A DNA stretch of 37,923 nucleotides, taken from positions 1 through 37,923 of IMG/VR virus record IMGVR_UViG_3300031629_000020; one strand, 5' to 3'. Below are positions 1-37,923 of the stretch, one piece after another. The notes below the pieces were generated by a model. The model was not told where the DNA came from and made no database searches. It worked only from the letters and a program-made list of their open reading frames with translations. The DNA is from a virus. The translations under genes were made by a program, and so were the position numbers. Position 1 is the stretch's first letter. Every line of letters starts with the position of its first letter.

Positions 1-722
1 TAACTGAAAAGCAAAGCATCACATTGAAAGATTTGCAATCCAAAGATGCTATAACATTAAAACAACGAAAGACCCAAGATGAATTAGAGTACAAGAAAGC
101 CAATCCTACATTACCCGAAACGTTGAAATCGTTTTGTCAAACATGGTTAAAAGAGCAATTATATAACCGTAGAAATGAATTTAGTAGCAAGTACACACAG
201 AAAGGAAATGAGGTTGAAGATAATAGTTTAGATTATATTGCCGAACAACTTGACTTAGGTATGTTGTTAAAGAATGAAGAATACTTCGAAAGCAACTTCT
301 TAACAGGAACGCCAGACGCAATATTGAAAGACTATCTTATTGACGTTAAGAATAGTTGGGATTGCTTTACATTTCCATTATTCGAAAAAGATATTCCAAA
401 TAAAGATTATTTCTATCAAGCACAATGCTATATGCACTTAACTAATAGAAAGTCCTACAAATTGATTTATGTATTATCTGATACTCCAAATCATTTAATC
501 GAAAAGGATGCTTATTGGTGGTGTAAAAATAACGGATATGATGAACTTGATGGAGATATATTTGAGCAGTTTGTTGATAAGTACACATATAAAAACATTA
601 ACGATAAACTGAAAATCAAGGTGTTTAATATCGAATATGACGAGAGTGTTATTGAAGCAATTTATGATAGAGTTGCTATGTGTAGAGAGTATATTGAGCA
701 ATTATTACTAATAATAAAATAA
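1..722 (+). CDS. YqaJ/RecB-like phage nuclease, C-terminal part (gene wraps from 37863)
   Basis: The frame is open from base 1 and is the direct continuation of the ORF that starts at ATG 37863, giving a 260-residue protein across the window edge. In joined numbering it shows a conserved acidic stretch (GNEVED, about 89-94), then GTPD (about 123-126) and IDVK (about 134-137). This is the D...(D/E)xK arrangement of PD-(D/E)xK nucleases of the YqaJ/lambda-exonuclease type. The N-terminal RASGCGQIMTGS, encoded at the other end, also fits the family. Likely role: 5'-3' resection of phage DNA ends for single-strand annealing recombination. It is followed after 8 nt by an SSB-like gene and preceded, with an 11-nt overlap, by the 179-residue gene, so it sits in a recombination operon. 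The TTG at 24 is an internal Leu codon, not a start. The family call is from motifs only. Confidence 0.82.
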   Translation, partial: TEKQSITLKDLQSKDAITLKQRKTQDELEYKKANPTLPETLKSFCQTWLKEQLYNRRNEFSSKYTQKGNEVEDNSLDYIAEQLDLGMLLKNEEYFESNFLTGTPDAILKDYLIDVKNSWDCFTFPLFEKDIPNKDYFYQAQCYMHLTNRKSYKLIYVLSDTPNHLIEKDAYWWCKNNGYDELDGDIFEQFVDKYTYKNINDKLKIKVFNIEYDESVIEAIYDRVAMCREYIEQLLLIIK

Positions 723-730
723 TTAAAATT

Positions 731-1018
731 ATGGCAGATAAAATTTATTGCGGAAACGCTAAAATCAGAACAACACAATTTGGAGACGTAACCCAATTAT
801 CATTAAGTACTGACGATATAAACAAGATTGTCGGACACATGAAAAGCGAAAAGTTGACTTGGGTTAACATTAACGTCAAAGAGAAAAGAGAGCCAGTCCA
901 AGGCAAGCCAACACATTACTTAGAGGTTGACACTTGGAAGCCCGACCCGAACTATAAGCAAGACGAGGGCGTCAAATTAAACAGTCAGGAAGCTGAAGGA
1001 GATGGCCTTCCTTTCTAA
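731..1018 (+). CDS. Small SSB-like single-stranded DNA-binding protein
   Basis: A 95-residue protein, small for an SSB. It is beta-rich in its first 75 residues (KIYCGNAKIRTTQFG, then KLTWVNINVKEKREP, THYLEVDTWKPDP) and ends in an acidic tail with the tip DGLPF. That resembles the DDDIPF-type tip by which SSBs recruit partner proteins. It lies 8 nt after the nuclease gene, and an SSB next to a resecting exonuclease fits a phage recombination or replication operon. The start is ATG 731 after an A-rich leader. I see the tail motif and the beta-type pattern; the OB fold is inferred. A divergent non-SSB protein from a Bacteroidota phage family remains possible. Confidence 0.6.
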   Translation: MADKIYCGNAKIRTTQFGDVTQLSLSTDDINKIVGHMKSEKLTWVNINVKEKREPVQGKPTHYLEVDTWKPDPNYKQDEGVKLNSQEAEGDGLPF

Positions 1019-1026
1019 TATTAACT

Positions 1027-1047
1027 AGGGGTGTAAAAACCCCTTTT
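1027..1047 (+). terminator. Hairpin with short T-run, probable intrinsic terminator
   Basis: AGGGGT (1027-1032) pairs with ACCCCT (1039-1044) around a 6-nt loop and is followed by TTTT. It lies 8 nt after the SSB-like stop and would end the recombination operon. The stem is only 6 bp and the T-run is short, so termination may be partial. It also sits 17 nt upstream of the next ATG, so a leader role is possible. Confidence 0.6.
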
Positions 1048-1061
1048 AAAAACTCACAATT

Positions 1062-1289
1062 ATGAAAAAACCAACAATAAAAGACCTTATCTATATTGCG
1101 GCTTTCGTAATATTTCAAGGCGTACCGGTTCTATTCCATTTAACTAAGACTTGGATGTTCGACAAAGTAGAATGGTATTATATTTTTGCTCCAACTTTCT
1201 TTTTATCGTTCCTGTTCGCTTGTGTAGTGGCGTGGTCGCTTGTTAGTTGGTGTAATATTAAAGATGAATTTAATAATTCTAAACCTTAA
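1062..1289 (+). CDS. Small two-helix membrane protein
   Basis: 75 residues with two hydrophobic segments (about 9-26 and about 38-62) separated by a short polar, aromatic loop (KTWMFDKVEWYY). The C-terminus is short and charged. There is no cleavable signal peptide or lipobox. It lies between the recombination operon and the 179-residue gene at 1293, which starts only 3 nt after its stop. Function not recognised. Small phage inner-membrane proteins of this shape are often superinfection-exclusion or host-takeover factors, but nothing here shows that. Confidence 0.6.
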   Translation: MKKPTIKDLIYIAAFVIFQGVPVLFHLTKTWMFDKVEWYYIFAPTFFLSFLFACVVAWSLVSWCNIKDEFNNSKP

Positions 1290-1292
1290 ACT

Positions 1293-1832
1293 ATGAATGA
1301 AGCGCAAAGTCAAGCCGAAAAAGGAGCGAATCAAGCAGAATTCCACGCAAACGAGGTAAATGAGAACTGGTCAGAATTAGCATATAAACTATTCTGTGAA
1401 TTTGCCAGGCAGGTAGAAAAACCATTTCAATGTGAAGATGTACGGATCTACGCACTCGATAAAATACCAGAACCTCCAACAAATCGAGCGTGGGGCAATA
1501 TCGCAAGCAGGGCCAAACGAAACCATATTGTTAATAAAGTTGGAATCGAAGCGACTAAGGGCAAAACTGCTCATGGTGCAAACGCTGCAATATGGGAATT
1601 TAACGAGCGAAAACCGTTTGTAAAATATCCTTTACTAAGTGATAATTTAGAGCCTGAGATTGGGAAAAAGTACATAACTGATAATAGTGATTGCGTGGAG
1701 TGTATAGTATGGTATGTTATGAATTGCAAGGGATGTTTTTTGAATTTCATGGGCGATGAATGTAAAAATACGATGTGCACAAAGCAAGCAAGAAAAGATA
1801 AAACGATGATTATTCTCAATAAAATCCAATAA
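1293..1832 (+). CDS. Hypothetical protein with winged-helix-like N-half and cysteine-rich C-half
   Basis: 179 residues. The middle (about 42-110) has the look of a short helical DNA-interaction module found in phage accessory proteins: PFQCEDVRIYA, then PEPPTNRAWGNIASRAKR and a basic stretch. The C-half contains six cysteines in a pattern suggesting metal binding: CVEC, CKGC about 10 residues later, then C..MC near DECKNTMC. This looks like two unrelated domains joined. The frame is the longest of several overlapping ones in this stretch and follows the preceding gene by 3 nt. Function not recognised; a zinc-binding DNA-associated role is inference. Confidence 0.6.
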   Translation: MNEAQSQAEKGANQAEFHANEVNENWSELAYKLFCEFARQVEKPFQCEDVRIYALDKIPEPPTNRAWGNIASRAKRNHIVNKVGIEATKGKTAHGANAAIWEFNERKPFVKYPLLSDNLEPEIGKKYITDNSDCVECIVWYVMNCKGCFLNFMGDECKNTMCTKQARKDKTMIILNKIQ

Positions 1833-1833
1833 C

Positions 1834-1877
1834 ATGACTTTTATCATATTTAATCAAAACAATAATGTCGATATTTG
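1834..1877 (+). promoter_or_regulatory. Dyad-type promoter 1: ATGAY-N4-RTCAT operator plus -7 box
   Basis: The dyad ATGACTTTTATCAT occupies 1834-1847. A -7-like box GATATTTG (consensus TAnnTTTG) lies at 1870-1877, 29.5 bp from the dyad centre, with no TTG at the expected -33 position. It would drive the gene at 1906. The same layout recurs at 7069, 9537, 10079, 34408 and 37268. Confidence 0.65.
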
Positions 1878-1905
1878 CAGAATGTTAAACTAAAAAAGTA
1901 AAACT

Positions 1906-2142
1906 ATGAAAAACAGAAAGCCAAACATCAACAATCAGATATCGCTGCAAAAATTAGACGATATAATCAAAGCAGTTGACAACGGAAAACAAGCATATTC
2001 AGACTTCGGAAAATACCCAGTCAGTAAGATTGACGGTAAGTATTTCATCTATTACCGCAAGAAATATATTGATTTGTTCGATGAGAATCGAGAGTTAAAC
2101 GGAGCTGGATTTGTGATTGAAAATAAAGTAATAACCAAATAA
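1906..2142 (+). CDS. Hypothetical 78-residue protein
   Basis: Basic in its N-half, with the probable fold core KIDGKYFIYYRKKYIDLFDENRE. No domain is recognised. The start ATG follows the leader taaaaaagtaaaact, typical of this genome. It is the first gene after dyad promoter 1, so it is probably expressed with the other dyad-controlled (early) genes. Length and codon use match its neighbours. A real gene of unknown function. Confidence 0.6.
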   Translation: MKNRKPNINNQISLQKLDDIIKAVDNGKQAYSDFGKYPVSKIDGKYFIYYRKKYIDLFDENRELNGAGFVIENKVITK

Positions 2143-2152
2143 ATTAAAGATT

Positions 2153-2314
2153 ATGGAAAAGGAAATGATAATAACAGTAGTAGCGCCTATTGATTGTACG
2201 GACGAGCAATTCCAAGAATGGGCAGAGTATAGTTTGGGGTACATTGGCGGAATAAGTATAGATAATCCACTACATGACGAGCCGTTTGAAGCAAGTGATG
2301 TTAATCTTTACTAA
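2153..2314 (+). CDS. Hypothetical 53-residue acidic protein
   Basis: The ORF starts at ATG 2153 after aaattaaagatt, 10 nt past the preceding stop, and ends at TAA 2312-2314. It encodes a beta-type N-terminus (MEKEMIITVVAPID), then a segment with W23 and many acidic residues (CTDEQFQEWAEY), ending FEASDVNLY. It is probably co-transcribed with the gene at 1906. No family recognised. Support comes from the leader, the spacing and a protein-like composition. Confidence 0.5.
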   Translation: MEKEMIITVVAPIDCTDEQFQEWAEYSLGYIGGISIDNPLHDEPFEASDVNLY

Positions 2315-2332
2315 AAATAAACCCAAAACAAC

Positions 2333-2362
2333 TTGCACAGTTAAGAAATTAGTGTTATATTG
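2333..2362 (+). promoter_or_regulatory. Bacteroidota-type promoter (TTG-N19-TTATATTG)
   Basis: TTG at 2333-2335 is followed after 19 nt by TTATATTG at 2355-2362, one base from the TAnnTTTG -7 consensus. There is no dyad. It lies upstream of a leader hairpin (2380-2399) and the Cro-like gene at 2432. Confidence 0.6.
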
Positions 2363-2379
2363 CGGACGAATTACAATAC

Positions 2380-2406
2380 AGCGGTTGAGATATACCGCTT
2401 ATTTTT
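2380..2406 (+). terminator. Leader hairpin, possible attenuator
   Basis: AGCGGT (2380-2385) pairs with ACCGCT (2394-2399) around an 8-nt loop and is followed by tattttt. It lies about 10 nt after the predicted transcription start and 32 nt before the HTH gene, so it would lie in that gene's leader. It could be a weak attenuator or a leader-stabilising hairpin. Confidence 0.45.
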
Positions 2407-2431
2407 AAACTAGAATTTAACAAAGTAAACT

Positions 2432-2611
2432 ATGAATGTACATAAAACATCAGAAAAAGTATTATTATGGCTACACAGGACAAATAGAAGTCAACAGTGG
2501 TTATCTACTGAGTTAGGAGTAACAAGACAAGCCGTAAGCCAGAAGATAAAAGACAATATCTTTACATTAAAAGATATAATGACATTAGAAAGACTTGGTT
2601 GTACGTTGTAA
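2432..2611 (+). CDS. Small Cro/CI-like helix-turn-helix protein
   Basis: A 59-residue protein starting at ATG 2432 and ending at TAA 2609-2611. The centre reads QQWLSTELGVTRQAVSQKI, a clear helix-turn-helix in which QAVSQK is the recognition-helix start. It is followed by a short helix (LKDIMTLERLGC) as in small lambda Cro-type repressors. It has its own promoter (2333) and leader hairpin and sits just upstream of the replication genes, the usual place for a phage Cro-like switch or replication regulator. No CI-type partner repressor or integrase is present, so it more likely times early transcription than maintains lysogeny. Its binding site is unknown. Confidence 0.72.
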   Translation: MNVHKTSEKVLLWLHRTNRSQQWLSTELGVTRQAVSQKIKDNIFTLKDIMTLERLGCTL

Positions 2612-2648
2612 GTAAAAAAATTTAACAAATAAATAACAAAGTTAAGTA

Positions 2649-3434
2649 ATGGCATATAGATTTACAAATACAGAAAAATGGAATGACGCTTGGTTTTGCT
2701 CACTAAGTCAAATAGATATGCTTTTATTCTTATATCTATGTGATAATTGTGATATTGCTGGATTTATGGAGGTAAACTACAAGCGTTGGGCTAGCGATCT
2801 CAATAGCTCACCAGAAACAATAAGTAAAACACTACAAGCTATAAATAAGGCTATTGTATTTTCTAATAATAAGGATTGTATTTATATAATAAACTACATT
2901 AAGCATCAAAAAAACTTTCCATTAAACGAAAACAATAAAGCTCATTTGGGTATTTTAAGAAGATTTGAGTTATATTCATATAAGTTTGATATTCAAGATG
3001 TTAAAGAATTTATAGAAGGGGCTTCAAAGGGGCTTAGATGCTCCATAGGTAAAGGTATTGGTAATGGTACTGGTGAAGAAAAGAAAGATATAATAGAATT
3101 ATCAATTGAATTTTATAATCAAGAAATATCTAATTTTGATAGCTCTGTTACACGAGAAGTAAGTATATTGCAAACTCAATATTATAACTATACTAAACTT
3201 GTAACTGGAAAGTCAGATGCATTTCCAGAAACACCTAAGCACTTTTTGAGTATTGAACAGCAATTAACGTTTGATGCTTTTTGTAAGTTAAAGCAATTAG
3301 AGAAAAAAATAAATTTACAAGACTTATTGAAATCTAAAGTCAATGTTTTATTAAATAATGAAAAATATTGCAAGGGTAAGAAATCAATATATATGACACT
3401 AATAGACTATATGAATAAAGATGGAAAAAAATAA
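2649..3434 (+). CDS. Phage replication initiator / replisome organiser-like protein
   Basis: 261 residues. The N-terminal ~95 residues form a winged-helix-type region (WNDAWFCSLSQIDMLLFLYLCDNCDIAGF, then ASDLNSSPETISKTLQAI and IYIINYIKHQKNFPLNENNKAH). This is the layout of phage replication proteins whose N-terminal wHTH binds origin DNA and whose C-terminus contacts the helicase. The C-half is helical and basic. Its last 14 nt overlap the DnaB-like helicase gene, supporting an initiator-plus-helicase pair. The call rests on this sequence pattern and the gene pairing. Confidence 0.65.
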   Translation: MAYRFTNTEKWNDAWFCSLSQIDMLLFLYLCDNCDIAGFMEVNYKRWASDLNSSPETISKTLQAINKAIVFSNNKDCIYIINYIKHQKNFPLNENNKAHLGILRRFELYSYKFDIQDVKEFIEGASKGLRCSIGKGIGNGTGEEKKDIIELSIEFYNQEISNFDSSVTREVSILQTQYYNYTKLVTGKSDAFPETPKHFLSIEQQLTFDAFCKLKQLEKKINLQDLLKSKVNVLLNNEKYCKGKKSIYMTLIDYMNKDGKK

Positions 3435-4800
3435 TAATATACCTCACGACTTAGATATTGAAAAAACAGTATTAGGAACTATTTTAAATTTTCCTGATAT
3501 GATTTATGATATATCAGATTTAATTGAACCGAAAGTGTTTTATGCTCCTTCGCATGTTAAGCTATTTGATTTGATGCTCACAATGATGCAGAAAAGTATA
3601 TCATGCGATTTAACAACAGTATTTTCAGAATTAAATAAAGCTCCAGTTGATGGTGTTGATGAAATTTATTTAAGTGAATTGATGGATAAGGGATTTGTTC
3701 GACACTATGTAGAACATCATTGTTTGATACTGAAGCAATTAAAAATCAAACGTGATTTAATTATCACATCTAAGCAAATTGAAACGATGGCCCTAAATCC
3801 TATATGCGACATTGAGGACTTAATCGACTTTTCACAGAAAGCAATATTTGAAAACACAGTTGATGAGATTAGAAGTGAGCCAGAACATATTGGAACTATC
3901 ACAGAAAAAACAATTGATGAAATAGAATACAAGGTTAAGAACCCAGATAAGAAAGGTATTCCTTCGGGATTTAAAAACATTACATGGCATGATTCGGATC
4001 TAAACATTATCGCAGCACGTCCAGCAATGGGAAAAACATTTGTCGGTGTTGTTAAATTTGCAATGGAGGCGGCAATGTATGGAGTTCCTGCACTTATATT
4101 TTCACTCGAAATGAGCAAGGTGCAAATATCACAGCGATTTATGGCACTTCAACAAGAATCAAATAGCAATGATTTAAGGAATGGTAAAAATATAAACTGG
4201 GATAAAATCGAAAATTCACAAGCATATTTTAATAATTTACCTATTTATGTAGATGATAATGCAGGGTTGACAGTTTGGCAAATAGTTTCTAAGGCTAGAA
4301 AGATGCACATTAGGCATAAGATAGGAATTATTTTTGTTGATTATATTGGTTTGGTTTCTGGATTAAGTAAGAATGTAGGCACTAGGGATCAAGAATTAGG
4401 CGTTATTTCTAGGACACTAAAGAAACTAGCTAAAGACTTGAATGTTCCAGTTATTGCATTATCTCAGCTTAATAGAGGCGTAGAACAAAGACAAGATAAG
4501 AGACCATTATTATCTGACCTTAGAGAGTCTGGAAATATCGAACAAGATGCTGATGCTGTTTATATGTTGTATAGGGCTTTTTATTACACAGAGCATACTG
4601 AAGATTTAGGAAAAGGCGAAATAATTTGTCGTAAGAATAGACATGGAGAATTATCTACAACTACATTTTACCACAAATCAGACTGGTCTAAGATTAGTAG
4701 CGATGATACATATAGTTCAGAGAGTTTATTTAAGGAATCAAAACCGCAAAACAATGACAACATAAAACAGAATGATAATTTTGAAGATGATCCGTTTTAA
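3421..4800 (+). CDS. dnaB: Replicative DNA helicase, DnaB-like
   Basis: 459 residues, normal for the family. The N-terminal helical domain (about 5-140) includes the typical opening IPHDLDIEKTVLGTIL. The RecA-like domain carries the Walker A motif AARPAMGKT (198-206), the Walker B segment IGIIFVDYIG (about 309-318), then VIALSQLNRGVEQR and a C-terminal arginine-rich segment (IICRKNRHGE). It unwinds the phage replication fork as a hexamer powered by ATP. It overlaps the initiator-like gene upstream. The acidic C-terminal tail (DNFEDDPF) looks like an SSB-type tip and may be a contact site; that is inference. Confidence 0.95.
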   Translation: MEKNNNIPHDLDIEKTVLGTILNFPDMIYDISDLIEPKVFYAPSHVKLFDLMLTMMQKSISCDLTTVFSELNKAPVDGVDEIYLSELMDKGFVRHYVEHHCLILKQLKIKRDLIITSKQIETMALNPICDIEDLIDFSQKAIFENTVDEIRSEPEHIGTITEKTIDEIEYKVKNPDKKGIPSGFKNITWHDSDLNIIAARPAMGKTFVGVVKFAMEAAMYGVPALIFSLEMSKVQISQRFMALQQESNSNDLRNGKNINWDKIENSQAYFNNLPIYVDDNAGLTVWQIVSKARKMHIRHKIGIIFVDYIGLVSGLSKNVGTRDQELGVISRTLKKLAKDLNVPVIALSQLNRGVEQRQDKRPLLSDLRESGNIEQDADAVYMLYRAFYYTEHTEDLGKGEIICRKNRHGELSTTTFYHKSDWSKISSDDTYSSESLFKESKPQNNDNIKQNDNFEDDPF

Positions 4801-4872
4801 TGTTTGCGCTAGTTAGTGATATTGAAAAGTTTAAATTAGAAATATTTAATAAATAGAATCATGGGTAAATTA

Positions 4873-4931
4873 TTTATAACTAGATTGTAAAATTTCGTTT
4901 CAATGAATTTTACATACGGTTATAAAAAGTT
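4873..4931. mobile_element. 59-bp doubly palindromic element, copy 1
   Basis: Identical over 59 bp to 9995-10053. It has an outer inverted repeat TTTATAAC (4873-4880) / GTTATAAA, and an inner one GTAAAATT / AATTTTAC flanking an 11-nt loop that contains an ATG (4903). It is immediately bounded by 7-bp direct repeats TAAATTA (4866-4872 and 4932-4938), which look like a target-site duplication. Removing the element plus one repeat (66 bp, 22 codons) restores an uninterrupted frame from ATG 4861 into the gene at 4903. No transposase is present. Confidence 0.75.
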
Positions 4932-5088
4932 TAAATTAACCGAAATATCAACACTCCCAAAGCTACCAACAGACGGGAAAATATATCTTTTCAAAGGTGT
5001 GCGAGTTCCTTGTCCAGATTGTGAGAATTGCGCGGTAAGTCGTTATTGTAAGTTTAATAGTAAATTAAAGTTTAAGAGTTATGAATAA
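4903..5088 (+). CDS. Small cysteine-motif protein with a start codon inside an inserted palindromic element
   Basis: 61 residues with a compact metal-binding-like motif, CPDCENCAVSRYC (about 37-49), possibly a small zinc or iron-sulfur binding knuckle. The start and first nine codons (MNFTYGYKK) come from the 59-bp palindromic element. The ancestral start appears to be ATG 4861, which would read MGKL straight into TEISTLPKLP if the element and one 7-bp repeat were removed. In the present sequence that older frame stops at TAA 4888-4890. The gene overlaps the C5 methyltransferase gene by 8 nt, so the two are probably translationally coupled. Function not recognised. Confidence 0.65.
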   Translation: MNFTYGYKKFKLTEISTLPKLPTDGKIYLFKGVRVPCPDCENCAVSRYCKFNSKLKFKSYE

Positions 5089-6253
5089 ATTAAGTTTATT
5101 TGACGGGATGTCAGGGTTGCAAATTGCGTTCCATGACATGGGTTTAAAGTCTGGCAAATACTATGCTTCTGAAATAGATAAATTTGCAATACAGCAAACT
5201 CAATATATGTTTCCGGATACAATCCAAATTGGTAGTGTCGTTGATGTGGATGTTACTGAACTGGATTATATTGGTTTTTTGGGCGGTGGGAGTCCTTGTC
5301 AATCATTTAGTTTTGCTGGGAAAAGAAAAGGAATGTCAACTAAATCTGAAATCGAAATAGCAACACTCGATCACTACTTGCAATTAAAATCAGAAGGTTT
5401 TGAGTTCGAAGGGCAATCGTATTTATTTTGGGAGTATGTGAGAATATTGACCGACATTAGAAAATACAATCCAGACGTTCTTTTTCTCCTGGAGAATGTG
5501 GAAATGGGCAAAAAGTGGGAACGTGTTTTATCGAATGCGCTTGGGTTGTTTGGGGTTCATATAAATAGTGCTAAAGTTTCGGCACAAAATAGAAAGCGCA
5601 TTTATTGGACCAATATTAAAACAACAACGAAAGGTTTATTTTCTGAATTACATTCTGATATTCCACAACCAAAAGACAGGGGTATTTTATTAAAAGATAT
5701 TTTGCAACCTGAAAGCGAAATTGATGAAAAGTATTATATTAAGAATCCTAAATTTGGATTTAATGCAATGGATGTAAATACAAAAGGAAAAACTTTAAGA
5801 GCAGGAGGAAAAGCGGCACAATCAGAAAAACACAACTATGATACAATTAAATTAGACAAAGAATTAAACGTAAAAGCAGACCAAAACAAAGCAAGTTGCT
5901 TTACTGCTGGTGGAAATTCTGGTGGCAATCATAGTGATATGGATATTATTTGTGTTGCAATGCGTGGGCGTAACGCAGAGAATCCAAGTGATGGGAAAAC
6001 AGGCAGCCCAACAGAACAGCGTTTAGAGCCAAAAACAGATGGCAAAACCAATTGCTTAACAAGTGTTTCAAAGGATAATCTTTTAACCAACGGATACCTT
6101 TTAAGAAGATTAACGCCAATAGAATGTGCAAGACTTCAAACGGTTCCGAGTTGGTACAAGTGGATTGTTTCGGATTCTCAGATATATAAAATACTTGGTA
6201 ACGGCTGGACGATCGAAGTAATTAAACATATATTATCATTTATAAAATTATGA
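5081..6253 (+). CDS. DNA (cytosine-5) methyltransferase
   Basis: 390 residues. Motif I is LFDGMSGLQIAF (6-17), the catalytic PCQ loop is at 72-74 (GGGSPCQSFSFAGKRKG), ENV is at 138-140, QNRKRIYW (motif VIII) is at 169-176, and the C-terminal GNGWT is at 373-377. It transfers a methyl group from S-adenosylmethionine to C5 of cytosine. The region from about 185 to 340 holds the variable target-recognition part and a loop rich in G/K/S/N. No cognate restriction enzyme is nearby, so the likely role is protecting phage DNA from host restriction. The specificity cannot be read from sequence. It overlaps the genes on both sides. Confidence 0.95.
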   Translation: MNKLSLFDGMSGLQIAFHDMGLKSGKYYASEIDKFAIQQTQYMFPDTIQIGSVVDVDVTELDYIGFLGGGSPCQSFSFAGKRKGMSTKSEIEIATLDHYLQLKSEGFEFEGQSYLFWEYVRILTDIRKYNPDVLFLLENVEMGKKWERVLSNALGLFGVHINSAKVSAQNRKRIYWTNIKTTTKGLFSELHSDIPQPKDRGILLKDILQPESEIDEKYYIKNPKFGFNAMDVNTKGKTLRAGGKAAQSEKHNYDTIKLDKELNVKADQNKASCFTAGGNSGGNHSDMDIICVAMRGRNAENPSDGKTGSPTEQRLEPKTDGKTNCLTSVSKDNLLTNGYLLRRLTPIECARLQTVPSWYKWIVSDSQIYKILGNGWTIEVIKHILSFIKL

Positions 6254-6702
6254 AAGCAATTAAAACATTTGGACACATCCGTAATGGCAAACTTCACATC
6301 GACAAGCGTAAGCAAGTCAACGAAGCTATAAGTCTATCAGAAGATTGTCAAATTAAAGTAGTCATATCTAAACTATACGGTAAGCGGTCCACCGAACAAA
6401 ACGGCTACTATTGGGGCGTAATTGTAAACATCTGGCAGGATATCATGATTGAAGCAACTGGCGAGCATTTTAATATTGACGAGATGCACGAATTTTTAAA
6501 GCAGAATTTCAATAGCGAGGATGTTGTTTGCGAAAATACAGGTATGATATTGCGCAAGATTAAAAGCACAACCAAAAATACAACGGTAGATCAAGAAGAT
6601 TATCACCAAAAATGCAGAGATGCGGCATGGGAAAACTTCAATGTTGAAATTCCACTACCGTCAAAACAAATTGAAATAGATTTTAAAAAGGACGATAAAT
6701 AG
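6250..6702 (+). CDS. NinB-like phage recombination protein
   Basis: 150 residues, close to the lambda NinB length. The core KRSTEQNGYYWGVIVNIWQDI resembles the NinB (Orf) signature R(S/T)xxQNxxxW. The C-terminal half has a conserved-looking helical part (QEDYHQKCRDAAWENFNVEIPLP). NinB proteins bind single-stranded DNA and SSB and help load recombinase or annealing proteins. It overlaps the methyltransferase stop by 4 nt and is followed by a VRR-NUC nuclease. The assignment rests on a short motif and the context. Confidence 0.55.
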   Translation: MKAIKTFGHIRNGKLHIDKRKQVNEAISLSEDCQIKVVISKLYGKRSTEQNGYYWGVIVNIWQDIMIEATGEHFNIDEMHEFLKQNFNSEDVVCENTGMILRKIKSTTKNTTVDQEDYHQKCRDAAWENFNVEIPLPSKQIEIDFKKDDK

Positions 6703-6714
6703 ATTAAATTTTAG

Positions 6715-6722
6715 TATATTTG
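6715..6722 (+). promoter_or_regulatory. -7 box TATATTTG, leaderless configuration
   Basis: A perfect TAnnTTTG box ends 4 nt before ATG 6727, so the transcript should start at or one base before the start codon. No clear -33 TTG is seen at the normal spacing. The same 4-nt spacing is seen at 33253 and 35763. Confidence 0.55.
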
Positions 6723-6726
6723 AATC

Positions 6727-7053
6727 ATGAAACACGAAGAAGATAATCTACAGCAATCAATAGTAACTTACTTTCGATTTGCATTTCCGAAGTACTTAAT
6801 CTTTGCCGTACCAAATGGAGGCAACCGAAACGCAAGAGAGGGTGCACGATTAAAGAAACAGGGTGTTTTGGCTGGTGTTTCTGATTTAGTAATAGTATTA
6901 CCAAACAAAACTATATTCGTTGAATTAAAGGTCGGTAAGGGCAAGCAGCAAGCAACGCAAAAATCCTTTCAAGCTAATGTCGAGATGTTAGGATATGAGT
7001 ATTATTTGATTTATAGCTTGGATGAGTTTATAGAATTAAGTAAATTATTTTAA
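6727..7053 (+). CDS. VRR-NUC domain nuclease
   Basis: 108 residues, a stand-alone VRR-NUC domain of typical length. Catalytic pattern: E4/E5 near the N-terminus, GVSD (50-53), ELK (66-68) and a following Q/K helix (GKGKQQATQKSFQ). This is the PD-(D/E)xK fold found in phage Holliday-junction or flap-type nucleases. The substrate here is probably branched replication or recombination intermediates. The gene may have a leaderless mRNA (box at 6715-6722). It stands between the NinB-like gene and the helicase/methylase pair. Confidence 0.9.
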   Translation: MKHEEDNLQQSIVTYFRFAFPKYLIFAVPNGGNRNAREGARLKKQGVLAGVSDLVIVLPNKTIFVELKVGKGKQQATQKSFQANVEMLGYEYYLIYSLDEFIELSKLF

Positions 7054-7068
7054 ATTAAATACCGAAAC

Positions 7069-7112
7069 ATGACAAAAGTCAGCTTTTAGTAAGATTATAA
7101 GCAGTATTTTCG
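7069..7112 (+). promoter_or_regulatory. Dyad-type promoter 2
   Basis: The dyad ATGACAAAAGTCAG (7069-7082) has its centre 29.5 bp from the -7-like box TATTTTCG (7105-7112). There is no -33 TTG. It controls the helicase and methyltransferase genes that follow. Confidence 0.65.
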
Positions 7113-7136
7113 TATCGAACTTAAAAATTAGAGATT

Positions 7137-8504
7137 ATGGACGAGTATTTGAAATTACTAGAATCAAAAAGGCATTTAATAGGAGATTTTGGCTTTGAGC
7201 CAAATTATATTCCTGATATGGCTTTTGATTTTCAAAGGCATATTATTGAGAAAGCGGTGCGTAAGGGTCGTATGGCAATATTTGCCGATACCGGATTAGG
7301 TAAAACTTTAATCCAATTATCAATAGCCAAGAATATAGTAAATAAAACCAATAAAAATGTTTTAATATTAACACCTTTAGCGGTTGCATTTCAGTTCTTA
7401 CTAGAAGCCGAAAAGATGGGTATTGACGATATTTCATACAGTAAAGACGGTAAGTATAAAACAAAGATTGTTATTTGTAATTACGAAAGACTGCACTACT
7501 TTAACGAAAATGATTTTGTCGGAGTTGTGTTAGATGAGAGTAGTATATTAAAAAACTTTGATGGTAAAATTAAAGGTCAAATTACTGCATTTATCAAAAA
7601 GATACCTTATAGATTTCTAAGTACCGCAACGCCTTCTCCAAACGATTTTATCGAATTAGGTACAAGCTCAGAGGCTTTAGGATATATGGGGTATGTAGAT
7701 ATGTTGGGAAAGTTTTTTAAAAACAATCAAGGGTCTGTAGATTCAAGCAATAGAAATATAGGAGAAAAATATTATCTAAAAGCCCATGCAGAAAAGAACT
7801 TTTTTGAGTGGGTTAATCAATGGTCAATGTTAGTTAAGATGCCTGCCGATATTGGATTTTCAAACGATGGGTATAATCTACCAAAGCTAATGGTAAACAA
7901 GCACGTTGTGGAAAACACATCTCTAATGAATATTGACGGTCAGTATCAAATGTTCACACCAATAGCAAGAACACACCAAGAAATACTACACGAGCAAAAG
8001 CAAACCATAAAAGACAGATGCGATAAGGCTATTGAATTAGCAGCAGGCAAGACGTCTGTATATTGGGTTAATCGCAACGAAGAAAGTGCATATATAAATA
8101 AGTTAGATTCCGAAGCGGTTGAGATTCTTGGAGGCATGACAATAGAAAAGAAAGAGGATATACTATTGAATTTTGCAGCAGGTAATATTAAAAGAATTAT
8201 AACGAAGGCAAAGATGACTTCTTTTGGCCTTAATTGGCAGCACTGTAATCATTCTGTATTCTTTCCAACATGGAGTTATGAACAATACTACCAATCCATT
8301 CGTAGGTTTTGGAGATTTGGGCAAAAGAATGACGTTACTATTGATATGGTTTATTCAGACGGCCAAACTAGGGTAATTGAAGCATTAGAGCAAAAAACCA
8401 AAAAAGCAATAGATTTGTATCAGAATTTAACGAATGCAGTAAATGGATCATTTGAGAATAAAGTAAAAGAATTTGATAAAGAAATAATTAAACCTAAATT
8501 TTAA
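7137..8504 (+). CDS. SNF2-like DEAD/H superfamily 2 helicase/ATPase
   Basis: 455 residues. Motif I is DTGLGKT (51-57), motif II is the variant LDESS (132-136) in place of DEAH, and motif III is STATPSPND (162-170). The C-terminal RecA-like lobe ends in YYQSIRRFWRFGQKNDV, a motif VI-like arginine-finger segment of the SNF2 group. It is probably a DNA translocase or remodeller rather than a processive helicase. The gene is followed after 4 nt by an N4/N6 DNA methyltransferase, a pairing seen in other phages. The two would form one dyad-controlled operon. Its precise role is unknown; it may help replication or move along DNA for modification. Confidence 0.88.
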   Translation: MDEYLKLLESKRHLIGDFGFEPNYIPDMAFDFQRHIIEKAVRKGRMAIFADTGLGKTLIQLSIAKNIVNKTNKNVLILTPLAVAFQFLLEAEKMGIDDISYSKDGKYKTKIVICNYERLHYFNENDFVGVVLDESSILKNFDGKIKGQITAFIKKIPYRFLSTATPSPNDFIELGTSSEALGYMGYVDMLGKFFKNNQGSVDSSNRNIGEKYYLKAHAEKNFFEWVNQWSMLVKMPADIGFSNDGYNLPKLMVNKHVVENTSLMNIDGQYQMFTPIARTHQEILHEQKQTIKDRCDKAIELAAGKTSVYWVNRNEESAYINKLDSEAVEILGGMTIEKKEDILLNFAAGNIKRIITKAKMTSFGLNWQHCNHSVFFPTWSYEQYYQSIRRFWRFGQKNDVTIDMVYSDGQTRVIEALEQKTKKAIDLYQNLTNAVNGSFENKVKEFDKEIIKPKF

Positions 8505-8508
8505 TATT

Positions 8509-9534
8509 ATGAAAAGTAAAGTAAAAGATCAATTAGTAAAAGATAATTATGCTATATATAATTCAGATTGCATGTTAGTTATGCCGACACTAGAAGATGA
8601 AAGCATTGACTTATCTGTGTACTCTCCGCCGTTTGCAGGATTGTATAATTACAGTAGTTCGGAGCATGACTTTAGTAACTGTGAAAGCAAAGAACAATTT
8701 TTAGAGCAATACGAATTTTTGATTGCTGAGATTGCAAGGGTAACAAAAAAAGGTAGGATTACGGCGGTCCACTGTACAGATGTATTTGACAATACTTGCA
8801 GGCTATGGGATTTTCCACACGAGATAATTAGACTACATACTAAATATGGTTTTGAATATCGTAACCGTATTACAATTTGGAAAGAGCCACTAAAAGTAAG
8901 AATGAGAACAATGGTTCAATCTTTAATGCACAAGTTTATAGTAGAGGATTCAACAAAATGTTTTACCGCAATGCCTGACTATGTTCTAATATTTACCAAG
9001 AAAGGCGAAAACGAAGTGCCAGTAACACATGAGAAAGGATTAACTAAATACTTTGGCGAAACTCCAATACTTCCAAATATATTACAGGCTTGGAATAATG
9101 CGAACAAATCACACTTTAATGAGGTTGAATTATGGGAGCATCTAAATACCGAGTTTAGATTACATAAAGACCCAAAGACAAATAAACTATCTCACTACAT
9201 TTGGCAACGATATGCTAGTTCTGTTTGGGATGACATAAGAATTGATAATGTTTTACCATTTAAAGACACGAAGACAGAGGATGACGAAAAGCACGTACAT
9301 CCGCTTCAATTAGATGTTATAGATAGAATAGTAGAGCTATATAGCAATGAGGGCGAAGTGGTGCTAAGTCCGTTTGCTGGTGTAGGTAGTGAGGTCTACT
9401 CGCCCGTATCATTAGGACGAAAGGCAATAGGAATAGAATTAAAAGATAGTTACTATAAGCAGATGGTATTAAATGTTGCCGATGCTGAAAAGAGATATAA
9501 TTCTAAAAATGCAATTCAAACAAAAATGTTCTAA
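8509..9534 (+). CDS. DNA N4-cytosine/N6-adenine methyltransferase, beta class
   Basis: 341 residues. Catalytic motif IV is SPPF (39-42), and the AdoMet-binding motif I FAGVGSE (about 289-295) comes near the C-terminus, followed by GRKAIGIEL. Motif IV before motif I is the beta-class order. SPP(F/Y) favours N4-cytosine, but N6-adenine cannot be excluded. A region between (about 90-260) would recognise the target. It is adjacent to the SNF2-like helicase and is the second methyltransferase of the window, with no restriction endonuclease partner. Likely role: shielding phage DNA from host restriction or marking it for phage enzymes. Confidence 0.92.
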   Translation: MKSKVKDQLVKDNYAIYNSDCMLVMPTLEDESIDLSVYSPPFAGLYNYSSSEHDFSNCESKEQFLEQYEFLIAEIARVTKKGRITAVHCTDVFDNTCRLWDFPHEIIRLHTKYGFEYRNRITIWKEPLKVRMRTMVQSLMHKFIVEDSTKCFTAMPDYVLIFTKKGENEVPVTHEKGLTKYFGETPILPNILQAWNNANKSHFNEVELWEHLNTEFRLHKDPKTNKLSHYIWQRYASSVWDDIRIDNVLPFKDTKTEDDEKHVHPLQLDVIDRIVELYSNEGEVVLSPFAGVGSEVYSPVSLGRKAIGIELKDSYYKQMVLNVADAEKRYNSKNAIQTKMF

Positions 9535-9536
9535 AC

Positions 9537-9580
9537 ATGACAAATATCATATCGAGGATGGGTTTAAATACCTATCTTCG
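9537..9580 (+). promoter_or_regulatory. Dyad-type promoter 3
   Basis: The dyad ATGACAAATATCAT (9537-9550) has its centre 29.5 bp from TATCTTCG (9573-9580), one base from the -7 consensus. There is no -33 TTG. It drives the gene at 9604. Confidence 0.62.
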
Positions 9581-9603
9581 TTGTGATTAAAATAATTAAA
9601 ACT

Positions 9604-9990
9604 ATGAAATATAAAATAAACAACAATCATTTCAACCCACAGCAAGCCGAAGCCTATTGCATTAAATTAGGCTATTCGATTACAGTTGAATACAACGGTG
9701 CATTCGAACAGAGTTCCGATATATGGGAGTCGTGCAAAGAATTTCAAGTGCCATTCTCAAGGAGCGAGGATAACTTGTCAATCATAGCGTCAATCATAAA
9801 CCTACCGTTTGTGGCTGATAATGTAGAGAATATACTAATCAACGGACTACCTGTTTATCTTGCTAATTCCGGTAAGAAATGGGCGTTGATTGATTCGAAC
9901 TATGATGTTATCGGAGGTGATGAGATAATTAAGCATAGGGCGGTACAGTGGGAATTGATTGAGAGTGTTAGAATGGAGGATTTGAAATGA
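9604..9990 (+). CDS. Hypothetical 128-residue protein
   Basis: The frame is open from a GTG at 9583, but ATG 9604 is the better start. It follows the genome's usual leader (ttaaaactATG) and leaves room after the -7 box at 9573-9580. Acidic and mixed alpha/beta, with AEAYCIKLGYSITVEYNG and GKKWALIDSNYDVIGG as apparent core segments. No family recognised. It ends RMEDLK-TGA, and this very end is duplicated downstream (10054-10067) beside the inserted palindromic element. Confidence 0.65.
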   Translation: MKYKINNNHFNPQQAEAYCIKLGYSITVEYNGAFEQSSDIWESCKEFQVPFSRSEDNLSIIASIINLPFVADNVENILINGLPVYLANSGKKWALIDSNYDVIGGDEIIKHRAVQWELIESVRMEDLK

Positions 9991-9994
9991 ATTG

Positions 9995-10053
9995 TTTATA
10001 ACTAGATTGTAAAATTTCGTTTCAATGAATTTTACATACGGTTATAAAAAGTT
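9995..10053. mobile_element. 59-bp doubly palindromic element, copy 2
   Basis: Identical in all 59 bp to 4873-4931. It sits 4 nt after the stop of the gene at 9604. The 14-bp segment GGAGGATTTGAAAT occurs at 9975-9988 and again at 10054-10067, directly abutting the element on the right. On the left the repeat is followed by GAATTG before the element. This resembles a target duplication of about 19-20 bp with a small indel. The element's ATG (10025-10027) opens only a 14-codon frame ending EDLK, probably not a gene. Confidence 0.75.
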
Positions 10054-10078
10054 GGAGGATTTGAAATAATTCCAAAAC

Positions 10079-10121
10079 ATGACAAAAGTCATATAATTTA
10101 AGATTCAATTGATTAAATTTG
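10079..10121 (+). promoter_or_regulatory. Dyad-type promoter 4
   Basis: The perfect dyad ATGACAAAAGTCAT (10079-10092) has its centre 28.5 bp from the -7 box TAAATTTG (10114-10121, full match). There is no -33 TTG. It drives the operon starting at 10143, which includes the DnaA-like gene. Confidence 0.7.
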
Positions 10122-10142
10122 CATAACTAAAATATAGAAATT

Positions 10143-10331
10143 ATGAAACTAAAATTAAAGCATCAACCGACATTCGATTTAATATTCTACATCTTAGCGG
10201 CTTTGCTGTTTATTGGATTCGGGATAAGATTTATTTGCGAATTGAACACAGTTTGTATATCGTTGGGAATTGTATTTATAGTGATTGGGATTTTTTTAGG
10301 AACTAAAAACATACTAGAAGATGAAAAATAA
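10143..10331 (+). CDS. Small membrane protein with two transmembrane segments
   Basis: 62 residues with two hydrophobic helices (about 11-28 and 34-52) and a short turn (CELNT). A basic N-terminus (MKLKLKH) suggests an N-in orientation. No signal cleavage site or lipobox is seen. It overlaps the next gene by 11 nt. Unknown function. Confidence 0.6.
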   Translation: MKLKLKHQPTFDLIFYILAALLFIGFGIRFICELNTVCISLGIVFIVIGIFLGTKNILEDEK

Positions 10332-10701
10332 ACAGATAGTACGCAAGCAGTTGAATGAGTTATTGATTGGCAATATTGGACACTGGATGCAAGAAGATGA
10401 CACTTTGTATAAACATTTAGATGTAGGCGAGAATAAGGACACGATGAAACTGTGCGAAATTAAACAGTTTTTCGGTGCTGAGTATATCTTTAATGACATT
10501 AGAATCGAGTTTAATATTTCAGTTGGACAGGAATACACTTCGCACGATCCAGACAGCGAAGAAAAGCAACCTTGTATATTGGTCGCTAGTGTAGATGAAA
10601 TTTATATTGACGGCGAGTTGTTAGATGATCCGAAGCTGTACAAAGATTTGTCAAGTGAGTTGTGGTCAGTTTGTGAATTAGGTGGAGTGTTTAATGTATG
10701 A
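10321..10701 (+). CDS. Hypothetical 126-residue acidic protein
   Basis: Soluble, acidic protein with segments LNELLIGNIGHWMQEDDTLY, VASVDEIYIDGELLDDPKLY and a C-terminus ELGGVFNV. No domain recognised. It overlaps the membrane protein gene upstream (11 nt) and the next gene downstream (4 nt), so it belongs to the dyad-controlled operon from 10143. Confidence 0.62.
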   Translation: MKNKQIVRKQLNELLIGNIGHWMQEDDTLYKHLDVGENKDTMKLCEIKQFFGAEYIFNDIRIEFNISVGQEYTSHDPDSEEKQPCILVASVDEIYIDGELLDDPKLYKDLSSELWSVCELGGVFNV

Positions 10702-10886
10702 AGGCAAATCTAAAAATTAGAATCATGCCTAAATATGAATACAGGCTAATATTTTCAGAACCAATGCAAATCGAAGCCAAGAATACAACTGAATTCAAAA
10801 GCAAGATTAAAGCAATCAAAGCCGATTATCAGAGTAGGTATAAGAACGAGAGAGTTTACATTGATAGCGAAATAATATTAAATTAA
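10698..10886 (+). CDS. Hypothetical small basic protein
   Basis: 62 residues from ATG 10698, which overlaps the previous stop. A second ATG at 10725, with a typical leader (aattagaatcATG), would give 53 residues starting MPKYEYRLIF. The protein is beta-alpha in pattern (YRLIFSEPMQIEAKNTTEFKSKIKAI, then ERVYIDSEIIL). No family recognised. Co-transcribed with its neighbours. Confidence 0.55.
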   Translation: MKANLKIRIMPKYEYRLIFSEPMQIEAKNTTEFKSKIKAIKADYQSRYKNERVYIDSEIILN

Positions 10887-10892
10887 AACGAT

Positions 10893-11483
10893 ATGAGAAT
10901 TAAAGACATAAAAGATAAGCAAGAGAGAGTCAGAGACTTGGTACTTGGTATGCGAAGACACACACTGGAACAGGTTAATCAACTTGGCGCAAACGGTAGA
11001 AAGCTAAGAGTTCGAGAGTACGTGACAACCAGACAGATGGTGTATAAGTTATGCTTAGATAATAATATTGGCAGACAGAAGTCAATAGGCTTAATATTCG
11101 ATCAAGACCACGCTACTGTATTACATGGACGCAAGACAATTAACAATTTGATTGATGTTGACAATCGGTTTAGAGCTGAGTTCAAAGCGATAGAATCGGC
11201 TGTTGAAAAGGAATTAACAGAGGTGCTGTTTGATTGGGTTGAAGCAAAAGATACGATAATGAATACCATATTGTGTTTATATAAGGGCGTATATATTGGG
11301 CATATCCATTTAAGTATAAGTTCTGGAACATACGATGTTCCGTTTGGCGAGCCACCACTAGGGCTGGTGGGCATGGATACGCATAGTGCTTGCAACTACA
11401 CTTTGCCTAGTGCCAAAACCTACAACGAGGCTAAACAATGGATTGAGGCTCAGTTCTTAGAGTTTAGGGATAAGATTTTGTAA
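10893..11483 (+). CDS. Protein with DnaA domain IV-like DNA-binding motif
   Basis: 196 residues. The stretch 44-100 matches the DnaA C-terminal DNA-binding domain: TTRQMVYKLCLDNN, then GRQKSIGLIF and DQDHATVLHGRK (about 70-81), the equivalent of the DnaA signature (G)RDHxTVxxxxxK. The AAA+ domain of DnaA is absent; the remaining ~95 residues (with YIGHIHLSISSG and NEAKQWIEAQFLEF) are of unknown type. It could bind DnaA-box-like sites in the phage or host origin, either as a replication factor or by titrating the host initiator. It is the last gene of the dyad-controlled operon from 10143, and the next promoter overlaps its end. Confidence 0.75.
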   Translation: MRIKDIKDKQERVRDLVLGMRRHTLEQVNQLGANGRKLRVREYVTTRQMVYKLCLDNNIGRQKSIGLIFDQDHATVLHGRKTINNLIDVDNRFRAEFKAIESAVEKELTEVLFDWVEAKDTIMNTILCLYKGVYIGHIHLSISSGTYDVPFGEPPLGLVGMDTHSACNYTLPSAKTYNEAKQWIEAQFLEFRDKIL

Positions 11484-11507
11484 AGTGGGAAAATTAAAGT
11501 ATATTTG
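11478..11507 (+). promoter_or_regulatory. Strong Bacteroidota-type promoter (TTG-N19-TATATTTG)
   Basis: TTG at 11478-11480, a 19-nt spacer and the perfect -7 box TATATTTG at 11500-11507. No dyad is present. It drives the gene at 11530. Confidence 0.75.
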
Positions 11508-11529
11508 TATAAATTAAAATTAGAAAGTT

Positions 11530-11826
11530 ATGGAAAAAGAAATTAGAGAAAAACTATCATTAGTGGCCAATAATAGCGAAAAGATTAGAGCGTTATATGT
11601 TTTCTCAAATGTAATGTATGAATGTGATTGCACACTTGACGAATGGATAGATGAGTTGGTGGAAGATATGACCAACACAGTAATGGCAAATGAGATTGAG
11701 GACTTGAAAGTTGGAGAAGTATTTAATCTAAATGTATTAACAGAAGATTATATTATTATAGATAATTTAGAGTGGATAGTAATCCATGCTAACGAAAGAG
11801 AAAGAATACTAACTGCGGGCTATTAA
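11530..11826 (+). CDS. Hypothetical 98-residue acidic protein
   Basis: An acidic, soluble protein with a helical N-half (EIREKLSLVANNSEKIRALYVFSN; CTLDEWIDELVEDMTNTVM) and a beta-type C-half (YIIIDNLEWIVIHANERERIL). It has its own strong promoter with no dyad, so it may be expressed without the activator inferred for the dyad genes. No family recognised. Confidence 0.62.
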   Translation: MEKEIREKLSLVANNSEKIRALYVFSNVMYECDCTLDEWIDELVEDMTNTVMANEIEDLKVGEVFNLNVLTEDYIIIDNLEWIVIHANERERILTAGY

Positions 11827-11846
11827 ACAACACTCAAAAATTAAAT

Positions 11847-11877
11847 TTGAATTTGTCGCTTTTATTTCGTATATTAG
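11847..11877 (+). promoter_or_regulatory. Promoter upstream of the terminase operon
   Basis: TTG at 11847-11849, 20 nt, then TATATTAG at 11870-11877 (7 of 8 positions fit TAnnTTTG if the last two are compared loosely). It would drive 11894 and the packaging genes. Confidence 0.5.
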
Positions 11878-11893
11878 CGGCAAATTTTATATT

Positions 11894-12007
11894 ATGGAAA
11901 TACTGTTGATTAAATTAAGGGATAAAATAATAGATATATTAGATTGCTTTATGAATTGCACGTATCTAGGCTACGAACAAGACCCCGACTTTTGGGATAA
12001 AATGTAA
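11894..12007 (+). CDS. Very small ORF (37 codons) before terminase
   Basis: ATG 11894 follows ttttatatt and the frame ends at TAA 12005-12007, 3 nt before the small terminase start. It encodes MEILLIKLRDKIIDILDC, then FMNCTYLGYEQDPDFW. The start context and tight spacing fit a real leader gene or a translational-coupling peptide. No family recognised. Confidence 0.4.
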   Translation: MEILLIKLRDKIIDILDCFMNCTYLGYEQDPDFWDKM

Positions 12008-12010
12008 ATT

Positions 12011-12553
12011 ATGGAAGATAAGACTAAGGATAGAACACCACTTAGGGACAAGCACGAGCAGTTTTGTCGTGAGTATGTGATTGAGTTAAATGCAACTAAA
12101 TCGTATCAAATAGTTTACCCAGATTGCAACTACAATTCAGCTAGGGCAGCATCATCTGAACTATTAACAAATCCTAACATACAATCAAGGGTTAAAGAAT
12201 TGCAAGCAAATCTATCATTAGCGACAGGAGTCACAGCGATAAGGAACATAAACGAACTTGCAAAAATAGCTTATACTAATGTAGTTGACATGGTTGACTC
12301 TCATGGTAATTTAATTGATTACGAGGATTTAACGGAAGGTCAGAAGGGTGCAATTAGTGAGGTTTATGTTGAAACTGTATTGATTCAGGGAGGTGATGAC
12401 GATAGTGATATGACTATCAAGAAGCGCAAAGTTAGGCTACATGATAAGATAAAAGCAATACTATCACTTAATCAGATGTTGGGATTCAATGCGCCTGAGA
12501 AGATAGAAAACACTATGGTAATTAAGCAAGTTACAGGAATCGAAGTTAAATAA
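12011..12553 (+). CDS. terS: Terminase small subunit
   Basis: 180 residues with the Terminase_2-type N-terminus: DKHEQFCREYVIELNATKSYQIVYP, then SARAASSELLTNPNIQSRVKEL. This is the helix-turn-helix region that recognises phage DNA. The middle (RNINELAKIAYTNVVDMV) is the oligomerisation segment. It lies directly before the large subunit and is separated from it by no intergenic bases. It recognises the packaging site and starts head filling. Confidence 0.9.
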   Translation: MEDKTKDRTPLRDKHEQFCREYVIELNATKSYQIVYPDCNYNSARAASSELLTNPNIQSRVKELQANLSLATGVTAIRNINELAKIAYTNVVDMVDSHGNLIDYEDLTEGQKGAISEVYVETVLIQGGDDDSDMTIKKRKVRLHDKIKAILSLNQMLGFNAPEKIENTMVIKQVTGIEVK

Positions 12554-13900
12554 ATGAAACTAATATTTGACAGCAACGGAAACGATAAGCAAAAAGAAGC
12601 CTATAAATTATGGGCTGACAACACTACAACCGACTTCACATATGGAGGCTCAAAAGGTTCTGGTAAATCTTATCTTGGTTGCTCGTTAATCATTGGTGAT
12701 GCTTTAATGTATGACGGCACATTCTATTTTATTGTACGTAAGAAGCTGAACGACCTTAGAAAGTTTACAATACCATCTATACACGAAGTATTTAAAAATT
12801 GGGGTATCACTAAAAACTATTATAAATATAACGGCCAAGACTGTGTATTTGAATTTCATAACGGTAGTAAGATATTTCTATTAGATGCAAAGTATATGCC
12901 CGGTGATGATCCGCTTTATGAAAGGTTTGGATCTATGCAGATAACTAGAGGCTGGATTGAAGAGGGTGGAGAGATTGACCCAAACGCAAAAGCAAACTTA
13001 CAGGCATCAATTGGTAGATGGAAGAATAAGGAGTATAATTTAACTCCCAAGCTTCTAATTACTTGCAACCCGTCAAAAGGATTCCTTTATTCGGATTACT
13101 ATAAGCCACACAAAGAGTGTAGATTGCCAGAGTATCGAAAGTTTATACAAGCATTACCCGAAGATAATAAAATGTTAGCAGATGGTTATCTTGAGAACCT
13201 AGATAGAATATTAACCAAGTCACAGAAACAAAGGTTGCTTCATGGTAATTGGGAGTATGACGATAATTCAGAGCTATTAGTTAATTACGATGCGGTATGT
13301 GATTGTTTTACCAATACACATGTTAAGCAAGGCGATAGGCATATTAGTGCTGACTTGGCTATGAAGGGACGAGATAGGTTTGTTGCGGGCCTATGGTCTG
13401 GGCATAGGGTAAAGATTGCAATTGACAAAGTGTTTTCACCTGCTAATATTATAGAGCAAGATTTAAAGCAATTAAAGATAGATGCCCACGTTGGAAATAC
13501 CCAGATAGTTGCAGATAGTGACGGATTGGGTGCTTATCTTGAATCATACATAAATAACATTAAAGAGTTTCATGGTGGTGCAACGGCAATAGATAGTAAG
13601 ACTTACGCTAATTTAAAGAGTGAATGCGCTTATAAATTAGCTGAGTTGATAAACAATAGGGATATCTACATAGAGTGTTCTAGGGAGCAAGAAAATATCA
13701 TTAAAGACGAACTAATGATGCTGATAGGAAAAGATATTGATCCAAGCATAGATAAGAAAAGACTTATATCTAAAAAAGGTAGTGGCGGCATGACTCAATT
13801 ATTAGGACACTCGCCAGACTATTTAGATATGTTAATTATGGAAATGATATTTATAATTAGTCCAGTCAATAAGCCATCAGCACCAATTATGTCATACTAA
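12554..13900 (+). CDS. terL: Terminase large subunit (ATPase/nuclease)
   Basis: 448 residues. The Walker A-like motif is GGSKGSGKS (31-39). The Walker B region is near GWIEEGGEI (about 139-147). A coupling motif is at LLITCNPSKGF. The C-terminal RNase H-like nuclease carries acidic residues in SADLAMKGRD (about 270), VADSDGLGAYLE (about 321) and HSPDYLDML (419-427). It pumps DNA into the procapsid and makes the packaging cuts. The headful or cos mode cannot be decided from the motifs alone. The following gene starts on the last base of its stop codon. Confidence 0.95.
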   Translation: MKLIFDSNGNDKQKEAYKLWADNTTTDFTYGGSKGSGKSYLGCSLIIGDALMYDGTFYFIVRKKLNDLRKFTIPSIHEVFKNWGITKNYYKYNGQDCVFEFHNGSKIFLLDAKYMPGDDPLYERFGSMQITRGWIEEGGEIDPNAKANLQASIGRWKNKEYNLTPKLLITCNPSKGFLYSDYYKPHKECRLPEYRKFIQALPEDNKMLADGYLENLDRILTKSQKQRLLHGNWEYDDNSELLVNYDAVCDCFTNTHVKQGDRHISADLAMKGRDRFVAGLWSGHRVKIAIDKVFSPANIIEQDLKQLKIDAHVGNTQIVADSDGLGAYLESYINNIKEFHGGATAIDSKTYANLKSECAYKLAELINNRDIYIECSREQENIIKDELMMLIGKDIDPSIDKKRLISKKGSGGMTQLLGHSPDYLDMLIMEMIFIISPVNKPSAPIMSY

Positions 13901-14424
13901 TGAAGATAAAAAGCAACATATCATTTCAAACCCTAGTCAATATTTTACAGATGGATATTGAGATAATCGGCAGCACTTTAGACAGCCAACCGTTAATTCA
14001 ATTCAAAGATACGCCACTGAATATAAATAGTATCACATTTGAAAATTATACAATAGCCATGAAATACGCAAATGAAATAGGAACTGCGGCTCACTTTCTT
14101 TCTGTTGTTACTGGATTAAATGAAGATTGGATATTGAAACAAAAGGCAATTAGAGTATATCCTATTTATATAAATTACATTAAACAAGTTAAGAATATAA
14201 TCGCTTTATTTAACGATGTTAATTCCGAAGTTCCACAGACAGGAAAAGTAGTCAAAACGATGGAGGAGTTCGGAATGTCAAATATAATAGATTATGTCAG
14301 CAATGAAAAGCCAGAGTTACATGATATATTCTGGAACATGACGGTGAGTAAAATTTATATAGAGTATAGACGTAAAACTTACAAGATGTTAAACATAATA
14401 GCGAACCAAACTAAGACGAATTAA
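13900..14424 (+). CDS. Hypothetical structural-operon protein (174 residues)
   Basis: Mostly helical, with QTLVNILQMDIEIIGSTLDSQ at the start and EFGMSNIIDYVSNEKPELHDIFWNMTVSKIYIEYRRKTYK near the end. It begins on the last base of the terminase stop (TAATG), so translation is coupled. Its place between terminase and small tail genes suggests a morphogenesis role, for example a tail-assembly factor, but no family is recognised. Confidence 0.6.
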   Translation: MKIKSNISFQTLVNILQMDIEIIGSTLDSQPLIQFKDTPLNINSITFENYTIAMKYANEIGTAAHFLSVVTGLNEDWILKQKAIRVYPIYINYIKQVKNIIALFNDVNSEVPQTGKVVKTMEEFGMSNIIDYVSNEKPELHDIFWNMTVSKIYIEYRRKTYKMLNIIANQTKTN

Positions 14425-14853
14425 ATGGAAAGAATAATAAACGAAACAATATTAAACGTAATTAGATGTGGCTACGACTGCGATTGTGTGATTGGCGATA
14501 AATGGTTGATAGGTCAAAACTCCGAACAAATGGGTTCTTTGTTTCAGTTCGACCCGTTAACGTGGGGACAGGATGTGGACCGAAGAAAAACAGTATTGAT
14601 TGAGTTCTTTATTGGTTTCCCTTCAGAAGAAGCCGATAAATATTTCAATGTAGATTTATTTGAGCAAATGGAGATAGTGGCTAATAAGTTCATATACTTG
14701 CTTCGCACTTACGAAAATGCAGGCGGTCAGCAATTGATTAGCTTAACCGATAGTAATTGGGAAACATACTTCGATTGGACATATAATGAAATAACAACAT
14801 CAGGCTATCATATTACTTTGAATGTAACTAAAGAATCAACAACACAGTGCTAG
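14425..14853 (+). CDS. Hypothetical tail-module protein (142 residues)
   Basis: Acidic, mixed fold, with CGYDCDCVIGDKWLIGQNSEQMG and FDWTYNEITTSGYHITLNVTKE. The beta-rich C-terminus and the position just before an HK97 gp10-like gene suggest a tail-completion or tail-terminator type protein, which is inference from gene order. It starts directly after the preceding stop and overlaps the next gene by 7 nt. Confidence 0.6.
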   Translation: MERIINETILNVIRCGYDCDCVIGDKWLIGQNSEQMGSLFQFDPLTWGQDVDRRKTVLIEFFIGFPSEEADKYFNVDLFEQMEIVANKFIYLLRTYENAGGQQLISLTDSNWETYFDWTYNEITTSGYHITLNVTKESTTQC

Positions 14854-15371
14854 AGTTTTACAAGATATTAAACCAAGTTACGCAAGAAAAGCTAACTGAA
14901 TGGGCTAAAGAAATCGTAAATGAGCTTAAACAGAATCATATAGATGCTGGACAAGTTGCAAGCGGTAAGACTTTAGCAGCATTTGGGTATAAAATCAAAG
15001 CGACCGACGGTTCAATTGTCTTATATATCGAAGGTGCTGAACATATTGAGTTTGATGATCGTGGACGTGGACCAAGTAATTCAGGTAAAATGCTAAAGTC
15101 TGACGTTATTTATAATTGGATGAAAGCAAAAGGAGTGTTTCAATCTGAAAGCGAAAGCAAGAAAAGAAGCATTGCATTCTTAATTGCACGAAAACATAGA
15201 GATGAGGGAAGTTGGCAGCATAGAAAAGGAACGACATTTAAGGGCAAATCAAAGCCCGTATCATCAGCGTTTACAGATGCGAAGATAAATATATTAAATA
15301 GTAGGCTAGGCAATGCAGTATTACCGTTGCTTAAATCTGAAATATTAGAACAATTTAAAACAGTAGCATGA
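14847..15371 (+). CDS. HK97 gp10-like tail/minor structural protein
   Basis: 174 residues starting at GTG 14847, which overlaps the preceding stop. It has a helical N-terminus (TQEKLTEWAKEIVNELKQNHIDAGQVASGKTLAAF), a beta segment (SIVLYIEGAEHIEFDDRGRGPS), then FLIARKHRDEGSWQHRKG. This is the type of small head-tail joining/tail completion protein that carries basic and acidic stretches around a GRG-like loop. Assignment to the gp10-like family is moderate, from pattern and context. Confidence 0.55.
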   Translation: MLEFYKILNQVTQEKLTEWAKEIVNELKQNHIDAGQVASGKTLAAFGYKIKATDGSIVLYIEGAEHIEFDDRGRGPSNSGKMLKSDVIYNWMKAKGVFQSESESKKRSIAFLIARKHRDEGSWQHRKGTTFKGKSKPVSSAFTDAKINILNSRLGNAVLPLLKSEILEQFKTVA

Positions 15372-16396
15372 ATTTAACAGTATTAAATAATCCAGAAACA
15401 GAATTAGCCAATGGGCATGTGTGTAAGTTTTCGCATGGGTTTAATTCAATCTATGTAGATGTGGTTAGACAAGACTATGAGATTACAGCAAGTTCATCAG
15501 ATGCAGGATTCTTGGCTCTATTCGTTGCAGATACATCTGTGTTTACTTTAAATCAAAAGGTTTTCTATCTTGGATTAGATGCTCTAGGGAATACAGTTAA
15601 AACAGGAACAGCAACGATATGGAAAATAGAACCTACTTATATTGCATTGTTAACAGCAGCAACAAACCAATTGACGCCGCCGCAACCTATTAACGTTATT
15701 GTAGACGGAACTATTAACCTGATAGCAACAACCAAACGAGAGGTTGAAATTAGCGGAACTATAAACGATGGTGTAAACGATAGGGCGTTTACAACTAGAC
15801 GCTTTTCATACGATAATACTGGAACAGTAAGAGTGTATATAAATGGTTTAATACGGTCCTTGTTCGCTAAACGTTACGACATAGACGAAACCATACATAA
15901 TGAAAAGCAATTTGGAGCAGCCTTATATTTAGAGGGTATTACTTGCAAGGATATAAATACTAGCGTTGAGATTGAATTATTAGGATCGTCTTACATTGCG
16001 GTTAAATCAATTGAACAGATAGGAAGCGACAATAGATTAGTAGATTATGAAGTTTATAACAATGGAGTAATCAATAGTACTGCGAGTTTTCTAACAGCAT
16101 TCAAAAAACCTGTATTCTTTTCTGCGTTTCCTTACACACTAATGTCAGCAATAGGGGAAAATGCAAGTACAATATATTACAGGTACGAGCATGGAGGGTT
16201 AACATCAGATACGCTAATGAATATCGCAGGGCATGGAATTTATAAAATGAAAGTAAGCAACTCAACAGGGGTACGAGCATTTAACGTTTCATTGGTAACA
16301 GGGATAGCAGCAGGTGAATTCAGTCTAGCTATTGACGCCGCAGGGCACGCATTAAATATAGATAACGCAGGACACGAACTAAATATACAACAATAA
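15368..16396 (+). CDS. Tail-associated structural protein (342 residues)
   Basis: A beta-rich protein typical of virion components: long alternations such as GTINLIATTKREVEISGTINDGVNDRAFTTRR, many T/N/G residues and few charges. It ends in a short repeat (AGHALNI, AGHELNI). No enzyme motif is seen. It overlaps the gp10-like gene by 4 nt and precedes a small membrane-type protein and a fibre gene. It probably belongs to the tail or its adsorption apparatus. Confidence 0.6.
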   Translation: MNLTVLNNPETELANGHVCKFSHGFNSIYVDVVRQDYEITASSSDAGFLALFVADTSVFTLNQKVFYLGLDALGNTVKTGTATIWKIEPTYIALLTAATNQLTPPQPINVIVDGTINLIATTKREVEISGTINDGVNDRAFTTRRFSYDNTGTVRVYINGLIRSLFAKRYDIDETIHNEKQFGAALYLEGITCKDINTSVEIELLGSSYIAVKSIEQIGSDNRLVDYEVYNNGVINSTASFLTAFKKPVFFSAFPYTLMSAIGENASTIYYRYEHGGLTSDTLMNIAGHGIYKMKVSNSTGVRAFNVSLVTGIAAGEFSLAIDAAGHALNIDNAGHELNIQQ

Positions 16397-16397
16397 T

Positions 16398-16841
16398 ATG
16401 AAAGAAAGAATTGGAATTATTACAGGAGGGCTGATAGTGGGATTACTATTAGCATGGATAGGCTTAATTGAATTTAAGATAGTATTTATTATTATAGGCT
16501 CTATAATGGCTTATGAGGGATATTGCTTAATGTCCTCGAATTACAAGTTTATGAGAGACAAGTTAAAAGCTAAATACGTAAAGCGGTGGCATGGAAAGGA
16601 TTTTACAGCGAGCATTTGCGGTCAAGAAATCAAAGGTAAGGTTTCAACTCAAACACTCAAACACAACACTAACTTTGTTTATTTATGCTTTGATGTAAAT
16701 ATTGTAGGTGCTGAGGATTCACACGACTACGCAGAATTAGAAGATACGCAAGGATTTAGGCATGCTTGGTTTATAGGATTTGGAGATAAGGACAGCCTCA
16801 ATATGGCATCAGTAGAAAATTTAATTATAAAAGGAATATAA
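16398..16841 (+). CDS. Membrane-anchored hypothetical protein
   Basis: 147 residues with a hydrophobic helical hairpin at about 5-24 and 27-46 (IITGGLIVGLLLAWIGLI, then FKIVFIIIGSIMAYEGY). A soluble domain follows (KAKYVKRWHGKDFTASICGQEIKGKVST; NFVYLCFDVNIVG). Membrane-anchored proteins are unusual in a tail operon. It may act during assembly at the membrane or in the infected cell. It starts 1 nt after the previous gene and is followed 1 nt later by the fibre gene. Confidence 0.55.
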   Translation: MKERIGIITGGLIVGLLLAWIGLIEFKIVFIIIGSIMAYEGYCLMSSNYKFMRDKLKAKYVKRWHGKDFTASICGQEIKGKVSTQTLKHNTNFVYLCFDVNIVGAEDSHDYAELEDTQGFRHAWFIGFGDKDSLNMASVENLIIKGI

Positions 16842-16842
16842 A

Positions 16843-18330
16843 ATGAAAAGATTATTATTATTATTTGGAACGGTTCTAATTAGTGTTATGTTGTTTGGTC
16901 AATATACAGAAAACAAACTACCATCAGGATTAACAGAATCAACAACAGTAGGAGATGCAGACTATACAATTATTCAAAAGAACGGAGAGTTGATAGTTAA
17001 GGCAGTACGGATGGACACAATCAAGGCTTACATGGTCGAAGGTATGACAGCAGATATTCCTGTATTAGATTCGGTCTCAGGTTCAACAGGACAGTTTGTA
17101 ATATCTGATGGTGTAGGTTGGCTAAGTCCTGTTTCTGCAAAGTATGAAGGTGGTGGCGCATACACTTTCGGTTATCGCTCGGGGATTAAGGGTTGGGGCT
17201 CAATGGTATTAGGTGGCAATTTAAACGGTGGCCAGAATGCAGCAACGGGAATTTTATCTATAGCAACGGGAATAAGCACAGTAGCAAGCGGTTTAAATTC
17301 GTTTGCAGGCGGTAATGGAAGTATAGCAAGCGGAACAGGTGCATTTAGTTTTGGATATTATTCCACAGCAAGCGGTGAGTATGCAACAAGCTTAGGGTAT
17401 CAGAGTGTTGCAAGTGGTGCTTATTCCACAGCAAGCGGGTATTTTTCCACAGCAAGCGGGAATTATTCCACAGCAAGCGGGAATTATTCCACAGCAAGTG
17501 GGACTTATTCCACAGCAAGTGGGTATTTTTCCACAGCAAGCGGGTATTCCTCCACAGCAAGTGGGACTTATTCCACAGCAAGTGGGACTTATTCCACAGC
17601 AAGCGGGAATTATTCCACAGCAAGCGGGAATTATTCCACAGCAAGTGGGTATTCCTCCACAGCAAATTCATACGCTGAAACCGTAATAGGCATATATCCT
17701 GACACAGTTACACCAACATCAGCAACCACATACCAATTATCAGATTGGCTTTTTGGTATTGGAAACGGAACAAGTGCAGGGAGTAAGTCAAACGCCTTAG
17801 TAATGCTCAAATCAGGAAACACAACAGCAATAGGAGACTGGACAATTGACGGAGATTTGACAGTAACAGGGGATGTTGACTTTTCAGGTTCATTCCCTAC
17901 AATATCGGCTTACATTCCAGAAGATAGCACACTTTCAACCACACTATTAACAGGAGTTCCGAAGTACTTAGGTGATGGAAATACAAACCAATTCGTAAAC
18001 ACCAATACAGTAGATTTTGAATTAAACGGTGATACCCTTGTTTACATAGGAACAAATGCAACAACAATGTATATATCTTATAATGCGGTATCTACAACAT
18101 CAACGGTATCAACAACAGTACATACATACATCTATATTAACGATGTATTAGATGAACAATTTACAGGAGTCGTATTTTGTAAAACAGCAGGCGAGAAGTA
18201 CCCAATGAGTGGAGCTAGTGGATTAGTAGTGTTAAATCCTAATGATTCCGTAAAAATATACATCGAAGCTGATAAGAATTGCACGGTAGTGAACGATCAT
18301 TTCCCAGTATCAGCATTTAAAGTAAAATAA
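16843..18330 (+). CDS. YadA-like repeat fibre/adhesin with an N-terminal signal-like segment
   Basis: 495 residues. The N-terminus (MKRLLLLFGTVLISVMLFGQ) looks like a Sec signal peptide with cleavage near LFG/Q, unusual for a virion fibre. Residues 100-280 carry YadA-head-type heptad repeats (Y/F/S-STASG-x), which fold as a trimeric left-handed beta-roll. The C-terminal ~130 residues (VDFELNGDTLVYIGTN...VKIYIEADKNC) are beta-rich and resemble a jelly-roll/C1q-like trimeric receptor head. The order shaft-repeats-head suggests a fibre or a secreted adhesin that binds a host surface. It lies before the tail-tip genes. Repeat DNA is described at 17422. Confidence 0.75.
   Translation: MKRLLLLFGTVLISVMLFGQYTENKLPSGLTESTTVGDADYTIIQKNGELIVKAVRMDTIKAYMVEGMTADIPVLDSVSGSTGQFVISDGVGWLSPVSAKYEGGGAYTFGYRSGIKGWGSMVLGGNLNGGQNAATGILSIATGISTVASGLNSFAGGNGSIASGTGAFSFGYYSTASGEYATSLGYQSVASGAYSTASGYFSTASGNYSTASGNYSTASGTYSTASGYFSTASGYSSTASGTYSTASGTYSTASGNYSTASGNYSTASGYSSTANSYAETVIGIYPDTVTPTSATTYQLSDWLFGIGNGTSAGSKSNALVMLKSGNTTAIGDWTIDGDLTVTGDVDFSGSFPTISAYIPEDSTLSTTLLTGVPKYLGDGNTNQFVNTNTVDFELNGDTLVYIGTNATTMYISYNAVSTTSTVSTTVHTYIYINDVLDEQFTGVVFCKTAGEKYPMSGASGLVVLNPNDSVKIYIEADKNCTVVNDHFPVSAFKVK
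17422..17673 (+). repeat. Tandem 21-bp coding repeats (heptad STASG units)
   Basis: Twelve tandem units of exactly 21 bp: eleven full units from 17422 to 17652 and a degenerate twelfth to 17673. Each encodes (Y/F/S)STASG(Y/N/T). Units match almost perfectly, even at synonymous sites (for example the invariant tccacagcaag), so they expanded recently, probably by replication slippage. Variation is confined to the first and last codons of the unit. Length variants stay in frame. Confidence 0.95.
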
Positions 18331-18332
18331 TT

Positions 18333-18764
18333 ATGACAACAATAGTATTAACAGAAGTATTACCATTCACCGTAGATGAGTCCTGCGGTGATGGTATCTT
18401 TTTAAGATGGGAAAACGATTCGGGAGCAGTGGACCAATGGTATTTCAAAGGCAATATAGCTGAAAATCCAGAAATAGGAGATGCGATATACTTTGAAAAG
18501 TACGTTGATGATTTATTAAACACTACATCTAACTTTGAAGTTACGCAAAAATCCTACGCTGAATCAATCACAGCTTATGCTGAGTTCGATAAAGATAATG
18601 CCGAAGGATTCAAGCAGCTTATGCGAAGCAGACAGATAGAAATGTATGTGCTGGGTGTGTTTTATCAGATAGACATTAGAGTTGTTAATTTCAATGTTAA
18701 AAAATACAATCCATTTGGGAAAATCACAATTGAAATAATACTACCAAAGAAGTATATTAAATGA
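18333..18764 (+). CDS. Hypothetical tail protein (143 residues)
   Basis: A soluble, beta-rich acidic protein with WENDSGAVDQWYFKGNIAENPEIGDAIYFEK near the N-terminus and YNPFGKITIEIILPKKYIK at the C-terminus. It sits between the fibre gene and the tail-tip gene, with a 4-nt overlap to the latter. A baseplate or tail-hub companion role is likely from position only. Confidence 0.6.
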   Translation: MTTIVLTEVLPFTVDESCGDGIFLRWENDSGAVDQWYFKGNIAENPEIGDAIYFEKYVDDLLNTTSNFEVTQKSYAESITAYAEFDKDNAEGFKQLMRSRQIEMYVLGVFYQIDIRVVNFNVKKYNPFGKITIEIILPKKYIK

Positions 18765-20722
18765 GAAAACTAATTATCAACGGAGTAGTTGCAGATTTGC
18801 CAGATGATACAGTAATTGCTTTAACTAAACAAAGTAATAATATATTTGATTTTCAGAATAAGAGGTCGAATTTAAGCAATACAATTAAGTTGCCATTGTC
18901 AGATACAAACAAAGGTATCTTTGAGGATGCTGACGATATTGCGGCTTACTCTACGGATATACGGAACTTTCATGATGTTAAGTATATTCAAGAGTACGAA
19001 GAAATAATATCGCAAGGTCAAGGCAAATTATTAAACTCAGTTGATAGTTTTGAATTCACTACATACTGGGGCAATATTGATTTGGTTGCTATACTTGGCG
19101 ATAAGACTTTGCGAGATTTGGATCTTGACGATTTAACCCATGTCTGGAATATGGACAATGTGACAGCTTTAAATGTTGGTAGTGATGATTTGATTTATCC
19201 GGTATTAAATACACATGAAACGGAAGAGCTAAGAGAGGGAACGGCGTCCATTCCATTATATGCGGCTAGGGTTATGCCTATGGTTTCATTATCCAGAATA
19301 TTAGAACAAATACAATCTGATAACGATATTGAATTTACGGGCAATATAGTTGAGGATTATTTAAGTCCGACAGTTGACGAAGATTCTTATATTCCTACAA
19401 TCACAAAAGAATATTTAACGTCAGAAGATATAAATCAAAGTATAGATGCAGATAGGCTACTATCAAGCAATAGTGATTCTCCATTTGCATTTGGAGACCA
19501 TCAATACGGAGGCGGTCCAATCATTGAAGAAATAATAGTCGAAGAAACAGGAACGTTTGAGTATTCAACCACTCTAATAAATAGATTTGTATTTAACACA
19601 TTAGGACCTCCGCCAACAATAGATGTTCCGATTAAGATAGATATTATAATTGCAGTTGATTTTTACGATAGTGCACTTGGATTGTGGAGCGACCTAACCT
19701 TTTTAGAAGTCCAATCAGGCGGATATAACTATGAGGAATTTAACGAAATCGACAGTGTGTTAGGAACTGGATCATCAGGAGCTGTATTTTTGAACCAATA
19801 CACGCTTAGAAAGTATTTCACAGCAGGTGATAGGATTAGATTTAACGTATTGTCGGATGTGCATCTAAGTAGTGGCGCAGAATCATTCACAACATTCAGT
19901 TCAGAGCAATATGTAAATCAAGAGTCTATAATCTCATTTATACCACAGATTATTGAGTTCAATGATACATGGCCAATAGAAAAGACACTACCAGAGATTA
20001 AGCAAATAGACCTACTTAAATATATCGCTGCAAAGAAATGCTACCTAATGGATATCGAGGATGGCACTAGGAAGATAAGGTTCAAAAAGTTTAGCGACTT
20101 ATCTAATAACGTAGGTGATGCACTTGATATTTCAGAGATAACCGAAAGCACCAATATAGCTTCTTATCATTCCGAACTGTCACAGGAGAATGATTTGATT
20201 TATGACAACTACGAGGGTTTAGGCAATGTAGGCAAAGGGATTTTAACGGTTGCTGACAATACACTAACTCCACTTAACGAGTTTTATAAAGCTCCGTTTT
20301 CTGCTTCTAAAAATGAATTGTGGAATAATATTACAATAGGCAGGTTTCCAACTATTAAGATATGGAATGAAGATTTAGAAGATGTCGGATCTAGAATATA
20401 CAGGCTTAAAAAAGAAGAATTTACAGCGTTATATTTTACCGCAGGATTAGATACGGATTCAACAACCGAGAAATACATTGCTTATTGGTCAGATGTTGAT
20501 AATTTCCAGAGCATAATAGATTCTGAATATGTCGAGTACAAGGCAATGATGGATAACTTCACAGCAGTACAATCGAGTTGTTTACTAAGCGATGAGATAT
20601 TTAAGAGTATAGATTTGTTAGAGCCTGTTTTCATTCAACAAGAAGGCTCTTATTTTATGATACAGATAATTAAAGATTACGTTTCGGGTAAACCAGTAGG
20701 GATTGACTTAATAAAATTATAA
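18761..20722 (+). CDS. Tail tip/baseplate protein
   Basis: 653 residues. The N-terminus (MRKLIINGVVADLPDDTVIALTKQSNNIFDFQNKRSN, then NTIKLPLSDTNKGIF) has the pattern of a large structural protein found next to the tape-measure gene in Bacteroidota siphophages. It is acidic and beta-rich throughout. The region 385-640 resembles a hub/tail-tip fold (IDLLKYIAAKKCYLMDIEDGTRKIRFKKFSDL). It lies immediately before the tape-measure gene. Probably forms the tail tip that contacts the cell surface. Confidence 0.65.
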   Translation: MRKLIINGVVADLPDDTVIALTKQSNNIFDFQNKRSNLSNTIKLPLSDTNKGIFEDADDIAAYSTDIRNFHDVKYIQEYEEIISQGQGKLLNSVDSFEFTTYWGNIDLVAILGDKTLRDLDLDDLTHVWNMDNVTALNVGSDDLIYPVLNTHETEELREGTASIPLYAARVMPMVSLSRILEQIQSDNDIEFTGNIVEDYLSPTVDEDSYIPTITKEYLTSEDINQSIDADRLLSSNSDSPFAFGDHQYGGGPIIEEIIVEETGTFEYSTTLINRFVFNTLGPPPTIDVPIKIDIIIAVDFYDSALGLWSDLTFLEVQSGGYNYEEFNEIDSVLGTGSSGAVFLNQYTLRKYFTAGDRIRFNVLSDVHLSSGAESFTTFSSEQYVNQESIISFIPQIIEFNDTWPIEKTLPEIKQIDLLKYIAAKKCYLMDIEDGTRKIRFKKFSDLSNNVGDALDISEITESTNIASYHSELSQENDLIYDNYEGLGNVGKGILTVADNTLTPLNEFYKAPFSASKNELWNNITIGRFPTIKIWNEDLEDVGSRIYRLKKEEFTALYFTAGLDTDSTTEKYIAYWSDVDNFQSIIDSEYVEYKAMMDNFTAVQSSCLLSDEIFKSIDLLEPVFIQQEGSYFMIQIIKDYVSGKPVGIDLIKL

Positions 20723-23493
20723 TGGCAGATAAAAAGATAATATTAGAATTAGACGTAAAGACAGAATCAGCTAGAAAACATGTTGACGAATTGAATAAGT
20801 CAATTAAAGAGTCTACTGAGATTACTAAACGCATGGTTAAGCAGAAGCAAACCGAAACCGAAACGTACAAGAAAGAGGTTAAGGTATTATCTACATTAAA
20901 GCAGAGCCAGAAGGATGCGACTAAAGTATTAAAAACACAAGAAAAAGAGCGACAAAAAGCACTTAACGTAATTGAAAAGCAGCGACAAAAAACACTTGCA
21001 TTGGTTGCAGCGGCAAACAAGGAAGTCAAAACAGATGCAGACTTGGCAGCTAAATTGCGAGCGCAAATAAACCTTAGGCAAAGGGTAGATAAAACTACTG
21101 CAAAAGGTAGAGCCGAATATAACAGAATGACTGGTTCGATTCAAAAGATGGACGCAGCGGTTAAGAAAAATAATGCATCAGTTGGTAGACATCAGGGTAA
21201 CGTAGGAAAATACCCTAAAATAATGGGTGCTGCGGTTGCGGCTGCAGGTGCTGCGATAATGGCATTTAGAATGCTATCTAGTGCGGTCGGCGCTTCGGTA
21301 GATGCTTTCTTAGTTCAGGAAGATGTAAGCCTCAAAGTTACCAATACTTTCGGAGATTTCGCGGATTCAATAAACGCCGCAGCGGATGCAACGCAGGATT
21401 TAACAACGGTAGGTAATGAGCAATATCAAAAACTTGCGGTACTTGCTTCGAATATGGGTACGACTAACGACGCTGTTAATGATACTGTAAGGGATTCAAT
21501 CTCTCTTAGTACTCAATTCATAGAGTTTGGGTTAACCCAAGAAACAGCAATAAAGGGTCTTGCTCTTGCAAGAGAAGGAGATTATACTCAGCTACAAAGA
21601 TATATTCCAGCACTAAAAGAGGCTAACACAGCAGCAGAAAAGCAAGCCATACTAACCGAAGGTGCCGCAAGGGGTTGGGATATGGCTCAAAAGAACGCGG
21701 AGTCATATAGAGGGCGTATAGATCAAATGAAAAACGCCTACGGAGATTTGCAAGAAGCAATCGGAGGTCAGATATTAACAGGACTGTTTGATGCAGAAGA
21801 GGGAGGTAATATAGTTGATTCTATAAAAAAGATAATTAAAATATTTGAAAAAACTGGATTTATTACAAAGTATATCGAACAAATGAAAGAGCAAGCGGGT
21901 TTAATTATCAAGCCATTTGAAGAAATGTTTAATATCTTTAATAGTGTTGCTCAATCTATGGGATTCGCAGGAGATAAAGGCGATACGCTCACGTTAATAT
22001 TTGACGTGCTTATGTGGATTATAAAAGCATTGCAGGTGCCAATGCGCGCAGTTTGGGAAGTTATTGAAACAGTAATTAGTAGTATTGGATTCTGGATTGA
22101 TGTGATGTTGGGTAAGAAAGGAATTAACGACGTATTAGGATTTTACAGAGAGGCAATAATAAATCTAGTTTCGCCAATTACAGACTTGCTAGGATTGACA
22201 GACAAATTAACCGACGCAATGGGTGGCACTTCGGATAGTACAGCGGCGGCGGCAAAGGCGGCAAATAATGCAGGTGTTGACTTTAGTAATCTAAGTAAGG
22301 ACTTGGAGGATGTGACAGAAAAAACAGGAATTCTAGGCACTAAGTTCAATAAACTTAAAGACGATTTAGACGCATTCCACAAAGCTGAAGCGGCAGCAGC
22401 AAAAGCACTAGAAGAGAATAACAAGAAATACCAAGCATTTGCAAAGGTTCAATTTGCTATAAACCAAGAGGCAAAGAAAAACAAACAGTTAACAACTGAC
22501 ATAAACGAGCAACGAGCAATCGAAGTACAGCGTTTAGAGGACATAATGAAAGCCACTGACACTTTCTTTTCAGAGGGTGGATATACTAGAGGTGAGATTG
22601 AAAAACTCAAAGAACTGCAAAAGGGATTACAAGCAGCATCTTATCAACAAATCGAACAAATAGATGACACTACGGACGCTTATCTTGATTCCTATGATGC
22701 CGATATTGTTAATGTAGATAATTATCTAAAAACTAAAGAGGACCTAAATAAAGAAGCAAACGCAGAGTTCTTGAAGGACCAAGAAGAAACAGCAGCCAAG
22801 AAAACTGAGATGGACTTAGAGGCTATTGAGGCTGGAATCGCAGCCGATCAAGTCGCAGCCGATAAAAAGAAATTCCTTTTAGAGCAATCTATTAAAGTTG
22901 CAGGAGATTTACTACAAGCGTCGTTAGATTACGAGTTAGCGCAAAACGAAGGGAACGAAGAGAAGCAAAAAGAGATAAGAAAGAAATACGCAGCAGCACA
23001 AGCGGCAATATCAATCGCTGAAATAGGAATAAACACACAGCAAGCGGTAAGTGAAACAGTTGCTGAACTTGGTGGAGTTGGAGCAATAACACCTCTAGGC
23101 GTTGCATTGATTGCAGGTATAATCGGAACGGGAGTTGCGCAAGCGGCATTAGTAGCTACGAACGCTTCTAAAATCGCAGGATTTGCAGATGGTGGATATA
23201 CTGGTGATGGTGGAAAATATGACGAAGCTGGAACGGTACATAAAGGTGAGGACGTTTGGAGTAAGCGAGATGTTGCGTTGTCAGGCGGTATTAAGATTGT
23301 TGAGTCTATGCGTCCAACAAGTCCAACGTTCGGGCAGTACTTTAATGGTGGGGCTGTGGGATTCTCCGAAACAGGAACGTCAAGCAATGGAGAATTCAAA
23401 GCAGATACTAGACCAATAGTTGTAACAGTTGAAGATATAAACGCAGGAGTGTCAAGAGAAAACCGAAGGGCTAGTATTGCTAATTCAATTTAA
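20722..23493 (+). CDS. Tail tape-measure protein
   Basis: 923 residues, the longest gene. The N-terminal ~170 residues are a basic coiled coil (KTESARKHVDELNKSIKES, long K/E/Q runs). Hydrophobic segments lie at about 165-185 (IMGAAVAAAGAAIMAFRMLSS) and about 420-460. A second coiled-coil region is rich in K/E/A. The C-terminus has the alanine/glycine-rich membrane-like stretch and the GFADGGYTGDGGKYD...HKGEDVW pattern common in tape-measure proteins. It sets tail length; at about 0.15 nm per residue it predicts a tail near 140 nm. It starts on the last base of the tip gene's stop codon. Confidence 0.9.
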   Translation: MADKKIILELDVKTESARKHVDELNKSIKESTEITKRMVKQKQTETETYKKEVKVLSTLKQSQKDATKVLKTQEKERQKALNVIEKQRQKTLALVAAANKEVKTDADLAAKLRAQINLRQRVDKTTAKGRAEYNRMTGSIQKMDAAVKKNNASVGRHQGNVGKYPKIMGAAVAAAGAAIMAFRMLSSAVGASVDAFLVQEDVSLKVTNTFGDFADSINAAADATQDLTTVGNEQYQKLAVLASNMGTTNDAVNDTVRDSISLSTQFIEFGLTQETAIKGLALAREGDYTQLQRYIPALKEANTAAEKQAILTEGAARGWDMAQKNAESYRGRIDQMKNAYGDLQEAIGGQILTGLFDAEEGGNIVDSIKKIIKIFEKTGFITKYIEQMKEQAGLIIKPFEEMFNIFNSVAQSMGFAGDKGDTLTLIFDVLMWIIKALQVPMRAVWEVIETVISSIGFWIDVMLGKKGINDVLGFYREAIINLVSPITDLLGLTDKLTDAMGGTSDSTAAAAKAANNAGVDFSNLSKDLEDVTEKTGILGTKFNKLKDDLDAFHKAEAAAAKALEENNKKYQAFAKVQFAINQEAKKNKQLTTDINEQRAIEVQRLEDIMKATDTFFSEGGYTRGEIEKLKELQKGLQAASYQQIEQIDDTTDAYLDSYDADIVNVDNYLKTKEDLNKEANAEFLKDQEETAAKKTEMDLEAIEAGIAADQVAADKKKFLLEQSIKVAGDLLQASLDYELAQNEGNEEKQKEIRKKYAAAQAAISIAEIGINTQQAVSETVAELGGVGAITPLGVALIAGIIGTGVAQAALVATNASKIAGFADGGYTGDGGKYDEAGTVHKGEDVWSKRDVALSGGIKIVESMRPTSPTFGQYFNGGAVGFSETGTSSNGEFKADTRPIVVTVEDINAGVSRENRRASIANSI

Positions 23494-23506
23494 TTGTTTA
23501 TATTTG
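23477..23506 (+). promoter_or_regulatory. Strong Bacteroidota-type promoter (TTG-N19-TATATTTG)
   Basis: TTG (23477-23479), 19-nt spacer and perfect -7 box TATATTTG (23499-23506). It overlaps the tape-measure stop and drives the small membrane gene at 23532 and probably the glycosyltransferases. Confidence 0.75.
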
Positions 23507-23531
23507 TAGGATAAACTATAAATATAAAACT

Positions 23532-23717
23532 ATGAAAGTATTTGCAATTATTATTTTTGGGTTGGCGGTATTTGAAGGATTGGTGGGAATCGTAAGAGTA
23601 GCCGAAAAGGAAAACAAAAAGGAAAATAAAAGCCTATTAGGGATTACGGGGGCATTTATATCTTGTGGACTTACAACGTGGGTTTACATTTGGTGGTTAA
23701 CTACATTATTTAACTAA
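23532..23717 (+). CDS. Small membrane protein
   Basis: 61 residues: an N-terminal hydrophobic helix (about 3-22), a basic loop (EKENKKENK) and a second hydrophobic helix ending in aromatic residues (TTWVYIWWLTTLF). Two-helix topology with both ends on the same side is likely. It has its own strong promoter. Position between tail and glycosyltransferase genes gives no clear function; a membrane-modifying or exclusion role is possible. Confidence 0.6.
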   Translation: MKVFAIIIFGLAVFEGLVGIVRVAEKENKKENKSLLGITGAFISCGLTTWVYIWWLTTLFN

Positions 23718-23753
23718 AAAAATAAAACTATGAAAAAGAAAATCAACGACTAA

Positions 23754-24542
23754 ATGACAATCCAACTTCACATAACAACTTTCAAGCGTCCCGAGTGGTG
23801 CTTTTACTTACTCCAACAGATTAAGGAGCAACAAGGCGAGCATAAGATTAACGTGGTTGTATTTCATGACAAATGCAATTCGGACTATTCCGATAGTATT
23901 AAGTTTTGCAAGTCGAACGGATGGAAATTCTTGACTACAAATAAGAATTTAGGTAAGTGGAAATACTGGAAGCTATTAAATAAGAGTTACGACTATGCAC
24001 AAAATAAAGAGTATGATTATTTTATTTGTCTACCTGATGATATTATCTTGGTCGATGACTTTTTTAACCGTTGTATCAAAATGCCTACGAGTCGTTATCC
24101 GATGATTAACTTCTTTACGGTAAATAAGCACTATGTTGATTACACATTAACAAAAAAGATTGAAAATATAGACGGTATTCAATATTTTACTTCGGGTTGG
24201 GTTGATTGTTGCTTTATTGCACTACCTAAGTTTATGAAAGGATTAAAACTTGGAGAGCCACAAGCATCAGTAAGAAGAAACAATCTAAGGGGCACAGGGT
24301 GCGCCCATGAACTAATTACTTATTATGCGTGTAAGTTCGGACCTAAGCCATCACTACAGACGGTTTACGCACTCTGCGAGCATATCGGAAACATTAAAAC
24401 AGTTATGCATGAAGACTGGAGAAAGCAACATCTATATAAAAACCAAATTAGAGAATTAGATCCGCTAAAGATGTATTTACACGAAGACGATAAGGAATTT
24501 ATTGAGCAGAAAATTGCAGAATTTAAAATTAAAAGAATATGA
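23754..24542 (+). CDS. Glycosyltransferase-like protein A (GT-A fold)
   Basis: 262 residues. It opens with IQLHITTFKRPEWCFYLLQQI, the first strand and helix of GT-A nucleotide-sugar transferases, and carries a DxD-like acidic site in CLPDDIILVDDFF (residues 92-104), the expected metal/UDP-sugar site. A second acidic cluster lies near the C-terminus (YLHEDDKEF). It overlaps glycosyltransferase B by 4 nt. Both sit within the structural gene block, suggesting that a virion protein or the infected cell's surface is glycosylated. The donor and acceptor are unknown. Confidence 0.72.
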   Translation: MTIQLHITTFKRPEWCFYLLQQIKEQQGEHKINVVVFHDKCNSDYSDSIKFCKSNGWKFLTTNKNLGKWKYWKLLNKSYDYAQNKEYDYFICLPDDIILVDDFFNRCIKMPTSRYPMINFFTVNKHYVDYTLTKKIENIDGIQYFTSGWVDCCFIALPKFMKGLKLGEPQASVRRNNLRGTGCAHELITYYACKFGPKPSLQTVYALCEHIGNIKTVMHEDWRKQHLYKNQIRELDPLKMYLHEDDKEFIEQKIAEFKIKRI

Positions 24543-25246
24543 ACACGGACATTTATATTGCCTCACTTTGGCGCAATGGTCATTTGGCTACAACAATAAA
24601 CAGCTTGTTATTAAATCCAGAATGTGGAACAATAACAGCAGTATGCAACAATTATACAGATATTCAAATAGAAGCGATTAGGATTAACACTAAATACAAT
24701 GCAAAGGTTGCGCTAATTAAAGGCGATAATCTAAAGGGCTGCGATGAACGATTTAAGTTTACAGGCATGGGGATGTCTAAATATATTTCGATATGCGATG
24801 ACGATATAATCTACCCTCCAAATTATCTAAGTGTATTGATTGAATCAGTAAACAAATACAATACTATCGTATCTTGTCATGGTCGAACATTAAAGAAAAC
24901 TAAAGCGGTAAATTATTACAAACACGCCAATAGGGTTTACCATTGTATGCGAGATGTCAATAATGATGTTGAGGTCGATATTTTAGGAGCAGGAACATGT
25001 TTATTTAAAAGAGATTTACTTCCAATAAACAATTTTTATAAGTCTATTAAGTATGCAAATATGGGGGATATTTATATTTCTTATCTAGCAAAAAAAGAAG
25101 GATTGAAAATAATTGTAATCGCACATAAAGAAGGATGGTTGCAACATAAGGCAATTGAAGTTGGAGATAATTATATTTATGATAATTGTAAAAATGATTG
25201 CCAGATACAAACCAATTTTATAAATAAACTGTTTTTAGGATATTAA
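24539..25246 (+). CDS. Glycosyltransferase-like protein B (GT-A fold)
   Basis: 235 residues with an N-terminal strand-helix unit (DIYIASLWRNGHLATTINSLL) and a metal-binding acidic triad, DDD at 87-89 (CDDDIIYPPNYL). The typical GT2 layout of a strand followed by an acidic motif is clear. The C-terminal half has GAGTCLFKRDLLPINNF, as in acceptor-binding loops. Paired and translationally coupled with the gene at 23754; the two may act in sequence on one glycan. Confidence 0.72.
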   Translation: MNTDIYIASLWRNGHLATTINSLLLNPECGTITAVCNNYTDIQIEAIRINTKYNAKVALIKGDNLKGCDERFKFTGMGMSKYISICDDDIIYPPNYLSVLIESVNKYNTIVSCHGRTLKKTKAVNYYKHANRVYHCMRDVNNDVEVDILGAGTCLFKRDLLPINNFYKSIKYANMGDIYISYLAKKEGLKIIVIAHKEGWLQHKAIEVGDNYIYDNCKNDCQIQTNFINKLFLGY

Positions 25247-25249
25247 ATT

Positions 25250-25462
25250 ATGATTGAAACACTTTTAAAGATTCAGAAACTAGGTTGCGGTAGATACTCG
25301 ATTGATACTATCCTAAAGTACAATGAATATTACATGCAATACGATTATTACATTAGGCGTAGAGCTTCGAAAATGGACGCTTATGAGTGGGCTAGTATGG
25401 ACTGCGGTATAGGCGCACAAACGATTATGGAAGCAGTAAGGACACTAAAAACAATTATATAA
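25250..25462 (+). CDS. Hypothetical 70-residue helical protein
   Basis: Helical throughout, with aromatic-rich centre (YNEYYMQYDYYIRRRASKMDAYEW). It starts 3 nt after glycosyltransferase B and ends before the head-gene promoter region. No family recognised; it may be a scaffold or partner of the preceding enzymes, which is only positional inference. Confidence 0.55.
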   Translation: MIETLLKIQKLGCGRYSIDTILKYNEYYMQYDYYIRRRASKMDAYEWASMDCGIGAQTIMEAVRTLKTII

Positions 25463-25488
25463 ATAAATACAAACGCACACCCTTAATT

Positions 25489-25520
25489 ATGTTGTAATTT
25501 GTACTAATTATAAATAGTAC
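25489..25520 (+). promoter_or_regulatory. Candidate late promoter plus leader hairpin
   Basis: ATGTTGTAATTTG (25489-25501) recurs exactly at 28546-28558, before another head gene. The 8-base box GTAATTTG is close to TAnnTTTG. The inverted repeat GTACTA (25501-25506) / TAGTAC (25515-25520) with an 8-nt loop ends 3 nt before the protease ATG. Confidence 0.45.
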
Positions 25521-25523
25521 AAC

Positions 25524-26729
25524 ATGGCATATTTAAAATTAGACGGTGAAGTTGGCGTAGATATTACGATGTATGGTGTCGTTGCATCAATTCAAGACCT
25601 TCGAAATAAAGAAACAATCACAGAACTTAATATTGATATGACTTCTTTTGGAGGTTGTAGTGAAACAGGAAGAGACTTATATGCTTATTTCAAGTCGCTC
25701 GAATTTCCTGTTAATACAAATGCTGTGGAATACGTTTGCTCTGCTATGTTCACAGCTTATCTAGCAGGACAAAAACGAACAGCGCAAAATCAAGATACAG
25801 AATTTTTGATGCACTCCCCAAAGTTTGCACCTAGCTTTTTTGATGCTATGTTTGGATTGTCCGAACAAGAATTGGATTATCTAAAAACATCAGTTGCGGA
25901 AGAGAAAAACGAGATGGCTAAGATATATTCCGAAGTTCTTGGAATAGATAAAAATACAATTATTACCTTAATGGATAAAGACGAAATGATTACAAGCGTA
26001 ACGGCAAAGTCATTAGGTATCATCCAAGAGATAAAAGAAACTATCACAGAATCAGTTGAACCATTTAATTATAAAGTGGCTGCGAAATTCTACGCTAATA
26101 GTAAGGAAAAGGAAATATTAACAAAAAATGAAGAAATGAAAACAGAAGAAATTGAAGGAAAACTTACGGGCTTAGAGAAAATCACAGCCTCGTTGCAAAA
26201 AGGATTAGACAAGTTACTAGGTAAGATCAAAGCCTTAACAATTAACACAGACGAAGGAGAAACGCTTGAAATTACAGGCGACGTGTTAGAGGTTGGTGTT
26301 GATGTTACAAGCCACACAGAGGGAACATTCACAGTTGATTACAACGATAAGAAATGGACAGTTGTGGTAGTTGATAGTAAGGTTGATTCTTTAACAGAGA
26401 TTGAACCAGTTGAAAATCCAGACGAAGATATGGAAGCATTGAAAGTTGAAAATGAAAGTTTGAAAACTCAGATTGCGGAACTAACAGCAAGTAAAACAGG
26501 CTTAGACGCTAAGGTTGTGGAACTCGAAGCGGTTGAAGCTAAGGTTGTAGGATTGGAGGCTAAATTTGCAGGGTTGGAAAGTATCACATCTAATTATAAG
26601 AAAGAAGATGGAACGCACGATTTCTCTAGTAGGGTTGAAAAACCAGCAGAGGTAAGCACTAATGATGAGATACAGGCTCACATCCAAGCGAAGAAAGACG
26701 CTAAAAAAGAAAAGAAATCAAAGAAATAA
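25524..26729 (+). CDS. Head maturation protease (ClpP-like) with C-terminal scaffold-like domain
   Basis: 401 residues. The N-terminal ~165 residues are a ClpP/S14-type prohead protease: SFGGCSETGRDLY (oxyanion region, compare SPGG), nucleophile Ser in YVCSAMFTAYLAG (S73) and a His in EFLMHSPKF (H97). The remainder is acidic, with a coiled coil at about 300-360 (KVENESLKTQIAEL and repeats of the VVELEA/VVGLEA type) and a lysine-rich end. The C-terminal region probably serves as the scaffold that is then cleaved. It directly precedes the capsid gene, the classic protease/scaffold-capsid pair. Confidence 0.85.
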   Translation: MAYLKLDGEVGVDITMYGVVASIQDLRNKETITELNIDMTSFGGCSETGRDLYAYFKSLEFPVNTNAVEYVCSAMFTAYLAGQKRTAQNQDTEFLMHSPKFAPSFFDAMFGLSEQELDYLKTSVAEEKNEMAKIYSEVLGIDKNTIITLMDKDEMITSVTAKSLGIIQEIKETITESVEPFNYKVAAKFYANSKEKEILTKNEEMKTEEIEGKLTGLEKITASLQKGLDKLLGKIKALTINTDEGETLEITGDVLEVGVDVTSHTEGTFTVDYNDKKWTVVVVDSKVDSLTEIEPVENPDEDMEALKVENESLKTQIAELTASKTGLDAKVVELEAVEAKVVGLEAKFAGLESITSNYKKEDGTHDFSSRVEKPAEVSTNDEIQAHIQAKKDAKKEKKSKK

Positions 26730-26749
26730 TAATTTAAAAATTTAAAGAA

Positions 26750-27838
26750 ATGGCAAATAGTAAAATAGATTTTAGCACACTAACAGCAGTTATCCCATTA
26801 GCGGTAACCAGCATGGGTGATTTAATTAAGACAGATGCTCTTGATTACGGAATGCTATCTAGCATGGTTTCAATTATGGGCGATGTTTCAGTAGCAAAAA
26901 AGATTGGGTTTTTAGGAGCATTAACAGCGGTTGGTAAAACATCAGCTACAACTGGATGTACCTATAATACAATCACAGGATCAATACCAACAACAGAGAA
27001 AACATGGGATCCAAAATCTTATGATACTAAGATGGTATTATGCGAGAATGACATAGAGGGTACAATTGCTGAACTTTCAGTTAAAAAAGGTGTCGACAAG
27101 CTAGACTTAACAGGTACTGAATACATGGACTTGTTCGAAGAGGCTTTAGATGTTGCAATCAATAAAATGTTTTGGAGAATCATATTCTTTGCAGACAAAG
27201 ACGCTGCTAATTTCTCAGATAGTCCAGCAGGAACAATAACAGACGGAGTTGATTTAGACTACGTTAATATGATTGACGGTTTATTTAAGCGTTCAAGAAC
27301 TATTATCGCTGCTGCTACTGGTCAAAGAGTAACCATCACAGAAAATACAGCAGTAAGTTATGCTTTACAGGATTCTACATACACACCTGCAAAGGCACTT
27401 ATTACAGCAAAGGCAATCTATACTAGCGCACCATTGAAGATGAGAACAAAGATGGTTAAAGATGGTTATATTGCATATTGCACACAGGCTTTCTTTGATA
27501 AGTTAATTCAGAATTTCCAATCATTCGAACTAGAGTCAATGAGAACGGATTTAGAGAATGGTTTATTCTCAATTAAAATCAACGGTATTCCATTTATGGC
27601 AGTTCCAGAATGGGATGATATAATTACTGAATATGAAGATTCTGGCGTAGCTTGGAATCAACCATATAGAATTTTATGTTATGCGAAAACCAACGCATTA
27701 GTTGGTGTTCCTTCAACATCTACATGGGGTACGTTTAAATCAATCTTTAGTGAAGAAACTGATACAGTTTATATTAAACTAAGAGATATGATTGACGCAT
27801 TATTCTTAGAGGATAGTTTAGTAATGGTAGGTATTTAA
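26750..27838 (+). CDS. Major capsid protein
   Basis: 362 residues. Position directly after the protease/scaffold gene, length and pattern support HK97-fold capsid protein: a helical N-terminus, an alternating middle (ATTGCTYNTITGSIPTTEKTWDPKSYDTKMVLCENDIEG) and the C-terminal beta segment FSIKINGIPFMAVPEWDDIITEYEDSG, as in P-domain/A-domain arrangements. No obvious N-terminal delta domain beyond the first ~30 residues, consistent with a scaffold fused to the protease. Confidence 0.85.
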   Translation: MANSKIDFSTLTAVIPLAVTSMGDLIKTDALDYGMLSSMVSIMGDVSVAKKIGFLGALTAVGKTSATTGCTYNTITGSIPTTEKTWDPKSYDTKMVLCENDIEGTIAELSVKKGVDKLDLTGTEYMDLFEEALDVAINKMFWRIIFFADKDAANFSDSPAGTITDGVDLDYVNMIDGLFKRSRTIIAAATGQRVTITENTAVSYALQDSTYTPAKALITAKAIYTSAPLKMRTKMVKDGYIAYCTQAFFDKLIQNFQSFELESMRTDLENGLFSIKINGIPFMAVPEWDDIITEYEDSGVAWNQPYRILCYAKTNALVGVPSTSTWGTFKSIFSEETDTVYIKLRDMIDALFLEDSLVMVGI

Positions 27839-27862
27839 CATTAACTTTAAAAAATAAATAAT

Positions 27863-28447
27863 ATGGAATCTTGTGAAATAGAAAATGACATTATATATGA
27901 TTGCACTACTCCTCCGATTGCGGGGGTGCAAGACGAGATAATAGTCATCCCACGTAGAAGTATAGTTGACGGAGGTGTAACAATCAATGCAACTAATCAT
28001 TTAATAGTAGAAGACATTGAATTAGAATCAGGCGAAAGAGGATACAAGTACACTGGTAATGGAAAATTAAGGACTTTAACGGATCAGATGGTTAAGGATG
28101 ATTCAGGAACTAGATACTTGCATGGAATCCCGTTTATGATTTACGGAGCAACACCGGTAATCAAAAAGGAACTTGAAAACCTAGCAAACGAAGTTGAAGG
28201 GGTTGTTGTGATTCTTAAACAGAATTACACAGGCACAGGCGGAAATAGTCGTTACGCGGTACTTGGTAAAGATTGCGGCTTATTCCTACGATTAGCAGAA
28301 TCAACCGATGGTAAAGCGATTTACACATTAGAGTTGTTTTCAGTTGCTGATTTTGAAGAACCACACAGAGTAGCTAACTTCTACCTTACTAGCCCTGCGG
28401 TTACAAAAGCAGCAGTTGAGGCGTTATTGATTGCTGATACAGCATAA
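27863..28447 (+). CDS. Structural protein, candidate major tail (tube) protein
   Basis: 194 residues, beta-rich, with CEIENDIIYDCTTPPIAGVQDEIIVIPRRSIVDG at the start and a C-terminus DFEEPHRVANFYLTSPAVTKAAVEALLIAD. This resembles tail-tube proteins of Bacteroidota siphophages, but a head-decoration protein at this place is also common. It follows the capsid gene and is ended by a terminator (28470), as expected for a highly expressed virion gene. The tube role is not proven from sequence. Confidence 0.6.
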   Translation: MESCEIENDIIYDCTTPPIAGVQDEIIVIPRRSIVDGGVTINATNHLIVEDIELESGERGYKYTGNGKLRTLTDQMVKDDSGTRYLHGIPFMIYGATPVIKKELENLANEVEGVVVILKQNYTGTGGNSRYAVLGKDCGLFLRLAESTDGKAIYTLELFSVADFEEPHRVANFYLTSPAVTKAAVEALLIADTA

Positions 28448-28469
28448 TAAGAATATACTACATAAATTT

Positions 28470-28492
28470 AAGGGGTTAATAGCCCCTTTTTT
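28470..28492 (+). terminator. Intrinsic terminator after the capsid/tube genes
   Basis: AAGGGG (28470-28475) pairs with CCCCTT (28483-28488) around a 7-nt loop and is followed by a T-run to 28492. It would separate the protease-capsid-tube unit from the portal unit. Confidence 0.85.
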
Positions 28493-28545
28493 CGTACCTA
28501 TAAGCATATAATTATAAATATATATATAAACATTAAGGTAAATAA

Positions 28546-28558
28546 ATGTTGTAATTTG
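28546..28558 (+). promoter_or_regulatory. Candidate late promoter, twin of 25489
   Basis: ATGTTGTAATTTG, identical to 25489-25501. It lies 16 nt before ATG 28575. The AT-rich stretch 28500-28545 shows no TTG at the -33 spacing. The identical 13-mer before two head gene units suggests a shared late signal. Confidence 0.45.
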
Positions 28559-28574
28559 CAAGAAATACTTAACT

Positions 28575-29225
28575 ATGACAGAAATACAACAATATAATAT
28601 CTTTGTTCAGAACACCACTAGAATAATCAAAAATACTTCGGCTGCATTTCTAAGACAAAAAGATAAACACATAAAAAAGAATCATCCAACCATGTACAGT
28701 GATTTAATAAAGTGGTATATTAGGATATTTCAAATAAAGCCACAATTAAACGGGTGTGCCATGACGTTTATAGAAAAGTTTGCAGAATTAAAAGTACTAA
28801 ATGAAACACAAATACTAAACAGAATGAAATTAACAAGCAAATTGAAAGACGGTAAGATAGCATTGATAGACAATGTTTATTATTCGAACAAATCTAAACA
28901 TCTAACGAATGAGATTTGTACTAGAATTCACAATATGTATGGAATAGGACACTTTGAGTATTACGTACAATCTGAGGACCTAGAAGAGGCTGTAATTTTA
29001 GAGGATGAATCGGTAGGGGAATTTTTCCTAGATGAAACTCTAAGCGAAAGCGAATTATTTACGCAAGAAGAAACGATTGACGAGATTCAGGAATTAGACG
29101 AAGTTATTAAGATTGACTTTCAAAATTCCAGCATTAAAGAGTTGAAAGAATACGCAAAATTAAATAATATAGGAATCACATCAAGACGCAAGCAAGATAT
29201 AATCGACGAAATAAATAAAGCATAA
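28575..29225 (+). CDS. Protein with C-terminal SAP/HeH-like helical motif, head module
   Basis: 216 residues. Basic N-terminal half (RQKDKHIKKNHP; YIRIFQIKPQLNGCAMTF), an acidic middle rich in E/D, and a C-terminal ~33-residue helix-extended loop-helix (SSIKELKEYAKLNNIGITSRRKQDIIDEI). That end resembles SAP or Rho-N/HeH DNA-binding folds. Located directly before the portal gene and ending on the base where the portal starts, it may be a minor head component or DNA-handling factor; the exact role is unknown. Confidence 0.6.
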   Translation: MTEIQQYNIFVQNTTRIIKNTSAAFLRQKDKHIKKNHPTMYSDLIKWYIRIFQIKPQLNGCAMTFIEKFAELKVLNETQILNRMKLTSKLKDGKIALIDNVYYSNKSKHLTNEICTRIHNMYGIGHFEYYVQSEDLEEAVILEDESVGEFFLDETLSESELFTQEETIDEIQELDEVIKIDFQNSSIKELKEYAKLNNIGITSRRKQDIIDEINKA

Positions 29226-30562
29226 TGAGTTTAACATATTCAACAGTTGATCCGTTGGTGATAAAAACAGAAAACAGAAAGTTCGGTATCTATAATTACG
29301 GAACGGACAATCTCTACCCGAATAACAATGCCGTTCTTTCTGATAATTCTGGAACGCTATTCAAATGTTGGACAACTTATTTAGATTTTATTTTCGGCAA
29401 AGGAATGGTTGAAAATACTGACTTTTGGAAAATGAAAGTCAATATTTACGGGCTAAGGGTCGATCAACTGTTACGCAGAATTCAAAAGGATTTTTCTATA
29501 CACGAAGGATTTGCAGTTAAGATTGTATATAATAGCCTAATGGAAAAAGTCGGCATCGTTCCTGTTGATTTTGAAAACTGTAGACTTGCTTATGCTGATG
29601 ATTTTGGACGTATCGTTAAGATTAAATACTACAAAGATTGGAGCGCAAAGAGAATAGAAGCTAAGGACATAAAAGAATATGACGTTTATAATCCATCTAA
29701 AAAAGACATAGCGGCTCAAATAACGGCTGTAGATGGTATTGAAAATTGGAACGGGCAAATACTATACTTTGGTAAAAATGGAGAGGTTAAGTATCCCCAC
29801 GCTAAGTTTCATTCCGTATTAGAGGATGTGCTAACAGATATCGCAATAAAGAAAGGTAAGAATGCGAACACTTCGACAAACTTCATGGCTTCACACATGT
29901 TGCAATTGCCTTATACGTTTGAATCATTAGTAGATGCAAGCATTACGGACGCAAAAGAAAGACGATCCGAAGCGGCTAAACTAAGAGTTGCCTTTACTAC
30001 TAGCTTAAATAATTTCCAATCAGCAGAAAATACAGGTAAAATAGTAGTAGTTGAGAATGATTTGAAAGACAGCGAAGGAAAATCGGTTGCGTTTGATTTG
30101 CAGAAATTCGACATACAAGATTTTGACAAGATATTTGAATTTACAGAAGGAAGCGTAAAGGATTCAATAAGAGGTGTATATAAGCAACCAAAGATTTTTC
30201 ATGACCCAGTTGCAACGGGTTTCAGTACTGAAATAATGGAGGCTTTTTACAATTACTATAACAAGGTTACTTCGAGAGATAGACAGACTTTCGAAGAGGT
30301 GTTTATGGATTTATTTACAGGATTTAAGGGCGTTCCTTCAGGGGTTGTTTACGAAATAGAACCGTTAACATATTTAGATTACGACGATGAGGAAATAGGT
30401 GGAGAGCCATTAGCCGTAACGCTTGGAGTTGGTGGAACATCAGCGATGCAAGCAGTATTAACTGATACTACATTGACACCTACTCAGAAGGTTGGTATAT
30501 TGGATGTATTATTTGGAATTCCAACAGAAGATGCGAACAGAATGTTAGACATAAATCAATAA
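29225..30562 (+). CDS. Portal protein
   Basis: 445 residues, typical length. The sequence FGIYNYGTDNLYPNNNAVLSDNSGTLFKCWTTYLDFIFGKG, the middle beta-helix parts, and QPKIFHDPVATGFSTEIMEAFYNYYNKVTSRDRQTFEEVF match the pattern of portal proteins in Bacteroidota phages. It forms the dodecameric ring through which DNA enters the head. It lies about 15 kb from terminase and downstream of the capsid gene, an unusual order. Confidence 0.78.
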   Translation: MSLTYSTVDPLVIKTENRKFGIYNYGTDNLYPNNNAVLSDNSGTLFKCWTTYLDFIFGKGMVENTDFWKMKVNIYGLRVDQLLRRIQKDFSIHEGFAVKIVYNSLMEKVGIVPVDFENCRLAYADDFGRIVKIKYYKDWSAKRIEAKDIKEYDVYNPSKKDIAAQITAVDGIENWNGQILYFGKNGEVKYPHAKFHSVLEDVLTDIAIKKGKNANTSTNFMASHMLQLPYTFESLVDASITDAKERRSEAAKLRVAFTTSLNNFQSAENTGKIVVVENDLKDSEGKSVAFDLQKFDIQDFDKIFEFTEGSVKDSIRGVYKQPKIFHDPVATGFSTEIMEAFYNYYNKVTSRDRQTFEEVFMDLFTGFKGVPSGVVYEIEPLTYLDYDDEEIGGEPLAVTLGVGGTSAMQAVLTDTTLTPTQKVGILDVLFGIPTEDANRMLDINQ

Positions 30563-30564
30563 AA

Positions 30565-31023
30565 ATGGCAAAAGCACTATTAACATATCCAGAATTTAAA
30601 GAAATTATCGTATTCCACGACAATAGCGATTCAACCAACTTTAATAAGATAGAACAAGCAGCGGAAGAGACGTACTTAAATGGTCTAATCGGTGGTGATT
30701 TAGTTGATGTTATTATTACAGGGTCTTATACTAGCTTATTGACCTTAATTAAAAAATGCTTATCGTATCATATCAGCAAAGAATACGTTGAAAATGGCAA
30801 TATCTTAGTTAATAAGAACGGTATCCATCAAAGAGAATCAGATTATACCAGTTCTGTTGAATATCGAGATAAGAAGAACAAGATAAATTCTATAATTGAC
30901 AAGCTGCAGCAGTACGAAAGTCAGTTAATTGCAGCAATAGTAGTGTTAGACCCTGACGAATATAACGATAATACGATAGTTTCGGCACCGAATAAATTTA
31001 TAATAACATCAGTAGGAGACTAA
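30565..31023 (+). CDS. Head-tail connector-like protein
   Basis: 152 residues, mostly helical with a basic segment (SVEYRDKKNKINSIIDKLQQYE), following the portal after 2 nt. Length and position match small neck/connector proteins (gp6-like). No catalytic motifs. Assignment from context plus helical pattern. Confidence 0.55.
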   Translation: MAKALLTYPEFKEIIVFHDNSDSTNFNKIEQAAEETYLNGLIGGDLVDVIITGSYTSLLTLIKKCLSYHISKEYVENGNILVNKNGIHQRESDYTSSVEYRDKKNKINSIIDKLQQYESQLIAAIVVLDPDEYNDNTIVSAPNKFIITSVGD

Positions 31024-31024
31024 T

Positions 31025-31354
31025 ATGATAATAAATAAAACACAAAAGGTTGAAAAAGGTTCTGACTTTATAATTAGTGTAGTTCCTGACGTTGATAGTC
31101 TTTCTATTTTTTCGGACGTTGAATTTAAGTATATCCCATCAAGCGGAACGGAATCAGACGCAATAGCTGTATTGAATTTTGCGAGTGGCGTTACTGTAAA
31201 TTCAGCAGGGACTGGATGGAATGTTAAATTAACCAAAGATGTTACAATATTGGATTCTACTCAACCAGATATATATAATATGAAAATAAAATTCACATAC
31301 ACGTCAGGGGATGAGATTATCGAAACTGTTGAGAAATTTATAAATATAAAATAA
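31025..31354 (+). CDS. Beta-rich structural protein (BppU-N-like pattern)
   Basis: 109 residues in strand-like segments: DFIISVVPDVDSLSIFSDVEFKYI, then VTVNSAGTGWNVKLTKDVTIL and YNMKIKFTYTSGDEIIETVEKFINI. The pattern resembles the N-terminal domain of receptor-binding/baseplate upper proteins. It starts 1 nt after the connector gene and ends as the next gene begins. Function is inferred only. Confidence 0.5.
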   Translation: MIINKTQKVEKGSDFIISVVPDVDSLSIFSDVEFKYIPSSGTESDAIAVLNFASGVTVNSAGTGWNVKLTKDVTILDSTQPDIYNMKIKFTYTSGDEIIETVEKFINIK

Positions 31355-31755
31355 TGGAAATTACAATCACACCATTAAACATAGAGATAAATCCTACTGA
31401 ATTAAAGATAACAATATTTACATCTGGTTGCACTTCTGACGGTGGTGGTGTGGATCAAATCCAATCAGACTACACGCAAACAGACAATACGGAGGTTGAT
31501 TACATTAAAAACAAGCTACTACTAACAAATCAAACCATAACCCTAGTCGTTGCCGATTGGTCAGCTAATTCACAAACAATAGCACTTATCGGAATCACAC
31601 CAAACTCGCAAGTAGTTCCAACCATGAGCCGAGTTAATAGAGACTTGTATTCAGCTGCCGACATAGTAGGAATTAACGGAACGGATGAAATAGTATTCAC
31701 CTGCATAACTACTCCGACTGTGGATATAGTTGTGCCTTTAGATATTACGAAATAA
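31354..31755 (+). CDS. Hypothetical structural protein (133 residues)
   Basis: Beta-rich, T/N-rich and low-charge, with MEITITPLNIEINPTELKITIFTSGC and a C-terminus FTCITTPTVDIVVPLDITK. Overlaps neighbours by one base on each side. It probably belongs with the adhesin gene that follows; no family recognised. Confidence 0.55.
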   Translation: MEITITPLNIEINPTELKITIFTSGCTSDGGGVDQIQSDYTQTDNTEVDYIKNKLLLTNQTITLVVADWSANSQTIALIGITPNSQVVPTMSRVNRDLYSAADIVGINGTDEIVFTCITTPTVDIVVPLDITK

Positions 31756-32840
31756 TGGGATATGCAAATTTAACAGGAATATCATCAGTACCTGAACCAA
31801 CAACAGGAGATTATCTTGTTAGATTTATTGATGATGAAGGAACTATTTACACTCAATACGTAGATGCTGGAAATGATGCGATTCTTCCAACATTAGTAGA
31901 TAGAGATTTACTTACATTCGTAGGCTGCAATGTTGATTATACTAACATACAACAAGATACAGACGTAGGACTGATTTACAAGACTACGGATGACAAGACA
32001 TACTTATTTATGTCAATCACAAGGATAACAGGTAAAACTCCATCAATTACATTAAACAAAGCTACAACCGACCTTATGATCGTCACTTGGGGGGACGGGG
32101 AGACGGCGACAACCTCAGCAAGCGGCATTGTTACTCTATCAAAAGTAAATGATTATACAATTGGATACTATCAAGTTAGCATTGAATGTGTAGGTAATTA
32201 CAGGCTATCTTCTTATGTTTTTGGAAACAATGTAAACTATAATAGTTGTCTAACAAAATGTTATTTGAGTAATAATATACTTTCATTAGATTTTAATGCT
32301 TTTTCTACTTGTTATTCGCTAGTTTCAATCGTACTTCCCAATAGCATACTAAGTATCCGAACTTCCACTTTTGGCACGTGTTATTCCTTAATCATTGTTG
32401 TAGTGCCAAATAGTGTTATCTTTATAGGTTTACGTGCTTTTTATCAGTGCTACTCGTTAGCATTAATCATAGGTGTATCAGCCGTTGAAAGTATAGGGGA
32501 CCGTGCATTCTATGAGTGTTGTTCTTTGACTTCGACTGGAAGTCTAGCCAGCACAACTCTACTTGACGTTGCTGCATTTGCAAGGTGCTACGCTTTGCCT
32601 TTAGTTGTAGTTCCAGATAGTATGCTCAGTGTCGGGAGCTACGCTTTTCTGAATTGCTATGCGTTAGTTTCATATCATTTTGAATCGACAACACCTCCAA
32701 CACTAGTTAATATTAACGCTTTTACAGGGATAAACAAAATAGCTAGAATTTATGTTCCAGACGCAAGTGTAACAGCTTACAAGACTGCAACTAATTGGAT
32801 AACATACGCAGAGTATATTTATCCAGAATCAGAAATGTAA
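31755..32840 (+). CDS. BspA/TpLRR leucine-rich-repeat adhesin-like protein
   Basis: 361 residues. Residues ~95-125 hold a PKD-like strand pair (VTWGDGETATT). Residues ~160-340 carry about seven TpLRR/LRR_5 repeats of the form AF..CYSL..I.VP.S..SIG..AF, each with Cys in the loop (CYSLVSIVLPNSILSI; CYSLIIVVVPNSVIFIG; CYALPLVVVPDSMLSVG). BspA-type repeats bind host proteins or glycans. It is probably the second receptor-binding module of the virion, besides the YadA-repeat fibre. No reverse transcriptase is present, so it is not a diversity-generating retroelement target here. Confidence 0.78.
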   Translation: MGYANLTGISSVPEPTTGDYLVRFIDDEGTIYTQYVDAGNDAILPTLVDRDLLTFVGCNVDYTNIQQDTDVGLIYKTTDDKTYLFMSITRITGKTPSITLNKATTDLMIVTWGDGETATTSASGIVTLSKVNDYTIGYYQVSIECVGNYRLSSYVFGNNVNYNSCLTKCYLSNNILSLDFNAFSTCYSLVSIVLPNSILSIRTSTFGTCYSLIIVVVPNSVIFIGLRAFYQCYSLALIIGVSAVESIGDRAFYECCSLTSTGSLASTTLLDVAAFARCYALPLVVVPDSMLSVGSYAFLNCYALVSYHFESTTPPTLVNINAFTGINKIARIYVPDASVTAYKTATNWITYAEYIYPESEM

Positions 32841-32844
32841 TATT

Positions 32845-33030
32845 ATGAAAATAACAGCAAAAGAAGGTAAAGTATTTCAAAGGATTATTGACGGGTTAAT
32901 CTTCGGAAGTGAAATACATTTAGGCGTGGACTATTCAACAGGAGTGGCAAGACCAGATAAGAGTGAGTATTACATTGAGGTGGATGAAATTGAAGATATT
33001 GAAACATTAGAATTAACGAAAATAAATTAA
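32845..33030 (+). CDS. Hypothetical 61-residue acidic protein
   Basis: Beta-type with a strongly acidic C-terminal third (YYIEVDEIEDIETLE). Located between the adhesin and the lysis genes. No family recognised. Confidence 0.5.
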   Translation: MKITAKEGKVFQRIIDGLIFGSEIHLGVDYSTGVARPDKSEYYIEVDEIEDIETLELTKIN

Positions 33031-33033
33031 ATC

Positions 33034-33252
33034 ATGATTGAAGTACTATTGGGAGTGTCGGGAAGTGTAATTGCTTTATTGTTGGGGATGATTGGGTACT
33101 TTTTAAAACAAGTGCATCAGAGCGTTAACACTTTAGAGACAACGGTACACGTTCTACTAACTACGGTTGAAGTTGATAAGGTTCGCCACGAAGTAGTTGA
33201 GGGTAGATTGAAAGGGCACGACAAAAGAATCCATTGTTTAGAAAATAAATAG
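33034..33252 (+). CDS. Holin-accessory-like single-TM coiled-coil protein
   Basis: 72 residues: one N-terminal transmembrane helix (IEVLLGVSGSVIALLLGMIGYFL, about 2-24), then an amphipathic coiled coil (QVHQSVNTLETTVHVLLTTVEVDKVRHEVVEGRLKGHDKRI). That is the shape of XhlA-like holin accessory proteins. It lies directly before the endolysin, supporting a lysis role. Antiholin or holin partner are both possible. Confidence 0.55.
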   Translation: MIEVLLGVSGSVIALLLGMIGYFLKQVHQSVNTLETTVHVLLTTVEVDKVRHEVVEGRLKGHDKRIHCLENK

Positions 33253-33260
33253 TATCTTTA
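33253..33260 (+). promoter_or_regulatory. -7-like box TATCTTTA, leaderless configuration
   Basis: The box ends 4 nt before ATG 33265, as at 6715 and 35763. The last base deviates from TAnnTTTG. It overlaps the end of the gene at 33034. Confidence 0.4.
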
Positions 33261-33264
33261 CATT

Positions 33265-33969
33265 ATGGAAGCAAACATAGAACCTATAAACATTGAATCA
33301 ATGCAGCGAGTTAAGGTATTGGCTAATTCGGGACTAACTTACGAACAGATTGAAATAGTCCGACATCTTGAGGATGCAATGGACAGATTTAAGATATTCA
33401 ATAAGTTTGCTAGGATTGCAATATTATCGGTAGTTTGGAAGGAAAGTAGCTTTAAGATCAAATCAGAAATACCGTATTGTAATACGCCAAATGCAAACAT
33501 TAGAGCCGTTTTTACATGGAGAGTATCTAAATACACAGAATTAGAATTAAACACGCTCAAGGCTAGTCCAAAAGACTTTTTTGATGTGGTTTATGGTAAT
33601 ATGTATGACAATGATTTACACGAGGGGTATAAGTATCGAGGTCGTGGATTAAATCAATTGACTTTCAAGGCTAATTATACGGCAATTCAAAAGATTATAA
33701 GCAATAATGGATTTAATCATATTAACATTGTTGAAGATCCAGACTCTTTATTATCTAGTGTTGGTGTCGCTGCGGCTTGCTGTGTTGCTTATATGGTTAA
33801 TCGTTTTGGAACATCTCATACATTAGACTTTGACAATATGAACGATGCTACATTGTCAGTATTTAGAGCTAATGCAGGATGGGGTAAAAACATAAGCGGA
33901 GATTTTCACCAGAAAACACTATTGAAAGTTAGAAATTATGCACAATTTTTTAGTTATGAAACAATTTAA
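33265..33969 (+). CDS. Endolysin, GH19 chitinase/lysozyme-like
   Basis: 234 residues. A chitinase-19-like catalytic region: the candidate acid Glu in VVWKESSF (E60), then YKYRGRGLNQLTFKANYTAI (GRGxxQLT at 126-133), the hallmark of phage GH19 lysins, followed by DPDSL and VYM segments and a helix with ANAGWGKN. No signal peptide is seen, so it relies on a holin. It cleaves peptidoglycan glycan strands. It sits between two membrane-protein genes in the lysis cassette. Confidence 0.88.
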   Translation: MEANIEPINIESMQRVKVLANSGLTYEQIEIVRHLEDAMDRFKIFNKFARIAILSVVWKESSFKIKSEIPYCNTPNANIRAVFTWRVSKYTELELNTLKASPKDFFDVVYGNMYDNDLHEGYKYRGRGLNQLTFKANYTAIQKIISNNGFNHINIVEDPDSLLSSVGVAAACCVAYMVNRFGTSHTLDFDNMNDATLSVFRANAGWGKNISGDFHQKTLLKVRNYAQFFSYETI

Positions 33970-33980
33970 TTTTATATAAT

Positions 33981-34322
33981 ATGAAAGAATTTATCACAAT
34001 TATAATGGACGGATTGTCGCCAGTACTATTTTTTAGCTACTGTGTTTATGCTTATTTAGGTTTAACGGTCTATCTAGGCATTGACCTTTGGGGCCGCGAT
34101 CCTCAGTCTGACAACACGCCTGTAAAATTCAGTTGGTCACATTGGTGGGTAGATAATAGATGGAGAGTATCATTGTCAAGTATCTTAATTCCTGTATTCA
34201 TTCTAATATCTTCGTCGGTACTAGATAACGCATTAGATTTACATAACGCATTTATGATTGGCTTTGCAATCGATGTAGTGATAGGAAAGTTAAAGAAAAA
34301 AGGATTTGTAAAGAATAAATAA
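33981..34322 (+). CDS. Membrane protein, candidate holin
   Basis: 113 residues with a first TM segment (about 12-33, LSPVLFFSYCVYAYLGLTVYL), a hydrophilic loop (WGRDPQSDNTPVKFSWSHWWVDNRW), and two further hydrophobic segments (about 64-81 and 89-101). The C-terminus is short and basic (GKLKKKGFVKNK). Position right after the endolysin and charge distribution fit a class I holin with 2-3 TM segments. Alternatively, a pore-modifying protein of other type. Confidence 0.62.
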   Translation: MKEFITIIMDGLSPVLFFSYCVYAYLGLTVYLGIDLWGRDPQSDNTPVKFSWSHWWVDNRWRVSLSSILIPVFILISSSVLDNALDLHNAFMIGFAIDVVIGKLKKKGFVKNK

Positions 34323-34356
34323 AGAGTTTTTTCATAGTGTTTTAATTTGGTTTATG

Positions 34357-34386
34357 GCGGTAATCTTTCGGGGTTACTGCTTTTTT
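34357..34386 (+). terminator. Strong intrinsic terminator closing the late region
   Basis: GCGGTAATC (34357-34365) pairs with GGTTACTGC (34372-34380) with two G.T wobbles, around a 6-nt loop, followed by TTTTTT (34381-34386). It separates the late lysis genes from the small gene block. Confidence 0.9.
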
Positions 34387-34407
34387 ATTTACATTATTTT
34401 CACAAAC

Positions 34408-34451
34408 ATGACATTTATCATTGTTTCAAGTTGATTTATGCCGTATATTTG
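34408..34451 (+). promoter_or_regulatory. Dyad-type promoter 5
   Basis: The dyad ATGACATTTATCAT (34408-34421) has its centre 29.5 bp from a perfect -7 box TATATTTG (34444-34451). Here a TTG (34421-34423) exists at 20 nt. Drives the gene at 34482. Confidence 0.7.
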
Positions 34452-34481
34452 TATCATACAAACAAACAAAAACTAAAGGTT

Positions 34482-34703
34482 ATGACAAACTTAAATTACA
34501 ATTCAATACTAACAGAAGAAGTAAAAAACATACTATCAAACTCAGTATCATCAGCAAAGGCAGAAGGAAACGATACTGTAAACATAAACTCAGATGAAAT
34601 AATATCGGAATTTACTGATACATTATCTACTTGTGAATACAATACATTTGATTGGGATGTTGCAGAGAATATTTTATTTAATTATGCATCATCTTTATTT
34701 TAA
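34482..34703 (+). CDS. Hypothetical 73-residue acidic protein
   Basis: The best start is ATG 34482, after aactaaaggtt, downstream of dyad promoter 5; the longer open frame upstream crosses the promoter. Acidic and helical: ILTEEVKNILSNSVSSAKAEGND, then NSDEIISEFTDTLST and a C-terminus AENILFNYASSLF. No family recognised. Followed by a repeated hairpin (34711). Confidence 0.6.
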   Translation: MTNLNYNSILTEEVKNILSNSVSSAKAEGNDTVNINSDEIISEFTDTLSTCEYNTFDWDVAENILFNYASSLF

Positions 34704-34710
34704 ACCAAAA

Positions 34711-34739
34711 CCGAGCCTAAGCGGAACTTAGGCAACTTT
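34711..34739 (+). repeat. Repeated leader hairpin, copy 1
   Basis: GCCTAAG (34715-34721) pairs with CTTAGGC (34727-34733) around CGGAA, followed by AACTTT. The same element, with the flanks CCGAGCCTAAGCGGA and CTTAGGCAACTTT, occurs at 37072-37101. Each lies 18-19 nt upstream of a start codon (34753 and 37114). Possibly a leader structure or RNA-processing site. Confidence 0.7.
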
Positions 34740-34752
34740 AAAAACTAAAATT

Positions 34753-34953
34753 ATGGATAGTAACACAAAATTAGAGGATATAGCATCAGACGAAATAAAT
34801 GGAATTGCTGAAAGCTCTTACAATGGAGCTGAGGAGCTGCGAGGATTTATGAAGCCAATAATGTCGGAAACATATCTACAAACCGATAAGGATAATTACA
34901 TAGCAGGATTTAGAGAAGGGTTTAGCTATGCTTCACAATTGTATAATAAATAA
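34753..34953 (+). CDS. Hypothetical 66-residue protein
   Basis: Acidic, helical: LEDIASDEINGIAESSYNGAEELRGF and a C-terminus AGFREGFSYASQLYNK. Starts 19 nt after the repeated hairpin. No family recognised; likely co-transcribed with the gene at 34482. Confidence 0.55.
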   Translation: MDSNTKLEDIASDEINGIAESSYNGAEELRGFMKPIMSETYLQTDKDNYIAGFREGFSYASQLYNK

Positions 34954-34968
34954 ATAAAAATAAATATT

Positions 34969-35137
34969 ATGAAAAACTCAATTAAATTATTGCTCGCAAT
35001 TATTATTCTAGCAACATATCACATCTTGCTCAATAGAAAGTAATATACAGAATCAAAACACAATAGAAAAACATACAGTATTTTCAGGAGACGAGGAAAT
35101 ACAAGATATATTTGATTTGTATTCAGAATCAGAGTAA
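34969..35137 (+). pseudogene. Small lipoprotein-like gene split by a frameshift
   Basis: The frame from ATG 34969 gives only 24 residues (MKNSIKLLLAIIILATYHIL...) to TAA 35041. The second reading frame, open from 35012 to TAA 35135-35137, reads HITSCSIESNIQNQ and continues in a charged region to GDEEIQDIFDLYSESE. The first frame's basic, hydrophobic start followed by the second frame's ITSC would make a typical lipobox, as in the lipoprotein at 35775 (ISLTSC). A single-base indel in 35012-35030 would join them into about 56 residues. It could be a decayed gene, an assembly error, or a programmed frameshift. Confidence 0.5.
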
Positions 35138-35153
35138 TTGTTAATAAATAGAT

Positions 35154-35184
35154 TTGTTTAATCCAATTATTTGTTTTACTTTAG
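35154..35184 (+). promoter_or_regulatory. Promoter for a candidate ncRNA (TTG-N20-TACTTTAG)
   Basis: TTG at 35154-35156, 20 nt, then TACTTTAG (35177-35184, one or two bases from TAnnTTTG). The predicted start is about 35188; no ORF with a reasonable start follows. Confidence 0.45.
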
Positions 35185-35187
35185 CAT

Positions 35188-35306
35188 CGAGTTTCAATCT
35201 AGCTATGACAGGCATGACGAAACTAAAATAAGAATTTTCATTGTATATCACATACAACCTTAAACCGTTGAGTTGCCTGTCAAAGCTAGAACTTAACGGT
35301 TTTTTT
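35188..35306 (+). ncRNA. Candidate structured non-coding RNA with terminator-loop complementarity
   Basis: Between the promoter at 35154 and the terminator at 35306 there is no plausible ORF. The segment 35198-35214 (TCTAGCTATGACAGGCA) is complementary to 35274-35290 in 16 of 17 positions. That second segment is the loop of the terminator hairpin. Smaller hairpins lie between: AAAAT/ATTTT (35225-35238) and TTGTAT/ATACAA (35241-35257). The 5' part can therefore pair with the terminator loop, as a pseudoknot or as an antiterminator-like alternative. No match to a known RNA family was recognised. Confidence 0.6.
35263..35306 (+). terminator. Long-stem intrinsic terminator
   Basis: AACCGTTGAGTT (35263-35274) pairs with AACTTAACGGTT (35290-35301), 12 bp with one G.T, around a 15-nt loop, followed by a T-run to 35306. 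The loop is the complement of 35199-35213. Confidence 0.88.
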
Positions 35307-35762
35307 ATTCCATAAAGTATGAAACTCATTACATAGGAAGGTTGACAAATCCCAAACCTTACCAACTTAAAGATGAGTGAGACTGATAAATAAAAAATGG
35401 GATAACAGAATGTTCTGTTGAAATGTTTGCAACCCTGTATAATTACCTATACTTTATTTGTGCTCTACTTACCAGTAACACAGACTTGACCAAAGTAATT
35501 ATATTGATATAAAACTAATGATAGGTAGTGCTGTCATTATACCTAGTGAAAACAGGTAAGGGGGTATTTTGGCTCTGCAAACAGTGGGTTAGTGACCACT
35601 AAAGACCTTAGGTCAATTAGTCTTATTGCTTTGAAATGTTCTTAAAGTAAGAAGGGTTAGTGGTCAAGGGGTAAAGGACTTTGTTGTGTCTAATTATCAA
35701 CCAAATCAATAAGATAAGATAATTGTATAGAGGTTGTTGTATCACATTGTTAAATAAATTAG
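35307..35762 (+). other. Gene-poor stretch with many RNA-like stems, no plausible ORF
   Basis: About 450 bases with no gene on either strand that has a fitting start and composition. Perfect or near-perfect inverted repeats recur: ACTCAT (35324-35329)/ATGAGT (35373-35378) enclosing AAGGTT/AACCTT; the palindrome AACAGAA-TG-TTCTGTT (35404-35419); TATAATTAC (35438-35446)/GTAATTATA (35495-35503); and a three-way junction with P1 TGACCACTAA (35593-35602)/TTAGTGGTCA (35657-35666), P2 GACC/GGTC (35604-35614) and P3 around 35622-35632/35644-35654; then AATTATC (35692-35698)/GATAATT (35718-35724). The local G content is higher than in flanking genes. It could be a large structured RNA or an origin region. 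Confidence 0.5.
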
Positions 35763-35770
35763 TATATTTG
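35763..35770 (+). promoter_or_regulatory. -7 box TATATTTG, leaderless configuration
   Basis: A perfect box ending 4 nt before ATG 35775. Possible TTGs upstream at 35747 or 35737 have non-standard spacing. Third of three such promoters. Confidence 0.55.
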
Positions 35771-35774
35771 TATT

Positions 35775-36293
35775 ATGAAAAATAAAATTATATTACTTTC
35801 ACTTATCGCAATTTCCTTAACTTCCTGCATATCGCAGAAACGAGTTGCTAAGATTTGCGCCACTTGTCCAACTGAAACAATATACAGAACCGACACGCTT
35901 CGCACTCAAACAATCGACACAGTTTATAAGACAAGTCAATTAGACAGCTTAATATTCATATCTACAATCGACCTATCAAAAGGCGTAGATACAATTTATT
36001 TCGAAGATGAAACATGGAAAGCCCAATTGTTTGTGACTAATCACAAGCTGAAAGCCAAAATAGAGCATCTAAGCGACTCAATTGACAATATAGTTGTAAC
36101 TGACCGAACGGAAGTAAATAGCAGCGAGGTTGCCACTAGGATAGTATTTAAAGACAAGATAGTCCCAAAATACAACGGATGGTATCGGTTTCTATTATAT
36201 TGGTGGATTGGATCGCTAGTCTTAATCATATTGGGAGTAGTGATTTTGATATTCAGAGCGAAATTAAAGCTAATGACATTTAATCTTAAATAA
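35775..36293 (+). CDS. Lipoprotein with C-terminal TM, candidate unimolecular spanin (u-spanin)
   Basis: 172 residues. Lipoprotein signal with lipobox LTSC and the lipid-anchored Cys at position 18. A periplasmic domain of about 118 residues follows, mostly beta/helical and polar, then a C-terminal transmembrane segment (about 138-160, FLLYWWIGSLVLIILGVVILIF) and a short basic tail. An outer-membrane lipid anchor plus an inner-membrane C-terminal TM is the layout of a u-spanin such as T1 gp11, which fuses the two membranes at the last step of lysis. No other spanin gene is seen. It lies 1.5 kb beyond the lysis genes and has its own promoter, which is unusual for a spanin. Confidence 0.65.
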   Translation: MKNKIILLSLIAISLTSCISQKRVAKICATCPTETIYRTDTLRTQTIDTVYKTSQLDSLIFISTIDLSKGVDTIYFEDETWKAQLFVTNHKLKAKIEHLSDSIDNIVVTDRTEVNSSEVATRIVFKDKIVPKYNGWYRFLLYWWIGSLVLIILGVVILIFRAKLKLMTFNLK

Positions 36294-36300
36294 ATTTGAT

Positions 36301-36308
36301 TATCTTTG
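36301..36308 (+). promoter_or_regulatory. -7 box TATCTTTG followed closely by a terminator
   Basis: A perfect TAnnTTTG match 31 nt before the terminator stem at 36339. No clear -33 TTG. Could yield a ~60-nt RNA or be incidental. Confidence 0.3.
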
Positions 36309-36338
36309 TAACTCATAATTGATAGTTTTAGTTTAATC

Positions 36339-36373
36339 GAGTCTCAATTCTTCATAGTTGAGGCTCTTTTTTT
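36339..36373 (+). terminator. Intrinsic terminator after the spanin-like gene
   Basis: GAGTCTCAA (36339-36347) pairs with TTGAGGCTC (36358-36366), with one G.T wobble, followed by seven T residues. Confidence 0.88.
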
Positions 36374-36404
36374 GTGCTATCCTCAAAATATGACGCTTTT
36401 GCGT

Positions 36405-36418
36405 ATGATTTTTATCAT
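36405..36418. promoter_or_regulatory. Dyad operator 6 (ATGATTTTTATCAT), without a box at the usual spacing
   Basis: A perfect dyad with a TGATTTTTATCA core, very close to an FNR-type site. No TAnnTTTG-like box lies 29 bp downstream; the nearest is TAACTTAG at 36450-36457. A related partly overlapping palindrome, ACGCTTTTGCGT (36393-36404), precedes it. Confidence 0.5.
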
Positions 36419-36499
36419 GTTTTCGGAATAAATTTAATCAAATCGGCTGTAACTTAGTTATAGCAACGAAAAATAAATTGAAAATAAGTTGTGAATCAT

Positions 36500-36530
36500 T
36501 TGGAGTGAGTACGTAAAAGCGTTATATTTG
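36500..36530 (+). promoter_or_regulatory. Promoter of the gene at 36569 (TTG-N20-TATATTTG)
   Basis: TTG at 36500-36502 and a perfect -7 box at 36523-36530. A half-site ATCAT (36495-36499) overlaps the -33 region. Confidence 0.7.
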
Positions 36531-36568
36531 TTGTATAAGATTTAACAATAACAATAAAACTTAAAATT

Positions 36569-36892
36569 ATGAAAAGCAACAATCAAAAAACACAAGACAT
36601 TATCAACAGTGGAAATGCTAAAACTATCGCAAATCAATTTCACAGCTTTGACTGCAACTGCTCAAATAATACAATTGAGGGTTCAACAATATTAGAACTT
36701 ATCGCAAATAATAGTAATGATTTTACTGCCGATATTGCAAAAAGAGGCTTACAGTTAGTAAATAAAGGATTCGATTTAAGCCTATCCGCTAAGCAAGCAT
36801 GGTGTCTAGGTTATCAAGTTGTAAATAATATTGAACTTTATAAAATAGCAATGAGTGATTTTATCGAAATGTGTAATAACTTAAACGACTAG
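36569..36892 (+). CDS. Hypothetical 107-residue protein
   Basis: Neutral, helical, N- and S-rich: SNNQKTQDIINSGNAKTIANQF, a short Cys pair (DCNCSNN), GSTILELIANNSNDFTADIAKRGLQLVNKGF. No family recognised. Starts at ATG after the leader ttaaaattATG. Confidence 0.62.
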   Translation: MKSNNQKTQDIINSGNAKTIANQFHSFDCNCSNNTIEGSTILELIANNSNDFTADIAKRGLQLVNKGFDLSLSAKQAWCLGYQVVNNIELYKIAMSDFIEMCNNLND

Positions 36893-36897
36893 AAATT

Positions 36898-37062
36898 ATG
36901 AAAACTTTCAACATTAACAACAACGGATATAATAGTAAGATAACTTGTAATTACCCAGACGGTACAACAGAATGTAAGTCTTTGCAAATAGATGATTTGA
37001 AGAGATACATATATAAAACTGCAACCTTACAAGAGTTAGGTAATGAATATTTTAATAATTAA
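36898..37062 (+). CDS. Hypothetical 54-residue protein
   Basis: ATG 36898 follows tagaaatt, 5 nt after the previous stop, and ends at TAA 37060-37062. It encodes FNINNNGYNSKITCNYPDG, CKSLQIDDLKRYIYKTA and LQELGNEYF, a plausible small fold. No family recognised. Confidence 0.5.
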   Translation: MKTFNINNNGYNSKITCNYPDGTTECKSLQIDDLKRYIYKTATLQELGNEYFNN

Positions 37063-37071
37063 AACACAATC

Positions 37072-37101
37072 CCGAGCCTAAGCGGATTCTTAGGCAACTT
37101 T
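37072..37101 (+). repeat. Repeated leader hairpin, copy 2
   Basis: GCCTAAG (37076-37082)/CTTAGGC (37089-37095) around CGGATT, followed by AACTTTT, as at 34711. It lies 18 nt upstream of ATG 37114. Confidence 0.7.
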
Positions 37102-37113
37102 TAACCAATCAAT

Positions 37114-37287
37114 ATGACACAGAAAACAACAACACTAATCAACTACTCCGAAGCCTCTCGAATACTCACAGGCAATAAGGAGTCAATCAGACAAGACTAC
37201 GACGGCAAAAAATACATCGAAGCGGTCAAGGGATTAAAGGACTTTGAGAGGAAATTTAGAGCCAAGTATGACAAAAATCATGTTTAA
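37114..37287 (+). CDS. Hypothetical 57-residue protein
   Basis: ATG 37114 to TAA 37285-37287. It encodes LINYSEASRILTGNKESIRQD and AVKGLKDFERKFRAKYDKNHV, basic and helical; the first part resembles a small helix-turn-helix-like region but is too short to assign. The C-terminal codons (YDKNH) are written by the operator dyad at 37268. Confidence 0.5.
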   Translation: MTQKTTTLINYSEASRILTGNKESIRQDYDGKKYIEAVKGLKDFERKFRAKYDKNHV

Positions 37288-37311
37288 ATCAAATTATTAT
37301 CGCGATATTGC
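37268..37311 (+). promoter_or_regulatory. Dyad-type promoter 7
   Basis: The dyad ATGACAAAAATCAT (37268-37281) lies inside the 3' end of the previous gene. The weak -7-like element GATATTGC starts at 37304, 29.5 bp from the dyad centre. It drives the recombination operon (37334 onward). Confidence 0.58.
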
Positions 37312-37333
37312 AGAATATTAAAAACTTGAAATT

Positions 37334-37873
37334 ATGAGCGAAAAATTAACACATTGGAAGAAAATCGATAATCCAAATTATATCGGTTCTTATTCCTTAG
37401 CGACCGGAGAAGATGCAAACGGTAAAATAATCTACACCGATAAAGTAGTAATAATTGTAAAGGTTGGGCGTGAGTTTGTGAAAGATACGCAAGGTAAAGA
37501 AGAAGAAAAGACCGTTGCTCACTTAAAAAACGAAAAGCCTTTAATCTTAAACTCTACTAATCAAAAAACAATATCCGACATATTAGGAACTCCATTTATT
37601 GAAAATTGGGTAGGTCAGAAAATAACATTATTTGTTCAGAATATTAAAGCGTTTGGAGAGTTTACGGACGCATTAAGGGTAAGACCAACAGCACCGAAAG
37701 CACAAGTAAGAACCGAAGTATTAGAGTCTGATGTTAAGTTATGGGGCAATATAATCAAGGCGTTAAATGGCGGCAATACAATGGATCAAGTGAAGAGTAA
37801 ATATATCGTTTCAATTGAAGTTGAGGCAAAGTTGAATGCAGCAGTGCAAAAATTAAATACAAATGGAAATTAA
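37334..37873 (+). CDS. Conserved phage recombination-operon protein of unknown function
   Basis: 179 residues. Clear segments are LTHWKKIDNPNYIGSYSLATGEDANGK, IIVKVGREFVKDTQGKEEEKTVAHL, KPLILNSTNQKTISDILGTPFIENWVGQKITLFVQNIKAFG and DALRVRPTAP. The pattern, which I associate with proteins beside YqaJ-type nucleases in Bacteroidota phages, has OB-fold/beta character. It overlaps the nuclease gene by 11 nt, so it is likely a partner in end resection or strand annealing. Its function is not established here, and it lacks classic RecT/Erf motifs. Confidence 0.62.
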   Translation: MSEKLTHWKKIDNPNYIGSYSLATGEDANGKIIYTDKVVIIVKVGREFVKDTQGKEEEKTVAHLKNEKPLILNSTNQKTISDILGTPFIENWVGQKITLFVQNIKAFGEFTDALRVRPTAPKAQVRTEVLESDVKLWGNIIKALNGGNTMDQVKSKYIVSIEVEAKLNAAVQKLNTNGN

Positions 37874-37923
37874 AGAGTTCAAAATTAGAGCGAGCGGTTG
37901 CGGTCAAATAATGACAGGTAGTA
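37863..37923 (+). CDS. YqaJ-like nuclease, N-terminal part (continues at base 1)
   Basis: Starts at ATG 37863 within the end of the preceding gene (overlap 11 nt) and encodes 20 codons (MEIKEFKIRASGCGQIMTGS) plus one base. That base and bases 1-2 make an ATA codon, and the frame continues in phase to the stop at 722. See the first entry for domains. Confidence 0.85.
   Translation, partial: MEIKEFKIRASGCGQIMTGS

Follow-up and report, generated by a model that had tools for sequence, protein, structure and literature searches.

Two identical attC-like hairpins in a tailed-phage record belong to a Bacteroidota-phage hairpin family that marks points of gene exchange

Two identical 59-nt palindromic sequences lie 5.1 kb apart in the 37.9-kb record of a tailed phage, with several genes between them and direct repeats on either side of each. 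What kind of element are they, and how did the phage come to carry two? The window analyzed here is the whole 37,923-nt stretch of record IMGVR_UViG_3300031629_000020, for whose helicase and methyltransferase genes the closest named records are Flavobacterium phages. The phage encodes DnaB, a NinB/Orf-like recombination protein, a VRR-NUC protein, an exonuclease, a terminase, a portal protein, and a tape measure protein; the protein encoded at 10893-11483 shows a weak match to the DnaA C-terminal helix-turn-helix, and this gene is annotated in several other Bacteroidota phages. A first-pass annotation had read the pair as a tiny, non-autonomous mobile hairpin that inserts with duplication of its target, no transposase being encoded in the window. 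Among the window ORFs scanned there was indeed no transposase, and no integrase or reverse transcriptase either. Copy 2 follows the stop codon of an orphan ORF, whereas copy 1 lies inside a short gene (Table 1). The intergenic motif AAACATGACAAAAGTCATAT and its variants, with the inverted repeat ATGAC/GTCAT, follow three genes of the window (7058-7081, 9522-9552, and 10064-10094) and form a possible operator or promoter site.

Table 1. Positions of the two hairpins, their flanking repeats, and neighboring genes in the window
Feature	Position	Strand	Remarks
Short ORF MFALVSDIEKFKLEIFNK	4800-4858	+	Start overlaps DnaB stop; probably what is left of the 5' part of the gene that copy 1 interrupts
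Outer direct repeat AAAAGTTTAAATTA, left of copy 1	4825-4838	+	Local direct-repeat scan
Inner 7-bp direct repeat TAAATTA	4866-4872	+	Second copy at 4932-4938; from sequence
Copy 1, attC-like hairpin	4868-4931	+	Core 4873-4931; model match 4873-4925; ATTA 5' of the 5' box
Copy 1 outer 5' box TTTATAAC, R''-like	4873-4880	+	Partner GTTATAAA at 4919-4926; aligns with invariant AAC/GTT family columns
Copy 1 terminal loop TCGTTTCAATG	4895-4905	+	Family signature TCGTTTYAATG; copy 2 counterpart at 10017-10027
61-aa ORF, start ATG inside hairpin	4903-5088	+	Rest of interrupted gene; contains Cys; no homologue found
Outer direct repeat AAAAGTTTAAATTA, right of copy 1	4925-4938	+	First 7 nt double as element 3' end
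C5 DNA methyltransferase between sites	5081-6253	+	Pfam PF00145, 7e-37
N6/N4 DNA methyltransferase between sites	8509-9534	+	Pfam PF01555, 2e-22
135-aa ORF ending directly 5' of copy 2	9583-9990	+	ORF followed by site; no homologue found
Direct repeat TGGAGGATTTGAAAT, left of copy 2	9974-9988	+	At end of ORF 9583-9990
Copy 2, attC-like hairpin	9990-10053	+	Core 9995-10053; model match 9995-10047; ATTG upstream
Direct repeat TGGAGGATTTGAAAT, right of copy 2	10053-10067	+	Local direct-repeat scan

The 59-nt cores are identical, as the first-pass annotation had stated, and the 59-mer occurs only these two times in the window. Widening the match leftward by 5 nt (AATTA in copy 1, AATTG in copy 2) brings the agreement to 63 of 64 positions. 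The nested arms were likewise as described, with TTTATAAC/GTTATAAA outside and GTAAAATT/AATTTTAC inside, closed by an 11-nt terminal loop; the inner stem measures 9 bp when an adjoining T-A pair is counted. As + strand RNA, the 59-mer of both copies folds at -14 kcal/mol (z -3.9), and none of 200 shuffled sequences folded as well. The DNA folds are weaker than the RNA fold, yet hairpin-shaped on either strand. In the DNA and RNA folds alike, the single-strand hairpin consists of two box pairs with an unpaired spacer: an outer stem of 8-9 bp, an inner stem of 9 bp, and an internal loop.

Relatives were not found by primary sequence. Pattern searches with the 59-mer, exact and gapped, in IMG/VR and GTDB contigs, blastn of the element against phages and plasmids, and BLAST against 396 Bacteroidota-phylum genomes gave chance matches only, and a covariance model of the two window copies found nothing in 99 genomes. 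The exact pattern TAACGG...TCGTTTTAATG...GTGTTA also had no match in the 396 genomes, though a covariance model later found relatives. The way into the family was a weak match of the two-copy model (E 0.11) in a helicase-sharing phage contig, L040, in which the same loop sits on a stem of other sequence that is still complementary. The loop motif in turn pointed to contig L011, through which Tenacibaculum phage JQ, an uncultured 635-kb phage, and two sites in Polaribacter phage P12002L were reached. We built a covariance model, R2, from seven hairpins of other Bacteroidota phages, two of the seven from P12002L and none from the window. This alignment shows no variation in AAC, GTT, or the 11-nt loop; 97.5% of its cells are paired, and 8 of the 17 pairs show changes on both sides; none of 500 shuffles scored as high. 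When run against the window, R2 recovers both copies at 31 bits (E 1.4e-6 each), and the next best place scores 11 bits (E 0.9). These E-values are rough because the calibration was shortened, but the gap between 31 and 11 bits is independent of calibration. With R2, additional sites came to light in P12002L, P12002S, and Cellulophaga phages phi17:1 and phi13:2, and 19 of the 248 Bacteroidota-group genomes searched had matches as well. Some 27 places reach at least 31 bits in the 248 genomes (roughly 0.9 Gb, scanned with strict filters); if every one of them were a false hit, a 38-kb stretch would still be expected to contain fewer than 0.01, a figure that carries the caveat of those filters. 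The family anatomy comprises AAC...GTT outer boxes, an internal loop, a compensating inner stem, and the 11-nt loop TCGTTTYAATG. The window copies have the family loop (TCGTTTCAATG) and ATTR directly 5' of the box, and the position at which they differ, A against G, is A or G across most of the family too. The window hairpins belong to this Bacteroidota-phage family.

The family includes sites in a phage with published attC sites. Qi et al. 2023 (PMC9892861) report attC sites in virulent phages including P12002L, whose cassette cluster (CALIN) includes two DNA methyltransferases and no reported integrase; IntI1 recombined attC2 of this phage into attI1. The two P12002L hairpins among the seven flank the DNA methyltransferase gene P12002L_0036 and are presumably the published attC1 and attC2. 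The P12002L sites share with the window sites the loop TCGTTTYAATG, the AAC/GTT outer boxes, the internal loop, and the compensating inner stem, along with DNA methyltransferase genes nearby and a cluster without a reported integrase. The window sites differ in their GTTATAA box, in being identical to each other and 5.1 kb apart, and in lying between 14-15-bp direct repeats.

The same family shows what happens at these hairpins. P12002S site a and P12002L site e are 98.7% identical from the 5' box downstream, and P12002S site a and P12002L site a are 87.7% identical upstream, the similarity stopping exactly at the box AACG. The related phages P12002L (L189, minus strand, 30005-30060 and 32220-32285) and P12002S (L193, 12020-12085 and 11106-11167) thus differ by gene swaps with breakpoints in the 5' box of the hairpin. 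The similarity of phage contig L040 to P12002L site d (88%) is confined to the part that runs downstream from within the hairpin, and what a chromosomal site (G203) shares is the 3' half of the hairpin and the leader after it. These breakpoints show that hairpins of the family mark points at which neighboring genes are exchanged, and the window copies probably mark such points as well. The leader TATTTTTAAAAAGGGCAATTAGTGAGGAACGAACT downstream of the site is common to contig L040 (minus strand, after 3198) and chromosome L227 (after 8192), and it looks like the start of a mobile cassette.

How closely do the window hairpins conform to attC sites? With the attC sites (59-base elements) of integrons in general they share nested inverted repeats with an unpaired spacer, the AAC/GTT triplets, and size; an ORF directly precedes the site at copy 2, and copy 1 lies inside a short gene. 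They depart from them in missing GTTRRRY, in a loop that is conserved across different phages, and in the lack of an intI among the scanned ORFs and of an attI in the window. The AAC and GTT triplets of the outer boxes fall in the invariant family columns. The R' box reads GTTATAA, so that canonical attC status fails the GTTRRRY consensus test, as it does for 10 of 15 tabulated sites, the window included; the other 5 of the 15 carry the consensus. The GG that follows AAC in most family members is also missing. That the window hairpins would work like attC sites is nevertheless well supported. No integron integrase gene, which a complete integron would have nearby, was found among the window ORFs scanned; clusters of attC sites without an integrase (CALIN) lack the gene by definition. 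In two genomes, chromosomal hairpins of the family lie ∼1 kb from tyrosine recombinases (L226, hairpin 9519-9572 and ORF 10768-11895; L227, hairpin 8136-8192 and ORF 9151-10278). Both recombinases are 375 aa long and match the integron-integrase profile in two separate stretches only, below the cutoff; they are best called XerA-like. A tyrosine recombinase near similar sites in a Cellulophaga phage was also considered as an IntI and set aside, as its matches are weak ones to XerD/phage-integrase models and not to IntI.

We consider it likely that both window copies are attC-type folded recombination sites (the "59-base element") of the Bacteroidota-phage family, served by a recombinase in trans. 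In single-stranded form, the 59-mer would fold with its AAC/GTT outer boxes paired and, beyond them, the unpaired spacer, the inner box, and the conserved loop. The AAC/GTT box would be the point of action for a tyrosine recombinase present in trans, be it a host integron integrase, a co-resident one, or a relative, and genes adjoining the hairpins could then be swapped. One site would have been inserted twice in the phage lineage, giving two identical copies, and the flanking direct repeats would have been left by microhomology-guided strand annealing or template switching and not by the recombinase. The window copies may be active now or may have been so formerly.

The flanking repeats are the feature that this reading has to accommodate. 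Both sets in the first-pass annotation are present, TGGAGGATTTGAAAT around copy 2 and TAAATTA directly abutting copy 1 on both sides, but an outer 14-bp repeat around copy 1, AAAAGTTTAAATTA, had been overlooked. GAAATAT trails both AAAAGTTTAAATTA repeats, with a 3-nt gap on one side. The 15-mer of copy 2 and the 14-mer of copy 1 are the longest direct repeats at most 300 bp apart in the window, once a tandem array at 17.3-17.7 kb is set aside and another 14-mer elsewhere is recognized as common start-codon context; simulated sequences contained a mean of 0.3 repeats of at least 14 bp. The array itself (17326-17724) is a 21-bp tandem repeat of ∼14 registered copies within a 495-aa ORF (16843-18330). 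In the copy 1 outer repeat, 7 of the 14 bp are the element's own 3' end, and the similarity of the flanks without those 7 is modest. Removing the insert and one repeat at site 1, so that 4838 is joined to 4939, gives an uninterrupted 62-aa ORF whose start ATG overlaps the DnaB stop; at site 2 the same operation leaves the C-terminus of the 135-aa ORF unchanged (MEDLK, then TAA). Two insertions would look like this, and these plausibly approximate the pre-insertion states of both sites. A search for empty sites in relatives by way of the neighboring proteins found none, both flanking small genes being orphans.

Recombination of the attC type is not known to duplicate its target, so the repeats in the window need another step. 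The junctions overlap by AAAAGTT (7 nt) at copy 1 and by AATT at both 5' junctions; together with the exonuclease and NinB-like genes of the phage, which fit an annealing-type insertion, these overlaps favor microhomology-guided annealing or template switching as the likeliest source of the repeats. An assembly artifact at the hairpin sites may also play a part. Repeats longer than 11 bp flank only the window copies (2 of 23 phage sites), and their absence from all 21 other phage sites of the family argues that target duplication, as proposed in the first-pass annotation, is not the family's mode of spread. No second case emerged when related loci were examined for hairpins lying between direct repeats, or 167 loci for repeated hairpins. 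The earlier description of a small palindromic unit with no enzyme of its own among the scanned ORFs stands, but a free-standing hairpin transposon defined by target duplication does not, given the wider attC-like family at gene-swap points. The pair is best filed as attC-type sites with direct repeats that are unusual for the family.

The same junction overlaps, exonuclease, and NinB-like genes would also suit a pair of attC relics, copied in this lineage only by microhomology-guided template switching or Red-type annealing, whose attC likeness reflects descent and not present function. The loss of the strict R' consensus and the lack of an integrase agree with this account, which we nonetheless find improbable, as the boxes, stem, and loop are intact and the copies identical, so that decay is not evident.

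It is highly improbable that the pair is a MITE-like non-autonomous hairpin mobilized in trans by a transposase that duplicates ∼14-15 bp of target. Such an element would leave identical copies, direct repeats like those seen (14 and 15 bp), and plausible empty-site ORFs. However, the copy 1 repeat overlaps the element's 3' end, the inserts are of unequal length (86 and 64 nt), and such repeats are absent at other family sites, which is at odds with fixed ends and duplication. IMG/VR and GTDB contigs hold no exact-pattern relatives, no transposase was found in the scanned ORFs, and the gene-swap breakpoints of the family fall inside the hairpin box. REP/BIME, RPE, RUP, and MITEs resemble the hairpin in being short, palindromic, non-coding, and without an enzyme of their own, but they are moved by transposases or unknown means and are defined by terminal repeats (PMC10969869), whereas relatives of the hairpin mark gene-swap points at a recombination-site box.

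A hairpin kept as a cis-acting RNA regulator, for mRNA 3' protection, weak termination, or start-codon control, has a very small chance of being the explanation. The G-U pairs favor the + strand as RNA, copy 2 follows a stop codon, and the ATG of the loop is in frame with downstream coding sequence, so that copy 1 gives the remainder of the interrupted gene a start codon. Against this, an Rfam search with the hairpin matched no family, the stem is not followed by a T-run, family members occur at gene boundaries with changing neighbors, and copy 1 breaks the start of a gene. In byp elements and T4 gene 60, as at copy 1, a hairpin interrupts an ORF between matching codons, but programmed bypassing was rejected for copy 1, where the 100-nt insert causes a frame shift and has no more than 13 codons ahead of it.

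Returning to the attC-type reading, a broader version of it is possible but doubtful: Bacteroidota phages and chromosomes would share a distinct attC-like class with a conserved loop, in which a recombinase other than classical IntI exchanges genes between AAC and G, and insertion of naked hairpins leaves 14-15-bp duplications and seeds exchange points in virulent phages.

A few phages were already known to have attC sites but no integrase. As the shared loop and covarying stem demonstrate, sites of this type recur in Polaribacter, Tenacibaculum, and Cellulophaga phages, in an uncultured 635-kb phage, and in Bacteroidota chromosomes, and the family can be searched with a small model. P12002L and P12002S provide natural recombinants whose breakpoints fall at the box, so that gene exchange among virulent phages can be tested directly. 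To these the window adds a case of apparent double insertion of the site itself, and with it the question of how new exchange points are seeded.
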